Shown piece after piece: positions 1 through 64,000 of a DNA stretch of 64,000 nt. A program made the position numbers and the translations under genes. Source of the DNA: Oscillospiraceae bacterium (GTDB taxonomy: Bacteria; Bacillota; Clostridia; Oscillospirales; Acutalibacteraceae). Position 1 is the first letter of the stretch. Each line of letters opens with the position of its first letter. The notes beneath the pieces are model-generated. The model did no database searches and had not been told where the DNA came from. It saw nothing but the letters and a program-made list of their open reading frames with translations. Where the stretch lies: positions 1 through 64,000 of the forward strand of contig SVPG01000003.1 in assembly GCA_015065975.1 (NCBI GenBank), given 5' to 3'.

Positions 1-33
1 AATCAGTTAGCTCTTTACTTGTGAATAATGAAA

Positions 34-55
34 TTTTGTTGCCATTTCGTTGCCA
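34..55. repeat. Tandem 11-bp repeat downstream of guaA
   Basis: Two adjacent 11-base units, TTTTGTTGCCA and TTTCGTTGCCA, differ at one base and lie about 60 bases past the guaA stop codon. Short direct repeats of this kind are seen as arm-type sites of tyrosine integrases, and the 3' end of guaA is a known insertion site for integrative elements. No integrase is visible inside the window, so an attachment-site role is only inferred. Confidence 0.4.
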
Positions 56-113
56 CGAAAGGCTTTAGCAATCAATAAGCCTGATGGTTATGCGCTTTCT
101 TCAAGCGATGACC

Positions 114-1403
114 TTATTCCCACTCGATTGTTCCTGTGGGCTTAGGTGTTACATCGTAAAGGACGCGGTTGACGCCGGCAACTTCGGTTACGATGCGGTC
201 GGTGATCTTTTTGAGCAGAGCCCAGTCAACCTCTTCGACTGTTGCGGTCATTGCGTCAACAGTGTTTACGGCGCGGATTACAACAGGCCACTCGTAGCTG
301 CGCTCGTTGTTCTTGATGCCGGTGGATCTGAAATCGGGAACTACTGTGAAGTACTGCCAGACCTTGCCCTGGAGTCCCGAGTTTGCAAACTCTTCACGAA
401 GGATAGCGTCCGACTCGCGGACTGCTTCAAGGCGGTCACGGGTTATAGCGCCTGTGCAGCGGACACCGAGTCCGGGGCCCGGGAACGGCTGACGCTGTAC
501 CATACTTTCGGGAAGGCCAAGCTCTGCGCCGACTTCGCGGACTTCGTCCTTGAAGAGCATCTTGAGCGGCTCAACCAGCTCAAACTGAAGGTCTTCGGGA
601 AGACCGCCGACGTTGTGATGGCTCTTTATATTCTTTGCGGTTTTTGTGCCGCTTTCAAGAATATCCGGGTAGATGGTTCCCTGACCGAGGAATTCGATAC
701 CGTCAAGCTTTCTTGCTTCCTCTTCGAAAACACGAATAAATTCGGCGCCGATTATCTTTCTCTTTTCCTCCGGATCACTTACGTCTGCAAGCTTATCAAG
801 GAAACGGTCGATCGCATCTACATATATGAGATTTGCTCCGAGCTCGTCGCGGAATACTCTTACAACTTCCTCCGGCTCGCCCTTTCTGAGCAGACCATGG
901 TTAACATGCACGCAGGTAAGATTATCGCCGATTGCTTTTACGAGAAGGGCTGCAACAACAGAGGAATCAACACCGCCGGAAAGTGCAAGAAGCACCTTGC
1001 GATCGCCGATCTGCTGACGCATAAGCTCGATCTGATCGTCGATAAAATTCTTGGCACTCCAGTTTTTCTGAGCACCGCAGGTATCAAAAATAAAGCTCTT
1101 GATCTTTTCAGCACGGAGTTCGTCATCTTCAGGCCATTTCTCCTCGCCCTTATGATCGACTGTCAGAATCGGCAGACCGCATCCGTAAATAGCCTTAGAA
1201 GCGTCTATCTCTACCCCATCGACAACTCTGTTCTTACCTCCGTTGAGGATTACGCCCTTGACATTCGGGAGCTTTGCCAGAGCATCTGCATCCAGATCGT
1301 GCGGATGAATTTCACTGTAAACACCGAGTGCTCGAATCTCACGGGCAATCTGTGCATTCTCTTCACTTCCGAGGTCGATAATAAGAATCATATCCTGCTG
1401 CAT
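114..1403 (-). CDS. guaA: GMP synthase lacking most of its glutaminase domain
   Basis: Converts XMP to GMP with ATP, the last step of GMP synthesis. The ATP-pyrophosphatase domain is complete: the PP-loop LSGGVDSSV starts near residue 141 and the C-terminal dimerisation domain ends in TGTIEWE. The protein has 429 residues where the family usually has about 510-525. The loss lies in the N-terminal class I glutaminase domain: its first strand (ILIIDLGS) and the GVILNGG segment are present, but after GLPIL (residue 80) the GICYG nucleophile motif and the rest of the catalytic core are missing. The frame then resumes at the usual linker region (SFIFDTCGAQKNWS, near residues 103-116). There is no frameshift. 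The enzyme should therefore need free ammonia or a separate glutaminase. The ATG is preceded by AGGGA at 8 bases. It has its own promoter downstream of ktrA. Confidence 0.93.
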   Translation of the reverse strand: MQQDMILIIDLGSEENAQIAREIRALGVYSEIHPHDLDADALAKLPNVKGVILNGGKNRVVDGVEIDASKAIYGCGLPILTVDHKGEEKWPEDDELRAEKIKSFIFDTCGAQKNWSAKNFIDDQIELMRQQIGDRKVLLALSGGVDSSVVAALLVKAIGDNLTCVHVNHGLLRKGEPEEVVRVFRDELGANLIYVDAIDRFLDKLADVSDPEEKRKIIGAEFIRVFEEEARKLDGIEFLGQGTIYPDILESGTKTAKNIKSHHNVGGLPEDLQFELVEPLKMLFKDEVREVGAELGLPESMVQRQPFPGPGLGVRCTGAITRDRLEAVRESDAILREEFANSGLQGKVWQYFTVVPDFRSTGIKNNERSYEWPVVIRAVNTVDAMTATVEEVDWALLKKITDRIVTEVAGVNRVLYDVTPKPTGTIEWE

Positions 1404-1437
1404 GCTATATCCCTGCTTTCAATTAAAATATTGGCTG

Positions 1438-1466
1438 ATTATATCACTAATAGCCTTAAATTGCAA
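1438..1466 (-). promoter_or_regulatory. Sigma-A promoter of guaA
   Basis: On the minus strand TTGCAA (1461-1466) and TATAAT (1438-1443) are separated by exactly 17 bases. The leader to the guaA ATG would be about 30 bases, too short for a riboswitch. Confidence 0.75.
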
Positions 1467-1473
1467 TATTCAA

Positions 1474-1494
1474 AATGCCATATTTTTCGGCATT
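1474..1494 (-). terminator. Weak hairpin at the end of ktrA
   Basis: AATGCC and GGCATT form a 6-bp stem with a 9-base loop overlapping the ktrA stop codon, followed by only a few T residues. It may be a weak terminator separating ktrA from the guaA promoter. Confidence 0.3.
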
Positions 1495-2167
1495 ATTTCC
1501 TGTATTTTTTATCATCATACTTTTTGAGCACACGCGCCATATCGTCTTCGTGTGCAATTATCATAAGATGATCTGTTTCTTTTATTACATAGTCGGGTGA
1601 AGGAGTAATATTTGTCTTGCCTCGCTCATTTATAACACCGATTATTACAACCTTGTATACCGCGCGAATATTCGATTCCTTGAGGCTCTTCCCTACCCAC
1701 TCAGCAAGCGGATTGATCTCATAAATAGAGTAATCGTCCTGAAGTTCGATATAGTCGCTGATATTATCGTTACTGTATTTTACCGCAGTACGCTCCGCAA
1801 TATCCTTGTCAGGATGAATTACCTTGTCTGCACCGTTTCGCAGAAGGAACTTTGTGTGTATCTCATTGTTTGCTTTACTGACAACATATTGAGCTCCGAG
1901 TTCCTTGAGCAGCGATGTTATTTCAAGATTCATAAGAAAATCATCGCTGATACACACAAAGCAGATATCAAAGTTTGAAACGCCTATCTTGCGAAGATTG
2001 GCTTCCTTGGAACAATCCGCGATCAGCGCACTTGTGACCTGTGATGCCAGATCCTCTATCGCCTCTTCATTTTTGTCGATTATCATTATCTCATTGCCTT
2101 GTTCGATCATCGATTTGCAAAGATAATGTCCGAAATTTCCCATACCGATTATCAATACAGATTTCAT
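1493..2167 (-). CDS. ktrA: Trk/Ktr potassium uptake regulatory subunit (TrkA/KtrA-like)
   Basis: Cytosolic regulatory subunit of a KtrAB-type potassium channel. The N-terminal RCK Rossmann domain opens with SVLIIGMGNFGHYL, carrying the GxGxxG nucleotide-binding motif, and continues with MIIDKNEEAI, where the acidic residue ends the second strand. A C-terminal RCK_C (TrkA_C) domain occupies about residues 140-220. The length of 224 residues is normal for KtrA. It lies 34 bases downstream of ktrB on the same strand, so the two should form one transcript. KtrA proteins bind ATP/ADP and often c-di-AMP through RCK_C; binding is not provable here. Confidence 0.9.
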   Translation of the reverse strand: MKSVLIIGMGNFGHYLCKSMIEQGNEIMIIDKNEEAIEDLASQVTSALIADCSKEANLRKIGVSNFDICFVCISDDFLMNLEITSLLKELGAQYVVSKANNEIHTKFLLRNGADKVIHPDKDIAERTAVKYSNDNISDYIELQDDYSIYEINPLAEWVGKSLKESNIRAVYKVVIIGVINERGKTNITPSPDYVIKETDHLMIIAHEDDMARVLKKYDDKKYRK

Positions 2168-2201
2168 AGCTCAGCCGCGCCGAAAAGCGCTTCCTCCTTC
2201 T

Positions 2202-3554
2202 TTAACCTACTGTTATCTGTTCGACGGGATAATCTATCTTTGCTCTCTTTCTGCTCTCTGAGAAAGAGAGTGCAAAGGTAAGACTTCCCACTCGTCCGAA
2301 ATACATAAGCATTATAATGACCAATCTCGACAATCCGTTGAGATCACGGGTGACGCCCGTCGAAATGCCGACTGTACCTATCGCAGAAAAAGCTTCAACC
2401 GCAATATCGGAAAGCGCAAGATTCTTCTGCGCCATCATTATTGCTACCATAGCGACAAGTGTAAGTCCAAGATTTATAAAGACAACTATACAAGCTTTGT
2501 TTACCGCATCGCTCTCAAGACGACGTTTGAATATTCTGCAGCCGCGTTCTCTGAGCACATACGACTTTATATAGACAAGCAGAACAATGATCGCTGTTGT
2601 CTTTACACCGCCTGCTGTCGATCCGGGACTTCCTCCGATAAACGAGAAAATCATCGTCAGAACCTTGCTCGCATCGGTAAGACCCGCGATATCGACGGTA
2701 TTCATTCCTGCTGTTCTCGGGGAAACAGAAAGAAACATCGACGACAGGATCTGTTCCTTTGCGCTCATTCCCGCCAGTATATTGTTCCGTTCACACAGCC
2801 AGAAAAGAAGCGCTCCGCCAAAAACAAGCACTGCACTGGAAACGAGAACGATTTTTGTGTGAAGCATATATTTTCTGAACTTTAATCCGTTAATTATAAT
2901 GTCATCCCAGACAAGGAATCCCAGACCGCCGATTACAACAAGCGCCATCACAACCGTATTTACAAGCGTATCACCGTAATACTTTGTCAATGAACTATAA
3001 GGCTCCAAAGTTCCCATAAGATCGAATCCGGCGTTACAGAACGCAGAAATAGAATGGAATATGCTGTAATAGATTCCTTTTATCCATCCGAAATCGGGGA
3101 TAAATCTGAAACAGAGCAGAAATGCTCCTGATCCTTCTACAATAAGTGTTCCCCACACGATGCGCTGTAGAAACTTTATACTTCCCGCCATCTGCATCGA
3201 ACCGAAGGTCTCCCTTATTATCTCACGTCTGTTGAGTCCGATCTTTCTTCTGAGTATAACCATCGCAAAGACCGAAAGGGTTATAAATCCCAATCCGCCA
3301 ATCTGTATCATTGCAAGTATCACAAGCTGCCCGAAAAGCGTCCAGTGTGTCCACGTATCAACAACCACAAGTCCGCAAACGCAGGTTGCGGAGGTAGCTG
3401 TAAAAAACGCATCACCAAAGCTTGTCCACTGTCCGTTTTTTGCAGCAAACGGAAGAGTCAGAAGCAATGTTCCTGCAATTATTATTCCGAAAAAGCTCAG
3501 CGCAATAACCTGAGTGCGTGAAAGCTTCAATTCCGGGAATTTTAAATCTTTCAA
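2202..3554 (-). CDS. ktrB: TrkH/KtrB family potassium channel subunit
   Basis: Integral membrane potassium-translocating subunit partnering with the RCK protein encoded just downstream. The 450-residue sequence has the four membrane-pore-membrane repeats of the SKT family, with filter-like segments such as TSATCVCGL, SISAFCNAGFDL, SPRTAGMNT and SAIGTVGISTGV at the expected intervals. Length and architecture fit KtrB rather than the longer proteobacterial TrkH. It follows fhs after 64 bases that contain a strong hairpin but no obvious promoter, so it may be read through from the purine operon at a reduced level. Confidence 0.9.
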   Translation of the reverse strand: MKDLKFPELKLSRTQVIALSFFGIIIAGTLLLTLPFAAKNGQWTSFGDAFFTATSATCVCGLVVVDTWTHWTLFGQLVILAMIQIGGLGFITLSVFAMVILRRKIGLNRREIIRETFGSMQMAGSIKFLQRIVWGTLIVEGSGAFLLCFRFIPDFGWIKGIYYSIFHSISAFCNAGFDLMGTLEPYSSLTKYYGDTLVNTVVMALVVIGGLGFLVWDDIIINGLKFRKYMLHTKIVLVSSAVLVFGGALLFWLCERNNILAGMSAKEQILSSMFLSVSPRTAGMNTVDIAGLTDASKVLTMIFSFIGGSPGSTAGGVKTTAIIVLLVYIKSYVLRERGCRIFKRRLESDAVNKACIVVFINLGLTLVAMVAIMMAQKNLALSDIAVEAFSAIGTVGISTGVTRDLNGLSRLVIIMLMYFGRVGSLTFALSFSESRKRAKIDYPVEQITVG

Positions 3555-3577
3555 AAAAATCCCGCCTTAGCAACTGC

Positions 3578-3603
3578 GGACAGGTACGAAAACGCACCTG
3601 TCC
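3578..3603 (-). other. Perfect 11-bp hairpin between fhs and ktrB
   Basis: An 11-bp stem with a TTTT loop lies in the 64-base gap between fhs and ktrB. No T-run follows it on the minus strand, so it is not a classical intrinsic terminator. It could stabilise the upstream purine mRNA end or act as a processing signal. Confidence 0.5.
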
Positions 3604-3618
3604 CCAATTGATTTTATA

Positions 3619-5292
3619 TTAGAAAAGTCCTGTTATTTTTCCGTTGTCGTCAACGTCTATTCTTTCGGCTGCTGGCACCTTGGGAAGTCCCGGCATAGTC
3701 ATGATATCGCCCGTAAGCACAACGATAAAGCCTGCGCCTGCAGACACCTTGACATTCTTAACCGTGACCGTAAAATCCTCGGGAGCTCCGAGCTTTGTCA
3801 TATCGTCGGAAAAGCTGTACTGTGTTTTTGCAATACAAACGGGGCATTTATCGAATCCGAGCTCCGTGAGCTTATCGATCTGCTTCTTAGCTGCGGGAAG
3901 AACGGAAATCCCGCTGCCGCCGTAAACTTTTTTGACGATAGCTTCGATTTTTTCTTCTATCGTACCGTCAAGCTCGTATGAGAATGTGAAGTTTCCTTCC
4001 TCTTCCTCACAAAGACGCACAACCTCTTTTGCGAGTTCTGTGCCGCCTTCGCCGCCCTTGGCCCACACATCGGAGAGAACTACATTTACGCCAAGTTCCC
4101 TGCATTTTGAGATGATGAGTTCAACCTCAGCATCGGTATCGGTCGGGAAACGGTTCACCGCAACAACAGACGGCAGACCGTACACATTCTTGATATTGGA
4201 AACATGACGCAGAAGATTCGGAATGCCCTTTTCGAGAGCATCGAGATTCTCCGCCCCGAGCTCGGTTTTAGGCACACCGCCGTGCATCTTGAGCGCTCTG
4301 ACAGTCGCAACGATAACGACCGCATCGGGCTTGATACCTGCAAATCGGCATTTGATGTCAAGGAACTTTTCCGCTCCGAGATCGGCGCCGAAGCCTGCTT
4401 CGGTGACGGCATAATCGCCAAGCTTCATAGCCATCTTTGTTGCTATGACAGAGTTGCAGCCGTGAGCAATATTTGCAAACGGACCGCCGTGAACAAACGC
4501 AGGAGTACCCTCAAGAGTCTGCACGAGATTAGGTTTGATGGCGTCTTTGAGAAGAGCTGCCATCGCGCCGACCGCTTTGAGGTCGCCTGCTGTTACAGGT
4601 TTTTCGTCATAGGTGTAACCGACGATTATCTTCGACAGACGCTCTTTGAGATCGCTCATCGAATCGGCGAGGCAGAACACTGCCATGATCTCCGATGCGA
4701 CGGTGATATCGTAGCCGTCCTCACGGGGAACACCGTTGACTCTTCCTCCCAGACCGTCGGTGACATATCTGAGCTGGCGGTCGTTCATATCAACGCATCT
4801 CTTCCAGGTTATACGCCTTGGATCGATATTGAGCGCATTCCCCTGATAAATATGGTTGTCAAGCATGGCTGCAAGCAGATTGTTTGCGGCACCGATTGCG
4901 TGGAAATCGCCCGTGAAATGGAGATTGATATCCTCCATCGGAACGACCTGTGCATAACCGCCGCCTGCTGCACCGCCCTTGACACCGAAAACCGGTCCGA
5001 GTGACGGCTCACGCAGGGCGACCACGGAATTTTTGCCGATCTTTCGCAGACCGTCGGCAAGTCCGATGGTTGTGGTTGTTTTGCCCTCACCTGCAGGTGT
5101 GGGAGTTATCGCCGTGACAAGTATAAGCTTGCCGTTGTCTCTTTCGCTCTTATCAAGCAGAGTAAAATCGACCTTTGCCTTATACTTGCCGTACTGCTCG
5201 AGATATTCCTCGTCGACACCGGCAGTCGCTGCGATCTCACCTATCGGTCTGAGCTTGCATTCCTGCGCTATTTCAATATCTGACTTGTACAT
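3619..5292 (-). CDS. fhs: Formate-tetrahydrofolate ligase
   Basis: Makes 10-formyl-tetrahydrofolate from formate, THF and ATP in the cytosol, supplying the formyl donor for PurN and PurH. The 557-residue length is normal. The family signature [11 protein letters not shown] is present near residue 65, followed by the conserved [20 protein letters not shown] and a region starting [10 protein letters not shown]. It is the last clear purine gene of the ZTP-riboswitch operon, 29 bases after guaB. Its place under a ZMP/ZTP sensor is logical because these alarmones rise when 10-formyl-THF is short. Confidence 0.97.
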
Positions 5293-5321
5293 AGAACGAC
5301 CAGCCTCTCGTAATTAAATCA

Positions 5322-6824
5322 TCAGATTTTGGGGTTTGCTGTCTTGAGAACGACATCGTGATATCCGCCCTCAACGATACTTGTTGCGGAAACCAGTGTT
5401 ATCTTTGCCTCTTTCTGGAGATCGGCAAGATTTATAACGCCGCAGTTGCACATTGTGGACTTGATCTTATAGATACTTCTCTGGAGGTTATCGTGCAGGC
5501 TTCCTGCATAGGTAACGTAGGAATCGACGCCCTCTTCGAAGGACAGACCTGTCTTGCCGCCGAGATCGTATCTCTGCCAGTTTCTTGCTCTGTTGGAACC
5601 TTCACCCCAGTACTCCTTGACATATGTGCCGTTGATGTTGAGCTTCTCTGTCGGGCTCTCATCGAAACGTGCAAAGTAACGTCCGAGCATAAGGAAATCG
5701 GCGCCCATTGCAAGGGCAAGGGTCATATGATAATCGTGAACAATACCGCCGTCAGAGCAGATAGGAACATAGATTCCGGTCTTCTCGAAATACTCGTCTC
5801 TTGCTGCTGCAACCTCGATAAGAGCGGTTGCCTGTCCGCGGCCGATACCCTTCTGCTCACGGGTGATGCAGATGGAGCCGCCGCCGATACCGACCTTGAT
5901 AAAGTCAGCACCTGCCTCGGCAAGGAACATAAAGCCGTCACGGTCAACAACGTTGCCTGCACCGATCTTTACTGTATCGCCGTAATTTGCGCGGATATAA
6001 TCTATTGTCTGCTTCTGCCAGCAGGAATATCCCTCAGAGGAATCTATGCAGAGAACGTCAACGCCTGCCTCTACGAGAGCGGGTACACGCTCAGCATAGT
6101 CTCTGGTATTGATACCTGCGCCAACAATGTATCTCTTCTGATTGTCGAGAAGCTCAAGGGGGTTATCCTTATGCTGGGAATAATCCTTTCTGAAAACGAA
6201 ATACATAAGGTTTCCGTTATCGTCGACAATGGGAAGGGAATTGAGCTTGTGATCCCAGATTATGTCGTTTGCTTCCTTAAGGGTTGTTTCCTTGGGAGCT
6301 ATAACAAGCTTCTCAAGCGGGGTCATGAACTCGCTGACCTTTGTGTCGGTGGACATACGACTGACGCGGTAATCACGGCTGGTGACGATACCGAGAAGCT
6401 TTCCGTTTGCCTTGCCGTTATCTGTAACAGCGATGGTGGAATGTCCGTGAAGCTCTCTGAGAGCGATAACATCGGCAAGAGTCTGATCGGGAGTGATGTT
6501 GGAATCACTTACTACAAAGCCTGCCTTATGATTCTTTACGCTTGCGACCATTGCAGCCTCAGCTTCAATCGACTGAGAGCCGTAGATGAAGGAAATGCCG
6601 CCCTCTTTCGCAAGAGCGATAGCCATTGTATCGTTGGATACAGACTGCATGATTGCAGATGTGAACGGAACGTTGAGCTTTATTGCAGGCTCCTCGCCCT
6701 TCTTGAACTTTACAAGGGGTGCGCAGAGTGTTACGTTGTCGGGAACACATTCGGGGGAAGTGTATCCGGGAACGAGCAGATACTCACTGAAGGTGCGGGA
6801 CGGTTCGGAATAATAGTGTGCCAT
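5322..6824 (-). CDS. guaB: IMP dehydrogenase
   Basis: Oxidises IMP to XMP with NAD, the first committed step to GMP. The 500-residue protein has the TIM-barrel with a pair of CBS domains inserted at about residues 105-225 (TSRDYRVS and [13 protein letters not shown] lie in them). The phosphate-binding and catalytic loop reads [20 protein letters not shown] and carries the active-site Cys. The segment [13 protein letters not shown] is the usual second phosphate loop. At the N-terminus the substrate-site motif is degenerate but recognisable ([11 protein letters not shown]). It lies 38 bases after purH within the operon; its product feeds guaA in the same region. Confidence 0.96.
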
Positions 6825-6862
6825 GAGCTTTCTCCTCCTAAAATATAATCAATTCAAAATTA

Positions 6863-8047
6863 TCAGTGATGGAACAGACGCATTCCTGTGAATGCCATTG
6901 CCATACCGTATTTATCACAGCATTCGATTACGAGATCGTCACGGATGGAACCGCCGGGCTCTGCAATGTAGGAAACACCGCTGCGCTTTGCTCTCTCGAT
7001 ATTGTCGCTGAACGGGAAGAACGCATCGGAACCGAGTGCGACACCTTCGATTGTTGCAAGATAAGCCTTCTGCTCCTCAACGGTGAATACTTCAGGCTGC
7101 TGTGTGAAGTACTTCTGCCAGTTGCCGTCAGCGCAGACGTCCTCTTCGTTCTGGTTGATGTAGCCGTCGATGACATTGTCTCTGTCTGCACGTCCGAGTG
7201 TCGGAAGGAAGGGCAGATTGAGAACCTTGTCGTGCTGGCGGAGCTGCCATGTATCAGCCTTGCCGCCTGCAAGTCTTGTGCAGTGGATTCTCGACTGCTG
7301 GCCTGCACCGACACCGATTGCCTGTCCGTCAACAGCATAGCATACGGAGTTGGACTGTGTATACTTGAGGGTGATGAGTGCGATGATGAGATCGCGCTTT
7401 GCACTCTCGGGAAGATTCTTGTTCTCGGTTACGAGATTGCCGAGCAGCTCCTCATCGATTCTGAAGTTGTTTCTGCCCTGCTCGAAGGTTATTCCGTAAA
7501 CCTGCTTATGCTCGATTTCTGCCGGAACAAAATCAGGATCGATCTTAACGATATTGTAGGTGCCCTTTCTCTTGGACTTGAGAATCTCGAGAGCTTCGTC
7601 GGTATAGCCCGGTGCGATAACGCCGTCGGAAACCTCACGCTTAATGAGAAGAGCGGTTGTCTCGTCGCAGACGTCGGAGAGAGCTACCCAGTCACCGAAG
7701 GAGCACATACGGTCGGTTCCTCTTGCTCTTGCATATGCGCAGGCAAGGGGCGAATCGTCAAGACCTTCGATATCGTCAACAAAGCAAGCCTTCTTGAGCT
7801 TTTCGGGAAGAACGGTTCCTACTGCTGCGGAGGTCGGGCTGACGTGCTTGAAAGATGCGGCTGCGGGCAGTCCGAGAATTTCCTTGAGCTCCTTGACAAG
7901 CTGCCAGGAATTGAAAGCATCGAGGAAGTTGATATATCCGGGGCGACCGTTGAGAATCTCGATGGGAAGATCGCTTGAGTCGTGCATAAAGATCTTTGAC
8001 GGCTTCTGATTGGGGTTACAGCCGTACTTGAGTTCAAATTCTTTCAT
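6863..8047 (-). CDS. purH: Stand-alone AICAR transformylase (PurH C-terminal domain type)
   Basis: Formylates AICAR to FAICAR using 10-formyl-THF. The 394-residue protein aligns only with the AICARFT half of bifunctional PurH: it contains the FKHVSPTSAA segment with the Lys-His catalytic pair, GQQSRIHCTR and the C-terminal FTGMRLFHH. The N-terminal IMP cyclohydrolase (MGS-like) domain of about 200 residues is absent. The missing activity is supplied by the next gene upstream, a PurO-type IMP cyclohydrolase. It lies 22 bases downstream of that gene. The start is ATG with a GGAAA-type ribosome site. Confidence 0.93.
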   Translation of the reverse strand: MKEFELKYGCNPNQKPSKIFMHDSSDLPIEILNGRPGYINFLDAFNSWQLVKELKEILGLPAAASFKHVSPTSAAVGTVLPEKLKKACFVDDIEGLDDSPLACAYARARGTDRMCSFGDWVALSDVCDETTALLIKREVSDGVIAPGYTDEALEILKSKRKGTYNIVKIDPDFVPAEIEHKQVYGITFEQGRNNFRIDEELLGNLVTENKNLPESAKRDLIIALITLKYTQSNSVCYAVDGQAIGVGAGQQSRIHCTRLAGGKADTWQLRQHDKVLNLPFLPTLGRADRDNVIDGYINQNEEDVCADGNWQKYFTQQPEVFTVEEQKAYLATIEGVALGSDAFFPFSDNIERAKRSGVSYIAEPGGSIRDDLVIECCDKYGMAMAFTGMRLFHH

Positions 8048-8069
8048 TTCCTTTTCCTCACTTTCAATC

Positions 8070-8789
8070 TCAGTTGTTTTTATTTATCATACGATTTTCC
8101 TGTGCGCCTGTCTCGAGATCGATATATCTGACATACAGGGAAATCTTATTATTCTCGTCAAGATTGTTCCAGAGAGTCTCGGTAAACTGATCGATATCAT
8201 CGGGGATTGCGACTCTCTCCGGCTCGCCCTGGAAGGTCGGGATGGGATCGCCGTTGCATACGTATGTATGGATGAAATGACCCATACCTGCGATGGACGG
8301 GTATGAGAATGTATAACGGCTGCAGGCACTTCCCTTTTCGTCAGAACTCTTGAGAATGCTCATCTTATATGTGAAATCGCCGCCGTCAAAGGTAATCATA
8401 CCGCTGATTCGTGGGGTGAAGTTGGGTGCATCCGGCTCAAACTCACGTGTTTCGAGCGCATCCTCAAAGGACTTGCCTTCCTTGAGTGCGTTATAGATGG
8501 TATCGGTCTGGTCGCCGTTGGTGACGATAAGACGGTTTTCGTACTCTCTGATTGCTGCATAGATAATGAGAGAGGGATCCTCTACCTTGGATGCGTCAAA
8601 GGGCTCGGTGAAGACATTGCCCTCCTTCTCAACAAAAATTCGGTTGCGGCTGTTTGCGCTTCTGCCCATGATGAAATATGCAGATGCGGCCTTCTTGCCG
8701 TCAGCTGTCTTTCCAAGTACGATGCCTCTGCCTACATATTCGTTGTCACAGATAAGCTCGCCGATATCATTTATCTTGTAGATGTCCAT
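8070..8789 (-). CDS. purO: PurO-type IMP cyclohydrolase
   Basis: Closes the FAICAR ring to IMP, the last step of de novo IMP synthesis. The start chosen is the ATG of MDIYKINDIGEL, which gives 239 residues and lies 5 bases after purN; an upstream in-frame start would overlap purN. The sequence matches the archaeal PurO / IMP_cyclohyd family: GRGIVLGKTADGKKAA near the N-terminus, YFIMGRSANSRNR with conserved Arg and Asn, and VTNGDQTDTIYNAL. Its place beside an AICAR transformylase that lacks the cyclohydrolase domain strongly supports the assignment. Catalysis itself is inferred from family and context. Confidence 0.88.
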   Translation of the reverse strand: MDIYKINDIGELICDNEYVGRGIVLGKTADGKKAASAYFIMGRSANSRNRIFVEKEGNVFTEPFDASKVEDPSLIIYAAIREYENRLIVTNGDQTDTIYNALKEGKSFEDALETREFEPDAPNFTPRISGMITFDGGDFTYKMSILKSSDEKGSACSRYTFSYPSIAGMGHFIHTYVCNGDPIPTFQGEPERVAIPDDIDQFTETLWNNLDENNKISLYVRYIDLETGAQENRMINKNN

Positions 8790-8794
8790 TCTTC

Positions 8795-9424
8795 TCAATT
8801 TCCTTTCCTTTGTTTTATCATATCCGCAGCGACCTTTTCGACCGCACGCGGAAGAATCTGCCATTCGGCCTGTTCCATTACTCTTTTCTGAAGTATCTCC
8901 GGGGTGTCTCCCTCTTCGATCGAAACAGCCTTCTGCATAATTATCTCGCCGCCGTCGGGTATCTCGTTCACGAAATGCACCGTAGCGCCGGTTACCTTTA
9001 CACCGTAATCAAGCGCCGCCTGATGCACTCTCAGACCGTAGAAACCTTTTCCGCAGAAGGACGGAATAAGTGACGGGTGAACATTGATAATTCGTTTTGG
9101 GTATGCAGCTGTGAAATTCTCGCTGAGGATACTCATAAAGCCTGCAAGCACTATGAGCTCGATTGAATTCTCACAAAGAGCCTTCTTTATCCCCTCTTCA
9201 AACTCCTCCTGCGAAGCACACTGCTTTCTTGACACCGTAACGGTTTTGATTCCTGCATTTGCAGCTCTCTGCAGTGCATAGGCATCGGGGGAAGAAGATA
9301 CAACGAGTGTTATTTCACCGTTCTCTATGATTTTGCTCTGCTGAGCATCTATAAGCGCCTGAAGATTTGTTCCGCCGCCCGAAACAAACACAGCAATCTT
9401 TATTTTTTCGTTTGTGTTTGTCAT
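8795..9424 (-). CDS. purN: Phosphoribosylglycinamide formyltransferase
   Basis: Transfers formyl from 10-formyl-THF to GAR. The 209-residue protein shows the PurN hallmarks: VSGGGTNLQ near residue 14, VLAGFMSILS, the catalytic INVHPSLIPSF (Asn and His) and GATVHFVNEIPDGG (with the conserved Asp further on). Length is normal. It starts 4 bases after the purF stop, so the two are translationally close, and it is 5 bases from purO. Confidence 0.96.
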   Translation of the reverse strand: MTNTNEKIKIAVFVSGGGTNLQALIDAQQSKIIENGEITLVVSSSPDAYALQRAANAGIKTVTVSRKQCASQEEFEEGIKKALCENSIELIVLAGFMSILSENFTAAYPKRIINVHPSLIPSFCGKGFYGLRVHQAALDYGVKVTGATVHFVNEIPDGGEIIMQKAVSIEEGDTPEILQKRVMEQAEWQILPRAVEKVAADMIKQRKGN

Positions 9425-9428
9425 CGGC

Positions 9429-10853
9429 TTATTCCTTTCCGTTCCAGCAATATGTGCAGAGCTTGCAGGAATCTATGCCTATTGCCTCGATAACACCCTC
9501 AAGTGTCTGATATTCAAGCGAGGCAAAATGGAGCTTTTCGCATATCGATTTGCGCAGAGCCTTTCCTCTTTCGGTGTTTCCGTCGAGGTATTCGTCGATA
9601 TACTTGTCACCCTCCTCACCTTCGAGCTCACGGATAGTTCTGCGGGCAATAAGGTCAAGGTCGGAGGTATTTCTCGAGAATGTGAGATACTTGCAGCCGA
9701 ACATGATCGGCGGACAGGCAGATCTCATATGAACCTCTTTGGCTCCGTTCTCATAAAGGAAATCAACCGTCTCGTGAAGCTGTGTTCCTCTGACGATACT
9801 GTCATCGACAAAGAGAAGCTTTTTATCGGTTATGAGATCGTGAACCGGTATCATCTTCATTTTTGCAACACGGTTTCTCTCATTCTGATTGGAGGGCATA
9901 AAGCTGCGCGGCCATGTTGGAGTATACTTGATGAACGGTCTTGCAAAGGGCACCTTACTGCGGTTAGCATATCCTATTGCGTGAGGCGTTCCGGAATCGG
10001 GCACGCCGCCGATAAAATCAATATCCTGTGCCTTGCCTGATTTTTCATCATTCTCCGCAATGATGGCACCGTTGCGGTTTCTCATAACCTCAACATTGAC
10101 TCCCTCATAGCAGGAGTTCGGATAACCGTAATATGTCCAGAGGAATGCACAGATACGCATTTCCTTTCTTGCCGGAGAAAGAACCTTGAGTTCATCTGCG
10201 GTAAGCCGGACTATTTCACCCGGTCCGAGTTCTTTGTAATCATTGTATCCAAGCTTTTTATAAGCAAAGGATTCAAGCGATACGCAATGCCCATCGTCAT
10301 TTTTTCCGATAAGAACAGGAAGTCTTCCAAGCTTATCTCTCGCCGCAAGAATGCTTCCGTCCTCCTTGAGAATAATGATCGTTGCAGAACCATCGATCTT
10401 ATCCTGAGCAAATTTTATTCCTTCAACAAAATCACTCTTCTGATTGATAAGCGCCGCAACAAGCTCTGTCGAGTTGACTCTGCCGCCTGTCATTGCTCCG
10501 AAATGTCCGCCGCTGAAGGAGAGGAACTGCTTGACAAGCTCGTCCGCGTTATTGATTGCTCCGACAACGGTTATCGCATAAACTCCGAGATTTGAACGGA
10601 TAAGTATGGGCTGCGGGTCGCTGTCGCTTATGCAGCCGATACAGGCGTTGCCGCTCATTTCACTTGTTATGCCTTCAAACTTTGTGCGAAACGGCGAATT
10701 TTCAATATTATGTATTTCTCTCTGAAATCCCGATTCACTGTTTACAGCCGCCATACCTCCGCGGCGTGTTCCCAGATGCGAATGATAGTCAACACCGAAA
10801 AAGACATCGAGCACAACGTCATTCTTCGATACTGCACCGAAAAATCCTCCCAA
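9429..10853 (-). CDS. purF: Amidophosphoribosyltransferase with an inactive glutaminase domain
   Basis: First committed purine enzyme, making phosphoribosylamine from PRPP. The PRPP site LLFVDDSIVRGTQ is intact and the overall length (474) is normal. The N-terminal Ntn glutaminase begins MGGFFGAV, so the universal nucleophile Cys after the initiator Met is Gly. Other glutaminase residues of the family also differ: the VRYAT arginine region reads CISDSDP, the HNGN oxyanion motif reads VVGAIN, and the SSDTE aspartate region reads VNSTE. The cysteines that hold the 4Fe-4S cluster in Bacillus PurF appear kept (RICAF, FGCKYL, SCKLCTYC). The start is a TTG with GGGAGG about 10 bases upstream; an in-frame stop lies just above, so no Cys-bearing N-terminus has been missed. 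It probably uses ammonia directly. Confidence 0.93.
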   Translation of the reverse strand: MGGFFGAVSKNDVVLDVFFGVDYHSHLGTRRGGMAAVNSESGFQREIHNIENSPFRTKFEGITSEMSGNACIGCISDSDPQPILIRSNLGVYAITVVGAINNADELVKQFLSFSGGHFGAMTGGRVNSTELVAALINQKSDFVEGIKFAQDKIDGSATIIILKEDGSILAARDKLGRLPVLIGKNDDGHCVSLESFAYKKLGYNDYKELGPGEIVRLTADELKVLSPARKEMRICAFLWTYYGYPNSCYEGVNVEVMRNRNGAIIAENDEKSGKAQDIDFIGGVPDSGTPHAIGYANRSKVPFARPFIKYTPTWPRSFMPSNQNERNRVAKMKMIPVHDLITDKKLLFVDDSIVRGTQLHETVDFLYENGAKEVHMRSACPPIMFGCKYLTFSRNTSDLDLIARRTIRELEGEEGDKYIDEYLDGNTERGKALRKSICEKLHFASLEYQTLEGVIEAIGIDSCKLCTYCWNGKE

Positions 10854-10891
10854 AACCTTTGAACCTCCCGGTCTTTAGTATTTAATGTTAA

Positions 10892-11389
10892 TTACTGATT
10901 ATTGAACTTTTCTGCAACTGCACGATCCTTTTCAAGAACCTTCTGAGCTGCTGCTGCTCTCGACTCGGCAAGCTTTGCCGCAAGAGCCTCATCACTTACT
11001 GCGAGAATCTGGATTGCAAGAAGTGCTGCATTTGCCGCACCGTCGATTGCAACAGTTGCAACAGGGATACCTGCCGGCATCTGAACGGTTGAAAGAAGTG
11101 CATCAAGTCCGTCAAGGGTGGAAGACTTGACAGGTATGCCGATAACGGGCAGTGTGGTATTTGCTGCAATCGCACCTGCAAGATGTGCTGCCTTGCCCGC
11201 AGCGGCGATCATAACACCAAAACCGTTCTTTGCGGCATTTGAGGAAAACTCCTTTGCCTCGACCGGTGTTCTGTGTGCCGAATATACGTGAACCTCATAG
11301 GGTACGCCGTACTCCTTGAGAGTATCGATAGCTTTCTCAACTACGGGAAGATCGCTGTCGCTTCCCATTATAACTGCAACCTTTTTCAT
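10892..11389 (-). CDS. purE: N5-CAIR mutase (PurE class I)
   Basis: Rearranges N5-CAIR to CAIR in the purine pathway. The 165-residue protein opens with VAVIMGSDSDLPV and has the conserved SAHRTP and AAGKAAHLAG segments, then GIPVKSSTLDGLDALLSTVQMP. No purK lies next to it. It is the first gene of the purine operon, about 30 bases after the riboswitch terminator, with a purine-rich ribosome site before the ATG. The C-terminal 30 residues are Ala/Glu/Lys rich and probably helical. Confidence 0.95.
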   Translation of the reverse strand: MKKVAVIMGSDSDLPVVEKAIDTLKEYGVPYEVHVYSAHRTPVEAKEFSSNAAKNGFGVMIAAAGKAAHLAGAIAANTTLPVIGIPVKSSTLDGLDALLSTVQMPAGIPVATVAIDGAANAALLAIQILAVSDEALAAKLAESRAAAAQKVLEKDRAVAEKFNNQ

Positions 11390-11419
11390 TTCTCTTTTCC
11401 TTTCCGAATATTTAAATTC

Positions 11420-11456
11420 AAAAGGCAGTCCTACGCTGTAAATAAGTAGAACTGCC
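11420..11456 (-). terminator. Regulated terminator of the ZTP riboswitch
   Basis: An 11-bp stem (GGCAGTTCTAC with GTAGGACTGCC) is followed by TTTT. Its 5' arm contains the last bases of the riboswitch core (GGGCAG), so ligand-bound aptamer and terminator compete for the same bases. This arrangement gives transcription ON when ZTP/ZMP is bound. Confidence 0.8.
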
Positions 11457-11520
11457 CAGACGGTCGGCTAACGGCAAGCTTCTTGTTCCACCGTGGTTTT
11501 CCACATATCCGTCAGTCACA
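11452..11520 (-). promoter_or_regulatory. ZTP (pfl) riboswitch aptamer
   Basis: On the minus strand GACTGACGG begins at 11517. A stem with GTGG and CCAC follows, then a variable linker, then GCCGACCGTCTGGGCAG ending at 11452. These two blocks are the strongly conserved 5' and 3' halves of the ZTP riboswitch, and the layout matches the Fusobacterium ulcerans aptamer as I recall it. It senses ZMP/ZTP, which build up when 10-formyl-THF is limiting. It lies 5' of purE, the first gene of an operon containing purN, purH and fhs. Confidence 0.9.
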
Positions 11521-11545
11521 AAAAGCTCCTTGTTTTCATTCTATA

Positions 11546-11574
11546 AATATAGCACGAAAACCGCGTTCTGTCAA
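11546..11574 (-). promoter_or_regulatory. Sigma-A promoter of the purine operon
   Basis: A consensus TTGACA (11569-11574) and TATATT (11546-11551) are 17 bases apart. Transcription would start near 11539, just ahead of the riboswitch. The promoter lies between pyrI and purE, so the purine operon is separately controlled from the pyr operon. Confidence 0.85.
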
Positions 11575-11589
11575 GGCATTCAGCCTATT

Positions 11590-12006
11590 CTACTGTGCCA
11601 CCGTATCGCAGTAAATGCAGCGGTAAACACCGTTCTCTCCGTCTGTCAATTTGAATATATGATGAATCTCCTGCTCGGAGGTTGTTATACATCTCGGATT
11701 CTTGCATTTAAGGATATCAACAAGCTTTTCGGGCAGAGCAATATGCTTTTTCTCGACAAGCTCGCCGTCTTTTATAACGTCAACGGTTATATTCGGGCTT
11801 ACATATCCGAGAACATCAAGGTTTATCTCTACCTGCGAGTCTATTTTTATGATATCCTTTCTGCCCATCATCTTGCTCGGAACATTCTTGAGTATTGCCA
11901 CAGGGCAATCAAGCTCCTCAAGATTGAGCATATTGTATATCAGCATCGCCTTGCCTGCGATGATATGATCTATTACTATTCCGTTTTTTATGGAATCGAC
12001 GTACAT
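11590..12006 (-). CDS. pyrI: Aspartate carbamoyltransferase regulatory subunit
   Basis: Regulatory chain of the ATCase holoenzyme; binds nucleotide effectors in the N-terminal domain and links to PyrB through a zinc domain. The 138-residue protein has the zinc ligands as CKNPRC and CIYC near the C-terminus. The N-terminal part (residues 1-95) fits the PyrI allosteric fold. It starts 23 bases after pyrB, the usual pyrBI order. PyrI is absent from many Firmicutes such as Bacillus but occurs in Clostridia. Confidence 0.94.
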   Translation of the reverse strand: MYVDSIKNGIVIDHIIAGKAMLIYNMLNLEELDCPVAILKNVPSKMMGRKDIIKIDSQVEINLDVLGYVSPNITVDVIKDGELVEKKHIALPEKLVDILKCKNPRCITTSEQEIHHIFKLTDGENGVYRCIYCDTVAQ

Positions 12007-12029
12007 TTAACAGCCGCTCCTTTCGCAAA

Positions 12030-12962
12030 TTAAAGCTCCGATCCCGCCTCTTTGAGCAGTTTCAGGATAAGTGCCATACGAATATATTTGCCGTATGCAG
12101 CCTGTCTGAAATAGCAGGCACGGCTGTCGTCATCAATGGCCGTTGATATCTCATTGACTCTCGGCAGCGGATGGAGTATCGAAAGGTCATCTTTCGCATT
12201 TCTGATCTTATCGGGAGTGAGGATATAGCTGTCCTTGAGTCTGAGGTAATCCTCCTCATTGAAGAATCGCTCACGCTGTACTCTTGTCATATAGAGAATA
12301 TCAAGCTCGGGCATAACGCTCTCGAGAGATGTTGTCTCCTCATAAGGTATGCCTTTGCTTTCAATATGATCGGTCCTGACATAATCGGGAAGTTTGAGCT
12401 CCTCCGGTGAGATCAGAACAAACTTTATACCGCTGTATCTTGCCATCGCGGCGATAAGCGAATGAACGGTTCTGCCGAACTTGAGGTCACCGCAGAGACC
12501 GATCGTCATATTGTCAAGTCTTCCCTTTTCCCTGCGGATAGTGAGAAGATCGGTGAGCGTCTGTGTCGGGTGGTTATGACCGCCGTCGCCCGCATTGATG
12601 ATGGGTACGCTCGATTTCATGGACGCAACAAGCGGTGCACCCTCTTTCGGGTGACGCATTGCGATTATATCGGCATATCCGCTTACAACAGCTACGGTAT
12701 CGGAAACGCTCTCTCCCTTTGCCGACGAGCTTGATGCCGCTTCAGAAAAGCCGAGAACATTGCCGCCAAGCTCCATCATTGCCGCTTCAAACGAAAGTCT
12801 TGTTCTTGTGGACGGCTCAAAGAAGAGGGTTGCAAGCTTTTTATATCTGCACTTTTCACGGTAGTTTTCGGGATGAGCGATAATATCATCCGCACAGTCA
12901 AGCAGTTCGGTTATCTCATCGGTCGAAAGCTCCAGAATATCTATCAGATGCCGCACAGCCAT
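12030..12962 (-). CDS. pyrB: Aspartate carbamoyltransferase catalytic subunit
   Basis: Condenses carbamoyl phosphate with aspartate. The start chosen is the ATG of [13 protein letters not shown], giving 310 residues, the usual size; a longer in-frame start would run into pyrE. The carbamoyl-phosphate loop [13 protein letters not shown] is present near residue 50, along with SSSAKGES (the 80s loop Ser and Lys), [12 protein letters not shown] and the C-terminal HPLPRVNEI. It is followed at once by pyrI. The segment starting at NAGDGG binds carbamoyl phosphate. Confidence 0.97.
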
Positions 12963-12996
12963 GACCACTCCTTTCTTTTCTGTCGGTATATTAAAA

Positions 12997-13638
12997 TCAG
13001 CCTTTGATCCAGCTCTCGTCGCTCGGATTGTTTCTGAAAGCGATAAGTCTGGCGATATCTTCCTGAGCGATATACTTTTCCTCAGCCGCAACTTCAGCAA
13101 TAACATCGAAATTTGTAAGGCTTACGTTCTTTACGTTTGCTGCTGCAAGACGCTCGAGGCCCTTCTTCATTCCGTAGGTGAAGATGCTGACGATACCGAG
13201 AACCTCTGCTCCTGCCTCACGAAGAACCTCAACAACCTCGATAACGCTGCCGCCCGTTGAGATAAGATCCTCAACAACGACCACCTTGCTGCCCGGCTCG
13301 AGCTTACCTTCGATCTGGTTGCCTCTGCCGTGATCCTTTGCACCCGAACGGACATAACCCATCGGCATATCAAGGATATGAGCGGTGATAGCTGCGTGAG
13401 CGATACCTGCGGTGCTGGTTCCCATAAGAACCTCAGCCTCGGGATATTCCCTCTTTATGGTCTCTGCCAGAGCATTCTCAACATCGTTACGAACTGCGGG
13501 AGCGGTAAGTGTGAGTCTGTTATCGCAGTAAACAGGGCTCTTTATGCCGCTTGCCCATGTGAAGGGCTCGTCCGGTCTGAAGAAAACAGCCTTTATGGAA
13601 AGAAGATCTTTAGCTATAATTCTGTCGATATTGTTCAT
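12997..13638 (-). CDS. pyrE: Orotate phosphoribosyltransferase
   Basis: Joins orotate to PRPP to make OMP. The start chosen is the ATG of [12 protein letters not shown], 14 bases after the pyrF stop and preceded by GGAG, giving 213 residues. The PRPP-binding motif [13 protein letters not shown] is present near residue 120 and the [10 protein letters not shown] flexible loop lies before it. An open frame extends 57 codons upstream into pyrF but is overlap, not part of the protein. Confidence 0.96.
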
Positions 13639-13651
13639 TTTATACTCTCCT

Positions 13652-14353
13652 TTACTTTGTAACGAATTCTGCAACGCAGCGGCGATATGCTGCAACGGGA
13701 TCCTCGGCTGCGGTGATGGGTCTGCCGACAACGATATAGTCGGAGCCGATCTCGTTTGCCTTTGCAGGGGTGGTGACTCTGACCTGATCGCCGATGTCAC
13801 CGTCTGCAAATCTTACGCCGGGTGTAACGGTGCAGAAATCAGCGCCGCAAACCTCGTGAACCTTGCCTGCCTCAAGCGGAGAACAGACAACACCGTCGAG
13901 TCCTGCCTTCTTTGCGCACTCGGCATAGTGCATAACAACCTCATCGAGAGGCTTGTCTATCAGAAGATCGCTCTTCATTCTCTCCTCGCTCGTGGAGGTG
14001 AGCTGTGTAACAGCGATAAGCATGGGTCTTGTGCCGTCCTCACGGGTGAGACCTTCGATTGCCGCTTCCATCATTGCGACCGTTCCGCCGGCGTGAAGGT
14101 TGCACATATCAACATCAAGTCTCGAGAGAACCTTCATAGCCTTCATTACGGTATTGGGAATATCGTGCAGTTTGAGATCGAGGAATATCTTATGTCCTCT
14201 TGCCTTGATCTCTCTTACAATTTCGGGACCTTCCGCATAGAAAAGCTCCATTCCGATTTTTACGAACGGCTTTTCCTCGGTGAAGAGATCAAGAAAATCG
14301 AGAGCTTCCTTCTTGCCTTTGAAATCACAGGCGATAATTACGTCCTTACCCAA
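13652..14353 (-). CDS. pyrF: Orotidine 5'-phosphate decarboxylase
   Basis: Decarboxylates OMP to UMP. The 233-residue TIM-barrel protein carries the signature [13 protein letters not shown] near residue 60 (the Asp-Lys-Asp catalytic array) and VTPGVRF and VVGRPIT phosphate-binding segments near the C-terminus. It overlaps the 3' end of pyrD by 8 bases, suggesting translational coupling. Confidence 0.97.
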
Positions 14354-15263
14354 TGTGTGCTCCTCCTATTATATCTTTAAGATTTTCTATTTTATACTTT
14401 TCCATAACGACGGGCAGGTCTTCAATGATCTGCCTGCATGCAAAGGGATCGACAAGATTTGCTGCGCCGACCTGTACTGCACTTGCACCTGCAAGCATCA
14501 TCTCAATAACGTCCTTTGCGCTCGAAACGCCGCCCATTCCGATTATCGGAATATTGACAGCTTCATACACCTGATAGACCATTCTCACCGCAACGGGGAA
14601 TATCGCACTTCCCGAAAAGCCGCCCATCTTATTTGCTATGACGGGCTTTTTGGTTTTCAGGTCTATTCTCATTCCGAGAAGGGTGTTTATCATGCTGATT
14701 CCGTCAGCTCCCGCTTCTTCGCAGGCCTTTGCGATCGAAACTATGTCTGTGACATTGGGGCTGAGCTTGATGTATACAGGCTTTGTCGTCACTGCCTTGA
14801 CAGCTTTTGTAACCTGAGCGGCCGATTCGGGAGATGTTCCGAAACTCATTCCGCCGTTGTGAACATTGGGGCAGCTGACGTTGACTTCCAGAATACCTAC
14901 CTGCTCCTGGGAATCGAGCATCCGGCAGGTCTCGGCATATTCTTCGATTGAAAATCCGCTGACGTTTGCAATAACCTTTTTATCAAAGCACTTCGCAAGA
15001 CGGGGAAGCTCTTCGCTTATGACAGCTTCCACACCGGGATTCTGGAGACCGACCGAGTTTATCATACCGGAAGGACATTCCGCAATTCTCGGGGTGGGAT
15101 TACCGAAACGAGCCTGTCTTGTTGTGCCCTTGAAGGAAAAGGTTCCCAGACAGTTTATGTCGTAAAGCTCGGCAAACTCGTAGCCGAATCCGAAGGTTCC
15201 GCTTGCGGGAATGACCGGGTTATCAAGCTCCCAACCGCTGAGAGATACCTTTGTGTTTACCAT
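14346..15263 (-). CDS. pyrD: Dihydroorotate dehydrogenase catalytic subunit (type 1B)
   Basis: Oxidises dihydroorotate to orotate using FMN; type 1B enzymes pass electrons through PyrK to NAD. The 305-residue protein starts [17 protein letters not shown] and has the catalytic Cys in [11 protein letters not shown], plus [15 protein letters not shown] and [10 protein letters not shown] for the FMN phosphate. It overlaps pyrK by 7 bases, so the two subunits are co-translated. Confidence 0.97.
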
Positions 15264-16027
15264 ATGATCTCCTCCCTCTCAAGCACGGGACCGTCCTTGC
15301 ATATTCTCTTATTGCCGTATTTTGTCTTGCACGAGCAGCCCATACAGGCTCCGAATCCGCAGCCCATGCGCTCCTCAAAGCTGTACTGTCCGCTCGTTGC
15401 GGCGACCTTTTCAATCGCTCTGAACATCGGTTCGGGACCGCAGGTAAAGAAATAGTCATATTCGACATCTTTCATCGCATCGGTAACAAAGCCTTTTACG
15501 CCGCAGGTTCCGTCCGCCGTGGCAACGATAACGTCTGCTCCGAGCGAGGCAAACTCATCTTTGTAAAAAACTTCCTTTTCGGTGTTGAAGCCGAGAATAA
15601 CGGTAGGTTTCTTGCCCTGACCGATGAGCACCTTGCAAAGATTGTAAAGCGGGGGCACACCGACGCCGCCGCCGAGAAGAAGCGGTTTTTCTCCGCTCTT
15701 TTCGGTATTGTAGCCGTTGCCGAGACCGACAAGCACATCGAGCTCATCACCGCTCTCAAGCTTTGCCATAGCTTCGGTGCCTTCACCGACGATTTTGTAG
15801 ATTATTGTTATGCTCTCGCTGTCATAATCGCATATCGATATCGGACGGCGAAGGAAGAAACCGTCAAGCTTGATATTTATAAACTGGCCCGGTGCCGTAA
15901 TCGCCGAGGTGTCGCCGCAAAGGACCATTTTCATTATGTCCTTTGCGATTGCGGCATTCTCTTTTATTTTATAAATTCCCTGTGTGATAGTAACCATTCC
16001 TTTCCGGATTATCTTCGGTAAGAACAA
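15257..16027 (-). CDS. pyrK: Dihydroorotate dehydrogenase electron transfer subunit
   Basis: FAD and 2Fe-2S subunit that lets type 1B PyrD use NAD. The flavin-binding RRPISICDYD motif and the NAD domain GGGVGVPPLYNL are present. The C-terminal cluster CGFGACMGCSCKT with a later Cys (RICKDGP) is the 2Fe-2S site. The boundary used is a TTG start, which has AAAGGA about 7 bases upstream; an ATG ten codons later (MVTITQGIYK) is an alternative with a ribosome site almost touching it. It lies 10 bases after carB. Confidence 0.95.
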   Translation of the reverse strand: MFLPKIIRKGMVTITQGIYKIKENAAIAKDIMKMVLCGDTSAITAPGQFINIKLDGFFLRRPISICDYDSESITIIYKIVGEGTEAMAKLESGDELDVLVGLGNGYNTEKSGEKPLLLGGGVGVPPLYNLCKVLIGQGKKPTVILGFNTEKEVFYKDEFASLGADVIVATADGTCGVKGFVTDAMKDVEYDYFFTCGPEPMFRAIEKVAATSGQYSFEERMGCGFGACMGCSCKTKYGNKRICKDGPVLEREEIIW

Positions 16028-16037
16028 TTTTTATCCT

Positions 16038-19000
16038 TTACGCATCTATTGTAGAGATGCAGAGGGTTGTTTCCTCAAGAACATCAAGCAGTACCTTTAC
16101 GGTATCGAGTGCCGTGAAGATGTTTACGTTGTTGTCTGTTGCAAGCTTGCGGATCTCACGACCGTCGTTGAGGTGACCCGCAGAGCTGATATCGCTTGTG
16201 TTGATGATATAGGAGATATAGCCCTTGCGGATAGCATTGGGTATCTCCTCACTGCCTTCGCTGATCTTGCCAAGTGCGTGTGTTCTGATGCCGTTCTCCT
16301 TGAGGAAGTTTGCTGTTCCGTTGGTTGCCTGGATATTGAAGCCGAGATTGTAGAAACGTCTGATAAGAGGAAGTGCTTCCTCCTTATCGTTATCGGCGAT
16401 GGTTGCAAGCACTGTGCCGTAGTTCTGCAGGTGCATTCCCGATGCCTGCAGCGCCTTATAGAGCGCACGGTTGAGCTTATCGTCGTATCCGATGGCTTCA
16501 CCTGTGGACTTCATCTCCGGTGAGAGATATGCGTCAAGTCCGCGGATCTTGTTGAAGGAGAATACGGGAACCTTGACATACCAGCGCTTCTTCTCATCGG
16601 GATAGATATCGAATATACCCTGCTCCTTGAGGCTCTTGCCCATTATGACCTCTGTTGCGATATCGGCAAGGCTGTAACCCGTTGCCTTCGAGAGGAACGG
16701 AACGGTACGCGATGAACGCGGGTTGACCTCGATGATATATACGTTCTCTTCCTTATCGACAATGAACTGGATATTGTAAAGTCCGACGATGCCGATTCCG
16801 AGGCCGAGCTTCTTTGCATACTGGAGAATGGTGCCCTTGACCTTATCGGAGATGCTGAAGGAAGGATATACGCTTATCGAGTCACCGCTGTGGATACCTG
16901 TTCTCTCAACAAGCTCCATAATGCCCGGTACGAATACATTGATGCCGTCGCAGATAGCGTCAACCTCGACCTCTTTACCGATGATGTACTTATCAACAAG
17001 TACCGGCTTATCCTCATCGATCTCAACTGCTGTCTTGAGATAGTGGCGAAGCTGTTCCTCTGTACCTACGATCTGCATTGCACGGCCGCCGAGAACAAAG
17101 CTCGGTCTGACCAGAACGGGATATCCGATCTCTGCCGCAGCCTTAACGCCGTCTTCGATCTTTGTGACAGCCTTACCCTGCGGCTGGGGAATATTGAGCT
17201 CCTTGAGTATCTTTTCGAAGGAATCGCGGTTTTCCGCACGCTCGATTGCATCGCAATCGGTTCCGACGATCTTGACGCCGCGCTTCATAAGCGGCTCTGC
17301 AAGGTTGATTGCGGTCTGTCCGCCGAGAGAAGCGATAACGCCTTCGGGCTTCTCGAGCTCGATAATATTCATAACGTCTTCTGTGGTCAGCGGCTCGAAA
17401 TAGAGCTTGTCCGCAGTTGTGTAGTCGGTGGAAACGGTCTCGGGGTTGTTGTTGATGATGATTGCCTCGTAACCCGATTTCTTTATGGTTGTGACAGCGT
17501 GAACCGTTGAATAGTCGAATTCAACGCCCTGTCCGATTCTGATGGGACCCGCACCGAGAACGATAAGCTTCTTTTTGTCGGAAACATTCGACGCGTTCTC
17601 TCCTGTATAGGAAGAGTAGAAGTAAGGGATATATGCGTTTGTATGGCAGGTATCAACCATCTTGTATACGGGGAAGATATTGTTGCTGCGGCGAGTCTCG
17701 AAAACATCAAGCTCATCTGTCTCCCACAGCTTTGCGATGAACTTATCGGAGAAGCCCATCTTCTTTGCTTCCTTGAGGATTTCGATATCGCCCTTGCTGT
17801 CCTTGATAACTGTCTCGAAGTCGATGATCTTCTTTATGGACTCAAGGAAATAGGTCGTGATCTTTGTTATATCGTGAAGCTTCTCAAGGCTTACTCCGCG
17901 GCGCATAAGCTCAGAGACTGCGAAGATGCTGTCGTCACGGAACTCGGTGATATACTCAAGCATATCCTCCTGTGACATAGCATCGAACTTTGCCATATGG
18001 AAGTGGCACACGCCTGTCTCCAGAGAACGGACCGACTTGAGCAGACACTCTTCGAGGGTGGAACCGATGCCCATAACCTCGCCTGTTGCCTTCATCTGAG
18101 TGCCAAGCTTGTTTGTTGCCGATGCAAATTTATCAAACGGGAAACGCGGCATTTTTGCGACAACATAATCGAGACTCGGCTCAAAGGCTGCCGTTGTGTT
18201 TGCGATCGTGATATCTTCAAGCGACATACCGACCGCTATCTTTGCTGTTACTCTTGCAATCGGGTATCCGCTCGCTTTTGATGCAAGTGCGGAAGAGCGG
18301 GAAACTCTGGGGTTGACCTCGATAAGATAATACTCGGAGGTCTCCGGATTGAGCGCAAACTGAACGTTGCAGCCGCCCTCTATCTTGAGCTCGCGGATGA
18401 TCTTTATTGCACTGTCATTGAGCATCTTGAGATCGTGGTCGTTGAGGGTCAGGATAGGTGCAACAACTATGGAGTCACCTGTATGGACACCAACGGGGTC
18501 GATATTTTCCATACCGCAGATGGTGATTGCGTGGTCATTGGAGTCACGCATAACCTCAAACTCGATTTCCTTGTAGCCCTTGACGCTCTTCTCAATAAGA
18601 ACCTGATGAACGGGAGAAAGCTTGAATGCGTTTGTTCCGATATCGATGAGGTCCTCCTCATTGTACGCAAAACCGCCGCCTGTTCCGCCGAGCGTGAATG
18701 CAGGGCGAAGAACTACCGGATATCCGATCTCTTCGGCTGCTTTCTTTGCTTCATCGAGGGAATATGTGATCTGCGACGGAATAACCGGCTCGCCTATCGA
18801 CTGGCAAAGCTCTTTGAACAGTTCTCTGTCCTCTGCCCTTTCGATACTTTCGCTGCTTGTTCCGAGAAGCTCTACTTCACATTCCTGAAGCACGCCCTTC
18901 TTCTCAAGCTGCATTGCAAGGTTAAGACCTGTCTGTCCTCCGATTCCGGGAACAATGGCGTCAGGTCTCTCGTATCTGAGGATCTTTGCGATATATTCAA

Positions 19001-19211
19001 GTGTCAGAGGTTCCATATAGACCTTATCCGCAATTGTGGTATCGGTCATTATGGTCGCGGGGTTGGAGTTTACAAGCACAACCTCGTAGCCTTCCTCTTT
19101 GAGTGCAAGGCATGCCTGTGTGCCTGCATAGTCAAACTCGGCTGCCTGTCCGATAACTATCGGACCCGATCCTATTATCAGGATCTTCTTGATATCTGTT
19201 CTCTTAGCCAA
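16038..19211 (-). CDS. carB: Carbamoyl-phosphate synthase large subunit
   Basis: Makes carbamoyl phosphate from bicarbonate, ATP and ammonia. The 1057-residue protein has the full two-fold arrangement: two ATP-grasp halves (first at about residues 1-400, second from about 550, opening with KKLIVLGAGPIRIGQG), the oligomerisation domain between, and a C-terminal MGS-like allosteric domain of about 130 residues. No carA gene (the glutaminase subunit) is adjacent or anywhere in the window, although carA usually precedes carB. It is followed by pyrK and preceded by pyrC at 23 bases. Confidence 0.97.
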   Translation of the reverse strand: MAKRTDIKKILIIGSGPIVIGQAAEFDYAGTQACLALKEEGYEVVLVNSNPATIMTDTTIADKVYMEPLTLEYIAKILRYERPDAIVPGIGGQTGLNLAMQLEKKGVLQECEVELLGTSSESIERAEDRELFKELCQSIGEPVIPSQITYSLDEAKKAAEEIGYPVVLRPAFTLGGTGGGFAYNEEDLIDIGTNAFKLSPVHQVLIEKSVKGYKEIEFEVMRDSNDHAITICGMENIDPVGVHTGDSIVVAPILTLNDHDLKMLNDSAIKIIRELKIEGGCNVQFALNPETSEYYLIEVNPRVSRSSALASKASGYPIARVTAKIAVGMSLEDITIANTTAAFEPSLDYVVAKMPRFPFDKFASATNKLGTQMKATGEVMGIGSTLEECLLKSVRSLETGVCHFHMAKFDAMSQEDMLEYITEFRDDSIFAVSELMRRGVSLEKLHDITKITTYFLESIKKIIDFETVIKDSKGDIEILKEAKKMGFSDKFIAKLWETDELDVFETRRSNNIFPVYKMVDTCHTNAYIPYFYSSYTGENASNVSDKKKLIVLGAGPIRIGQGVEFDYSTVHAVTTIKKSGYEAIIINNNPETVSTDYTTADKLYFEPLTTEDVMNIIELEKPEGVIASLGGQTAINLAEPLMKRGVKIVGTDCDAIERAENRDSFEKILKELNIPQPQGKAVTKIEDGVKAAAEIGYPVLVRPSFVLGGRAMQIVGTEEQLRHYLKTAVEIDEDKPVLVDKYIIGKEVEVDAICDGINVFVPGIMELVERTGIHSGDSISVYPSFSISDKVKGTILQYAKKLGLGIGIVGLYNIQFIVDKEENVYIIEVNPRSSRTVPFLSKATGYSLADIATEVIMGKSLKEQGIFDIYPDEKKRWYVKVPVFSFNKIRGLDAYLSPEMKSTGEAIGYDDKLNRALYKALQASGMHLQNYGTVLATIADNDKEEALPLIRRFYNLGFNIQATNGTANFLKENGIRTHALGKISEGSEEIPNAIRKGYISYIINTSDISSAGHLNDGREIRKLATDNNVNIFTALDTVKVLLDVLEETTLCISTIDA

Positions 19212-19234
19212 AATCTATATCCTCCCTTAATTGA

Positions 19235-20482
19235 TTACTGTTTTGAATACCAGACTGCTTTTCCGTTATGGACTGTCAGCAGGCATTTTCCGCTGACCTC
19301 CCGTCCTTCAAACGGAGTGCTCCTGCCCATCGACAGGAATTCGTCCGGATTGATTGTGTATTTGCTCTCAAGATCAAATACGGTATAATCACCGCTCTGA
19401 TCGATCGAAAACCTTTTGCACGGGTTGACGCTCATCAGCTCGACAAGCTTTTCAAGCGTGATAACCCCTTTCTGCACAAGCTCTGTATAAAGCACGGGGA
19501 ACGCTGTCTCGATTCCCACAACGCCCATAAGGCTCTTTTCAAGTCCTGCCGATTTCTCCTGTGCACTGTGCGGTGCGTGGTCGGTGGCTATCATATCTAT
19601 CGTTCCGTCAATAATTCCTTCAATAAGAGCTGCCCTGTCAGCCGCGCTGCGGATAGGCGGGTTCATTTTGAACCTTCCCTCTTCCCTGAGGTCCTCATCA
19701 CACAGCACGAGGTAATGCGGTGCTGTCTCGCACGAAACATCGAGTCCTTCCGCTTTTGCGGCACGTATTATTTCGACGCTCTCTTTTGTTGATATATGGC
19801 AGACGTGATATGAGCATCCGGTCTCTCTCACAAGATCGATGTCTCTCTTTATCTGTCCCCATTCGCTTTCGCTGCAGATACCTCTGTGTCCGTTTTTTCG
19901 GGCGTATTCACCGTCATGGATATATCCGCCTCTCAGCAGCGAATTGTCCTCACAGTGAGCTACAATCATTTTTCCCAGAGATTTCGCTTTAAGCATTGCT
20001 GCACGCATCATCTCGTCACTCTGCACCCCTCTTCCGTCATCGGAGAAGGCTATTACTTTTTCACGCATCTCTTCCATTTCGGAGAGCTGCTCACCCATCT
20101 GACCGCGGGTTATCGTTCCGTACGGTATGACGCGTATCGCCGCATCTTTCTCTATCGCCTTAAGCTGAACCTCGAGATTCTCGGCACAGTCGGGCGCGGG
20201 ATTGAGATTCGGCATCGAGCAGACCGTTGTGTATCCGCCGTGCGCCGCAGCCCTTGTGCCGCTCGCAACCGTCTCTTTATACAAAAATCCCGGTTCCCGA
20301 AGATGCACATGAACATCAACAAGACCCGGAATCATAAAAACATTATTAAAAACGACATCAGAGCACAGACCACCCGACACGTGCTCGCAAATGTCGGTAA
20401 TAGCCGCGCAAACAGTCATATTGTCAACACTACTGAATTTGTTCTTTTCATAGCATATTGCATTTTTAAGAACAAAGTTCAT
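19235..20482 (-). CDS. pyrC: Dihydroorotase
   Basis: Cyclises carbamoyl aspartate to dihydroorotate. The 415-residue protein is a class I zinc amidohydrolase: VDVHVHLREPGF provides the first metal His pair, IVAHCEDNSLL and CHISTKES give later His ligands, and ATDHAPHS gives the catalytic Asp. It is the first gene of the pyr operon, directly after the attenuator, with AAGGAG about 8 bases before its ATG. Confidence 0.96.
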   Translation of the reverse strand: MNFVLKNAICYEKNKFSSVDNMTVCAAITDICEHVSGGLCSDVVFNNVFMIPGLVDVHVHLREPGFLYKETVASGTRAAAHGGYTTVCSMPNLNPAPDCAENLEVQLKAIEKDAAIRVIPYGTITRGQMGEQLSEMEEMREKVIAFSDDGRGVQSDEMMRAAMLKAKSLGKMIVAHCEDNSLLRGGYIHDGEYARKNGHRGICSESEWGQIKRDIDLVRETGCSYHVCHISTKESVEIIRAAKAEGLDVSCETAPHYLVLCDEDLREEGRFKMNPPIRSAADRAALIEGIIDGTIDMIATDHAPHSAQEKSAGLEKSLMGVVGIETAFPVLYTELVQKGVITLEKLVELMSVNPCKRFSIDQSGDYTVFDLESKYTINPDEFLSMGRSTPFEGREVSGKCLLTVHNGKAVWYSKQ

Positions 20483-20516
20483 AATCCAACGCTCCTTCTT
20501 GCACCTGCATATTTTT

Positions 20517-20544
20517 AAAAAAAATCCTGTCTTTCGACAAGATT
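20517..20544 (-). terminator. Attenuator terminator of the pyr operon
   Basis: AATCTTGTC and GACAGGATT pair around a GAAA tetraloop and are followed by eight T residues, 35 bases before pyrC. The 5' arm is also complementary over 9 bases to GACAAGATT within the upstream PyrR site, so terminator and antiterminator are mutually exclusive. Confidence 0.85.
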
Positions 20545-20593
20545 CACTGTATTAACAGACCGCATAAAAAAACGCAGTCTTGTCCCAATTTTT

Positions 20594-20631
20594 CAGCTCT
20601 CAGTAATCTTGTCAGCCTCTCTGTGCTGCCC
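20594..20631 (-). promoter_or_regulatory. PyrR binding loop (anti-antiterminator)
   Basis: The leader contains CAGAGAGGCTGACAAG (20608-20623), close to the conserved PyrR recognition sequence of Firmicutes pyr leaders, flanked by bases that can form the hairpin. PyrR bound to UMP would hold GACAAGATT and free the downstream terminator. No pyrR gene lies in the window. Confidence 0.8.
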
Positions 20632-20650
20632 TTAAAGATTCATTTTAGAT

Positions 20651-20679
20651 ATAATATCATATACCATATATATTGTCAA
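20651..20679 (-). promoter_or_regulatory. Sigma-A promoter of the pyr operon
   Basis: TTGACA (20674-20679) and TATTAT (20651-20656) are separated by 17 AT-rich bases, just upstream of the PyrR leader. Confidence 0.8.
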
Positions 20680-20751
20680 TATGAAAAAGGCAGAAAATAT
20701 ATGCCGCTGCATCAAATTTTACTTGTGGTTTTTGACGGAGGAAAACGGAGA

Positions 20752-20781
20752 GAGAGCAGTGTCCGAACGGACACTGCTCTC
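20752..20781 (-). terminator. Terminator after the BACON-repeat gene
   Basis: A 14-bp perfect inverted repeat (GAGAGCAGTGTCCG and its complement) with a 2-base centre lies 36 bases past the stop codon of the large gene; a short T-run follows a few bases later. The rest of the 20483-20816 gap is the pyr promoter and leader. Confidence 0.65.
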
Positions 20782-20816
20782 CTGATTTTGTCTGACGTGC
20801 AAACGACTTATAAAGA

Positions 20817-23800
20817 TCAGCCGTTTACGCTCTCGGGATTGAGAAGGTCAATTCTTCTGCCGCCGATAACACCTGTGCAGGTAATGTCAATATCATCTGC
20901 ATCGTATGCAACCGGATTACCCTCGCTGTCACAGAGTTCAAGATAGATGTCGAAGTAGGACGCAGATGTTGCCAACTCGGGAACAGTATGAGTCCATGTG
21001 TCATTGTATTTTACGACTCCGCCGTATGTGACACCATTTCCGGAATACTCTTCACCCTGTTCACGGGCTTCGAGTTCTTCCTCTTCGTCTGCCATTCTGC
21101 TCTCAAATTCGTCCACAAGTTCACCCGTCAACATTTCTTTTAGAAAACCGCATATTTTATCCAATAACGGAGTTTCAGGAACATCTGTTTTTGTCGGTAT
21201 ATTATCAGCGTTTCCTTCTGCGCCAATATTAAACCCATTGAAATCATCGTCAACAACTTTCTCTTCTTTAGATTCGCTCTCAAACAAACTACCATACACA
21301 GTGTTTGCTGTATATAAACCTCCGAAGATTCCATCAAGTTTAAATTTAACATTATCAACCACATCGTTAATATATCCCATTACAGACTTAAAAACTTGGC
21401 TTTTATCACACAACTTATTTGACGCCCAATCAATTATATCATCAAAAGGCACAACACTAATAACCACTTTACCTATTTGAAGTGCATAATTTTTAATACA
21501 GTCGTCCATTTCCTGTTTTGCGATTTTTAAATCGAGTTCATCTATCGCTTTTCCCAGAGCCTCCGCTTCTTTTAACGTTTTATAGATTTCGATTTTTTCC
21601 TGCAAAACATCAAACGACCAACTTAATGTCGCAATCGCACCAAAATCAGGCCAAACCGGAGCAAACTTTTCTCCAATATTACTCATTATTTCTATAAACT
21701 CCGAAATAGCTTTGCGTCTGCCACTTATATTTTCGTTTGTTGCATCATCAGTATAAAAAGCATATGCGTCCACAATTCGGATATTTCTATCCTTAACTGT
21801 CACGTTAACTACAACATCTGTTAAACCTAAATACTCTCGAGCTAAATTATAATCACTTTGATCCGTTTCAAAACCACCAAAAGAATCAATTTGGAATGAG
21901 ATCGGTATATTTTTCCTGTAATCATTCGTGACAGTGTATGACATCACAATTTCTTGGAATGTTGCCGAGCTACAGCCATCTGCTGTTGCACAAGCTGACA
22001 TCAAGGTATGAGTCTGAGAATTTCCATAATAATTACTTGTGCTTGCTCCCGAAGAACAATAAAGCCATTCCGCAGCAAGTGTTTTCGGTGCTTTCTTTTC
22101 GCTTTCTTCTGCTACTATACGATTGAACCTGTTGCTGTAAAAAGCATCATCTACATTAACACCGCTAAATTTATACTGAGTCACGCCTACAGTTTTTTTC
22201 TGATCGCCAACCGTTACAGTGAATTCACCTTCACGACCCTCTGTTTTTTGACCGCCGCTCTCTGTAAGATTGGTGTAGAACGGATCTATTTTCATCGAAC
22301 ACGGATACACATACCATCCGTCTTCTTTTTTCATCGATCCGCAGGAGATGTCAAACCATCCGCTATCATCGCCCACCAAAAGCTCTTCTTTAACATTGGC
22401 AACGATAACGAGATCATTGAATGCAGTCTCCGTATAACTGCCGGTATAGACTACATCCTGTCCTCCGCTTTCATAAAACTCAACCTGATTAACTCTGCCC
22501 ATTGCGTTGGCATGAACTCTTATAATCTCATTATCCAAGCTTCTGTATTCACCCTTATAAACATAAACCTCTATCTCACCCCAATGTGCATAAAGGGTAT
22601 GGTTTTCTGTTGTAGTGCAAACAGTGGATGTATCTACTCTGACTCCGCCTTCGCGCTCTGTATACCAGCCCAGGAATGCCTTTCTGCTATCACTGAGCTC
22701 AGGAACACAGTTTTCCGGATAGGTTTTTCCGATAAATGCCCAGCGAGCATAGTCCTCCGGAATTTCACCGTAACCGTTTTTGTCAAGCGTTACAAACGCA
22801 GGCATAACATCAACCTGATGAACGGGAATCGCAAGCAGCTTACCGCATGCGTCGATTATGATATTAGCTTTACGCTCTCCGGGGCTGTTTTTCTCGCTCA
22901 CGCTTACCTTGAGCTCGGTACCGCTTGCCTTTGTTGCCTGGAGCCAATCGGCAGAAACTTCTTTTACTTTCCAGCCGCCATATTTGCTTTCGATTTTTAC
23001 GCTGAGAAGCTTACCGGTCTTGTCTGTGACAAGATAAGTAGGATTACAGGTAACCTCATTCGGAGATTGTTTTATTTCAATGACCTCTGTTTTGCCGTTT
23101 GCATCAACGGTTACCTTACCAAAACGGGTAATTCCTGTGCTGTTCAGGGTAAGCGAAATTTTAAACGAGCTGTTGTTCGTTCTGATTATGCGCAGCCACT
23201 TCGGACTGTCAGAAGTTACTTCCCATGTATCGCTGTTTGTTCTTACCAAAACCTCAAACTCATTTGCTTTTGCATCCTGCTCGTATTTAGGAACATTGAC
23301 AAGCTCAAGAGTATGCGGATTCTGCTTTATTTCAATTCTCTCTGAAACAGTGCCTGCGCTGACAAACACTGTGCCTACACGCTCTTCGCCAACATCGCTG
23401 GGATCAACCGATATTGCTATTACATTGCCGTTGTATTCTGTTTTTACCCATGCGGTATTCGAGTTTACAATTATGGGAAGACCGGACGTCGTGCTCGCAT
23501 TTACATACTGCTTACCGCCGGGGCCTTCGAAAGTCAGGACATTCTTGTTTAATGTAACCGTATTTGCATCCTGTCTTATATCGATAGTCTCAGACATAAC
23601 ACCTGCCGATACTTTTACGGTTGCAATTCTAACATCAGCATTGCGGTTTACCGCAACCTCAACCTCTATACCGCTTCCGTTCTTGGTTACAGTGACCCAA
23701 TCAGACTCGCATTTGACAGTGAAATCTCTGCCGGATGCTACATTGACGCCTGATGTAATTTTTCCGCCTGCTGCAGCGGGATTATACGAAGTCGCAGTCA

Positions 23801-25424
23801 AAGAAAGACTGTCGCCTTCCTGTCTTACCTTATACGTAATACTGAGATTACCTGCAGAAACGGTTATGGCACCGTAACGTGCATAAAGGAAATAGTTCGG
23901 AGCAGCTTTGACTGTTACTTTCGACGCATCCTTTGTCACTTCGATCCAGTCAGAATCAGACTCAACGCTCCATGAACTGTAATTCGTTGAAGGAATTATG
24001 GCAAAAGTATTTTCTTCGGCTGTGATTGAAATCGTATCGGTTTCCTTATCAAATTCAGCATTCTCTACAGACAGAGAAATCCTGCAGCCCTCCTGCGTAA
24101 TATTGAAATACTCAAACATTCCGCAGGACGTGATTGTAATTTTACCTTTTCTGCTTTCACCGTCGGGATTAGCACTAACCTTAATTGTGAGTTTGTCGCC
24201 GTTCTTGGCTGTTGTAATCCAACCTGCATCGGGAGTAACGTTATATTCGCTCTTTGAGCCGACTTTAACAGTAATTTCGGTAGTTCCGCCCATTACGCCA
24301 AAGTTATACTCATTTCTCGATATTTCAAGACTGTTGCCCTTCTGTGTTACAGGTATAGTCTTTTCAATTTCTCCGCATGTTATTGTTATGGTTCCTTTTC
24401 TCGCATTCAATGAATCGGAATTTGCTTTCGGGGTAAGCGTTATGGAACCTGTATTCTTTGTGACCTCAAGCCAGCTTATATTCTCAGATACACCAAAGCT
24501 TCCATTGCCCGCTTCAATGGTGACTTCAGCCGGATCAGCACTTGCTTCAAGCGTGAACTCAGCGGGCACATTAAGATAATTCTCCTTCTGAGTTACATCT
24601 ATCGAACCGTACATATTGCCGCTTCTGAGGGTAATTCTTGCAGTTCTCGGAAGAGTGAATGAATTCGGGACAGTTGTAATCGTTACTGAAGTATCGTTCT
24701 CTGTCACTGTAATCCAGTTCGCATCACATTCGACAGTAAGCGCTCCTGTACCTGTAGATACAGCTATGGTCTTTGTCTGTCCTGCCGCATTTGATTCCCA
24801 GGATTTCTCAGCAGGTGTAACATAGTTTGCCGACTGCGTGACGGTAACCGTCTTGTGTATGGTTCCGCAATTGATGTTAAACGTCGCACTTCTCTTTGCA
24901 CCGGAGTTTGCAGTCGCCGAAACAAGCACATTGCTTCCTGACTTTTTTACTGTCAACCAGCTTTGTGACGGCGTACCGAGAGTAAAAGTAAGACCACTCG
25001 AAACACTGAGTGTTTTCTGGGTACCCGCTGCACTCAACTGAAAGCTATCGCTTACAGTAACATAATTCGCTTTCTGACTGACATTGATAGTCGCAGTATC
25101 TCCCATACTTTCAAGCACAACCTTACCGGAGCGTGAATACGCCTGCTGATTTGCGCTTGCCGAGAGTTTTAATTTACCTGTATTGACTCCGCTGGTCGTT
25201 ATCCAGCTCGGTTTAGACTTTATTGACCAGGTGTTATTGTAGTTAACAGTGATTTCTTTACTTCCGCCACTTACTTCGAATTCCCACGAAGTGGTAAGCG
25301 GTTTCAGTACCACCACCGCATCGACCTGCATACTGCCGAAAAGCGCAGTAAGCATGGCCAGCAGCATCAAGATAGAGACAGCTATCGTGATTTTCTGTTT
25401 AGTACACATTCTTCCCTCTGCCAT
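20817..25424 (-). CDS. Giant secreted protein with ten BACON-like repeats and an InlB-type repeat
   Basis: Predicted exported protein of 1535 residues, function unknown. A hydrophobic signal segment covers about residues 11-30. About ten BACON-like beta-sandwich repeats follow (roughly residues 45-872, about 85 each). Each has a W-I/L/V-x-V/T core (SWITTS, SWLTVKK, NWITVTEN, SWLEVTKN, GWITTAKN, DWIEVTKD, DWVTVTKN, AWVKTEYN, KWLRIIRT, DWLQATKA) and ends in a V-T-Q or I-K-Q strand. An InlB/Listeria-Bacteroides type repeat follows at about 878-950 (AFLGWYTEREGG, TLYAHWGE). The last 450 residues have no recognised fold and are more AT-rich. No LPxTG anchor is visible. BACON domains are mostly known from Bacteroidetes, where they bind glycans or mucin, so adhesion or glycan binding is a guess. 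GAGGTG precedes the ATG by 8 bases; a second ATG five codons later is possible. Confidence 0.85.
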   Translation of the reverse strand: MAEGRMCTKQKITIAVSILMLLAMLTALFGSMQVDAVVVLKPLTTSWEFEVSGGSKEITVNYNNTWSIKSKPSWITTSGVNTGKLKLSASANQQAYSRSGKVVLESMGDTATINVSQKANYVTVSDSFQLSAAGTQKTLSVSSGLTFTLGTPSQSWLTVKKSGSNVLVSATANSGAKRSATFNINCGTIHKTVTVTQSANYVTPAEKSWESNAAGQTKTIAVSTGTGALTVECDANWITVTENDTSVTITTVPNSFTLPRTARITLRSGNMYGSIDVTQKENYLNVPAEFTLEASADPAEVTIEAGNGSFGVSENISWLEVTKNTGSITLTPKANSDSLNARKGTITITCGEIEKTIPVTQKGNSLEISRNEYNFGVMGGTTEITVKVGSKSEYNVTPDAGWITTAKNGDKLTIKVSANPDGESRKGKITITSCGMFEYFNITQEGCRISLSVENAEFDKETDTISITAEENTFAIIPSTNYSSWSVESDSDWIEVTKDASKVTVKAAPNYFLYARYGAITVSAGNLSITYKVRQEGDSLSLTATSYNPAAAGGKITSGVNVASGRDFTVKCESDWVTVTKNGSGIEVEVAVNRNADVRIATVKVSAGVMSETIDIRQDANTVTLNKNVLTFEGPGGKQYVNASTTSGLPIIVNSNTAWVKTEYNGNVIAISVDPSDVGEERVGTVFVSAGTVSERIEIKQNPHTLELVNVPKYEQDAKANEFEVLVRTNSDTWEVTSDSPKWLRIIRTNNSSFKISLTLNSTGITRFGKVTVDANGKTEVIEIKQSPNEVTCNPTYLVTDKTGKLLSVKIESKYGGWKVKEVSADWLQATKASGTELKVSVSEKNSPGERKANIIIDACGKLLAIPVHQVDVMPAFVTLDKNGYGEIPEDYARWAFIGKTYPENCVPELSDSRKAFLGWYTEREGGVRVDTSTVCTTTENHTLYAHWGEIEVYVYKGEYRSLDNEIIRVHANAMGRVNQVEFYESGGQDVVYTGSYTETAFNDLVIVANVKEELLVGDDSGWFDISCGSMKKEDGWYVYPCSMKIDPFYTNLTESGGQKTEGREGEFTVTVGDQKKTVGVTQYKFSGVNVDDAFYSNRFNRIVAEESEKKAPKTLAAEWLYCSSGASTSNYYGNSQTHTLMSACATADGCSSATFQEIVMSYTVTNDYRKNIPISFQIDSFGGFETDQSDYNLAREYLGLTDVVVNVTVKDRNIRIVDAYAFYTDDATNENISGRRKAISEFIEIMSNIGEKFAPVWPDFGAIATLSWSFDVLQEKIEIYKTLKEAEALGKAIDELDLKIAKQEMDDCIKNYALQIGKVVISVVPFDDIIDWASNKLCDKSQVFKSVMGYINDVVDNVKFKLDGIFGGLYTANTVYGSLFESESKEEKVVDDDFNGFNIGAEGNADNIPTKTDVPETPLLDKICGFLKEMLTGELVDEFESRMADEEEELEAREQGEEYSGNGVTYGGVVKYNDTWTHTVPELATSASYFDIYLELCDSEGNPVAYDADDIDITCTGVIGGRRIDLLNPESVNG

Positions 25425-25509
25425 TCTTTCACCTCATAAAAATCCGCGTCCGATCAAAGCGGGCGCTTAATTTGCCTTGGCAAAGCAAAATTGTTTTGCC
25501 ATTGAAACC

Positions 25510-25537
25510 ATTATACTTATTTATCGTTTTCGCGCAA
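25510..25537 (-). promoter_or_regulatory. Promoter of the BACON-repeat gene
   Basis: TATAAT (25510-25515) is preceded at 16 bases by TTGCGC (25532-25537). The 5' leader holds a small inverted repeat (TGGCAAA with TTTGCCA, about 25477-25501). The remaining bases of the 25425-25818 gap are AT-rich and show no coding signal. Confidence 0.5.
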
Positions 25538-25746
25538 TTGACACAATTAGCCTAAGCAGTCACCATCATTTTGTACACATCGCCTATCGCATCACTTTTT
25601 ATTACAAAAGATTTTAATAATAACCCATTTTTTTATCGATTATCAACCGATTATTTGCCCTGTTCAAGCACCAAGTAAAATCAAATTTCTTTTGATTTTT
25701 AACAGTTTATTTACATTTTGAGAAAACGGTTTTAAAGCAAAATAAA

Positions 25747-25789
25747 AGTCTCGCCGCAGATACAGCAAAACGTCATCTGCGGCGAGACT
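25747..25789 (-). terminator. Terminator after rnhA
   Basis: A perfect 15-bp stem with a 13-base loop is followed on the minus strand by TTTTATTTT. It ends the rnhA transcript. Confidence 0.85.
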
Positions 25790-25818
25790 CTTCACTTATT
25801 TTCAGACAAACATACATC

Positions 25819-26265
25819 TTAACCTTTTGAATAATACTGCGTCTGTGCGACAGCGAGTGTGTCACAGCGCTCGTTATACGGATGGCCCGCGTGACCCTTC
25901 ACCCAGACAAACACAACATTGTGAACATCGAGCAGGTCGAGCAGCTCGCTCCACAGCTCGGGATTGAGCGCCTTTTCTCCCCCACTCTTCTTCCAGCCCT
26001 TGGCTCTCCACGATTTTGCCCAGCCCTTTGTAACGCTGTCCGAAACATATTTTGAATCGGTTGTCAGAACTACGTCGCAAGGCATTTTCAGCGCTTTGAG
26101 CGCTTCTATCACCGCTGTCAGCTCCATACGGTTATTTGTCGTCTGAGGGGAACCTCCCGACATTTCTTTTTCGACGCCGTTGTACACCAGAACTGCACCC
26201 CAGCCTCCCGGACCGGGATTGCCGCTGCACGAACCGTCTGTATATATATTCACCTTTTTTCTCAT
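25819..26265 (-). CDS. rnhA: Ribonuclease HI
   Basis: Cleaves RNA in RNA-DNA hybrids during replication and repair. The 148-residue protein has the RNase H fold with the four acidic metal ligands: [16 protein letters not shown] (Asp10), [13 protein letters not shown] (Glu), LTTDSKYV (Asp) and the C-terminal NERCDTLA (Asp), plus the HAGHPYN loop with the conserved His. No hybrid-binding N-terminal domain is present, so it is the type I E. coli-like form. It is a single gene between two terminated neighbours. Confidence 0.96.
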
Positions 26266-26328
26266 ATCCGAACCACCGTTCTTACCTTGGCTTCCGATCT
26301 CTTTGATACAAAAGCTTCAAAATATATA

Positions 26329-26358
26329 TTGATTTGTTTTATTGCGTTGTGATATACT
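26329..26358 (+). promoter_or_regulatory. Promoter of the cysteine-rich small protein
   Basis: TTGATT (26329-26334) and TATACT (26353-26358) are separated by 18 bases, about 38 bases before the start codon. Confidence 0.6.
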
Positions 26359-26395
26359 GGAAACAGCAAACTGAACAGAAAGGAACGTTCTCATT

Positions 26396-26602
26396 ATGGA
26401 TATTCAGGAACTTGTCAAGCGACAGGCTGTTTCGAAGATTCTGCTTGTTGTGGTTATTGCTGTTGCAGTCATTCTCGTTCTCGGCTATTTCAGCTCGAGC
26501 TGCGGCTGTGTCAGCTGCGATCTCGTAAGCGGCTGCTCCGACTGTGCAAGAAGCTGCGCAAGCTGCGGAAGCTGCATCACCGACTGCATCTGCAGCGGCT
26601 GA
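26396..26602 (+). CDS. Small cysteine-rich single-pass membrane protein
   Basis: A 68-residue protein of unknown function. Residues 1-13 are charged, 14-31 form one strongly hydrophobic helix (KILLVVVIAVAVILVLGYF), and the last 36 residues carry ten cysteines spaced mostly by two or three residues (SCGCVSCDL, SDCARSCASCGSC). The reading frame is real: it has a promoter, an AAAGGA ribosome site and a strong terminator directly after it. The Cys tail could face outside and form disulfides, or bind metal; neither can be decided. The charge pattern, with two positively charged residues before the helix, fits an N-in orientation. No peptide-modification or export genes are adjacent. Confidence 0.7.
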   Translation: MDIQELVKRQAVSKILLVVVIAVAVILVLGYFSSSCGCVSCDLVSGCSDCARSCASCGSCITDCICSG

Positions 26603-26617
26603 TAAAAAAGCATTTTA

Positions 26618-26650
26618 TACGCCGGCACATTTTTTTACTGTGCCGGCGTA
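26618..26650. terminator. Bidirectional terminator between convergent genes
   Basis: A perfect 12-bp stem (TACGCCGGCACA and its complement) with a T-rich loop has a T-run on the plus side and an AT-rich tail on the minus side. It ends both the Cys-rich gene and the zinc-ribbon gene. Confidence 0.85.
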
Positions 26651-26655
26651 AATTT

Positions 26656-27495
26656 TTATATCTGAACATCCTGTACTGCGGGATCCTCCGGCACGACCGT
26701 ATCATCAACATAGTTACCCTTTTCGGGCGGGACTATCTCAAGATAATAAATCCACAGTGCAATCGAATCGCGATAATCATTGTAGCAATCGGAGGGTGTC
26801 GAAATCGCAAGCACGAAATCGTATTCCGTATTCTGCTCGGCGGAGGTCAGCATAACGAGCTCGACAACGCAGTTGTCCTCGGTGCTCGATGCGGGAATGA
26901 GTGCTCTCTCTCGATTATATGTTGCGCCGTTGCAGACAACAGTATCAGCTTCCTCAAAATTCGGGAGCTCTATGAGGTTCGGATAGAGCACGCTGATATG
27001 TCCGTAAAGACCGCTGGCGGATTTGAGTCTGCGGTACATTCTTACAGTTACCCTGTCATCAACCACGCGTTCTTCAAACATCGTTCCGTCAGAATATGCG
27101 TCCTGATAATTGAGGATATAGCTGTTCATATAGTTACCGGAGATATAAAGCATATCGCGCGTATTGACAACCGTATCAAGCGCCGCCGTTGTAGTTGTTG
27201 TGGTCTTTACGGTCTGTTCCGGCTTTGTTATCTGAGGAAGCTTGAACGAAATCTTCGGCACAACAAACAGACCGACGCAAAGAACGGCCATCGCCGAAAC
27301 GATCGTGACCAGAAGCTGCCACACCTTAAGATCAAAGAACCTGGTTCTTTTATTCATGACCTTTTTCGGACTTGCAAGCTTTATCTTAAAACTGAGTTTC
27401 TTTTTCTCTTTTTTTACAGTATAACCGCAGCCGCGGCACACGCCGCCTTTACCGGTTATCTCTCTTCCGCATCTGAGACAAATCATTGTAACCAA
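26656..27495 (-). CDS. Zinc-ribbon single-pass membrane protein
   Basis: Unknown function. The 279-residue protein begins with a short zinc ribbon (ICLRCG and VCRGCGY, four Cys at about residues 6, 9, 20 and 23), a Lys-rich stretch, one transmembrane helix at about 60-79, and then an extracytoplasmic domain of 200 residues after a Thr-rich linker. This layout, a cytosolic zinc ribbon tethered to an external domain, is common in uncharacterised Clostridia proteins. The boundary uses a TTG start 6 bases after AAAGG; an ATG three codons later is also possible. Confidence 0.75.
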   Translation of the reverse strand: MVTMICLRCGREITGKGGVCRGCGYTVKKEKKKLSFKIKLASPKKVMNKRTRFFDLKVWQLLVTIVSAMAVLCVGLFVVPKISFKLPQITKPEQTVKTTTTTTAALDTVVNTRDMLYISGNYMNSYILNYQDAYSDGTMFEERVVDDRVTVRMYRRLKSASGLYGHISVLYPNLIELPNFEEADTVVCNGATYNRERALIPASSTEDNCVVELVMLTSAEQNTEYDFVLAISTPSDCYNDYRDSIALWIYYLEIVPPEKGNYVDDTVVPEDPAVQDVQI

Positions 27496-27539
27496 TCATA
27501 ACCTTTCCCCAACCGAGAGCGGTCGGATTCAATATAGAT

Positions 27540-27568
27540 ATTATAAGCAAAACAAGGCATAAAGTCAA
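27540..27568 (-). promoter_or_regulatory. Promoter of the zinc-ribbon gene
   Basis: TTGACT (27563-27568) and TATAAT (27540-27545) are separated by 17 bases on the minus strand. Confidence 0.75.
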
Positions 27569-27600
27569 CGCATTTTAACTTACCTGAAAACACACAAAAA

Positions 27601-27629
27601 GGAATCGGGTAAAACATCTGCCCGATTCC
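27601..27629 (-). terminator. Terminator after the DUF6472-like gene
   Basis: GGAATCGGG and CCCGATTCC form a 9-bp stem followed on the minus strand by TTTTT. It closes the mntP-tetR-DUF6472 transcript. Confidence 0.8.
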
Positions 27630-27643
27630 TTTAAAATTTGCTT

Positions 27644-27823
27644 CTAATTCTGTTTTCTTACAACGCCGTATTCATCGTCAAGCCGAAAATATGCACACTC
27701 GTCCGCTCCGCCTCTCAGAAAACGCTCCATTTCGTCCTCGTCAAGGTTTATCTCGCACGAATAGCTGTCATACTCTTCGTCGTAGACGAAATATACGCAA
27801 TTGTCGCAGTCTCTTATAGCCAT
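27644..27823 (-). CDS. Small DUF6472-like cysteine protein
   Basis: A 59-residue protein (starts MAIRDCDNCVYFVYDEE). It contains three Cys-containing segments (CDNC, SCEIN, ECAYF), many acidic residues (NLDEDEMERFL) and ends VVRKQN. I recognise it as similar to the DUF6472 family found across Clostridia, whose role is unknown; the Cys pairs suggest metal binding. It starts 17 bases after the TetR gene with GGGAGG upstream and ends just before a terminator. Confidence 0.75.
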   Translation of the reverse strand: MAIRDCDNCVYFVYDEEYDSYSCEINLDEDEMERFLRGGADECAYFRLDDEYGVVRKQN

Positions 27824-27840
27824 ACGTACACAGTCCTCCC

Positions 27841-28407
27841 CTATTCTTTTCCGAAAAGCTCGAGATAGGTATGCCTGAGAAGATAGATATATGCATCGGC
27901 CATCTCCTCGGCTGAAACCTCGCTCTTTTTTCCGAGCATCCAGTCGCTTGCAAATACCACAAGATTGACCGAAAAATATTTCGCCACCATACTGTTGTCG
28001 AGCAGCGGAACGTCCTTTTCATACTGTCTGACGGCGTCACCTATTCTTGCCGCAAGAAGCTTGTAGACTTCCCCGATAAAAATATTGATGAACCCGTTCT
28101 GACCCGTTATGGCAAAAGCCTTGCTGTAAAACTCTTTCTCTTCCCACAGGCGGATAAATATCATCTTTACCGCCTCGTCAAACATACCACAGGCAAGAAG
28201 CATATCTATACCTTTGAGAAGCTGTTTGCCGACTATCCATTCGAGGGTCTCATATTTATCCTGGAAATGGTAATAGAATGTCGGGCGTATGACTCCCGCT
28301 TTTTCGGTTATCATTCTGATCGTTATTTTCTCAAAGGGCATTGTCTGAGTAAGCTCTTTCAGACTTTCCGCAATGAGCTCATTTGTCAGTTCCCGTTTAT
28401 TGTCCAT
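27841..28407 (-). CDS. TetR family transcriptional regulator
   Basis: DNA-binding repressor of 188 residues. The N-terminal helix-turn-helix reads FEKITIRMITEKAGVIRPTFYYHFQDKYE, cut here by its two helices (ITEKAGV and RPTFYYHFQ). The C-terminal domain resembles TetR_C_8 of DhaS-like regulators. The target is unknown; the MntP-like transporter gene lies 23 bases upstream on the same strand and is a candidate. Confidence 0.88.
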   Translation of the reverse strand: MDNKRELTNELIAESLKELTQTMPFEKITIRMITEKAGVIRPTFYYHFQDKYETLEWIVGKQLLKGIDMLLACGMFDEAVKMIFIRLWEEKEFYSKAFAITGQNGFINIFIGEVYKLLAARIGDAVRQYEKDVPLLDNSMVAKYFSVNLVVFASDWMLGKKSEVSAEEMADAYIYLLRHTYLELFGKE

Positions 28408-28430
28408 CGTTCATTCTCCTATCACAGCTC

Positions 28431-29021
28431 TCACTGCGCCAAAAGACGGACAAACACATCTATCGCCGAAACCAGCAATATCGCCGCTCCGATATAATAA
28501 GCGATCTTTTTCGGTTCCCAGCCGAGATGATAACCAAGTCTTATTCCCGCAATTACAGCTATTGCCGTAACGAGTACAACACAGACGAAAACCTCGATCT
28601 GATTGACCGACCACAGAGCGAAACTGAAGCCTGCAAAAAGCGAATCAACACTTGTAAGCAGTGCCGATATCCAGATCTTCTTGAAGTCGATCTCGCTGCG
28701 GCGTTCAACGGTATCGTCCTGTTTCCAGCCCTTGAGAAGAAGTATCACACCGAGGACAATAAGAATCGCTATCGAGCAGGCATTGCTCATTATTCCCGCA
28801 TCGGCTGATCTCTCTCTGAAAAGAGGAATGGCGGAAACCATCTCACCAAGCATTACACCCGCCGTCTGGCAAAGTGTGAATATTCCTATTATTTTCAGAA
28901 GCTGTGCTTTTTCCACCTTTAAAATGACTGCTCCGTAACATATCGAAAGAGCAAGCACATCAAAGGATATTCCCACACATACAAGAAATATTTCAAGCAG
29001 ACCGAGATCAAAGATCCCCAT
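28431..29021 (-). CDS. MntP/YtaF-like membrane transporter
   Basis: Polytopic membrane protein of 196 residues with about six helices. The two MntP-type repeats carry acidic motifs inside the membrane: SFDVLALSICYG near the N-terminus and SVDSLFAGFSFA in the second half. MntP exports manganese, so manganese or another cation is the likely substrate. The ATG of MGIFDLGLLE is chosen because GGAGG lies 8 bases before it; a TTG two codons earlier is too close to that site. No yybP-ykoY manganese riboswitch was found upstream. Confidence 0.8.
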   Translation of the reverse strand: MGIFDLGLLEIFLVCVGISFDVLALSICYGAVILKVEKAQLLKIIGIFTLCQTAGVMLGEMVSAIPLFRERSADAGIMSNACSIAILIVLGVILLLKGWKQDDTVERRSEIDFKKIWISALLTSVDSLFAGFSFALWSVNQIEVFVCVVLVTAIAVIAGIRLGYHLGWEPKKIAYYIGAAILLVSAIDVFVRLLAQ

Positions 29022-29154
29022 AAGCAATACCTCCGCATTAAAGTGATAACGTAAATATTCTACTGCATATAATGAATTTTAACTATATTCAAAAGGTTTG
29101 ATGCTGTCAGACTGTTCATACATTTTGCCTCAGATTGTATGAATAAAAAAACTG

Positions 29155-29194
29155 TCACGCCCGATATGAGCACACCGGCACATATCGGGCGTGA
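29155..29194 (-). terminator. Terminator after secA
   Basis: A perfect 14-bp stem (TCACGCCCGATATG and its complement) is followed on the minus strand by a run of seven T residues. It lies beyond the duplicated secA tail. Confidence 0.88.
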
Positions 29195-29202
29195 TCCGAA
29201 AA

Positions 29203-29255
29203 TTATTCTACACTGTTTGCATTCTTTCCGCAGCAGTGCTTGTATTTCTTGCCGC
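29203..29255 (-). repeat. Partial second copy of the secA 3' end
   Basis: This 53-base stretch matches 29285-29337, the last codons of secA, with three mismatches. Read in frame it encodes [16 protein letters not shown] and a stop, the same as the SecA C-terminus, preceded by CRC instead of CPCGS. It has no start codon and sits between the secA stop and its terminator. Confidence 0.85.
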
Positions 29256-29286
29256 AGCGGCAGCCTCGAGAGTGAATCCTTCTCAC

Positions 29287-32037
29287 TTATTCGACGCTGT
29301 TTGCATTCTTTCCGCAGCAATGCTTGTATTTCTTGCCGCTTCCGCAGGGACACGGTGCATTTCTGCCGATCTTCTTGACGCCGCGCACAGTCTTTGAATC
29401 CTTGTCAGAATCGTCACCGCCGACATTTTCGGGGATCTCGACCTGCTTGCGCTGCATCTCCTCCTCTGTTCTTATGCGTACAGTGAGGATCCTCTGAGCG
29501 GTGTCCTCTTTTATGGAGGCGATCATCTCATCGAACATATCGAAGCCTTCGATGGTATACGCAACAACGGGGTCCTTCTGACCGTATGCGCGCAGTCCGA
29601 TACCCTTCTTGAGCTCATCCATCGCATCGATGTGATCCATCCAGAGCTGGTCAACGCACATGAGCAGGACGATTCTGTCAAGCTCTCTTGCGCGCTCCTC
29701 GCCGAACTCAGCCTCGCGCTTCTCATAGAGATTTCTTGCCTTCTCCTGAAGCAGTTCGGTGATTTCCTCCTTATCAACCTCTTCGAGCTCTTCCCTTGTA
29801 TATCTGAGTTCATCGGGAGTTATGAGCCAGCCCATATAGGTATCGCGGAGACCTTCGAGGTTCCACTGGTCGGGATCGTCCATACTGAGGAAACGTGCTG
29901 TGTTTGCAGCGATGGAATCGTCGATCATCTTGAGAATCTTGTCTCTGAGATTTTCGCCGTTGAGAACCTCGTCGCGCTGAGAATAGATGATCTCTCTCTG
30001 ACGGTTCATGACATCGTCGTACTGGAGAACATGACGTCTTATGCCGAAGTTGCGGCTCTCGACCTTGCCCTGTGCGCTTTCGATCGCACTGGAAACCATC
30101 TTGGCCTCGATGGGCATATCCTCGTCGATATTGAGCATCGACATGACGCTTGTGAGCTTATCGCCGCCGAAGAGACGCATGAGGTCATCTTCAAGCGAGA
30201 GATAGAACTGGCTTTCACCGGGGTCGCCCTGTCGGCCTGCACGTCCGCGCAGCTGGTTATCGATACGTCTTGACTCGTGTCTCTCGGTACCGATTATGAG
30301 AAGTCCGCCTGCCTCGCGTACGCTTTCCGCCTCGCCTGCGATCTCCTTCTTGTACTTTTCGTTGAGCTCAGCAAAGAGCTTTCTTCCTGCGAGCACCTCT
30401 TCATCGTCGGTCTCGTCAAAAGCGGTCGAACGGTCGATCTGCTCCTCAGTATAACCCTGACGGCGCATCTCGGTCTTTGCAAGATATTCAGCGTTTCCGC
30501 CGAGGATAATATCGGTGCCTCGACCTGCCATGTTTGTGGCGATCGTTACCGCACCGAGCTTACCCGCCTGTGCGACGATCTCAGCTTCCTTTGCGTGCTG
30601 TTTTGCATTGAGAACCTCGTGCTTGATTCCTCTGCGGGAAAGCATAGCACTGAGCATCTCACTCTTTTCGATCGATATTGTACCGACAAGAACAGGCTGA
30701 CCGACCTCATGGCTCTGTGCAATACGGTCGATAACCGCATGGAACTTGCCCGACTCGGTCTTGAATATCTGGTCGGAACAGTCGTTTCTTATCATCGGCT
30801 TGTTTGTGGGAATCGCGATGCAGTCGAGGTTGTAGATCTCTCTGAACTCTTCCTCTTCGGTGAGGGCTGTACCCGTCATACCCGAAAGCTTCTTATAAAG
30901 ACGGAAATAGTTCTGGAAGGTGATTGTTGCAAGGGTCTTTGACTCTCGCTCGACCTTGACGTTTTCCTTTGCCTCGATCGCCTGATGCAGACCCTCGTTG
31001 AAGCGTCTGCCGTGCATGAGACGGCCCGTAAATTCATCGACGATTATGACCTTGCCGTCCTGAACGACATAGTCGATATCCCTCTTCATTATACCGCGTG
31101 CCTTGATAGCCTGGTTGATGTGATGGGATATTGTCTGGTTTTCGGGATCGGTGAGGTTGTCGACGGAAAACTCGCGCTCAGCCTTTGCAACACCGCGTGC
31201 CGTAAGGGTGGCGGTATTTGCCTTTTCGTCGACGATGTAATCGGCGTCCTCGAACAGCTCGTCCTGGTCCTGCTTGTCGTCCGACTCGGCAATCTTCGCC
31301 ATTTTGAGTCTTGCGGCAAACTTATCGGCTCTTGTGTACATATCGGTGGACTTGTCGCCTCTGCCCGAAATGATGAGCGGTGTTCTTGCCTCGTCTATGA
31401 GAATCGAGTCGACCTCGTCAACGATTGCAAAGGCGTGACCGCGCTGTACCTTTCTGTCGAGGTATGCAACCATGTTGTCTCTGAGGTAATCGAATCCGAG
31501 CTCGTTGTTTGTGCCGTAGGTTATATCGCAGGCATACGCTTCCTTTCTTTCCTCGTTGGACATATCGTGAACGATAAGACCGACGGAAAGTCCGAGCCAG
31601 CGATGTATCTTTCCCATCCACTCGCTGTCTCGACGTGCAAGATAATCGTTGACCGTGACAACGTGCACACCCTTGCCTGTCAGCGCATTGAGGTATGAAG
31701 GCAGAGTCGCAACAAGCGTCTTTCCTTCACCGGTTTTCATTTCGGCGATTCTGCCCTGATGCAGTATTATACCGCCGATTATCTGAACCGGGAAATGCTT
31801 CATACCGAGAACTCTCCACGAAGCTTCACGGCATACCGCAAATGCATCGGGAAGTATATCGTCAAGGGTCTCGCCGTCGGCAAGTCTCTTCTTGAGAATT
31901 TCGGTCTGTGAGCGAAGCTCGGTATCATCCATTACCTCATACTTCGGCTCGAGAGCAAGCACCTTATCGGCTATCGGCTGCACTCTCTTGAGCTCTCTTT
32001 TTGAATAGTCTCCGAACAGAGCTTTAAGAAGTCCCAT
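29287..32037 (-). CDS. secA: Preprotein translocase ATPase SecA
   Basis: Motor that drives secretory proteins through SecYEG. The 916-residue protein has the expected order: nucleotide-binding domain 1 with [14 protein letters not shown] (Walker A) and [17 protein letters not shown] (Walker B region), the preprotein cross-linking domain, the second nucleotide domain with [13 protein letters not shown], the helical scaffold, and a C-terminal zinc SEC-C motif [20 protein letters not shown] shorter 53-base copy of the last codons is repeated downstream. It follows the clostripain-like gene at 61 bases without an obvious promoter, so it may be partly co-transcribed. Confidence 0.98.
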
Positions 32038-32098
32038 TTATCTGATCCTTTCTTGATTGGGTTAGGGCGCAGGTCTTCCCCGCGCCCCTGTTTTTATC

Positions 32099-34591
32099 TT
32101 AGTCGACATATTCCATGGACGGTGTCCACAGCTCGTTTCCGTAAATATCGGTCAGGCAATAGCTGTATCTGCAATTACCCATGACACTCTTATTGCTTAT
32201 TGTGATATTGCCGTTGACGGTCATCTGCTCGCCGAGCATATAGCTGTCGGAATATACGCCGTCATAGGTATAATAGTCACAGAGGAAGTCGATAACGTCG
32301 CCGTTCTTGAGCTCGACAAGTCCCTTTGCTTCGACCGCTGTTGCGCCGTCATAGTTGATGCGGGCGCCGACAACGATTCCGTTTTCGTTCTCGTTATCAA
32401 ACTGAACGATAAGATCCATCAGCTCACCGTTGAGCAGGATGGGGATTCTGCCGGTTATGACATAGTTGTCGCCCGAAACGTCATACGACTCCATATAATA
32501 GCTGACAACATGGTCGTTGAGATAGAGCCAAGTGCCGTCGTATCCGAGAAGCAGGTCGGAATTATCGTCAAACTCATAGACATTGTCCATACCGAGATCG
32601 ATATATCCAGTGCCGTCGTCGTAGAACACGTTGAGCTCGATATCCTGCACAAGCTCCCATTCCTCGTCGGTCAGCTTGAGAACGGGTGTCTTGCCGCTGT
32701 TGTCAACGCCGTGGATAACGCTTGCCGGGTCGAGATAGTTGTTCTCATAATAGCTCTGCTGAGCCATGATCTTATCGGAGCTGAACCAGCCCATAAGCTG
32801 TCCGACATCGAATGTGTTGGAGGAGCTGCTGTTTCCGAGGAAGAGCGGGAGCAGCGTTCCGATGAGGTCTGTATTATTGGACGAGGAGCCCGAACCGCCA
32901 AGCATACCGATAAGGGAAAGAAGCGAATCGCTTCCGCCGCCGAAGAGCGACGATTCCTGAGAACCGATTCCGCCGGAGATGATCTGTCCGCCGGCAGACA
33001 CGTTCGCAAAGCTTCTCACACACTCAGTGTATGCGCTGTCCATTCCGATCTTGTTGTAGGTATTGATAAGCTTGTCAAGGTTGCCCGATTTTCCGTACGG
33101 GAAATAAATGGATATACCGTTTGCTCCGCCGATATTGGAGGAGGTACGGTTATACTTGACGCAGTTCTTGAGGATTGCCGCGAGCTGATTGGACTCGGCA
33201 GTATTGAGATTCTCACAGAGATTGATAAGATCGCACTGGTTGATGCCGGAAGAGAATTCCTTTGTGCTGCTTCTTGCATTGGACACGATCTTATAATCGG
33301 TATTTATCGTGCTGTTGACCGATGCGGCAAAGTTGGTGAATGCCTGACCTGCCGTTCCGTCGAGCTCTGCGAGGTCGACAATGGAAAGGGTAGTCTTGTT
33401 GGTCGGGGAATTTCTGTAGCACTCGTCTACAAAATCGTCGATGATCTCTTTACCGAGCGTTACGGTATTTATCTTTGTATTCTTCGAGAGAAAAGTCAGC
33501 CAGTTGGTATAGTACCATCCGCAGCCGGGCTCTGTTTCCTCGGATGCGATAAGGTAGTCAGCATAGTCCTCCATGACAAGCGCTGTCTCGAGAGTTGCCA
33601 TAAGGCAGGCATCAAAGCCGATGAAGTCGAACTTTACGCCTGCTGCGCCGATTGCCGAATCGAGCTTGTCAAGTGTGAGGGAGCCTGTATTGGAGGTCTC
33701 GTCATAACCGAAGCCCGAAACCGATCCTCCGCCGTGATCCCAGAAGATAAGTATGTTTCTGTCAGCGGGATAATTCTGGGAGCAGAACTTGATGAAGTTT
33801 GTGAGCGTGGACGGATTTACCATCGACTGCTTGCCGAGGTCGGCAACCTTCTGCATACCTGCGCTTGTGATTCGCCATATCTCGTTTGTGCTCGAGGAAA
33901 TGGTATCGTTCTTCCACTTGCTGCAGCCGCCTGTCTCAACGATTACGTTGACATTGCTGCCGATCTTTGCGCCGAGCATTTCCTGGATATCCTTTGTCGC
34001 CATACCGTACTTGCTCTCAAGGTCGGTCGCGCACATATAGATCATGACCGTGACGGTCTCGCTCGAGGAAGTATTGCAATACTTCGTTCTCGCAGAAGCG
34101 GACACGTTAAGGTCGGCGCTGTGCTCTGCACTGTTTGTTCCTGCAACACCCGTGAAGGTACTGGACGGTGCCATATTCAGGCAGCTCGTCATATCCATAC
34201 CCGAACCCGAGGATGCACCTGCGCACGCATTTCCACCGGTGCAGCTCGATACCACATAGAACAGCACGATAACAGCGATCGCGATCATGATTATCTTGCC
34301 GTATTTTGACTTGAGAAGCTTCTGTGCGCCAAGGGATCCCGCAAGACTGAGGCATCCGCTGAGGCTGCTTCCGGATATTGTCGGGAAGGAGGCTCTGTTT
34401 CCCGAGCCCGAACCGCCCGAGAATCCTCCGAACGAGCTGCTCTGGCTGTTTTTGCGTGAGTATCCGTCCGATTTGCCGACCGGTCTTCTGTTATTTGAGC
34501 TTATAGCAGAACCTCTGCGTCTGACTCCGCCGCCACCGCTTGTGACGTTCTTGCGTCTGCCGCCGCTTCCGGGCTTTCTGTTGACTGCCAT
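32099..34591 (-). CDS. Membrane-anchored clostripain-like (C11) protease
   Basis: Predicted cysteine protease of family C11, clan CD, cutting after basic residues in known members. With the ATG of MAVNRKPGSG it has 830 residues; GAGGAG lies about 11 bases before that ATG, while an upstream GTG touches the site. A Ser/Gly/Arg-rich cytosolic head (about 95 residues) precedes one transmembrane helix (about residues 99-115). The protease domain then has VMIYMCATDLES, the catalytic His in IFWDHGGGSVSG and the catalytic Cys in GFDACLMATLE. The C-terminal 350 residues include a beta-rich region of unknown fold. The head is unlike typical secreted clostripain and suggests a type II membrane protein. 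Confidence 0.88.
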   Translation of the reverse strand: MAVNRKPGSGGRRKNVTSGGGGVRRRGSAISSNNRRPVGKSDGYSRKNSQSSSFGGFSGGSGSGNRASFPTISGSSLSGCLSLAGSLGAQKLLKSKYGKIIMIAIAVIVLFYVVSSCTGGNACAGASSGSGMDMTSCLNMAPSSTFTGVAGTNSAEHSADLNVSASARTKYCNTSSSETVTVMIYMCATDLESKYGMATKDIQEMLGAKIGSNVNVIVETGGCSKWKNDTISSSTNEIWRITSAGMQKVADLGKQSMVNPSTLTNFIKFCSQNYPADRNILIFWDHGGGSVSGFGYDETSNTGSLTLDKLDSAIGAAGVKFDFIGFDACLMATLETALVMEDYADYLIASEETEPGCGWYYTNWLTFLSKNTKINTVTLGKEIIDDFVDECYRNSPTNKTTLSIVDLAELDGTAGQAFTNFAASVNSTINTDYKIVSNARSSTKEFSSGINQCDLINLCENLNTAESNQLAAILKNCVKYNRTSSNIGGANGISIYFPYGKSGNLDKLINTYNKIGMDSAYTECVRSFANVSAGGQIISGGIGSQESSLFGGGSDSLLSLIGMLGGSGSSSNNTDLIGTLLPLFLGNSSSSNTFDVGQLMGWFSSDKIMAQQSYYENNYLDPASVIHGVDNSGKTPVLKLTDEEWELVQDIELNVFYDDGTGYIDLGMDNVYEFDDNSDLLLGYDGTWLYLNDHVVSYYMESYDVSGDNYVITGRIPILLNGELMDLIVQFDNENENGIVVGARINYDGATAVEAKGLVELKNGDVIDFLCDYYTYDGVYSDSYMLGEQMTVNGNITISNKSVMGNCRYSYCLTDIYGNELWTPSMEYVD

Positions 34592-34640
34592 TTTAAACTT
34601 CACTCCTCATAAACTTGATACCTAAAAATGTTATCAAGTA

Positions 34641-34669
34641 ATTATAGCATACGAGACTGTTTTTTACAA
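34641..34669 (-). promoter_or_regulatory. Promoter of the C11 protease gene
   Basis: TTGTAA (34664-34669) and TATAAT (34641-34646) are separated by 17 bases on the minus strand, in the divergent gap before the diguanylate cyclase gene. Confidence 0.7.
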
Positions 34670-34802
34670 CAAATGGTTTGATTTTATTTTTATATATTTT
34701 GCCGCAATGAGTATATCACGCGTTTTTCCTCTGCCCTGCCGCAAAAAAGCCGCAATAAATGTAAATTATTCTTGAAAACGGCAAAATACCTCAAGAATAC
34801 AT

Positions 34803-34831
34803 TTGACACGACTTTTTTAACATTGTATAAT
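34803..34831 (+). promoter_or_regulatory. Promoter of the diguanylate cyclase gene
   Basis: Consensus TTGACA (34803-34808) and TATAAT (34826-34831) are separated by 17 bases; the leader to the ATG is about 40 bases. Confidence 0.82.
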
Positions 34832-34878
34832 AATTACTTGTAATTATATCCTGATCTTTACCTGGGAGCTGTCACAAA

Positions 34879-37149
34879 ATGACCGAAAAACGCCTTAACA
34901 TAGGCCTTCTTATAAACGGTATGGACGATGACTTTGCAAACGCTGTTTGCAGGGGTGTTGCCGAGCTTGCCGAAAAGCTCGACTTCAACCTGCTCATCTT
35001 CCCCGGCAACAATTTTCACACGAGAATAAGCACCATCAGCGACACACTCTTCAACAGCCAGCATCAGACTATTTTCTCCTACGCTTTTGAAGACCAGCTG
35101 GACGCTGTCATCATATCCGTCGGCTCGATTTACACAGACCCCCATTGCGAAAGCGCTATGGAGGTCATTTCGCATTTCTCTCATATTCCCATCGTCACGC
35201 TGTGCTTTGAGGTCGAGGGATGCAGCTGTGTGCGTTTTGATGCAACAAGCGGCATCATCGAGCTTATCGACCATCTCGTCGGCACGCACGACTGCAAAAA
35301 GATCGCGTTTCTTTCGGGCTCGGACGACAACGAGGATTCGATCGAGCGTCTCAACGCATACATAACCGCTCTTGAAAAGAACGGCATTGAGTACAAGGAA
35401 AGCTATGTTGCATACGGTGATTTTACCACCGATTCGATCAACAAGGCCGATGAACTGCTTGATCGTTTCGACACTCTTCCCGATGCAATCTGCTGTGCAA
35501 ACGACCGTCTTGCATCGGACGTTTACCGTGCTCTCGCGAGGAGGAACATCGCTGTCGGACGCGATGTAATTGTCACGGGATATGACAACGTCGTTCTTTC
35601 TTCCGCTCTTACCCCCACTCTGACAACGGTCAACGCAAGCCCCTGCAGTCTCGGTCTGCATGCTGCACGTCTGGCTGTTGATATGGTCAGAAAGAATCTT
35701 CCCCCGCAGACTCTTACACTCAAATCGCAGCCCATTCTGCGCGAGTCCTGCCGTTCGCACAAAAACGTCAACCCCGAGGCAGGAAAGCTTCTCAGCGATT
35801 TCCTCGAGTCTGTTTCGATAAAGACCGACAATATCCATTTTCTCGGTCTTATAAGCAATTTCAACGGCGAGGCCACATCGTTTATAAACCTTCTTTACGA
35901 TCAGATAACGGACGAAACCACCGAAGAGATCGATCAGGCTACACTCATAGCCATGTTCAACTCGACCATTCTCGGATATGTTCCCGACACCCTTTCGGCG
36001 GCTTCCATCTGCGATTTTATCAGAACTTTGCAGACCGTTATGACAAACCACTGCTCCTGCGTCAAAAAGCGCGACCAGCTCGCGACCCTTTTTGCAGAGC
36101 TTTATTCAAGCGTCTGCTCGGTGCTCGTCGGTCTGATATACTATCAGATGCAGGGCAACCGTTTCAACTCCTTCTTCATCAACAACATCACTTCATTTGC
36201 AAATTCGGACCGCAACACAAGTCTTGCCGAGATCATGCAGCAGATATGCCGTCTTGATATAAAGAACAGCTACATTTATCTCGCCGAGAATCCCATACAC
36301 ATAAAGGACCCCTCTGTTGCAGAGACCTTTGACGAGCTTCTTCTGAGCGCGTACCACCACGGGTATGAATGCTTTGTTCCGAAAGAAAACATCGTTGTAA
36401 AGAGGCACGACCTCTTCTCGAACGATTACATTCTCAAGAACGAACGGTTCACCATGGTCATTCTGCCGCTCTTTACAATGAACGAACAGCTCGGTATGGC
36501 GATATTCGATCTGCCGATAAGCTTCCTCAATTACGTTCAGCTCATGTCCCGTCAGCTAAGCAACGCGCTCGAATCGATGTGCCTGCTCAGCCGTCTCAAC
36601 AGCCACATCGAGGACGTTGAACTGCGCAACACGATGCTGAGCACCATAGCTTCAAGGGATTCCCTCACGGGCCTGTACAACCGCTACGGTTTCTTTGAGC
36701 ATTCCGAGCTCATTGCGAGAAATCCCGCAAACGCGGGACGGCGTGCGATGATAGCCTTTGTCGACATGAACAACCTCAAGATCACCAACGACACCTTCGG
36801 TCACGAGGAAGGCGACTTTGCTCTCTGTCTCATAAACAATGCTCTCACGATGTGCTTCAACAAATCAAGCATAATCGGAAGAATCGGCGGCGACGAATTT
36901 GCGGTATTCGCAATTACCGACAGCAACGAGCCCGAAAAGAGCATTCAGCTCAGGCTCAAAAATATTCTCAATCAGCTCAACCGCGAATCGGATAAACCCT
37001 ATGAGGTCACACTCAGCATAGGCATTGTGCGATTCAAATGCTCCGATAACGTAATTATCAGAAGCTATCTCGAGCAGGCTGACAAGAAGCTCTATCTCGA
37101 CAAGCGAGAGAAACCTCAGTCAATTTTCAAAAAACAGAAAAATCAGTGA
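34879..37149 (+). CDS. Cytosolic LacI-type sensor fused to a GGDEF diguanylate cyclase
   Basis: Predicted to make cyclic di-GMP in response to a small molecule. The 756-residue protein starts with a LacI-type periplasmic-binding-protein fold (about 1-295) recognisable from NIGLLINGMDDDFANA, LDAVIISVG, KKIAFLSGS, PDAICCANDRLASDVYRAL and VIVTGYDN, but no DNA-binding domain precedes it. There is no signal peptide or membrane helix, so the sensor is cytosolic. A middle region (about 300-590) looks like a weak GAF or helical sensor. The C-terminal GGDEF domain has DSLTGLYNRYG and RIGGDEFAV (near 670); the RxxD inhibitory site before it is not seen. The ribosome site GGGAGC lies about 10 bases before the ATG. 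Confidence 0.9.
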   Translation: MTEKRLNIGLLINGMDDDFANAVCRGVAELAEKLDFNLLIFPGNNFHTRISTISDTLFNSQHQTIFSYAFEDQLDAVIISVGSIYTDPHCESAMEVISHFSHIPIVTLCFEVEGCSCVRFDATSGIIELIDHLVGTHDCKKIAFLSGSDDNEDSIERLNAYITALEKNGIEYKESYVAYGDFTTDSINKADELLDRFDTLPDAICCANDRLASDVYRALARRNIAVGRDVIVTGYDNVVLSSALTPTLTTVNASPCSLGLHAARLAVDMVRKNLPPQTLTLKSQPILRESCRSHKNVNPEAGKLLSDFLESVSIKTDNIHFLGLISNFNGEATSFINLLYDQITDETTEEIDQATLIAMFNSTILGYVPDTLSAASICDFIRTLQTVMTNHCSCVKKRDQLATLFAELYSSVCSVLVGLIYYQMQGNRFNSFFINNITSFANSDRNTSLAEIMQQICRLDIKNSYIYLAENPIHIKDPSVAETFDELLLSAYHHGYECFVPKENIVVKRHDLFSNDYILKNERFTMVILPLFTMNEQLGMAIFDLPISFLNYVQLMSRQLSNALESMCLLSRLNSHIEDVELRNTMLSTIASRDSLTGLYNRYGFFEHSELIARNPANAGRRAMIAFVDMNNLKITNDTFGHEEGDFALCLINNALTMCFNKSSIIGRIGGDEFAVFAITDSNEPEKSIQLRLKNILNQLNRESDKPYEVTLSIGIVRFKCSDNVIIRSYLEQADKKLYLDKREKPQSIFKKQKNQ

Positions 37150-37155
37150 TTATAA

Positions 37156-37197
37156 AAAACCGCTTCGGTCACGATGTTAAGTGACCGAAGCGGTTTT
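37156..37197. terminator. Bidirectional terminator
   Basis: A 17-bp stem (AAAACCGCTTCGGTCAC and its complement) has T-runs on both sides and separates the convergent diguanylate cyclase and cadherin-like genes. Confidence 0.92.
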
Positions 37198-37201
37198 GAT
37201 T

Positions 37202-39217
37202 TTAATATTCCTGTATGATTCTTATTGTGTGGGTATAGGTTCTTCCCGTTGTGATCTCCTCGATTGTGAGAAGCGCGCTTGCAGGTGCACCCGTACCGTC
37301 GGGAATGAACTTGAAGCTCATATCCTCCCACTCGCTGTCGCGCACGACAGAACCGGCCGTCGCAGTGATATCGATTATACGGTAATCGTTGAACTCGCAC
37401 GCACATTTCCATTCGACCGTGCAGTGTGCAAGATTCGTCGCGGTATCTGCGACTGCGCTTGTTGTTATGAAGGTCGGCGACGGATTCTTATGAACCACGA
37501 GCTCGCACTGAACGTGCATGGTCTTCCAGCCGTCCGTGCAGACAAGGTCGAACAGTTCAACAAACTCCTCGTCCTTCTGCGGGTCTATCTGAACAAACAG
37601 AGCGGAATCATTCGAGTTGTTTCTGTAGGTCGTTCCGTTCTCGGTCTTGCCAGAAACCGAACCTCCGACACTCCAGTAAAGCTTGTCACCGTCGCTGTCA
37701 ACTGCGGGAAGGGAAAGATCATAGAAGCCCTCTTCACCGCTGTAGCAGTAGACCTCTTTGCGCATCGGCGCCGCATCTATCAGTCCGTTCTTAAGATTGA
37801 ATATCATTGTATATCTCGAGCTGAGCATACCGTCGCTTACATCAAAGGTAAAGGACGCAATCTGAGCGTCTGTCAGGTTATCGTCAAAGCTGACGACATA
37901 GCCGCCGTTGTTCGACAGGACAACGGCACAGCCCTCCTGCGAGATGAGGCTGTATGTAAGCTTTGCCGCATCGCCCTCGTCCACATCGCCGCCTGTAAGC
38001 TTTCCGATGAACTTGCCCTTTGCGGACGGTGTATGCACGACCGTATGAGAAAGAGCGCCGCTGTAATAGGGAGCGCTGTTGACGACGATAATCGGTACCG
38101 TGATCTCAAGCTCGCTGTCGTCGGCTGCGGTCATATGTATGGTGACGCTGTCAACTCCGGTATATCCCTTTGCCGCAGTAAATGCATATCCGCCGTCGGA
38201 CGAGAGATAGAACTTACCTGCCTTCTCGGGTCCTTTGACGAGCTTGTAATCAACGATTCCCAGAGCGTCAAAATGCTTTTCGTAGATGGGAGTATCGACC
38301 TGCGTCACGGTCTGAACCGAATCGCTCATCGAAACGTCGGTTGCAGAGGTCTCGATCTTCTTTACGTATTTATAGCTGTCGCTGTCATGAACGAAAACGA
38401 GGCACTGCGGAAGTATATCCGAACCGCTTACAGCATCGCCCGTGCCGACAAAACGTGTAACCGAAACGCCCTCTGCGTCCGTGAGGACAAGCTTATACTG
38501 TCCTCCGCTTGCAACAAAGCAATCGTAAACACCGTTGCAGTCGTAGGTTTTTATAACCTGTCCCGCTCCGTCGAACACGCTGACGTTTGTTATTCTTTCA
38601 GCGTCCGCACCCGAGACGACATATTTTACGACGCTGTTGCCCTTGTCATTTTCATCGACAGAACAAACGGCATCGGCGAGAAGCTTTGAATCGGCACGCT
38701 CGACCGACACGCCGTACACCGCAGTATCGTTTTCTCCGCCCTGGACGATATCGGTTATCTTACCCGTCCAGACAAGTATTACGCAGACGATTATGCAAAG
38801 CACGATCGCAAGCACGTAAAGCGTACCCTTGACGCCGCTGAAGACGGGTGCATATCTCGGCATTTCCACCTCAGCCTGTGCGACTGCTCTGTTGACGAGA
38901 GAGGTGAGATGACTCTCCGCGGGGAGTCTGTCCTTGCCGAGAGAGAAAAGCTCGTTTCCGAGTCTGACCTTCTCCCTGTTTGGAAGAATATTTTTAAGAG
39001 CCGATTCGACGGCTTCGTCGGGTGAAATTCTGCTCTCGTCGGCCCGAAGCTCGTTTCTCATAGCAAAAGTTCTGCAGAGAGCGCTGACCGTCATCTGGTC
39101 GGCTCTTTTTTCGTCGATTGTTGCAGAATATGCTTTAAGATACAGCTCGGCTATCGTTTCATCGCAGAACTCCCTGAAATTTTCAAGCGTCAGATCGCTG
39201 TGCCATATAAGTCCCAT
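37202..39217 (-). CDS. Membrane protein with cadherin/Ig-like external domains
   Basis: Unknown function. Starting at the ATG of MGLIWHSDLTLENF (GGAGG 5 bases upstream) it has 671 residues. A cytosolic region of about 130 residues precedes one transmembrane helix (about 132-151, TLYVLAIVLCIIVCVILVW). The long external part contains Ig/cadherin-like units, including GGYAFTAAKGYTGVDSVTI and repeated DGDVDEG or VDSDGDKL calcium-type Asp-rich turns. The N-terminal part has no recognised enzyme motif. An upstream ATG twelve codons earlier lacks a ribosome site. The signal to the cell may pass from the outer domains to the cytosolic head, but this is speculative. Confidence 0.72.
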   Translation of the reverse strand: MGLIWHSDLTLENFREFCDETIAELYLKAYSATIDEKRADQMTVSALCRTFAMRNELRADESRISPDEAVESALKNILPNREKVRLGNELFSLGKDRLPAESHLTSLVNRAVAQAEVEMPRYAPVFSGVKGTLYVLAIVLCIIVCVILVWTGKITDIVQGGENDTAVYGVSVERADSKLLADAVCSVDENDKGNSVVKYVVSGADAERITNVSVFDGAGQVIKTYDCNGVYDCFVASGGQYKLVLTDAEGVSVTRFVGTGDAVSGSDILPQCLVFVHDSDSYKYVKKIETSATDVSMSDSVQTVTQVDTPIYEKHFDALGIVDYKLVKGPEKAGKFYLSSDGGYAFTAAKGYTGVDSVTIHMTAADDSELEITVPIIVVNSAPYYSGALSHTVVHTPSAKGKFIGKLTGGDVDEGDAAKLTYSLISQEGCAVVLSNNGGYVVSFDDNLTDAQIASFTFDVSDGMLSSRYTMIFNLKNGLIDAAPMRKEVYCYSGEEGFYDLSLPAVDSDGDKLYWSVGGSVSGKTENGTTYRNNSNDSALFVQIDPQKDEEFVELFDLVCTDGWKTMHVQCELVVHKNPSPTFITTSAVADTATNLAHCTVEWKCACEFNDYRIIDITATAGSVVRDSEWEDMSFKFIPDGTGAPASALLTIEEITTGRTYTHTIRIIQEY

Positions 39218-39283
39218 AGCAGCCTCCATCCCGTCGGGCAGCTGTCCCGACATTTCAAAAGATCAAAGGTTATAGTTAAATAG

Positions 39284-39312
39284 ATTATACACCATAATAA
39301 TTTGCACAGCAA
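39284..39312 (-). promoter_or_regulatory. Promoter of the cadherin-like gene
   Basis: TTGCTG (39307-39312) and TATAAT (39284-39289) are separated by 17 bases on the minus strand. Confidence 0.65.
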
Positions 39313-39350
39313 CATAATTTTTCACGGTTTATTCATTTTTTGTCGGGATA

Positions 39351-39406
39351 TTGTAAAATGAGCATAAGTTTGATATTATAGTATATAATCGTTCAGAATA
39401 TGAACG
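39351..39406 (+). promoter_or_regulatory. Promoter with possible operator before the flavin reductase
   Basis: TTGTAA (39351-39356) and TATTAT (39374-39379) are 17 bases apart. An inverted repeat CGTTCA-5-TGAACG (39390-39406) lies just after the -10, over the expected start of transcription, where a repressor could block it. Confidence 0.6.
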
Positions 39407-39439
39407 TATACCTTTCGAAAGGATATTTCACCGATTTCT

Positions 39440-40090
39440 ATGAAACGTGAGCTTGATTTTGAAAGCGCTGCCCTGGTCTATGAGGAATGGCCGGGACAGT
39501 TTGAGCGCTTTTCTCATTTTGAATTTACCTGCGGTATCCCTCAGCCGATGTTCGTCATCTCAACCCTCAAGGAAAACGGACTGCCCAACGCCTGTCTCCA
39601 TTCTTGGAGCTCCTTTTCGGGTGACGGCGGCGGATTTTTCGCCATAATGTCGGGTCTCGGAAAAAACACCCACACCTACGCAAATATCGTGAGGGACAAG
39701 GTGTTCTGCATAAACTTCCTATCGCCCGAACATATCGCAAAATGCGTCGACTCGATAAAATACAACTCCATGTCTCACGACGAGTTCGAGGCATCGGGAT
39801 TTACCGCCGAGCCTGCACGCACGATCGACTGCGTCCGTATCGCGGAGAGTTTTCTTTGTCTCGAATGCCGCGCGGAATATGACGTTGACCTTTCAAAAAA
39901 GGGTATCAGTGCGACCATCGTCGGACGCGTCGAACACATAGCCATGGAGGACGGATATATGGAGGGTATCGACAAAAAATACAGCCGTGAGGGTTTCATG
40001 TCTCTCATACACTCTCCCGTCGATTACGCTTTCGGCAAAAACACGGACACCTGCGTCGGCTATACTGACGTTATCTCCCGCATAGACTGA
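39440..40090 (+). CDS. Flavin reductase-like FMN-binding protein
   Basis: A 216-residue split-barrel protein of the flavin reductase family (FMN-binding). The segments PMFVISTLKENGLPN, FAIMSGLGKNTHTYANI and VFCINFLSPEHI follow the family pattern. Such proteins reduce or use FMN in oxidoreductase systems; the substrate here is unknown. The ATG lies 16 bases after an AAAGGA, further than usual. It is followed at 36 bases by an esterase gene on the same strand, probably one transcript. Confidence 0.85.
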   Translation: MKRELDFESAALVYEEWPGQFERFSHFEFTCGIPQPMFVISTLKENGLPNACLHSWSSFSGDGGGFFAIMSGLGKNTHTYANIVRDKVFCINFLSPEHIAKCVDSIKYNSMSHDEFEASGFTAEPARTIDCVRIAESFLCLECRAEYDVDLSKKGISATIVGRVEHIAMEDGYMEGIDKKYSREGFMSLIHSPVDYAFGKNTDTCVGYTDVISRID

Positions 40091-40126
40091 TATTAACAGA
40101 TACGGCTGAAAAGGAGGATTCCTACT

Positions 40127-41035
40127 GTGAGACTTTACAGACACAACAGCACCTCATGGGGTCGTTTTTTTACAGGTATTGTCGGTTTGAGCAACATGAC
40201 GGTCGAGGACAGATATCTTTTTGCGAAGAGATACGGTTCCATCTGTGACCTCGCACGCGACAAGAGCGTGCGCACCGACAAGGTGGCTATCGGCTCGCTT
40301 CGCTGCTACTGGTTCACGCCTGCCGGCTCACCCATCGACAGAGCAGTGCTCTATCTCCACGGCGGCGCTTATATCGGCGGCGACGAGACCATCTCCTACA
40401 CCGCTTCCCGGCTTGCATCAGCTCTCGGAATGAGGGTGCTTGCCGTTGATTACCGACTTGCGCCGAAAGACCCCTTCCCCGCAGCTCAGCACGACGCGCT
40501 TGCCGCATATTACTGGCTGCGTTCGCAGGGTGCGCTCGAGGACAACATAACCATCGTCGGCGATTCGGCCGGCGGCGGTCTCGCTCTTTCGCTCGCTATG
40601 CTCCTGCGCGATAACGGCGAACAGCTCCCCTCTTCCCTCGTGCTTTTCTCCCCGTGGACCGACCTGACCTGCAGCGGTCTTTCATACGGTTTTGCGCGCG
40701 ATCCGGCTCTTCGCAGAAACGCTCTGAAGTTCGCCGCAAAAAAATATGCGGGCGGCAGGAAGCTCGACGAGCCTTATATCTCGCCGCTGTTCGGTGACGC
40801 TCAGGGACTTCCGCCGACACTTATATTCGCCGGGACGAGAGAACTTCTGCTCTCGGACAGTGTCGAGCTTGCGAGAAATCTCAACCGCGAAAACGTCAGC
40901 GGTGAGATTCACATTTACAACGGTATGTTCCACGATTTCCCGCTTATCATGTATTTCCTTCCCGAAACACGCAGCACAATGAAAATCGCAAAAAAGTTCA
41001 TCTGCGATCATATGACCGTGCGAAACGAGATGTAA
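40127..41035 (+). CDS. Alpha/beta hydrolase, hormone-sensitive lipase type
   Basis: Predicted esterase of 302 residues. The HSL-family oxyanion motif reads LYLHGGAYIGGD, the nucleophile elbow is VGDSAGGGLAL, and the His lies in NGMFHDFPL; the acid residue is probably the Glu in GTRELLLSDS, where the family usually has Asp. The start is a GTG with a perfect AAGGAGG 9 bases upstream. Substrate unknown, most likely short-chain acyl esters. Confidence 0.88.
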   Translation: MRLYRHNSTSWGRFFTGIVGLSNMTVEDRYLFAKRYGSICDLARDKSVRTDKVAIGSLRCYWFTPAGSPIDRAVLYLHGGAYIGGDETISYTASRLASALGMRVLAVDYRLAPKDPFPAAQHDALAAYYWLRSQGALEDNITIVGDSAGGGLALSLAMLLRDNGEQLPSSLVLFSPWTDLTCSGLSYGFARDPALRRNALKFAAKKYAGGRKLDEPYISPLFGDAQGLPPTLIFAGTRELLLSDSVELARNLNRENVSGEIHIYNGMFHDFPLIMYFLPETRSTMKIAKKFICDHMTVRNEM

Positions 41036-41185
41036 ATTTCGCTTCTTATCGGGAAGAATAATCAACACGCAAATCCCGCTCCGTTTAATATTCAATCAAC
41101 ATATTTGCATTAAAATATCATCATATTCTCTTCACACAAGCGCTTTAGAATATGGTCATAAACAAAACTCAGGAGGAACAGAAAA

Positions 41186-42451
41186 TTGAACAATCAGACA
41201 GGATTCGATCCGAACGGCACACTGCAGATAGAAAACGAGCAGTCGGTAATACCCCTTCCGCCGCCCGAACCGCAGTATATCCCGCAGCCGAGTTATCAGC
41301 CCGCACCGACCGCAAAGAAAAAGAGCGGCAAAGGAAAGAGCTTTTTCAAGACGGTATGTCTCTCGCTCGTTCTCATAATTCTGTGCTCTGCGGCAAGTGC
41401 CGCGGCATCATATGCGGTCGTTGACTACCGTCTCAGCAAGGAATCGGGTTCTCCCTCGACGGGTGCCACCGTTCATCATTACACACCTTCGGTCAGTGTC
41501 ACGGGCGATCCGCTCAACGCTTCCGAAATATACGATCTCGCCTGCGCTCAGGTCGTCGGCATAAGTATCGACGTCACCAGCACAAATATCTTCGGTCAGA
41601 CCGCGACGAGACCTGTATCCGGTTCGGGATTTGTTCTCACACCTGACGGATATATCGTAACCAACTATCACGTTATCGAGTATTCCGTAATCAAGGGATA
41701 TGACATCTCGGTCATGTTCTACGACGGCACCACTTATATCGCCGAAATCATCGGTTACGATACCGAAAACGACATCGCCGTCATAAAGGTCGACGCCAAG
41801 GATCTTTGCGAGGTTGCAATCGGAAGATCGTCCGACATGGTCGTCGGCGAAGCTGTTTACGCTGTTGGCAACCCTCTCGGCGAGCTTGCTTACACCATGA
41901 CGAGCGGTATGGTCAGCGCACTCGACCGCCGTATTTCCACCGACGAGAACACTTCCATAAATATGTTCCAGTTTGACGCCGCTGTCAACGCGGGCAACTC
42001 GGGCGGTCCCGTCTACAACTCAAAGGGCGAGGTCATCGGCGTTGTCACCGCGAAGTATTCGAGCACGGGCGTTGAGGGACTGAGCTTTGCAATCCCCATC
42101 GACGACGTTGTCGCCATCACCGATCAGCTCATAGAGCACGGATATGTCACGGGAAGAGCATTCCTCGGCGTTGTGGTTCAGAATCTCTCCCCCTCTGCAA
42201 TGACCGTTCACAAGTATCCCGAGGGTGTATATGTAAAATCAGTCAACAAGGGTTCCTGCGCCGACAAGGGCGGAATCGAGGCGGGTGATATAATCACTGC
42301 AATCGGCGGACACAAGACAGCAAATATCGACGAGCTTACCATCGTTCTGAGAACCTATTTCTCGGCAGGCGACGACACCGTCGTCACCGTATACCGTGAC
42401 GGAAAAACGCTCGACCTCGATATCACATTCGATGAATATACACCGGAGTAA
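41186..42451 (+). CDS. htrA: HtrA/DegP-like membrane serine protease
   Basis: Envelope quality-control protease of family S1C, 421 residues. A Pro-rich cytosolic stretch leads to one membrane helix (about 54-75), then the trypsin-like domain with the catalytic triad His162 (TNYHVI), Asp196 (TENDIAVI) and Ser272 (NAGNSGGP), and a single C-terminal PDZ domain (about 320-412). The start is a TTG with AGGAGG 9 bases upstream. Length and layout fit Firmicutes HtrA. It ends just before a strong terminator. Confidence 0.95.
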   Translation: MNNQTGFDPNGTLQIENEQSVIPLPPPEPQYIPQPSYQPAPTAKKKSGKGKSFFKTVCLSLVLIILCSAASAAASYAVVDYRLSKESGSPSTGATVHHYTPSVSVTGDPLNASEIYDLACAQVVGISIDVTSTNIFGQTATRPVSGSGFVLTPDGYIVTNYHVIEYSVIKGYDISVMFYDGTTYIAEIIGYDTENDIAVIKVDAKDLCEVAIGRSSDMVVGEAVYAVGNPLGELAYTMTSGMVSALDRRISTDENTSINMFQFDAAVNAGNSGGPVYNSKGEVIGVVTAKYSSTGVEGLSFAIPIDDVVAITDQLIEHGYVTGRAFLGVVVQNLSPSAMTVHKYPEGVYVKSVNKGSCADKGGIEAGDIITAIGGHKTANIDELTIVLRTYFSAGDDTVVTVYRDGKTLDLDITFDEYTPE

Positions 42452-42466
42452 AATATAAACGCATAT

Positions 42467-42498
42467 AAAAAAGCCTTGCCGTACGGCAAGGCTTTTTT
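42467..42498. terminator. Terminator after htrA
   Basis: A 14-bp stem (AAAAAAGCCTTGCC and complement) with a GTAC loop and T-run ends the htrA transcript. Confidence 0.92.
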
Positions 42499-42516
42499 GT
42501 TTAGGCGCATGACTTC

Positions 42517-42609
42517 ATGAAAGAGACTAAACAGCATCCGGGAATTGTAACAATAAAAAAGATTTGTGACGGACTTGAAATTTCGATCATTGATTTTTTC
42601 AACAAATAA
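42517..42609 (+). pseudogene. Remnant of an XRE-type HTH regulator
   Basis: A 30-codon frame (starts MKETKQHPGIVTIK, ends SIIDFFNK) matches the last third of the small XRE/Cro helix-turn-helix family, where a HPGIVTIKKICDGL segment is followed by SIIDFF. The first two thirds of such a protein are missing: an in-frame stop lies four codons upstream, just after the htrA terminator. It has no ribosome site. It looks like the tail of a decayed gene. Confidence 0.6.
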
Positions 42610-42642
42610 TCTCCGCAGTCAATGCTAACTGCGGAGATTATT
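42605..42642. terminator. Bidirectional terminator after the HTH remnant
   Basis: A 15-bp stem (AATAATCTCCGCAGT and complement) followed by an ATTATTTT tail on the plus strand; it also ends the convergent HAD gene. Confidence 0.88.
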
Positions 42643-42653
42643 ATTTTCTGTAT

Positions 42654-43364
42654 TCAGATATTCTTTTCGATATATTCCATCAGCTCGGCAAAACTACCCT
42701 GAGGATATTTTGAAAGGTCGTCGCCCTTCTTGTTTATAAGGCAGTCGGTAAGCAGGAACACGCGAATACCGAGCTGCTCCGCCGCAACGTCCTCAATCGC
42801 ATCGTTTCCGACCATGAGACACTCGCTCGCATCACAGCCGAGCTCACTTATGATATCACGGTAGTATTCGGGATTGGGCTTGCAGTATCTGCTGTTTTCA
42901 TAGGTGGTGTAGAGCTCGAAATCGGACGGCTCGAGACCTGCCCAACGGATACGCTGAGAGGTTGCGATATCGGGGAATATCGGGTTGGTTGCAAGAGCAA
43001 CTCGAAGCCCCAGCTCCTTTATTCGGTCGACCGACTTCTTTGCCTCGGGATTGAAACCGCAGCTCTCCTTCGCCTTGACAAACTGCGTCTTATAAAACTC
43101 GTCAAACAGAGCCTTGTCATCATAGACCCTGTCGCCGAAAATCTGAGCAAATCTGATCCAGAAAGCCTCTTCATTTATTCGGCTGCCGTCATTTTTCACC
43201 ATAGCCGCCGTGCCTATCCATATGCCGTCAACAAGCTGTTTCGGATCATATCCGTGGGGAGCGAGCTTCTGTGCGAGCTGTGAAAAATATGCCCTTTCGA
43301 ACTGATCCTGATCCAGCGGAAGGAGCGTTCCGTCAAGGTCGAACAACACTGTTTTTATGCTCAT
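42654..43364 (-). CDS. HAD superfamily hydrolase
   Basis: Likely phosphatase of 236 residues. Motif I is VLFDLDGTLLP, motif II is near VALATNP, motif III is the Lys in RYCKPNPEYY and motif IV is MVGNDAIEDVAA. The cap is the helical C1 type inserted after motif I. Sugar-phosphate or nucleotide-like substrates are typical, but none can be assigned. The ATG follows GTGAGG at about 7 bases. Confidence 0.9.
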   Translation of the reverse strand: MSIKTVLFDLDGTLLPLDQDQFERAYFSQLAQKLAPHGYDPKQLVDGIWIGTAAMVKNDGSRINEEAFWIRFAQIFGDRVYDDKALFDEFYKTQFVKAKESCGFNPEAKKSVDRIKELGLRVALATNPIFPDIATSQRIRWAGLEPSDFELYTTYENSRYCKPNPEYYRDIISELGCDASECLMVGNDAIEDVAAEQLGIRVFLLTDCLINKKGDDLSKYPQGSFAELMEYIEKNI

Positions 43365-43469
43365 TATAACCTCACAAGCAAAGAATTTGTTGATAAAACA
43401 ACTTCTATCAGAATAAATCTTTTGATACGTAAAGTCAAGCGGTTTTGCAAACTTTTGACGTTTTAGGGA

Positions 43470-44453
43470 TTATTGTATATCTACGGTTATATCGCAGTTT
43501 TCCTTGATTTTGTAAAATTCGTCATATCGTCTCTCCATAGGTATCCACTCATTCACAAAACGCGCGAGCATCGTCTCGCCCGAACGGGCAAGAATACGCT
43601 CCTTCTGAGTTTTCTCATCTATATCGAGATAGACCTTTATATCCGCGTAGCTTCCGAAATGCGGGTGCAGACAGTAGGAGCCTTCGACGACCGTCACATC
43701 GCTTTGTGCAATTTCTCTTTTGCCCGAAAACCCGCCCGATGAACAGTCATAGACATTGTACTCAAAGGGTTTTCCGAGATGGTCGATCACCTCGTATTTC
43801 AGCCGCTCGTAATGGATATTCCCTCCCGCCTGAGCAAGCCGCTCGGGCGTTTTCATATCTTTTGGCAGGAAGAAGTCATCGGCGTGAACAACGCTGCATC
43901 TGAAAAGAGCGCCCAAAGCCTGTGCCGCAGTGGATTTACCCGCCGCTGCGCAGCCGTCTATCGCGATAACCGTCCTCTTCCCCTGTCTCATGCGCTCCTG
44001 AGTCTTTGAGATTATCGGCAGTATCACCTGCACCGCTGTGTCGACAACTCTGTATGACGGGTGATATTCCCGTCTGAACGCATCACTGTGCCCTATCGGC
44101 ACGCAGTCTTTCGACAGCTCATATATCTCATCGCACGAAAAGGGAAGCTGACCGTCACGGCAGGCTTCAATAACCTCGGCTATCTTTTCAAAATAGCTCT
44201 CGGCAGTTCCGTCTCTGCGGGCTGAATATGCACACATCTCAAAGAGCATATCACAGCCGACATCAAGCCCTTTTGCAAGAGCTATCGGCAGGCGCACCCT
44301 TCTGTTTCCGATGGGTATGCATCGGGCACGTATATCGGCATCGGCATCATTATATTCCTTCTCGAGCACAGCGTACGCCTGCCCGTTTTTCATCATATGA
44401 GCGCATCCGAACTCATTCTGATAGACAAGCTTTACCGCATCGCACCCGGTCAT
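43470..44453 (-). CDS. Uridine kinase-like P-loop protein with an N-terminal extension
   Basis: Kinase of the uridine kinase/phosphoribulokinase fold, substrate unproven. The P-loop reads IAIDGCAAAGKSTAAQ (about residue 170), followed by SVVHADDFFLP, the base-sensing region, and DVTVVEGSYCLHPHF. The 160 residues before it are a separate domain with no name I can assign. The ATG used gives 327 residues, but the conserved-looking frame continues 18 codons upstream (ISKIIKNHLSLYEK) with no ATG. A CTG at 44505-44507 with AGGGAG 9 bases ahead is a possible true start. Confidence 0.8.
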   Translation of the reverse strand: MTGCDAVKLVYQNEFGCAHMMKNGQAYAVLEKEYNDADADIRARCIPIGNRRVRLPIALAKGLDVGCDMLFEMCAYSARRDGTAESYFEKIAEVIEACRDGQLPFSCDEIYELSKDCVPIGHSDAFRREYHPSYRVVDTAVQVILPIISKTQERMRQGKRTVIAIDGCAAAGKSTAAQALGALFRCSVVHADDFFLPKDMKTPERLAQAGGNIHYERLKYEVIDHLGKPFEYNVYDCSSGGFSGKREIAQSDVTVVEGSYCLHPHFGSYADIKVYLDIDEKTQKERILARSGETMLARFVNEWIPMERRYDEFYKIKENCDITVDIQ

Positions 44454-44605
44454 TTTCTCATAAAGCGAGAGGTGATTTTTTATTATTTTGGAAATTTCGT
44501 GCTGCAGAGCATATCACTCCCTAACAAAGGTATTGAATCGCCGAAAAAATTGCAATATAATAAAATATATACTAATAATTTTAACAAAGAAAGGCTTGAA
44601 ATATT

Positions 44606-45643
44606 ATGGCACAGATAACTCTCGGAAGCACGGGCATCGTCACAAATCAGATGTCATTCGGCGCACTTCCCATTCAGCGCGCCGACACCGACACGGCTGT
44701 CAGGATTCTCCGCCGCGCCTTTGACGGCGGTATAAATTTTTACGACACCGCAAGAGCCTATTCCGACAGCGAGGAAAAGCTCGGTCTTGCATTTGGCGGC
44801 ATGAGGGACAAAATAATAATCGCAACAAAAACCGCGGCGACCACCCCTGAGGATTTTCGCCGCGATCTCGAAACCTCACTGCGCACCCTTAAAACAGACT
44901 ACATAGATATCTATCAGTTCCATAATCCGTCACGCTGTTTCAGACCGGGCGACGGCACGGGTATGTACGAATGTATGCTCGAGGCAAAGCGTGAGGGAAA
45001 GATTCTTCACATCGGTGTGACAAACCATCTTCTCAACGTTGCTGATGAATGTGTCGATTCGGGACTTTATGAGACGCTGCAGTTCCCTTTCAGCTATCTT
45101 GCCGACGAAAAGGATATTGCTCTTGTAAACAAATGCCGCGATGCGAACATCGGCTTTATCGCGATGAAAGCCCTTGCCGGCGGACTCATCACCAACGCGA
45201 AAGCTGCTGCCGCATATATGGCTCAGTATGACAACGTTCTTCCCATATGGGGAATCCAGCGCGAATGCGAGCTCGATCAGTTCCTCGAATTCGTCTACGA
45301 GCTTCCCTCTATGACCGACGAGATTCGTCAGATAATCGAAGCTGACCGCACAGAGCTGGTCGGCGAATTCTGCCGCGGCTGCGGATACTGTATGCCCTGC
45401 CCGCAGAACATCGTCATAAACCAGTGTGCCCGCATATCGCTCATGCTCCGCCGTGCGCCGTCCGCAGGCTGGCTCAACGAGGAGTCGCAGGCTATGATGA
45501 AGCAGGTCGAAAGCTGTATCGAATGCGGTCAGTGCAGTCAGAGATGCCCCTACGGGCTCGACACGCCCGCACTTCTCAAGCGAAATTATGACGATTACAA
45601 GAGAGTTCTTTCGGGCGAAAGAAGCGTCGAATACAGGATGTGA
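44606..45643 (+). CDS. Aldo/keto reductase with C-terminal ferredoxin-type clusters
   Basis: NAD(P)H-type oxidoreductase of 345 residues. The AKR barrel has INFYDTARAYSDSEEKLG (catalytic Asp and Tyr), IATKTA (catalytic Lys) and YIDIYQFHN (the His). After residue 250 come Cys motifs FCRGCGYCMPCPQ and CIECGQCSQRCPYGLD, which hold two 4Fe-4S clusters in related proteins of anaerobes. The substrate is unknown. AAAGG precedes the ATG by about 13 bases. It is convergent with gtrA, with one base between the two ends. Confidence 0.92.
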   Translation: MAQITLGSTGIVTNQMSFGALPIQRADTDTAVRILRRAFDGGINFYDTARAYSDSEEKLGLAFGGMRDKIIIATKTAATTPEDFRRDLETSLRTLKTDYIDIYQFHNPSRCFRPGDGTGMYECMLEAKREGKILHIGVTNHLLNVADECVDSGLYETLQFPFSYLADEKDIALVNKCRDANIGFIAMKALAGGLITNAKAAAAYMAQYDNVLPIWGIQRECELDQFLEFVYELPSMTDEIRQIIEADRTELVGEFCRGCGYCMPCPQNIVINQCARISLMLRRAPSAGWLNEESQAMMKQVESCIECGQCSQRCPYGLDTPALLKRNYDDYKRVLSGERSVEYRM

Positions 45644-46087
45644 TTACTGTACTTCTTCCTCTTTCTTTTCAGCCGAGTCGGTGCTTTTGCCGAAAACAAC
45701 AAATCGGTCAAAGAGGAATTCGGTCACGAAGTTTATTATCATTGTCATCGCAAGAACGATATATTCGTTCCACATAAAGCCGTATGCAGGCTCGGTCAGT
45801 ACTGCTGTCCACCACGTTGAGAGCGGTGTGAACACAGCATAATATCCCGCGACCTTGAGCATTGCAATCGGCACATTGTTCGCTGCCTTGAAGGTATATT
45901 TTCTGTTGAGTGTAAAGTTCCATACCACGGAAAGTACGAGCGAAATAAGATACGAAACCCAGTAGTTCAGATGACACAGCTCATTGAGCAGTGCAAACGA
46001 AGCCATCTGAATTATTCCCGCACTTGCCGAAAACAGGACAAATTTCAGTGATCTTATAAGCTCCTTTTTGGTTTTGCCGTTTTTCAT
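45644..46087 (-). CDS. GtrA family membrane protein
   Basis: A 147-residue protein with four predicted helices, matching the GtrA family: LKFVLFSASAGIIQMASF in the first helix, NYWVSYLISLVLSVVWNFTLNRKYTF in the second and third (with the family Asn-x-x-x-Asn-Arg motif), and FVTEFLFDRFVVFG near the end. GtrA proteins are thought to move lipid-linked sugars across the membrane. No glycosyltransferase partner is adjacent. Confidence 0.88.
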   Translation of the reverse strand: MKNGKTKKELIRSLKFVLFSASAGIIQMASFALLNELCHLNYWVSYLISLVLSVVWNFTLNRKYTFKAANNVPIAMLKVAGYYAVFTPLSTWWTAVLTEPAYGFMWNEYIVLAMTMIINFVTEFLFDRFVVFGKSTDSAEKKEEEVQ

Positions 46088-46186
46088 TTTTATCTCTCCT
46101 TATGCTCGATTTAAAAATATATTATATTATTTTATCGAAAATAGCAATGAATTTATTTTCAGATATCCGAAAGGAAGTACGTTTTC

Positions 46187-46630
46187 TTGAACATAAGAGT
46201 AATGACACCCGATGATTACGAGGGTGTTTATAACCTGTGGATTTCCTGTCCCGGAGTGGGACTCAACCCCGTCGACGATTCAAAAGACGGGATCACAAGA
46301 TTTCTTTTGCGCAACCCGAACACCTGCTTTGTTGCCGAAAACGAAAACGGTATAATCGGCTCGATAATGGCAGGAAACGACGGCAGGCGGGGTTACATCT
46401 ATCACACAGCCGTTCTGCCCTCCTGCAGAAAGACGGGCATAGCCTCTGCACTGACCGATGCGGCTCTCGATGCGCTCGGACGTGAGGGCATTGTCAAGGT
46501 CGCGCTTGTCGTTTTCTCGGACAACGAAGGCGGAAACGCATTCTGGGAAAAATCGGGATTTACATCCCGCAAAGATCTTGTTTACCGCAACAGGGTCATA
46601 TCAGAAACATATAACAAAGGAAATGAATAG
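46187..46630 (+). CDS. GNAT family N-acetyltransferase
   Basis: A 147-residue acetyltransferase. The acetyl-CoA loop is in the segment TAVLPSCRKTGIASAL (R-x-x-G-x-A form), followed by the FWEKSGF helix that closes the fold. The start is TTG after a GAAAGGAAG ribosome site. It ends 2 bases before the SseB-like gene, so they should share a transcript. Substrate unknown. Confidence 0.85.
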   Translation: MNIRVMTPDDYEGVYNLWISCPGVGLNPVDDSKDGITRFLLRNPNTCFVAENENGIIGSIMAGNDGRRGYIYHTAVLPSCRKTGIASALTDAALDALGREGIVKVALVVFSDNEGGNAFWEKSGFTSRKDLVYRNRVISETYNKGNE

Positions 46631-46632
46631 CT

Positions 46633-48000
46633 ATGCTTTTTAAGAACAGAAAAAACGCAGGCGGTTCTGCCAACCAGCCGCTCGAGGCATCTCTCGGAGT
46701 ATTTGATGTCTTCAGACTCGAGAACACCGATGACATCGTGGTAGTCGGCGCTGTCAAAGGCAAGCTCACAAACGGTGACGCTGTCTATGTGACAAATCCC
46801 GGCGAGGACGATTCGGGCATGCTTCTCACTCAGGTCATAAGCATGGAAACGGGACCCAATCAGCCCGTGAGAGATGCCGAGGACTGTACCGCTGCGATAA
46901 GGCTTGAAAAGGGCAGTCTTTATGACATCAGAGTCGGTTCGGTCATATTCACGCGAAACACCTCTCAAAAAAATGTACACGACAGCTATATCAGGGCGCT
47001 CGGAGATTATTACGTCGCAAAGAAGGATCTCGATCTCACAGATGATGAGATCGAATCTCTCAGCATAACCGACTGTGCCGAGATACTCCGTCTTTTCAGC
47101 TGGTTCCACACAAACGTCGTAAAGGACGAATCGGAGGAATCAAAGCAGAAGAGCCGTGAACGTGGAGCACGTCTCGCCGAGGCACTCGCCAAAAAGCTTC
47201 TCTGCGCCGACGAAATATACTGTGTATTCTCGAAGGCTACGGGTGAGCCCTTCATGTTCTCGCGCACGGTCAATCAGGGAACGGGTTATATGTGCACCCC
47301 TCCGAACATCCGTGTTTTCACAAAGGCTTACAAAGAGGTCATGTCACAGGTCTTTTCCGACGAGAAGTTTGAGATAAAATGCATCGAAAACGGAGAGAAC
47401 AAGGACGGCATACGCAATTTCCTCGGCAGCACCTTCTATCTCAACGGCGCGTGCGGAGTTGAGGTCGTATCCGACTCGCCGTGTCTCGGCGCCGATATGC
47501 TCGTCGCAAAGCCCGATTATTCAGACACTCCGCCGATAAACGTACCCGTTACAAACCCCGATCTCGAGCGCTGGCTCCTTCTGCTCGGTCAGCTCGGCAA
47601 TCCCGCTACCGAAGACGGTCAGATAATTTACAAGCTCTATTACAGCTTCATGGCACGCGAGCTTGTCAAGGCACGGCTTCTTATCCCGATGAAAACCGAC
47701 GGAAACATTCCCGTCGCGGACGAGAACGGCAAAACCGTTCTCAAAGAAGATGTTTCAATGGCTTTTCCGACAATAGACGGAAAATACGACCGTCCCGCGG
47801 TATGTCTCTACACCGACTGGAAGCGTCTGCGCATGAGGTATTCCGAGGAATGGAACGGTCTCATTCAGCCGATCGACGGCATGATCGGGGTTTACGACTG
47901 TGCAATAAATGTAAATGACTTCCCCGCCGCAGGCTGCTATATATCCGCCGAAATGTTCGAGCAGATGAAGCAGCTTGCCGAAGCCGCGGAAAAACAATAA
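46633..48000 (+). CDS. SseB-like protein with an EF-Tu domain 2-like barrel
   Basis: A 455-residue soluble protein of unknown role. Residues about 18-108 look like the beta-barrel of translation GTPase domain 2 (FDVFRLENTDDIVVVGAVKG, TNGDAVYVTN, IRVGSVIFTR), but no GTPase domain is present. The region from about 160 to 445 resembles the SseB N-terminal and C-terminal halves: a pattern such as LIPMKTDGNIP, VSMAFPTIDGKYDRPAVCLYTDW is typical. Helical segments link the parts. Nearby genes do not tell its job. Confidence 0.65.
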   Translation: MLFKNRKNAGGSANQPLEASLGVFDVFRLENTDDIVVVGAVKGKLTNGDAVYVTNPGEDDSGMLLTQVISMETGPNQPVRDAEDCTAAIRLEKGSLYDIRVGSVIFTRNTSQKNVHDSYIRALGDYYVAKKDLDLTDDEIESLSITDCAEILRLFSWFHTNVVKDESEESKQKSRERGARLAEALAKKLLCADEIYCVFSKATGEPFMFSRTVNQGTGYMCTPPNIRVFTKAYKEVMSQVFSDEKFEIKCIENGENKDGIRNFLGSTFYLNGACGVEVVSDSPCLGADMLVAKPDYSDTPPINVPVTNPDLERWLLLLGQLGNPATEDGQIIYKLYYSFMARELVKARLLIPMKTDGNIPVADENGKTVLKEDVSMAFPTIDGKYDRPAVCLYTDWKRLRMRYSEEWNGLIQPIDGMIGVYDCAINVNDFPAAGCYISAEMFEQMKQLAEAAEKQ

Positions 48001-48018
48001 AAGAAAGGATAAAACATC

Positions 48019-49077
48019 ATGAGTGAAAACATTCAGAAACTCCCCGTAAAGCAAAGAGACACATATTTTGACTGTCTCAAGGGTCTGCTTATCATCTTTG
48101 TCGTATTCGCTCATTATATCGGAACGGGATACGTCTATGATGCTCCAAAACAGAACTTTCTCTTCCAATCACTGTTTGCATTTTTCTATCAGTTCCATAT
48201 GCCTGCTTTCGTTTTCATTTCGGGATTTTTCTCGAAGAAGGTTGAAAAGGCAAGAATCTCCTCCTGGGAAAAGCTTCTTCTTCCCTATCTCGTTTTCAAT
48301 ACCATCTTCACCATCATAAACGGCGAATTCACAAACCCGCTGCTCAATCCTCTGAGCGCGATGTGGTATCTGTGGGCGCTCTTTCTCTGGCGTCAGTCTC
48401 TGCCCGTTCTCGGCAAGATCAGATTCGGCGTAGTAATCGCCATAATATTCTCCATTTTCTGCGCCTTTGAACCACTCGGCAAGACGGTCAAGCTGTTCTA
48501 CAACGCCATCGCTTATCTCCCCTTCTTCCTTATGGGATTCCACGCAACAAAGGAACGCATCGCAAAATGGCGCAAGGTTCCGAAGATCGTCTCTGCGCTC
48601 ATCGTTGCGGCTGTATTCGCCGGAAACTATTTCCTGATAAGCAAGCGCATTTTCGGATATTCAACACTTGCTTACTGGAGCGCTGATTACAATCCCAACA
48701 TCATTACCACAAATCAGATCCTCCTGAATATCGGTCTTGAGCTCCTGAGATACGCAATCGGTTTTATCCTCATGATATCCGTCATGAATCTCTGTCCTTC
48801 GAAGAGCAGATTCCTCGCATATGCCGGAAACAAGTCGCTCTATATTATGATCCTTCATATCATTCCGGGACTCAGACCGTTCCTTGCGAGCCTCAACTTC
48901 GTTTACGACAACACCTGGCTCGGTCTGCTCTACTGGGTTGTATGCACACTCTTGTCCGTCATACTCTTCGGCAACAAAGTTACCGAGTTTCTCTACAACA
49001 AGTTCATGGACGGCTGTGCATGGGTCATCAGGAAGCTGTTTTTCATTAAGCGTCCTCCCGCAGAGCAGAAGGCGTAA
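48019..49077 (+). CDS. Acyltransferase 3 family membrane protein
   Basis: A 352-residue membrane protein with about ten helices. The start YFDCLKGLLIIFVVFAHY carries the AT3 family His in the first helix; PAFVFISGFFSKKV follows. Such enzymes O-acetylate extracellular sugars or peptidoglycan. The acceptor is unknown. It starts 18 bases after the SseB-like gene with AAAGGA upstream. Confidence 0.88.
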   Translation: MSENIQKLPVKQRDTYFDCLKGLLIIFVVFAHYIGTGYVYDAPKQNFLFQSLFAFFYQFHMPAFVFISGFFSKKVEKARISSWEKLLLPYLVFNTIFTIINGEFTNPLLNPLSAMWYLWALFLWRQSLPVLGKIRFGVVIAIIFSIFCAFEPLGKTVKLFYNAIAYLPFFLMGFHATKERIAKWRKVPKIVSALIVAAVFAGNYFLISKRIFGYSTLAYWSADYNPNIITTNQILLNIGLELLRYAIGFILMISVMNLCPSKSRFLAYAGNKSLYIMILHIIPGLRPFLASLNFVYDNTWLGLLYWVVCTLLSVILFGNKVTEFLYNKFMDGCAWVIRKLFFIKRPPAEQKA

Positions 49078-49089
49078 GAGGTTTTCTCC

Positions 49090-49545
49090 ATGGATATAAA
49101 AATAACAAGCATAGGTACGGTCAGCAACCGTGTCAGCGAGAAAAAGGACGTATCCTGGGGCGAGGACATCTCGCAGATAATCCTTGACGAAAAGTATCGC
49201 GGAGGTCTTTCGGGGCTTGAGGATTTCTCCCACGCCGTGATCGTCTATTATCTCGACAAGGCAAATTTCGATATCGAAAAGCATCTCACACGCAAACCTC
49301 AGAACCGCGAGGATATGCCGCTCGTCGGAATCTTCTCCCAGCGGGCAAAAGACAGACCGAACAGGCTCGCCATGACCGCCGTGAGCATCGTGAGTGTTGA
49401 GGAGGACAGGCTGACCGTCAGGGGGCTCGATGCTATCGATTCGACTCCCGTTATCGATATCAAGCCCTACTACCCCATGTATGACTGCAAAAACGACGCC
49501 CGTGTACCCGAATGGGTTGAGCGTCTTATGGAGCATTATTTCTGA
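49090..49545 (+). CDS. TrmO/TsaA family tRNA methyltransferase-like protein
   Basis: A 151-residue protein of the UPF0066 family, in which E. coli TrmO methylates t6A in tRNA using SAM. Recognisable segments are LEDFSHAVIVYYL, GIFSQRAKDRPNRLAMT (with the RPNR motif) and VIDIKPYYPMYD. It is at the short end of the family. The activity is inferred. It is 12 bases after the acyltransferase gene and 1 base before a GNAT gene. Confidence 0.85.
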   Translation: MDIKITSIGTVSNRVSEKKDVSWGEDISQIILDEKYRGGLSGLEDFSHAVIVYYLDKANFDIEKHLTRKPQNREDMPLVGIFSQRAKDRPNRLAMTAVSIVSVEEDRLTVRGLDAIDSTPVIDIKPYYPMYDCKNDARVPEWVERLMEHYF

Positions 49546-49546
49546 T

Positions 49547-50068
49547 ATGGATATACTTATAAAAACCGAACGTCTCACCCTGCGTTTTCTAAAACCCGAT
49601 GATCTTCTCAGCGTACACGAATACGCGGGCAATCCCGAAAACACTCGGTATATGATGTTTCTTCCAAACCAAACCGTTGAAGAAACAAAAGAATTCATCG
49701 AGCGCGCTCTTGCCGAGGCGTCAAAGGATAACCCCTCATTCTATGAGTTTGCCGTCGAGCTCGAAGGCCGCGTAATCGGAGGCGCAGGGCTTTATCTCGA
49801 AGGCGATTGTGCCGAGCTCGGCTGGATAATCAACAACAGGTATCAAAGAAAAGGATACGCTACCGAGGCGGCTTTCGCATTGTGTGATTTTGCTTTCAAA
49901 CGGCTCGGTTTATCGCGCATTATCGCCCATTGCGACACACGCAACCGCCCCTCCGCCCGCGTAATGGAAAAGCTCGGCATGACCCTTGTCAGCGAGGGCG
50001 AACGCATCTACGAGCGCACGGGTGAGACTGCAAAGGAATATATGTATGAGATAAAAAGGGGAATTTAG
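49547..50068 (+). CDS. GNAT acetyltransferase, RimJ/RimL type
   Basis: With the ATG of MDILIKTERLTLRF this protein has 173 residues and starts 1 base after the trmO-like stop. The RimJ/RimL pattern is clear: LTLRFLKPDDL, GWIINNRYQRKGYATEAAFALCDFAF (acetyl-CoA loop RKGYA), and NRPSARVMEKLGM. Likely acetylates a ribosomal or other protein N-terminus, or a small amine. Confidence 0.9.
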   Translation: MDILIKTERLTLRFLKPDDLLSVHEYAGNPENTRYMMFLPNQTVEETKEFIERALAEASKDNPSFYEFAVELEGRVIGGAGLYLEGDCAELGWIINNRYQRKGYATEAAFALCDFAFKRLGLSRIIAHCDTRNRPSARVMEKLGMTLVSEGERIYERTGETAKEYMYEIKRGI

Positions 50069-50746
50069 ATGATTATTAAAATATCACCGTTTACAAAAAG
50101 CAGCCGTATGCATTCATTCAAGGTGTCATATCGCGACGTCTCACACATCATTGACAGATCTAACCCTTCGTGCGAAACAGAATGTATATCGGGCGAAAAC
50201 AATCTGCATATCGAAGACCTCGGTCCGCACCGTTCTGTTTCCGACTTCTTCAGGGTTGCTCTGAAGGCTTTCGGCAGCGCACTGTCTGCAAAAGCCTTCA
50301 AATGGAGCGAGCTTTTCTCTCCAATTCTCGCAGACTGTGACATATCTTTTGAAGAAGGTACAAAACAACTCGAGCTTGAATACAAACCGAGCATCTGCAA
50401 AAGCTCTTCCGTTGCAGAACCGATTTTCACCTTGCGTAATAACGAAAACTCGCATTTAGTCGAAACTCGCCTTAGAGCAGACGAGAAAACCATATCGCGG
50501 TATTACAAACTCACCATTCTTTTTTATGCTCTGATATTTTTAGTTTTGTCTGCACTCTCGGCTCTGCTTCTCTCCCCCTCTGTGCTCGAAAAAGCTCAGT
50601 CTGAAAATACACTTATAATAACCGCCGCAGTTCTCATTGCTTTATTTGCAGGCGGATTTATATGGAGCTTTATTTATCACCGTTCAGCACGGAGAAAGCT
50701 CATCACTCAGGTACAGAATATATGCAGTGGGAAAAATACGCATTAA
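50069..50746 (+). CDS. Protein of unknown function with two C-terminal helices
   Basis: A 225-residue protein starting directly at the stop of the GNAT gene, so it is translated from the same transcript. The first 140 residues are soluble and show no motif I know. Two transmembrane segments lie at about 148-170 and 180-204 (LIFLVLSALSALLLSPS; AAVLIALFAGGFIWSFIY), and the C-terminus is basic. It ends the plus-strand cluster at a strong terminator. Confidence 0.7.
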   Translation: MIIKISPFTKSSRMHSFKVSYRDVSHIIDRSNPSCETECISGENNLHIEDLGPHRSVSDFFRVALKAFGSALSAKAFKWSELFSPILADCDISFEEGTKQLELEYKPSICKSSSVAEPIFTLRNNENSHLVETRLRADEKTISRYYKLTILFYALIFLVLSALSALLLSPSVLEKAQSENTLIITAAVLIALFAGGFIWSFIYHRSARRKLITQVQNICSGKNTH

Positions 50747-50749
50747 GAA

Positions 50750-50784
50750 ACAAAAGAGCGGATCGAATCGATCCGCTCTTTTGT
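50750..50784. terminator. Bidirectional terminator
   Basis: A 16-bp inverted repeat (ACAAAAGAGCGGATCG and its complement) with T-runs on both sides separates the plus-strand cluster from the convergent phosphoesterase gene. Confidence 0.92.
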
Positions 50785-51632
50785 TATTCGGCTTTCAGCT
50801 CTATCATAACTATCTCAGGACGGTTGTTCACCCTGAAAGGGAAAATGCTGTTGCCGAGCCCTCGGCTGACATACATATTGGTCCGTCCGCTCGTATAAAG
50901 CCCGCTGTCGTATTTCGGAAACAGACCCTGATCGGGTGCAATCACTCCACCGATTACCGGCAGTCGGAATTGACCGCCGTGAGCGTGACCGCTCAGAGCA
51001 AGGTCGACACCGTACTGCGAATAGACCTCAAACAGTTCAGGTCGGTGCGACAGAAGAATCGTGAAGCTTTCTTCATCGCAAAGTCTCTCGAGCTTTCCTG
51101 CAGTATGCTGCGCTTCCTGCGAAAAGGGATAAAAGGAAAAATCGGGGTCGTCTATTCCGACTATATTTATATGCGCTCCGCCCTTTTCGAGCTGTACGCT
51201 GCTGTCCCGAAGGACGGTGACTCCCGCCGCAAGAAGCCTTTCTTCGAGGTCGGGAAATTCGTCTATGCGTGACTCGTGGTTGCCCGTGACATAATAGACA
51301 GGTGCGATTTCCACCGCCTTTTCGGCAAACGATACCGCAACATCGATATCGGTATTGCGCGAATCGACAAGGTCGCCCGTTATCACGATAATATCGGGTT
51401 TCTGTTCCCTGATGATTTCAATGAGCTCTTCGTTGTCTTGTCCGAACTGCGTGTTGTGAAGGTCGGACAGATGCGCAATTCTCATATTCGAAAACTGCTC
51501 GGGCAGCATCTCGCTTCGGACGGTGATCTGCGTCACTGTCAAAGCCCTGTTTGCCCACGCAATCCATATTATCAGTGAAATTGCGAGGGCAACGACAACG
51601 CTCCATATTATAAACTTTTTCTTTGATTTCAT
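50784..51632 (-). CDS. Membrane-anchored metallophosphoesterase (YkuE/YaeI-like)
   Basis: A 282-residue calcineurin-type phosphoesterase with one N-terminal helix (about residues 8-27). Metal motifs in order: IAHLSDLHN, ITGDLVDSR, VTGNHESR, LLSHRPELF and SGHAHGGQF. Related proteins act on UDP-diacylglucosamine-like lipids or other phosphoesters at the membrane surface. It follows the MacB-like gene by 3 bases and should be in the same operon. Confidence 0.92.
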   Translation of the reverse strand: MKSKKKFIIWSVVVALAISLIIWIAWANRALTVTQITVRSEMLPEQFSNMRIAHLSDLHNTQFGQDNEELIEIIREQKPDIIVITGDLVDSRNTDIDVAVSFAEKAVEIAPVYYVTGNHESRIDEFPDLEERLLAAGVTVLRDSSVQLEKGGAHINIVGIDDPDFSFYPFSQEAQHTAGKLERLCDEESFTILLSHRPELFEVYSQYGVDLALSGHAHGGQFRLPVIGGVIAPDQGLFPKYDSGLYTSGRTNMYVSRGLGNSIFPFRVNNRPEIVMIELKAE

Positions 51633-51635
51633 CGT

Positions 51636-54600
51636 TTATTCCGATCTGAGTGCAATGACGGGGTCTTTCTGTGCCGCCTTCTTTGACGGGATAAGTCCGC
51701 CGATTATCGTCAGGAGCATACTGAGAATGATGAGTATGATTGCACCTGTTACGGGAAGCTGAGCGCTGATATCACCCGAACCGGTGAGCGAATGGATTAT
51801 CGCGTTTATCGGCGGCAGCATCGAAAGCGATATTCCGACACCCATAAGTCCCGAACAAAGACCGATTATAAACGTCTCTGCATTGAAGACCTGCGATATA
51901 TTGCGCTTTGACGCACCTATCGCACGAAGCACGCCTATCTCCTTCGTTCGCTCGAGAACGGAGATATATGTGATTATTCCTATCATAATGGAAGATACGA
52001 TGAGCGATACCGCAACAAACGCGATGAGGACATAGCTGACGCTGTCCACGATGGTTTTGACCGACGACATGAGAACTCCCGTCATATCGTTATAGCTTAT
52101 GACCATTTCCTCGTTGCCCGACTTTTCCATATCGGTGTTATAATTATCAATAAACTCGATGAAGCGTTCCTTTGCCGCGAAATCGACAAGATATATCGAT
52201 ATCGCGGTCGGTTCGGCTTTATCGGCATAACCGAGGTTTGCAAGGTTTATCTCCGCGCTGCGTTTTGTGTTCTTCGACGACATTGCGGACATAAGACGTC
52301 CGAGCTCTTCCTCATCGAGGTCAAAGGAGAACGCCTGTGCTATCTTGTCGCCATCGACGCTAAATGAGCTTGAAAGAGAACCGATCATCTCACCGCTCAC
52401 AGTACCGAGGGCTGAATATATCTCGCTCTGGATCTCCGTCTCGCACATTCTTGCAGCCATCGCGGCAGATGCGGCCATTACAAGCGAGCTGTTTGTATAC
52501 GATGATACGACCTGAGACACCTGCGATTTTTTTATGGAAGCCTGAAGCTGTGACATATCAACGGAAGGCGTTGACGGTACGGACGGAGCATTTCCGCTCG
52601 CGGAAATCTGAGGAGGTTCTTCGGGCTCGGTCGGAACAAAAGTACCTTCTTCCGACACGTAGCTCGAAATCATGCTGACAAGCAGGGTCGAATAAACCTG
52701 CGAGAAGGTATCTTTCGGAATAAGATATTTTGTCTCAAGCGCTGCAAGGAGTTTCTGTGCCTCGCCCGATGCAAGATACTGCGACACTATCGTCTGTGAA
52801 TCGGAAACTCTGAGCACAGCTTCACCCGTTGCGGGATCGGCATTTGCTGAGATATAACCGTTGAGCATACCTGTTGCAAGAAGCGAAAGTGTATCGGAAA
52901 AATCTGTCTGCGCCTGTGATGTATCAACCTCTACCGTCCCCATCGCTTCGGCAATTTTTTCACCCATCTCGTCAACAAGAGCATCTGTATCGATATTCAT
53001 GCCGAATGCCGATGCCAGTATATCGCCGTCAACAGAGATCATATCGCCAAAATCAAGCCCCGACTGTTCTGCATCCTCTTCACCTTCGAACTTGCGTCCC
53101 GTAAAGACGTCGGTTTCGGGATCGGCAAGCTGATCCTTGACAATCTTCGAATCGGAAGAATTTTCTATAATAAAATCGGTAAGCTTCGAGGTATACGCAA
53201 CTCCGGGGCTGAGAGCCGATGCGGTCACACCGTCCTTCGGGCAGACTATGCCGACAACGCTCAATTCCTCACCGTCTGCTATGAGCTTTTTCATATATTC
53301 CTCATCGTCGGACATATCCTCCCACACCTCATACTCCTCGTTATAGGTGTAGAGATCGGACTGTGCAACAAGGCGGAATCTGAGCTTCAGAAGGTCGTCA
53401 TAGCTCCACTGCATGGGGGCGCCGATATTCTCGACCTCTTCGCCTTCCATCACCTTTTCGACCATGGCTTCAAGCTCGGCGGTATCACGCAGACCGAGAG
53501 TATACGCCATATAATCAGACATACTGTCGGGAGCGGGAAGAACCATGACGGTCTCATTGTAATCCTCGGGCCACCTTCCGAGCAGCATCTCATACTGAGA
53601 ATCGAGGAGTTCCTTATTGTCTATCATCTCGTAGAAAACATTGGAATCCATCGAAAAGCCCGAACCGCCGCCCATCGAGCCGCCCATGAGATCTGAGAAA
53701 AGTGTTGCGGGATTGACCTGGACCGCTTCCTTCGACGTATCCGCCGAATAAATCTGCGGTGTTATGTTGTAGCTGTATTTTATCGCGTTGATATCCGCAT
53801 CAAGGGTATTCATATTGCTGTCGATATAAGACTTGAAGGAGCGCAGGTCATTGCTTCCTATCTGGGCGAAAACCTGTGATATCATCTGCTGTTCGGTGAC
53901 AACACCGTCTTCTTCACCCTCGCCCTCCTGCATCGAGCCCGCCGCAAATGCGGTCATCATCGAGGTCATATCGGCCGTTTCGGACTGTATGACAAGAGGA
54001 TATGTCGACAGGGTATCCTCCTGAATCTTATCTATATAATTCTGGAATCCCGTCGAAAGCGAGAGGATAAGAGCTATTCCGATTATTCCGATCGAACCTG
54101 CAAAGGCTGTGAGTATGGTTCTTCCCTTCTTTGTCAGAAGGTTGTTGAAGCTCAGAGAAAGAGCCGTAAAAAACGACATCGACGCCTTGCCCATATTTTC
54201 GTGATGGGGTGCTTCGCTCTCCTGCTCGACCTCATAGGGGTTCGTATCGTCCATAATCTTTCCGTCACGAAGCCTTACTATACGCGAGGCATATTCCTCG
54301 GCAAGCTCGGGGTTATGCGTGACCATTACGACAAGTCTGTCCTTCGAGACCTCCTTGAGAAGCTCCATGACCTGCACGCTGGTGTCGCTGTCAAGAGCAC
54401 CCGTCGGCTCGTCCGCAAGGAGTATGTCGGGGTTGTTTACAAGCGCTCTCGCAATGGCTACTCTCTGCATCTGTCCGCCCGACATCTGATTGGGCTTTTT
54501 GTGCAGCTGGTTTCCGAGCCCAACGTCCTCAAGCGCTTTTATCGCACGCTTTTTGCGCTCACTGCGCGAAATTCCCGAAATGGTCAGGGCAAGCTCAACG

Positions 54601-54908
54601 TTGGCAAGCACCGTCTGATGCGGGATAAGGTTATAGCTCTGGAATATGAATCCGACGGTATGGTTGCGGTATGAATCCCAGTCTCTGTCGGTATATTTTT
54701 TCGTGGATATACCGTTGATTATGAGATCGCCGCTGTCATAACGGTCAAGACCGCCGATGACATTGAGCAAGGTTGTCTTACCCGAACCGCTCGGTCCGAG
54801 TATTGCTACAAACTCATTGTCTCTCAGATTAAGGCTTACCCCGTCCAGCGCCGTCTGCTCAAGGTCACCCGTTACGTATTTTTTGGAAATATTGCTTATC
54901 TGAAGCAT
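51636..54908 (-). CDS. ABC transporter fusion: ATPase plus FtsX-type permease (MacB-like)
   Basis: A 1090-residue fusion. The ATPase (about 1-230) has Walker A ILGPSGSGKTTLLN, signature PNQMSGGQMQRVAIARAL and Walker B ILLADEPTGAL. A first helix at about 265-290 (FAGSIGIIGIALILSLSTG) is followed by an unusually long external region of some 650 residues with Ser/Gln/acid-rich repeats, and then three helices in the last 140 residues (FtsX domain). The layout matches mechanotransmitting transporters for peptides or lipoproteins. No partner adaptor or outer-membrane protein is present, as expected in a Gram-positive cell. Confidence 0.9.
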   Translation of the reverse strand: MLQISNISKKYVTGDLEQTALDGVSLNLRDNEFVAILGPSGSGKTTLLNVIGGLDRYDSGDLIINGISTKKYTDRDWDSYRNHTVGFIFQSYNLIPHQTVLANVELALTISGISRSERKKRAIKALEDVGLGNQLHKKPNQMSGGQMQRVAIARALVNNPDILLADEPTGALDSDTSVQVMELLKEVSKDRLVVMVTHNPELAEEYASRIVRLRDGKIMDDTNPYEVEQESEAPHHENMGKASMSFFTALSLSFNNLLTKKGRTILTAFAGSIGIIGIALILSLSTGFQNYIDKIQEDTLSTYPLVIQSETADMTSMMTAFAAGSMQEGEGEEDGVVTEQQMISQVFAQIGSNDLRSFKSYIDSNMNTLDADINAIKYSYNITPQIYSADTSKEAVQVNPATLFSDLMGGSMGGGSGFSMDSNVFYEMIDNKELLDSQYEMLLGRWPEDYNETVMVLPAPDSMSDYMAYTLGLRDTAELEAMVEKVMEGEEVENIGAPMQWSYDDLLKLRFRLVAQSDLYTYNEEYEVWEDMSDDEEYMKKLIADGEELSVVGIVCPKDGVTASALSPGVAYTSKLTDFIIENSSDSKIVKDQLADPETDVFTGRKFEGEEDAEQSGLDFGDMISVDGDILASAFGMNIDTDALVDEMGEKIAEAMGTVEVDTSQAQTDFSDTLSLLATGMLNGYISANADPATGEAVLRVSDSQTIVSQYLASGEAQKLLAALETKYLIPKDTFSQVYSTLLVSMISSYVSEEGTFVPTEPEEPPQISASGNAPSVPSTPSVDMSQLQASIKKSQVSQVVSSYTNSSLVMAASAAMAARMCETEIQSEIYSALGTVSGEMIGSLSSSFSVDGDKIAQAFSFDLDEEELGRLMSAMSSKNTKRSAEINLANLGYADKAEPTAISIYLVDFAAKERFIEFIDNYNTDMEKSGNEEMVISYNDMTGVLMSSVKTIVDSVSYVLIAFVAVSLIVSSIMIGIITYISVLERTKEIGVLRAIGASKRNISQVFNAETFIIGLCSGLMGVGISLSMLPPINAIIHSLTGSGDISAQLPVTGAIILIILSMLLTIIGGLIPSKKAAQKDPVIALRSE

Positions 54909-55094
54909 ATATCCTTTACCGTCCTTTCAAAACACATCGTTTCAAAAATCTGCACTATATTATACCACATTATTATTTCCAAAGATTAACTTATGATTAC
55001 ATTTTCGGGATTTTGTATTATTTTATTAGTTTAACTCTACATTCTCATAACACGCACTTCTTTTTTGTGTAAAATGACGATTGGTTTTCCAAAA

Positions 55095-55127
55095 GCGGTT
55101 GACAACCGCGCTCACTTAAACTATCAT
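55095..55127 (+). promoter_or_regulatory. Promoter of the FliB-like gene with palindrome over the -35
   Basis: TTGACA (55099-55104) and TATCAT (55122-55127) are 17 bases apart. The -35 is inside the inverted repeat GCGGTT-GAC-AACCGC (55095-55109), a possible operator. The rest of the 54909-55163 gap is AT-rich and shows no gene; a lone TATAAT faces the MacB-like gene. Confidence 0.55.
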
Positions 55128-55163
55128 ATCATCGCAGCAACCATAAAATTGCGAGGTTTTCAA

Positions 55164-56093
55164 ATGAAGCTTATTACTCCCGAATTCTATGACCGTTTCA
55201 GATGCACCGCTTCCCGATGCCGCCACAACTGCTGTATCGGCTGGGAAATCGATATCGACCCCGACACGTTCGAGCTTTACCGAAACGCGAAGAATTCTTT
55301 GTCCGACCGATTTTGCAACTGTATAAGCAGCGAGGTTCAGCCACACTTTATTCTCGGCGAAAACGAGCGCTGTCCCTTTCTCAACAAGGATAATCTCTGT
55401 GATATAATCCTTGAGATGGGCGAAGATTCGCTCTGTCAGATATGCTCCGATCACCCGCGTTTTCGCAATCTTTACTCTTCGCGAGTGGAAGCCGGTGTCG
55501 GTCTGTGCTGTGAGGAAGCGTGCCGACTGCTTCTCGAAAACGAGGCACCTCTCTCCCTGCACGAGTCGGTTATCGACGGCGAGGAAACTGACGACGAATA
55601 TGAAGAACAGATTTTTTCTCTTCGTGACAGGGTATTTTCTCTTCTTCAGGATCGGTCTCGGACACTATGCGAGAGAACAGACGATATGCTCTCGATGTTC
55701 GGCGCTCAGCTGCCCGATCGGAGCATCGGTCAGTGGGCCGAGGTTTATCTCTCGCTCGAGCAGCTCGACCCCGAATGGACAGCATTGCTCGGTGAGCTGA
55801 AGGACGCAGCGGTTGAAAACACTATTGCCGAACGAGAATATGAATATGAGCAATTTATTGTATACTGGCTTTTCAGGCATTTCGGCGAGGCTGTATATGA
55901 CGGCGACGTTATTTCAAAGATACGGCTCGCGGCGCTGTCGCTGCGAATGATTCGGGCGCTCGACGCTCTTTATGCTGCAAAGCACGGCCCGATAACGAAA
56001 GAACAGCGTGCCGAACATATGCGAATGTATTCGGCAGAGATCGAATACTCGCAGGAAAACCTCGACACGCTGTATGATATTCTTTGCGACTGA
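55164..56093 (+). CDS. fliB: Flagellin lysine-N-methylase (FliB) family protein
   Basis: Starts at the ATG of MKLITPEFYDRF (GCGAGG about 8 bases upstream), 309 residues. The Cys-rich pattern CTASRCRHNCCIGWE, CPFLNKDNLCDI and LCQICSDHPRFRN is the FliB signature; these Cys probably hold an iron-sulfur cluster. FliB methylates flagellin lysines in Salmonella, but Clostridia carry many such proteins without flagella nearby, so the substrate may differ. No flagellar gene is in the window. It is convergent with the ABC-2 permease gene, 3 bases apart. Confidence 0.85.
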   Translation: MKLITPEFYDRFRCTASRCRHNCCIGWEIDIDPDTFELYRNAKNSLSDRFCNCISSEVQPHFILGENERCPFLNKDNLCDIILEMGEDSLCQICSDHPRFRNLYSSRVEAGVGLCCEEACRLLLENEAPLSLHESVIDGEETDDEYEEQIFSLRDRVFSLLQDRSRTLCERTDDMLSMFGAQLPDRSIGQWAEVYLSLEQLDPEWTALLGELKDAAVENTIAEREYEYEQFIVYWLFRHFGEAVYDGDVISKIRLAALSLRMIRALDALYAAKHGPITKEQRAEHMRMYSAEIEYSQENLDTLYDILCD

Positions 56094-56096
56094 ACG

Positions 56097-56846
56097 TCAG
56101 TTATTGTCGCTCTTCATTTTCTTTGTAAAAATAATTACTGCAAGCACCATAATCACGGCGGCGTAGCCGATAACCCAAACAAGCTCGGGCATTATTTTGC
56201 CGTACTCTCCCGAAAGAGCATAACGTGCGGCATCAACCGCGCGGCAGAAGGGCAGGCATTTTGCCGCCTTCTCAAGACCTCCGCCGACAAGCGAAAGATC
56301 AAACCACGTTCCCGAAAGCCACGCCGAAAGATTTGCAAGCAATGCTCCGCACACGCTTCCGACCTGCTTGTCGCTCAGCAGGCTGCCGCAGAGAAGTCCG
56401 ATTGCGATATACAGTATCGCCGCGGGCATAAGCACTGCGACGCTTGAAAGGATATGTACCGAAAGCTCAAGTCCGAGTGCAATCGATACCGCAAAAACGA
56501 CGATCACCTGCACTGCTGCTATCGGGATAAGCGGCAGTGTGTAGCCGAGAATGTAATCGCTCGGCTTCATCGGAGATGTAAAAAGACGCTGCATAAACGA
56601 GCTGCTTCTGTCCTTTGCTATTATCATTCCCGAAAAGAGAGAAATAAACGACAGACCGAATACCGCCACACCCGGCGCGAGCTTTTCGATGCTGAACATA
56701 TCCATCTTTGCCTCGGGCGGGATATTTGAGTTTATCAGGCTGAGCAGGAGAAGAATGACCAGCGGAAACCCTATTCCGAAAAAGAGTGTCAGCTTGTCGC
56801 GTATTATCTCCTTTGTATTTCTTGATGCAAAGCTGAGCATCTTCAT
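56097..56846 (-). CDS. ABC-2 type transporter permease
   Basis: A 249-residue membrane protein with six helices of the ABC2_membrane family, partner of the ATPase encoded directly upstream. It starts at the last base of the ATPase stop (overlap of one base). It probably exports an antimicrobial or lipid-like substrate; the specificity is not visible. Confidence 0.9.
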   Translation of the reverse strand: MKMLSFASRNTKEIIRDKLTLFFGIGFPLVILLLLSLINSNIPPEAKMDMFSIEKLAPGVAVFGLSFISLFSGMIIAKDRSSSFMQRLFTSPMKPSDYILGYTLPLIPIAAVQVIVVFAVSIALGLELSVHILSSVAVLMPAAILYIAIGLLCGSLLSDKQVGSVCGALLANLSAWLSGTWFDLSLVGGGLEKAAKCLPFCRAVDAARYALSGEYGKIMPELVWVIGYAAVIMVLAVIIFTKKMKSDNN

Positions 56847-57574
56847 TACTTCTCACCCTCCTCGCAAAGTGCCACAAATGCGTCCTCAAGGCTGCTTTTT
56901 CCCGAAAGCTCCATCAGCTCCTGCGCTGTTCCGACCGCCGAAAGTCTGCCCTTTGCCATTATTGCAATTCTGTCGGAAAGGGACTGAGCCTCCTCGAGAT
57001 AATGTGTTGTCAGTATTATGGTCATACTGCTTTTGAGCTTTTCGATCATCTTCCAGAGTTCACGCCGTGCAAGAACATCAAGTCCCAGCGTCGGCTCATC
57101 AAGAAAGAGCACCCGAGGCTCTGTTATAATCGCCATTGCTATCGAAAGCCTTCTCTGCCAGCCGCCCGAGAGGGTTTTTGCTTTGCTCTTCTCAATTTCC
57201 GAAAGAGAGAATTCGTCTATTATTTTATCCGTCTTCTCTTTCGACTGCTGTTTTGAAAATCCGTGTATTCCGCATATGAGCTCGAGATTTTCACGCACTG
57301 TCAGCATCGGTGCAACGGCGGTTTCCTGCGGCGAAACATTGATTATTTCCTTTACCGAGAGAGGCTCGTCGATTATACTTCTGCCCATTATAAGTGCATC
57401 TCCGCCGCTCGGCTTTGAAATGCAGGAAAGCATCTTTATCGTTGTTGTCTTGCCTGCGCCGTTGACTCCGAGCAGTGCAAAAAGCTCCCCTTCCTCAACC
57501 GTCAGGCTGAGCGAATCGACCGCTTTTTTATCTTTATAATTCTTTGACAGATCCCTTATCTCAATGGCTGCCAT
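56846..57574 (-). CDS. ABC transporter ATP-binding protein
   Basis: A 242-residue drug-exporter type ATPase: Walker A LLGVNGAGKTTTIKML, signature KTLSGGWQRRLSIAMAI (SGGW in place of the usual SGGQ), Walker B RVLFLDEPTLGLD and the H-loop LTTHYLEEA. It forms a transporter with the following permease gene. Start and stop codons overlap the neighbours, so the four-gene module is one transcript. Confidence 0.95.
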   Translation of the reverse strand: MAAIEIRDLSKNYKDKKAVDSLSLTVEEGELFALLGVNGAGKTTTIKMLSCISKPSGGDALIMGRSIIDEPLSVKEIINVSPQETAVAPMLTVRENLELICGIHGFSKQQSKEKTDKIIDEFSLSEIEKSKAKTLSGGWQRRLSIAMAIITEPRVLFLDEPTLGLDVLARRELWKMIEKLKSSMTIILTTHYLEEAQSLSDRIAIMAKGRLSAVGTAQELMELSGKSSLEDAFVALCEEGEK

Positions 57575-58008
57575 TATTTTTCATTCCTTTCGCAATCGTT
57601 ATTGAACTGCACATTCAGCTTCTTTACCGAATTTCTTGTGGTAATATAGATTATCGCCCAGACAACCGCAAAGCCCGCAAAAAAGCACACTGAAAATATT
57701 CCTATCTTCTCAACCTTCATCCAGCCGTTGAGCAGATATATCACCAGGTAATCGGTATACAAAACCGCCATCTGTATAAGCGCCGCCATACCTATCGGAA
57801 GCTGTTCCATCTGGTAAACCGCGGTTATTCCTGCCGCAATAAATGCGATTACAACAGACGAGATGATACCCATCACCGCGGTGTCAACATCAAGAACGGT
57901 CACAACTCCTGCGGCCTTGAGACACAACCAGACTATACAAAGTGCCACGGGTCCTCCCCATGCGGCCATACTGCCTCTTTTAAAGAATTCGGGCCAGAAT
58001 TTTTTCAC
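57574..58008 (-). CDS. DUF3021 family membrane protein
   Basis: A 144-residue protein with four predicted helices, matching the DUF3021 family that is found next to LytTR regulators and ABC exporters in many Firmicutes. Its role may be to hold or sense for the LytTR protein. It overlaps the LytTR gene by 4 bases and the ATPase gene by one. Confidence 0.85.
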   Translation of the reverse strand: MKKFWPEFFKRGSMAAWGGPVALCIVWLCLKAAGVVTVLDVDTAVMGIISSVVIAFIAAGITAVYQMEQLPIGMAALIQMAVLYTDYLVIYLLNGWMKVEKIGIFSVCFFAGFAVVWAIIYITTRNSVKKLNVQFNNDCERNEK

Positions 58009-58445
58009 AGCGAATACCTCCTTTTAAGTTCCGCAAAGCATCTTCTTGAAATACAGTCACTAAATCCGCTGCCGAACAGCGCATCGACGGCGCCGTTGAG
58101 CGAGGTTCTGAATTTTACGATATGATTCATATTTGCAATATTGGATTTGTTTATCTTCCTGAAGTTTTTAGGAAGCATCGCTTCGAGCTCATACAGATGG
58201 AGTCTTACACGATATTTCTTCTTATCGGTGTATGACGCGTACGTTTTTCCGTCCTCGATATAAAACGCCTCCACCTCATCAACGCTCAGAAGCTTTATGA
58301 CATCTTCATCGTATCCGACTATCTCATCGGCAGCTCCTTCACGTGCTACAAGCTGCTCTATTTCATCGGTCAGACGAGTTCTTTCGTGGACCGTGGCTAC
58401 GACCTCTTCCTCTTTTTCTTTGTCGATTATCAGCCGAAATTTCAT
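58005..58445 (-). CDS. LytTR DNA-binding transcriptional regulator
   Basis: With the ATG of MKFRLIIDKEKEE (AGGAGGA 5 bases upstream), 146 residues. The C-terminal half is a LytTR domain (RVRLHLYELEAMLPKNFRKI, INKSNIANMNHI, FAELKRRYSL). There is no receiver domain, so signalling is not by classic phosphorylation. It heads the LytTR-DUF3021-ATPase-permease operon and probably controls it. Confidence 0.92.
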   Translation of the reverse strand: MKFRLIIDKEKEEEVVATVHERTRLTDEIEQLVAREGAADEIVGYDEDVIKLLSVDEVEAFYIEDGKTYASYTDKKKYRVRLHLYELEAMLPKNFRKINKSNIANMNHIVKFRTSLNGAVDALFGSGFSDCISRRCFAELKRRYSL

Positions 58446-58542
58446 CTTATCTCCTCCTGTGCTTTTAATTATACACATTAAAAACCGTTTGTCATCAAAA
58501 TCGTGGTCATCGGTATTTTTTTGAAGGTAAACGGCATAAAAA

Positions 58543-58568
58543 GAGCCGAAGCAAAGCTGCTTCGGCTC
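58543..58568 (-). terminator. Terminator after cysK
   Basis: An 11-bp stem (GAGCCGAAGCA with TGCTTCGGCTC) is followed on the minus strand by TTTTT. Confidence 0.88.
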
Positions 58569-58574
58569 AGTATT

Positions 58575-59501
58575 TTATTCAAACATCGCCGTTGAGAGAT
58601 ATCTGTCACCCGTATCGGGCAGAAGAGCAACTATCGTCTTACCCTTATTACCCGGACGGTTTGCAAGCTGCACTGCCGCATATGCCGCCGCACCCGACGA
58701 TATTCCGACAAGGATACCTTCATTTTGTGCAATGCATCTTCCCATCTCATAGGCGTCCTCATCTGCAACGCACACGATTTCATCGATAATCTCTCTATCG
58801 AGAATTTCCGGGATAAAGTTTGCGCCTATGCCCTGCAGACCGTGAGCACCTGCTCTGCCCTCAGAGAGCAGCGGAGAAGCCGCAGGCTCAACTGCGACTA
58901 TCTTTATATCGGGATTTTTTGATTTAAGATAACGGCCGACACCTGTCAGCGTACCGCCTGTTCCCACGCCTGCAACAAATATATCGATTTTGCCGTCGGT
59001 ATCCTCCCATATCTCGGGACCTGTCGATTCGATATGAGCCTGCGGATTTGCAGGGTTGTCAAACTGTCCAGGAATAAAGCTACCCTCGATCTCACGGGAA
59101 AGCTCCTTTGCTTTTTCAACAGCACCGCTCATGCCCTTTGAGGCATCTGTCAGCACGATCTGCGCACCGTAGGCTTTGAGCAGATTGCGCCGCTCGACAC
59201 TCATACTCTCGGGCATTGTCAGTATGACTTTATATCCTCTCTGCGCTGCAACAGCGGCAAGACCTATTCCCGTGTTTCCGCTGGTCGGCTCGATTATAAC
59301 GGAGCCTTCCCCAAGCAGACCTTTCTTTTCCGCGTCCTCTATCATAACCTTTGCAACCCTGTCCTTGACACTTCCCGCAGGGTTGAAAAGCTCAAGCTTT
59401 GCAAGAACGGTTGCCTCAAGTCCCAGCTTCTTTTCAACATTTGCAAGCTCCATAATCGGAGTTTTGCCGATAAGATCGGTTATCTTATTATATATTTTCA
59501 A
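58575..59501 (-). CDS. cysK: Cysteine synthase (O-acetylserine sulfhydrylase)
   Basis: Makes cysteine from O-acetylserine and sulfide with PLP. The start chosen is the TTG at 59501 (protein begins MKIYNKITDLIGKTP), with AAAGGA 9 bases upstream, giving the normal 308 residues. The PLP lysine lies in LFNPAGSVKDRVA; TSGNTGIGLA binds substrate; GVGTGGTLTGVG and GISSGAA hold the PLP phosphate and ring. It is a single-gene unit with its own promoter and terminator. Confidence 0.96.
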   Translation of the reverse strand: MKIYNKITDLIGKTPIMELANVEKKLGLEATVLAKLELFNPAGSVKDRVAKVMIEDAEKKGLLGEGSVIIEPTSGNTGIGLAAVAAQRGYKVILTMPESMSVERRNLLKAYGAQIVLTDASKGMSGAVEKAKELSREIEGSFIPGQFDNPANPQAHIESTGPEIWEDTDGKIDIFVAGVGTGGTLTGVGRYLKSKNPDIKIVAVEPAASPLLSEGRAGAHGLQGIGANFIPEILDREIIDEIVCVADEDAYEMGRCIAQNEGILVGISSGAAAYAAVQLANRPGNKGKTIVALLPDTGDRYLSTAMFE

Positions 59502-59533
59502 GAATATATCATTCCTTTCGCGTTTATAAATAT

Positions 59534-59562
59534 AATTTATCACCGCCCAATTGCGCTGTCAA
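59534..59562 (-). promoter_or_regulatory. Promoter of cysK
   Basis: TTGACA (59557-59562) and TAAATT (59534-59539) are separated by 17 bases on the minus strand, about 30 bases before the TTG start. Confidence 0.65.
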
Positions 59563-59578
59563 TATTTTAATATTTTAT

Positions 59579-59603
59579 GCAACCGTTCTTTAAAAAATCG
59601 TAC
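59579..59603 (+). promoter_or_regulatory. Possible ECF sigma promoter
   Basis: GCAACC (59579-59584), then 14 bases and CGTAC (59599-59603), resembles the AAC/CGT pattern of ECF sigma promoters, which often drive their own genes. It stands 46 bases ahead of the sigma gene. Spacing is slightly shorter than in Bacillus examples. Confidence 0.35.
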
Positions 59604-59649
59604 TATTATTTATGAAAGGGCCTTATCTCAAAAGAAAGGAGTTGTCAGA

Positions 59650-60210
59650 ATGGACGACTGCGAAATAGTAAGGCTGTATTTTGACCGCGATGAGCTCGCA
59701 ATAGAACAGACCGATAAAAAGTATGGCAGCCGACTTATGCATCTGTCCGCGAGAATAACCGAAAGCATACCCGATTCTCAGGAATGTGTGAGCGATACAT
59801 ATCTTGCAGTGTGGAAGAATATTCCTCCCGACCGTCCCGAGCATTTCTTTGCTTATCTTGCAAAAATATGCCGCCGAATATCGCTCAGAGTGTGCGAAAG
59901 GAGGCAGGCACTCAAGCGACGTGCAACAACTACTCAGCTCACAGGCGAGCTTGAGGAATGTATACCGTCGCGCAGCAATGTTGAGCGGGAAATCGAATCA
60001 GCACAGCTTGCCGAAGCGATAAATGAATTCATCTGCTCGCTAAACCGAGAAAAACAGATTGTCTTTATGCGCCGTTATTTCTGGCAGGACAGCATAAAAG
60101 AAATTTCCTCACTAACGGGAATGACCCAGAGCAGGATAAAATCAATGCTTATGCGCTGCCGAAACGACCTGAGAAAGCATCTTGAGAATGAATTCTATGA
60201 AAAGTTTTGA
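59650..60210 (+). CDS. ECF-type sigma-70 family factor
   Basis: Start at the ATG of MDDCEIVRLYFDRDE (AAAGGAG about 8 bases upstream), 186 residues. The region-2 core is recognisable (QECVSDTYLAVWKNI), and region 4 has FMRRYFWQDSIKEISSLTGMTQSRIKSMLMR with a clear helix-turn-helix. A 16-base gap separates it from the gene for a membrane protein, the usual pairing with an anti-sigma factor. Confidence 0.9.
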   Translation: MDDCEIVRLYFDRDELAIEQTDKKYGSRLMHLSARITESIPDSQECVSDTYLAVWKNIPPDRPEHFFAYLAKICRRISLRVCERRQALKRRATTTQLTGELEECIPSRSNVEREIESAQLAEAINEFICSLNREKQIVFMRRYFWQDSIKEISSLTGMTQSRIKSMLMRCRNDLRKHLENEFYEKF

Positions 60211-60226
60211 AAGGAAGGAGAAACAT

Positions 60227-61594
60227 ATGACTTCATACGACATACTCTCTGCAATCGGTTGTGCAGACGAAGGTATTATCGCCTATTCACTGGAAGAGTC
60301 TGTACGTGCAAGAAAAAGTAAAATCCGTTTCATAAAATTAGGTGCGGCAGCCGCTGCAGCCGCGATTGCTGCTTCAATCTATATACCGTCAATATCACAC
60401 CCATCGGCACAGACCTCGCCGCCCTCTGTGACTGCACCTGCCCCGATTCAGTATGACACCTCTCTTGTTGATAATCTTTTTATAATCGACCTTTCAAAAG
60501 CCGACACATCGGGCGCTGTTTCAAAATCTACCTACAGTGAAAACAGCTCGCATTCCTGCCGCGACACAATCGACCCTTTTCTTGGCGAATACCACGGCGA
60601 TATCGACACGCCTTACTATCATTCAATCTGCTATTCAGGCGGCAGATATTACGCCTGTGTTGTCAGCGGATATAACCCTGATTACACAAAAAGCGAATGC
60701 GGAGGCTGGCACTTTGAAGATGCTATATTAAAAAGCTGGTATGAGGTAGATATGGAAAACGGTTCGCTCAAGGGCGAGGCTCTTACATATGAGCCTAAAC
60801 CCGATTCCGTCATCGGCATAAACAACACATCGGGGCACTACACTAATACAAACTGGACAAGCCGTGAAATGGAGTCAAAAGAGGGATATTACTGCAAACG
60901 CGGTGCTGATAATACCGTAACTCTATTTCATTATGACAACCCTGTATGCCTCATCGGAACAGACATCTTCCATGCCTATACGGCGGCTGTCGGAGACAGC
61001 TATGTTCTGTGCTGTGCCGACGAAGAATATATAGCTGTAGATATAGAGAAAAAAGATTTGGTTTATCGATTCCCCTCGATCGACGGAGATTTCACAGTAA
61101 ATCCGCTTTTTATTTACGAAGATAATATTTATTGCGACAGATTTTCTGATTACAACGGCATTCACAACATAATCAGAATATGCATCAAGACGGGTAAAAC
61201 GGTCGTTGTTCAGGAAGATGTGCCCACCCGAAATCTATTAAGCGGTATTTTTCAAAACGGACATTATGCTTTCGGCGTGGTAAGCGAAGGGTATTCTACA
61301 GAAGGCAAGGGAGGGATTTATCTGTTCGACCTCGAGAGAGGCGGTCAGATGACTCGGATACAACTGCCCGAAAAATATATTCAGGCGCGTATAATCGGCG
61401 GCACAATAACCGCTGGCAGGCTTTATTTCTGCACTGTTACCCTATCTGAAAGTACTCTGTTTTCATTTGATCCGGTGACAGGTGTGCTCGATTCAGTATG
61501 GCATACTGACTGTGAAATTACGGATATCATATACGCAGGCGAGCTTTTCTGTGCAATGGACAGAGATAATCTTATCTGCGGCAGGTTAGAATGA
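60227..61594 (+). CDS. Membrane protein paired with the ECF sigma factor (likely anti-sigma)
   Basis: Start at the ATG of MTSYDILSAIGCADEG (GAAGGAGAAA upstream), 455 residues. The first 35 residues are cytosolic, where an anti-sigma domain would sit; one helix follows (about 38-54, Ala-rich) and then 400 external residues after a Pro/Thr linker. The outer part has repeated short beta segments with aromatic ends (for example ICYSGGRYYACVV, YLFDLERGGQMTR) and may be a beta-propeller. It overlaps the start-side of the next gene. Anti-sigma function is inferred from position only. Confidence 0.75.
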   Translation: MTSYDILSAIGCADEGIIAYSLEESVRARKSKIRFIKLGAAAAAAAIAASIYIPSISHPSAQTSPPSVTAPAPIQYDTSLVDNLFIIDLSKADTSGAVSKSTYSENSSHSCRDTIDPFLGEYHGDIDTPYYHSICYSGGRYYACVVSGYNPDYTKSECGGWHFEDAILKSWYEVDMENGSLKGEALTYEPKPDSVIGINNTSGHYTNTNWTSREMESKEGYYCKRGADNTVTLFHYDNPVCLIGTDIFHAYTAAVGDSYVLCCADEEYIAVDIEKKDLVYRFPSIDGDFTVNPLFIYEDNIYCDRFSDYNGIHNIIRICIKTGKTVVVQEDVPTRNLLSGIFQNGHYAFGVVSEGYSTEGKGGIYLFDLERGGQMTRIQLPEKYIQARIIGGTITAGRLYFCTVTLSESTLFSFDPVTGVLDSVWHTDCEITDIIYAGELFCAMDRDNLICGRLE

Positions 61595-61605
61595 GATATT
61601 CGGGA

Positions 61606-61634
61606 TTGAATCGCCGCGCTGTATGGAGTATAAT
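61606..61634 (+). promoter_or_regulatory. Promoter of the GNAT gene
   Basis: TTGAAT (61606-61611) and TATAAT (61629-61634) are separated by 17 bases, which places transcription start after the first in-frame ATG (61591) and favours the later start. Confidence 0.7.
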
Positions 61635-61665
61635 CACAGATATAAAAAATGCATTGGAGAACAAA

Positions 61666-62166
61666 ATGACTTCCGATATTATAATCCGTGAAATGACCGC
61701 CCGTGACTGGGACGATGTCAAACGAATATACGAGCAGGCTCTTCCCGACGCGAGCGCAACCTTTCAGACACAGTGCGCACCCTATCCCGAATGGGACGAA
61801 AAGCACTGCGACACCTGCCGATTTGTCGCCGAGCGTGACGGAAATGTAATTGGCTGGTGCGCTCTCAGCCCGACCTCACCGATGCCCATTTACAGCGGTG
61901 TTGTCGAGGTGAGCATATACATCGACCGCGATTTTTCGGGACTCGGAATCGGTACAAGTCTTCTTTCACGCGTGTGCGAGGAAAGCGAAAAGAACGGCTA
62001 CTGGTGCATCTATTCCTCAATATTTCCTGAAAATTACGGCAGCATACGCATACACGAAAAATGCGGTTTTCGCAAGATAGGATATCGCGAAAAGATTGCA
62101 AAGGACCGTTTCGGCGTATGGCGCGACACTGTGCTTTACGAAAGGCGAAGCAAAATTGTTTTCTGA
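61666..62166 (+). CDS. GNAT acetyltransferase, phosphinothricin-type
   Basis: Start at the ATG of MTSDIIIREMTARDW (GGAG 7 bases upstream), 166 residues. The sequence follows the PAT/bar-type pattern: ATFQTQ, GWCALSP, the acetyl-CoA loop RDFSGLGIGTSLL and GFRKIGYREKIAKDRFGVWRDTV. These acetylate amino-acid-like toxins or methionine analogues. An earlier in-frame ATG overlaps the membrane protein gene but lies before the promoter. Confidence 0.9.
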   Translation: MTSDIIIREMTARDWDDVKRIYEQALPDASATFQTQCAPYPEWDEKHCDTCRFVAERDGNVIGWCALSPTSPMPIYSGVVEVSIYIDRDFSGLGIGTSLLSRVCEESEKNGYWCIYSSIFPENYGSIRIHEKCGFRKIGYREKIAKDRFGVWRDTVLYERRSKIVF

Positions 62167-62192
62167 TATATAAATGAGGACAGCCCGGATTT

Positions 62193-62975
62193 TTATTCCG
62201 CGCCGTCCTCTTCCTTTTCGTATCGGATATATTCGTATGTGCTGTTTTCGCTGCGCTTCTTCATCTGCTCCATAACCTCGTCGTGCAGCTTTGATGCTCT
62301 CTCTTTCTGAGGAAGGCTTTCATCGGGATAAAACGGACCGTCGATGTATGCCGTGACGGCGGGTTTTCTTCCCCATCTTCTTTTCTGATATGTTGTTGTC
62401 ATGCAGTAGACAGGGCATGAATTTTTTACGGGATATTTGAATGACGTATCGGAAAACGGGCGTATGAATGTGCAGTATTCCCACACGTGTGCTTCGGGAT
62501 ATATTACCACACATTTTTTCTGTGAGATTCTGGTCTTTATCGCCGAATTGAATTCTTTCATCTCGGCAAGCGAATCGGGAATCGGCAGAGCGCCGAGATA
62601 CGGCAGTATTTTTCCGATAACGGGTATCGAGAGATTTGCGGGACTGACAACGGTATAGATGCGTTTCGGGAAACAGGCAAGTGCAGGATTGAAAACATCG
62701 CCTATAAGCTGGGTATGGTTTGCATAGAGCATTATCCCGTCCCCCGACGCTTTTTTCAGCACTTTTGTGTTTTTGAAACGGACGTGGAGAAACAGTCGGC
62801 AGTACACATTCGAAAAAACGAGCGCCGCACCGTAAATCAGCGCCGACAGTATTCTGTCAAAAAGACCCGTTTTTATCCACTTATAGTCGGGCGGCACTTT
62901 ATAATCCTGATCTTTCGCCTGCGCAAAATCCTCATCGAACGAACGGTAGCGGCGTATTTCGGCAGGTTTACGCAC
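62193..62975 (-). CDS. Lysophospholipid acyltransferase-like protein (PlsC type)
   Basis: With a GTG start overlapping the upstream stop by 8 bases, 260 residues (begins MRKPAEIRRYRSF). A short hydrophobic helix at about 45-60 precedes the acyltransferase domain. The His-Asp motif reads ANHTQLIGD with five residues between His and Asp, not the usual four; IYPEAHVWEY is the acceptor-loop EGT equivalent. It probably acylates a lipid at the membrane. A longer ATG start upstream would overlap the preceding gene by 80 bases. Confidence 0.8.
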   Translation of the reverse strand: MRKPAEIRRYRSFDEDFAQAKDQDYKVPPDYKWIKTGLFDRILSALIYGAALVFSNVYCRLFLHVRFKNTKVLKKASGDGIMLYANHTQLIGDVFNPALACFPKRIYTVVSPANLSIPVIGKILPYLGALPIPDSLAEMKEFNSAIKTRISQKKCVVIYPEAHVWEYCTFIRPFSDTSFKYPVKNSCPVYCMTTTYQKRRWGRKPAVTAYIDGPFYPDESLPQKERASKLHDEVMEQMKKRSENSTYEYIRYEKEEDGAE

Positions 62976-63840
62976 CGTTTCTTCCCACCCAGCCTGCAAT
63001 ATCGGAATCCTCGAAGGTATAGTCGAGCTTTTTGCCGTATACCCTTTCATACGCCTGCTTTTTGAGTTCGAAATCCCTACGGCTCATCTCAAGGCTGTTT
63101 TCCTTGACGCTCTTTGTCGGGTCGGGGTAAAGAGTTTCGAGAATATGGAACACATATTTTACCTTGTAAAAGCCGTCGGTATCCACCTCGTCAAGGTCGC
63201 GCATCTCCACAAAACACGACACGACGGGCACATTGAGCTTTGCCGCATAGCAATAGGCTCCGCGCTTGAGCGGGCGGGGTTTTCTGTAATTGAACCACAT
63301 TTCCTGCTCGGGATATATCAGCACATATTCGTTGTTTTCGAGCAGCTCGGAAAGTATCGGCACAAAATCGTGTTCAAGATATCGGTGATTGTTTGCAATC
63401 GGGATTATATCGGCATAATTCATCAGAAAACCAACCGCACCCTGCATCGCGAAATTGGTATCCTGGCTTACTATATTTATTCGTTTTTTGCCAAGCGAAC
63501 GCACAAAATGTCTCACGACGGTATTGTCGAGCGGGCTGAAATGATTGCTTGTAATAATAGCTCCGCGTGTTGTCTGAGGCATATTTTCAAGACCGATTAT
63601 CTGAGTGTCTTCATTGATACTTTTGGTAAACACATTGGCAAGCTGACGGGCGACAAAGGATTTTGTTCGAAAACCCGCTGTGCCTCTTTTTTTCACGTAA
63701 TTGTCTATTATCTCGCTGCTCTGCTCGGGGGTAAGAACAGGGTCGCCCGTTTCAACCTTGACATTAAGCTCGCCTCCGTTTGCCGCTCGCTCGATATTGG
63801 CAATTACCTCTTCCCTGTCTTTTCTTGTGCCGAGTATCAT
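62968..63840 (-). CDS. PlsC-type acyltransferase
   Basis: A 290-residue acyltransferase. The catalytic HX4D motif is TSNHFSPLDN, followed by QDTNFAMQGAVGF and the IYPEQEMWFNYRKPRPLKRG block that matches the EGTRS region. It has no clear membrane helix. It overlaps both the short ORF upstream (ATGA) and the acyltransferase gene downstream, so three reading frames are coupled. Confidence 0.88.
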   Translation of the reverse strand: MILGTRKDREEVIANIERAANGGELNVKVETGDPVLTPEQSSEIIDNYVKKRGTAGFRTKSFVARQLANVFTKSINEDTQIIGLENMPQTTRGAIITSNHFSPLDNTVVRHFVRSLGKKRINIVSQDTNFAMQGAVGFLMNYADIIPIANNHRYLEHDFVPILSELLENNEYVLIYPEQEMWFNYRKPRPLKRGAYCYAAKLNVPVVSCFVEMRDLDEVDTDGFYKVKYVFHILETLYPDPTKSVKENSLEMSRRDFELKKQAYERVYGKKLDYTFEDSDIAGWVGRNGA

Positions 63841-63995
63841 AATCTGATCTTCACTCCGCTTTCATGCATTTTTCGAAATGTGATATCTGATGCTGCTATC
63901 TGAGCGCCTCTCTCCACAAGCAGTCCGAGACATTTTTCGTCCGAATCCTTCTGCTCCTGCGAATAGTTTTCCTTATACGCCTTTATTTCATCCAT
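63837..63995 (-). CDS. Short ORF coupled to the PlsC gene, possibly partial
   Basis: A 52-codon frame (MDEIKAYKENYSQEQKDS at the start, GVKIRL at the end) stops in the ATGA overlap with the next gene. The frame remains open to the window edge, so it may be the tail of a longer gene. It is charged, has one Cys and no recognised motif. Confidence 0.5.
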   Translation of the reverse strand: MDEIKAYKENYSQEQKDSDEKCLGLLVERGAQIAASDITFRKMHESGVKIRL

Positions 63996-64000
63996 ATATC

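Follow-up and report, generated by a model that had tools for sequence, protein, structure and literature searches.

We describe a gene at 26396-26602 (+ strand, TGA stop codon included) of the window, by which we mean the whole 64,000-nucleotide stretch of DNA that was analyzed. As judged from its sequence, it encodes a conserved, genus-restricted orphan, an apparently monocistronic, single-pass membrane microprotein with ten cysteines in its C-terminal tail. This tail appears to be a free-standing version of the Cys-rich “collars” that unrelated anchored outer proteins carry. The best explanation, in our opinion, is an outward, free-standing collar whose reduced thiols would form a metallothionein-like cluster binding a soft metal at the outer surface of the membrane; taken as a whole, this explanation is possible rather than probable. 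The anatomy of the protein is well supported, whereas its mechanism is one that we infer, with metal binding being the least certain part.

Anatomy of the gene and its product

The product, from a gut bacterium, has 68 amino acids: a basic N-terminus (MDIQELVKRQAVSK), one membrane helix, and a Cys-rich C-terminal tail. The first-pass annotation had proposed a small membrane protein with ten cysteines in 36 residues, made of one helix and a Cys/Ser/Gly tail; the open reading frame and the count hold, and the description of the architecture was right. The hydrophobic core of the helix comprises residues 15-32 (26438-26491, +), and an AlphaFold2 model from a two-sequence alignment has a helix at residues 4-33, with a mean pLDDT of 67. 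The 36-residue tail (residues 33-68; 26492-26599, +), which the placement of Lys and Arg predicts to lie outside, is modeled without confidence (block means of 49-61). It has exactly ten cysteines, at positions 36, 38, 41, 47, 50, 54, 57, 60, 64, and 66. Their spacing, earlier called regular, is so only in part, as the gaps between successive cysteines are uneven (2, 3, 6, 3, 4, 3, 3, 4, and 2). Cysteine accounts for 10 of the 31 residues from the first to the last, CxC occurring twice and CxxC four times, and this span is devoid of His, Phe, Trp, and Tyr in both orthologs.

Ten cysteines in 36 residues exceeds chance. Of the window's 784 open frames with 40 codons or more, only two are this dense, and 30 first-order Markov windows yielded at most seven cysteines per 36 residues. 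The other such frame, at 10892-11089 (+), is antisense to an Ala-rich ORF (10892-11389, -) that we take to be PurE-like; it cautions that Cys-rich frames can arise opposite Ala-rich genes.

Candidate expression signals are present at both ends of the gene. The putative promoter (26329-26358, +; score 9/12) consists of a -35 element TTGATT (26329-26334), an 18-nt spacer, and an extended -10 element TG-A-TATACT (26350-26358), with TG before the -10. Promoter-like sites number 11 in the 3 kb scanned versus 4.9 expected, such that this site alone would be weak support, and a better-scoring site at 26303-26330 overlaps it. At the orthologous locus (L002), both hexamers, their spacing, and the TG are identical. 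A likely ribosome-binding site, AAAGGA (26379-26384, +), read from the sequence, precedes the ATG by 11 nt; the same hexamer is found 12 nt before the ATG at the orthologous locus. Downstream, a hairpin of 12 bp with a 9-nt loop, followed by a T run (26618-26660, +; -22.3 kcal/mol, z -6.2), is a candidate intrinsic terminator that may be shared with the convergent gene. A simple terminator scan did not list this hairpin, whose loop of 9 nt compares with an allowed 3-8 nt. The ortholog has a different hairpin in the same place and of similar strength (-22.6 kcal/mol, z -5.1), rebuilt from different sequence. The earlier conclusion that the gene is expressed, drawn from its having a promoter and a terminator, is not proven by such signals.

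The divergent upstream neighbor (25819-26265, -) is ribonuclease HI (PF00075, 2e-44; NF001236, 4e-62). The convergent neighbor (26656-27495, -) has a Zn-ribbon-like N-terminus, one helix, and an outer domain, and it matches no family over the cut-off; relatives of its product occur in all four genus genomes and in 0 of 56 other relatives (E 1e-5). In the relative from one of these genomes (G003), two cysteines (SCLSC) directly follow the helix; the window copy lacks them. The gene at 26396-26602 is not flanked by a metal transporter, a metal sensor, or any other gene related to metals, and neither of the two adjoining genes encodes a peptide-modifying enzyme. A large exported protein of 1535 residues is encoded at 20817-25424 (-); BACON domains make up most of it, and a List_Bact_rpt-type repeat lies close to the end.

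Conservation and distribution

Among 60 relatives, we found one convincing homolog (G002:C193:541-741; E 1e-16, 48% identity), in a genome of the same genus. It too lies between a divergent ribonuclease HI gene and a convergent gene for a Zn-ribbon-like membrane protein. The conservation of the frame and of the cysteines in relatives had been singled out for checking by the first-pass annotation, as had a search for homologs with the same Cys spacing; in this one ortholog, the frame is kept and all ten tail cysteines are retained at identical spacing, as compared to only 7 of the 25 other tail residues (one-sided Fisher p 1e-4, for one sequence pair). By the Nei-Gojobori method, dN is 0.44 and dS is 1.50 (near saturation), giving a dN/dS of about 0.3, and the other two forward frames are broken by stops in the ortholog. 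By these measures, the frame is under purifying selection.

The gene was found in two of the four genomes of the genus (G000, that of the window, and G002), all four being drafts with a completeness of 80-87%. A profile of the two orthologs revealed no further ortholog in either the 398 genomes of the family or the 394 of the order, sets that overlap. Besides the orthologs, its matches at E 0.001, in 5 of the 398 and 4 of the 394, were small FeoB-type proteins (G180, G400, G499, and G736) and clusters of cysteines within larger proteins (one in G014, and a second site in G002). A single-protein query against the genome contigs found no relative. A DNA pattern encoding the spacing of seven cysteines occurred in 26 of the 398 family genomes, G000 and G002 among them, and a reversed control also matched some; in the 24 other genomes, the matches were viewed as DNA only, many being TGC/TGT-rich repeats by eye, and relatives with exact spacing are possible there. 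Ribonuclease HI was found in 57 relatives, and 30 of these loci were checked for an adjacent small Cys-rich ORF: only those of this gene and its ortholog encode a helix with a Cys tail, the remaining small Cys-containing frames having been dismissed as spurious by eye. Nor was such an ORF seen by eye beside the relatives of the 26656-27495 gene in G001 and G003.

No family match was obtained in Pfam, NCBIfam, or PHROG. Among solved structures, four chains were matched at E values up to 10, the best being 1.4 and none meaningful, and our search of the open-licence PMC literature brought up neither this protein nor juxtamembrane Cys collars. A mobile or viral origin was rejected, given that tblastn against phages and plasmids gave no match and that viral contigs gave none either. 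An RNA element was likewise rejected, with no Rfam match near the gathering score (best E 0.17).

Cysteine collars on other anchored proteins

The recurrence of Cys collars is more surprising than the modest standalone gene. In a DUF5050 protein of the same genome (G000:C20:35505-36743; PF16472, 6.8e-11), a Zn-ribbon-like N-terminus and one helix are directly followed by nine cysteines in strict period 3. Its relatives (loci L080-L084) have 10, 12, 18, and 6 cysteines in G002, G003, G001, and G014, respectively; the length of the ladder thus varies from 6 to 18, mostly as strict Cxx repeats, and it precedes the DUF5050 domain. In G001, the helix of a VanY-family carboxypeptidase (G001:C104:6507-6617; PF02557, 3.9e-35) is immediately followed by a stretch with six cysteines. 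The window itself contains a weak collar, on a membrane-anchored clostripain-family (C11) protease (32099-34603, -; PF03415, 2.3e-44), in which a long basic N-terminus and the helix are soon followed by three cysteines (VVSSCTGGNACAGASSGSGMDMTSC), the first of them in a lipobox-like VSSC.

A helix-plus-collar profile (A3), built mostly from genus members and therefore partly circular as a measure of genus enrichment, matched 27 of the 398 family genomes; at most 16 candidates were scored per genome, making these counts lower bounds. In the four genus genomes, at least nine large proteins have similar Cys clusters right after a helix. Four of the nine come from outside A3 (G000:C5, G001:C3, G001:C56, and G001:C104), and one of these, the 438-residue frame G000:C5, is by eye related to an A3 member (G002:C67). 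Beyond the genus, the profile matched 23 of 394 genomes, 20 with small FeoB-type proteins and three with large ones: a DUF5050 protein in G014, DHHW-family proteins in G260 and G033, and also a GDSL-type protein in G260. Only the G014 protein has more than two cysteines after the helix. A period-3 pattern of four cysteines proved to be mostly noise in the genus (38 matches in G000 versus 25 in the control). Because of the circularity of the profile and the selection of matches, collar enrichment still needs an unbiased count. Further, common descent of the DUF5050 collars and this gene is not established, since the number of cysteines varies and period 3 is unlike the tail.

The distribution of basic residues separates the collars from the FeoB-type proteins. 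In all 16 collar proteins tabulated, both orthologs included, Lys and Arg are more numerous on the N-terminal side of the helix, but this holds for 0 of 23 small FeoB-type proteins (with one tie). Both sets were picked, non-randomly, from search matches; four of the 16 collar proteins have only two cysteines after the helix, and the C11 protease of the window is not one of the 16. A Pfam scan covered nine of the 23 FeoB-type proteins, and all nine match PF12669 at E 0.01, not all above the cut-off. By the positive-inside rule, the N-terminus of the microprotein would be cytoplasmic and its Cys tail outside, whereas the cysteines of the FeoB-type proteins are predicted to be inside. The simple plan of “one helix plus Cys tail” would therefore hide two topologically opposite classes that profile searches mix up.

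Possible functions of the tail

How might ten thiols, predicted to face outward, be used? Given the reducing surroundings in which an anaerobe lives, they could stay largely reduced. They might then form a metallothionein-like thiolate cluster with soft metal ions, i.e. Zn(II), Cu(I), or Fe(II), and such a cluster, at the outer surface of the membrane, would buffer or sequester metal there. VKOR was detected in none of the four genus drafts (80-87% complete) and DsbD/CcdA in one (G003); as neither was detected in G000 or G002, the two carriers of the gene show no sign of dedicated disulfide machinery of these two types. This pattern, together with the metallothionein-like composition of the tail, is the reason for our placing a reduced metal-binding cluster first and disulfides second. 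Besides the lack of an adjoining metal gene, we count against the metal cluster that neither metallothionein nor any other Pfam family is matched, that only two orthologs are known and two of the four genus drafts have no match, and that the exact spacing and even number of the cysteines equally suit fixed disulfides. Cysteines outside the cell are not exceptional in this organism, as the outer residues of two anchored or exported proteins of the window include 17 Cys (out of 717) and 20 Cys (out of 1507), respectively. The ten predicted outward-facing cysteines and the repeated collars of the genus point to thiol chemistry on the outer surface of an anaerobe, and this is directly testable.

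The foremost competing explanation, which we consider rather unlikely, is that the tail is a disulfide cross-linker or redox buffer, its cysteines pairing within the molecule, between copies, or with other collars to make a covalent surface network. Their even number and their invariance of spacing in the two sequences agree with this notion, as does the presence in the same genome of potential partners with cysteines at the same height (G000:C20, G000:C5, and 32099-34603 of the window). The introduction of PMC12453122 can be read both ways: it mentions DsbA and VKOR enzymes in some Clostridia, but also describes Clostridia as being without quinones and obligate anaerobes as tending to exclude cysteine from exported proteins. 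The scarcity of VKOR and DsbD/CcdA in the genus drafts, noted above, speaks against it as well. A more far-reaching proposal is that, in a lineage of gut Clostridia, the collar is a module of the outer face, grafted onto unrelated surface proteins; the microprotein would be its unattached form, linking or servicing these proteins by way of mixed disulfides or of metal-thiolate clusters held in common. The literature searched describes no such thiol glue at the membrane surface, and we regard the proposal as improbable.

The helix occupies the position of a signal peptide, with Cys36 a few residues beyond it; the protein could thus be a lipoprotein, or the precursor of a secreted Cys-rich peptide of roughly 30 residues released by cleavage before or near Cys36. 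A lipobox pattern does fit the C11 protease of the window and the VanY-type protein of G001. Before Cys36, however, stands SSS here and FQD in the ortholog, and [LVI][ASTVI][GAS]C is absent from both, on which ground we rejected a lipoprotein. The peptide-precursor idea, raised in the first-pass annotation, gained no support: by eye, the two sequences share no signal-peptidase motif or other processing site, no precursor family is matched, and the scanned neighbors are not peptide-modifying enzymes. We judge both variants very unlikely. Slightly less credible still is an iron-delivery helper like the FeoB-associated Cys-rich membrane proteins (PF12669) that has moved away from feoB. Size and plan are the same, weak profile matches link the two groups, and hhalign against eight FeoB-type proteins gives a probability of 95; but this alignment covers only the helix (columns 14-35), with no conserved pairing in the tail, neither ortholog matches PF12669 even at E 10 (all eight small proteins in set A4 match it at E 0.01), the predicted topology is opposite, and the gene lacks an adjoining feo gene. 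The faintest prospect of all is a small iron-sulfur protein. The stretch C54-x2-C57-x2-C60-x3-C64, kept in the ortholog, fits CxxCxxCxxxC, a cluster motif of ferredoxins, and a ferredoxin is the second-best PDB match of the profile. Its E value of 2.7 is not significant, though, no ferredoxin Pfam family is matched, and a stretch with this many cysteines readily produces motifs of the sort. The tail is, moreover, predicted to be outside, where cluster assembly is generally not expected.

Comparison with known systems

The microprotein resembles the PF12669 proteins in its size (about 50-70 residues), its single membrane helix, and its Cys-rich C-terminal tail. In PF12669 proteins, however, a stretch rich in Lys and Arg lies between the helix and the cysteines, whereas here the basic residues precede the helix and the cysteines start right after it. 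A FeoB-like gene adjoins the FeoB-type genes in the three loci inspected by eye, but no feo gene adjoins this one or its ortholog. On profile, predicted topology, and gene context, we rejected membership in the FeoB-associated group. As to that group, PMC8749426 treats the translation of its ORFs as an unanswered question and names metal binding and redox sensing as possible reasons for their cysteines.

The collars of the genus (DUF5050, VanY-type, and others) are alike in that a Cys-rich stretch filled with Ser, Gly, and Ala directly follows the helix, with Lys and Arg on the N-terminal side. They differ in having a large outer domain, and the DUF5050 collars mostly keep a strict period of 3, which the tail of the microprotein does not.

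With metallothioneins, the tail shares a Cys content of about 30%, CxC and CxxC pairs, and a Cys span free of aromatic residues. Such pairs and the lack of aromatic residues in the Cys span are metallothionein features. PMC10334657 puts mammalian metallothioneins at about 30% Cys. No metallothionein profile is matched, the sole Pfam-A match at E 10 being a plant Cys-rich domain that scores well below its cut-off (E 3.1 and 0.32). The tail described here also differs in its setting: it is anchored in the membrane and predicted to lie outside the cell.
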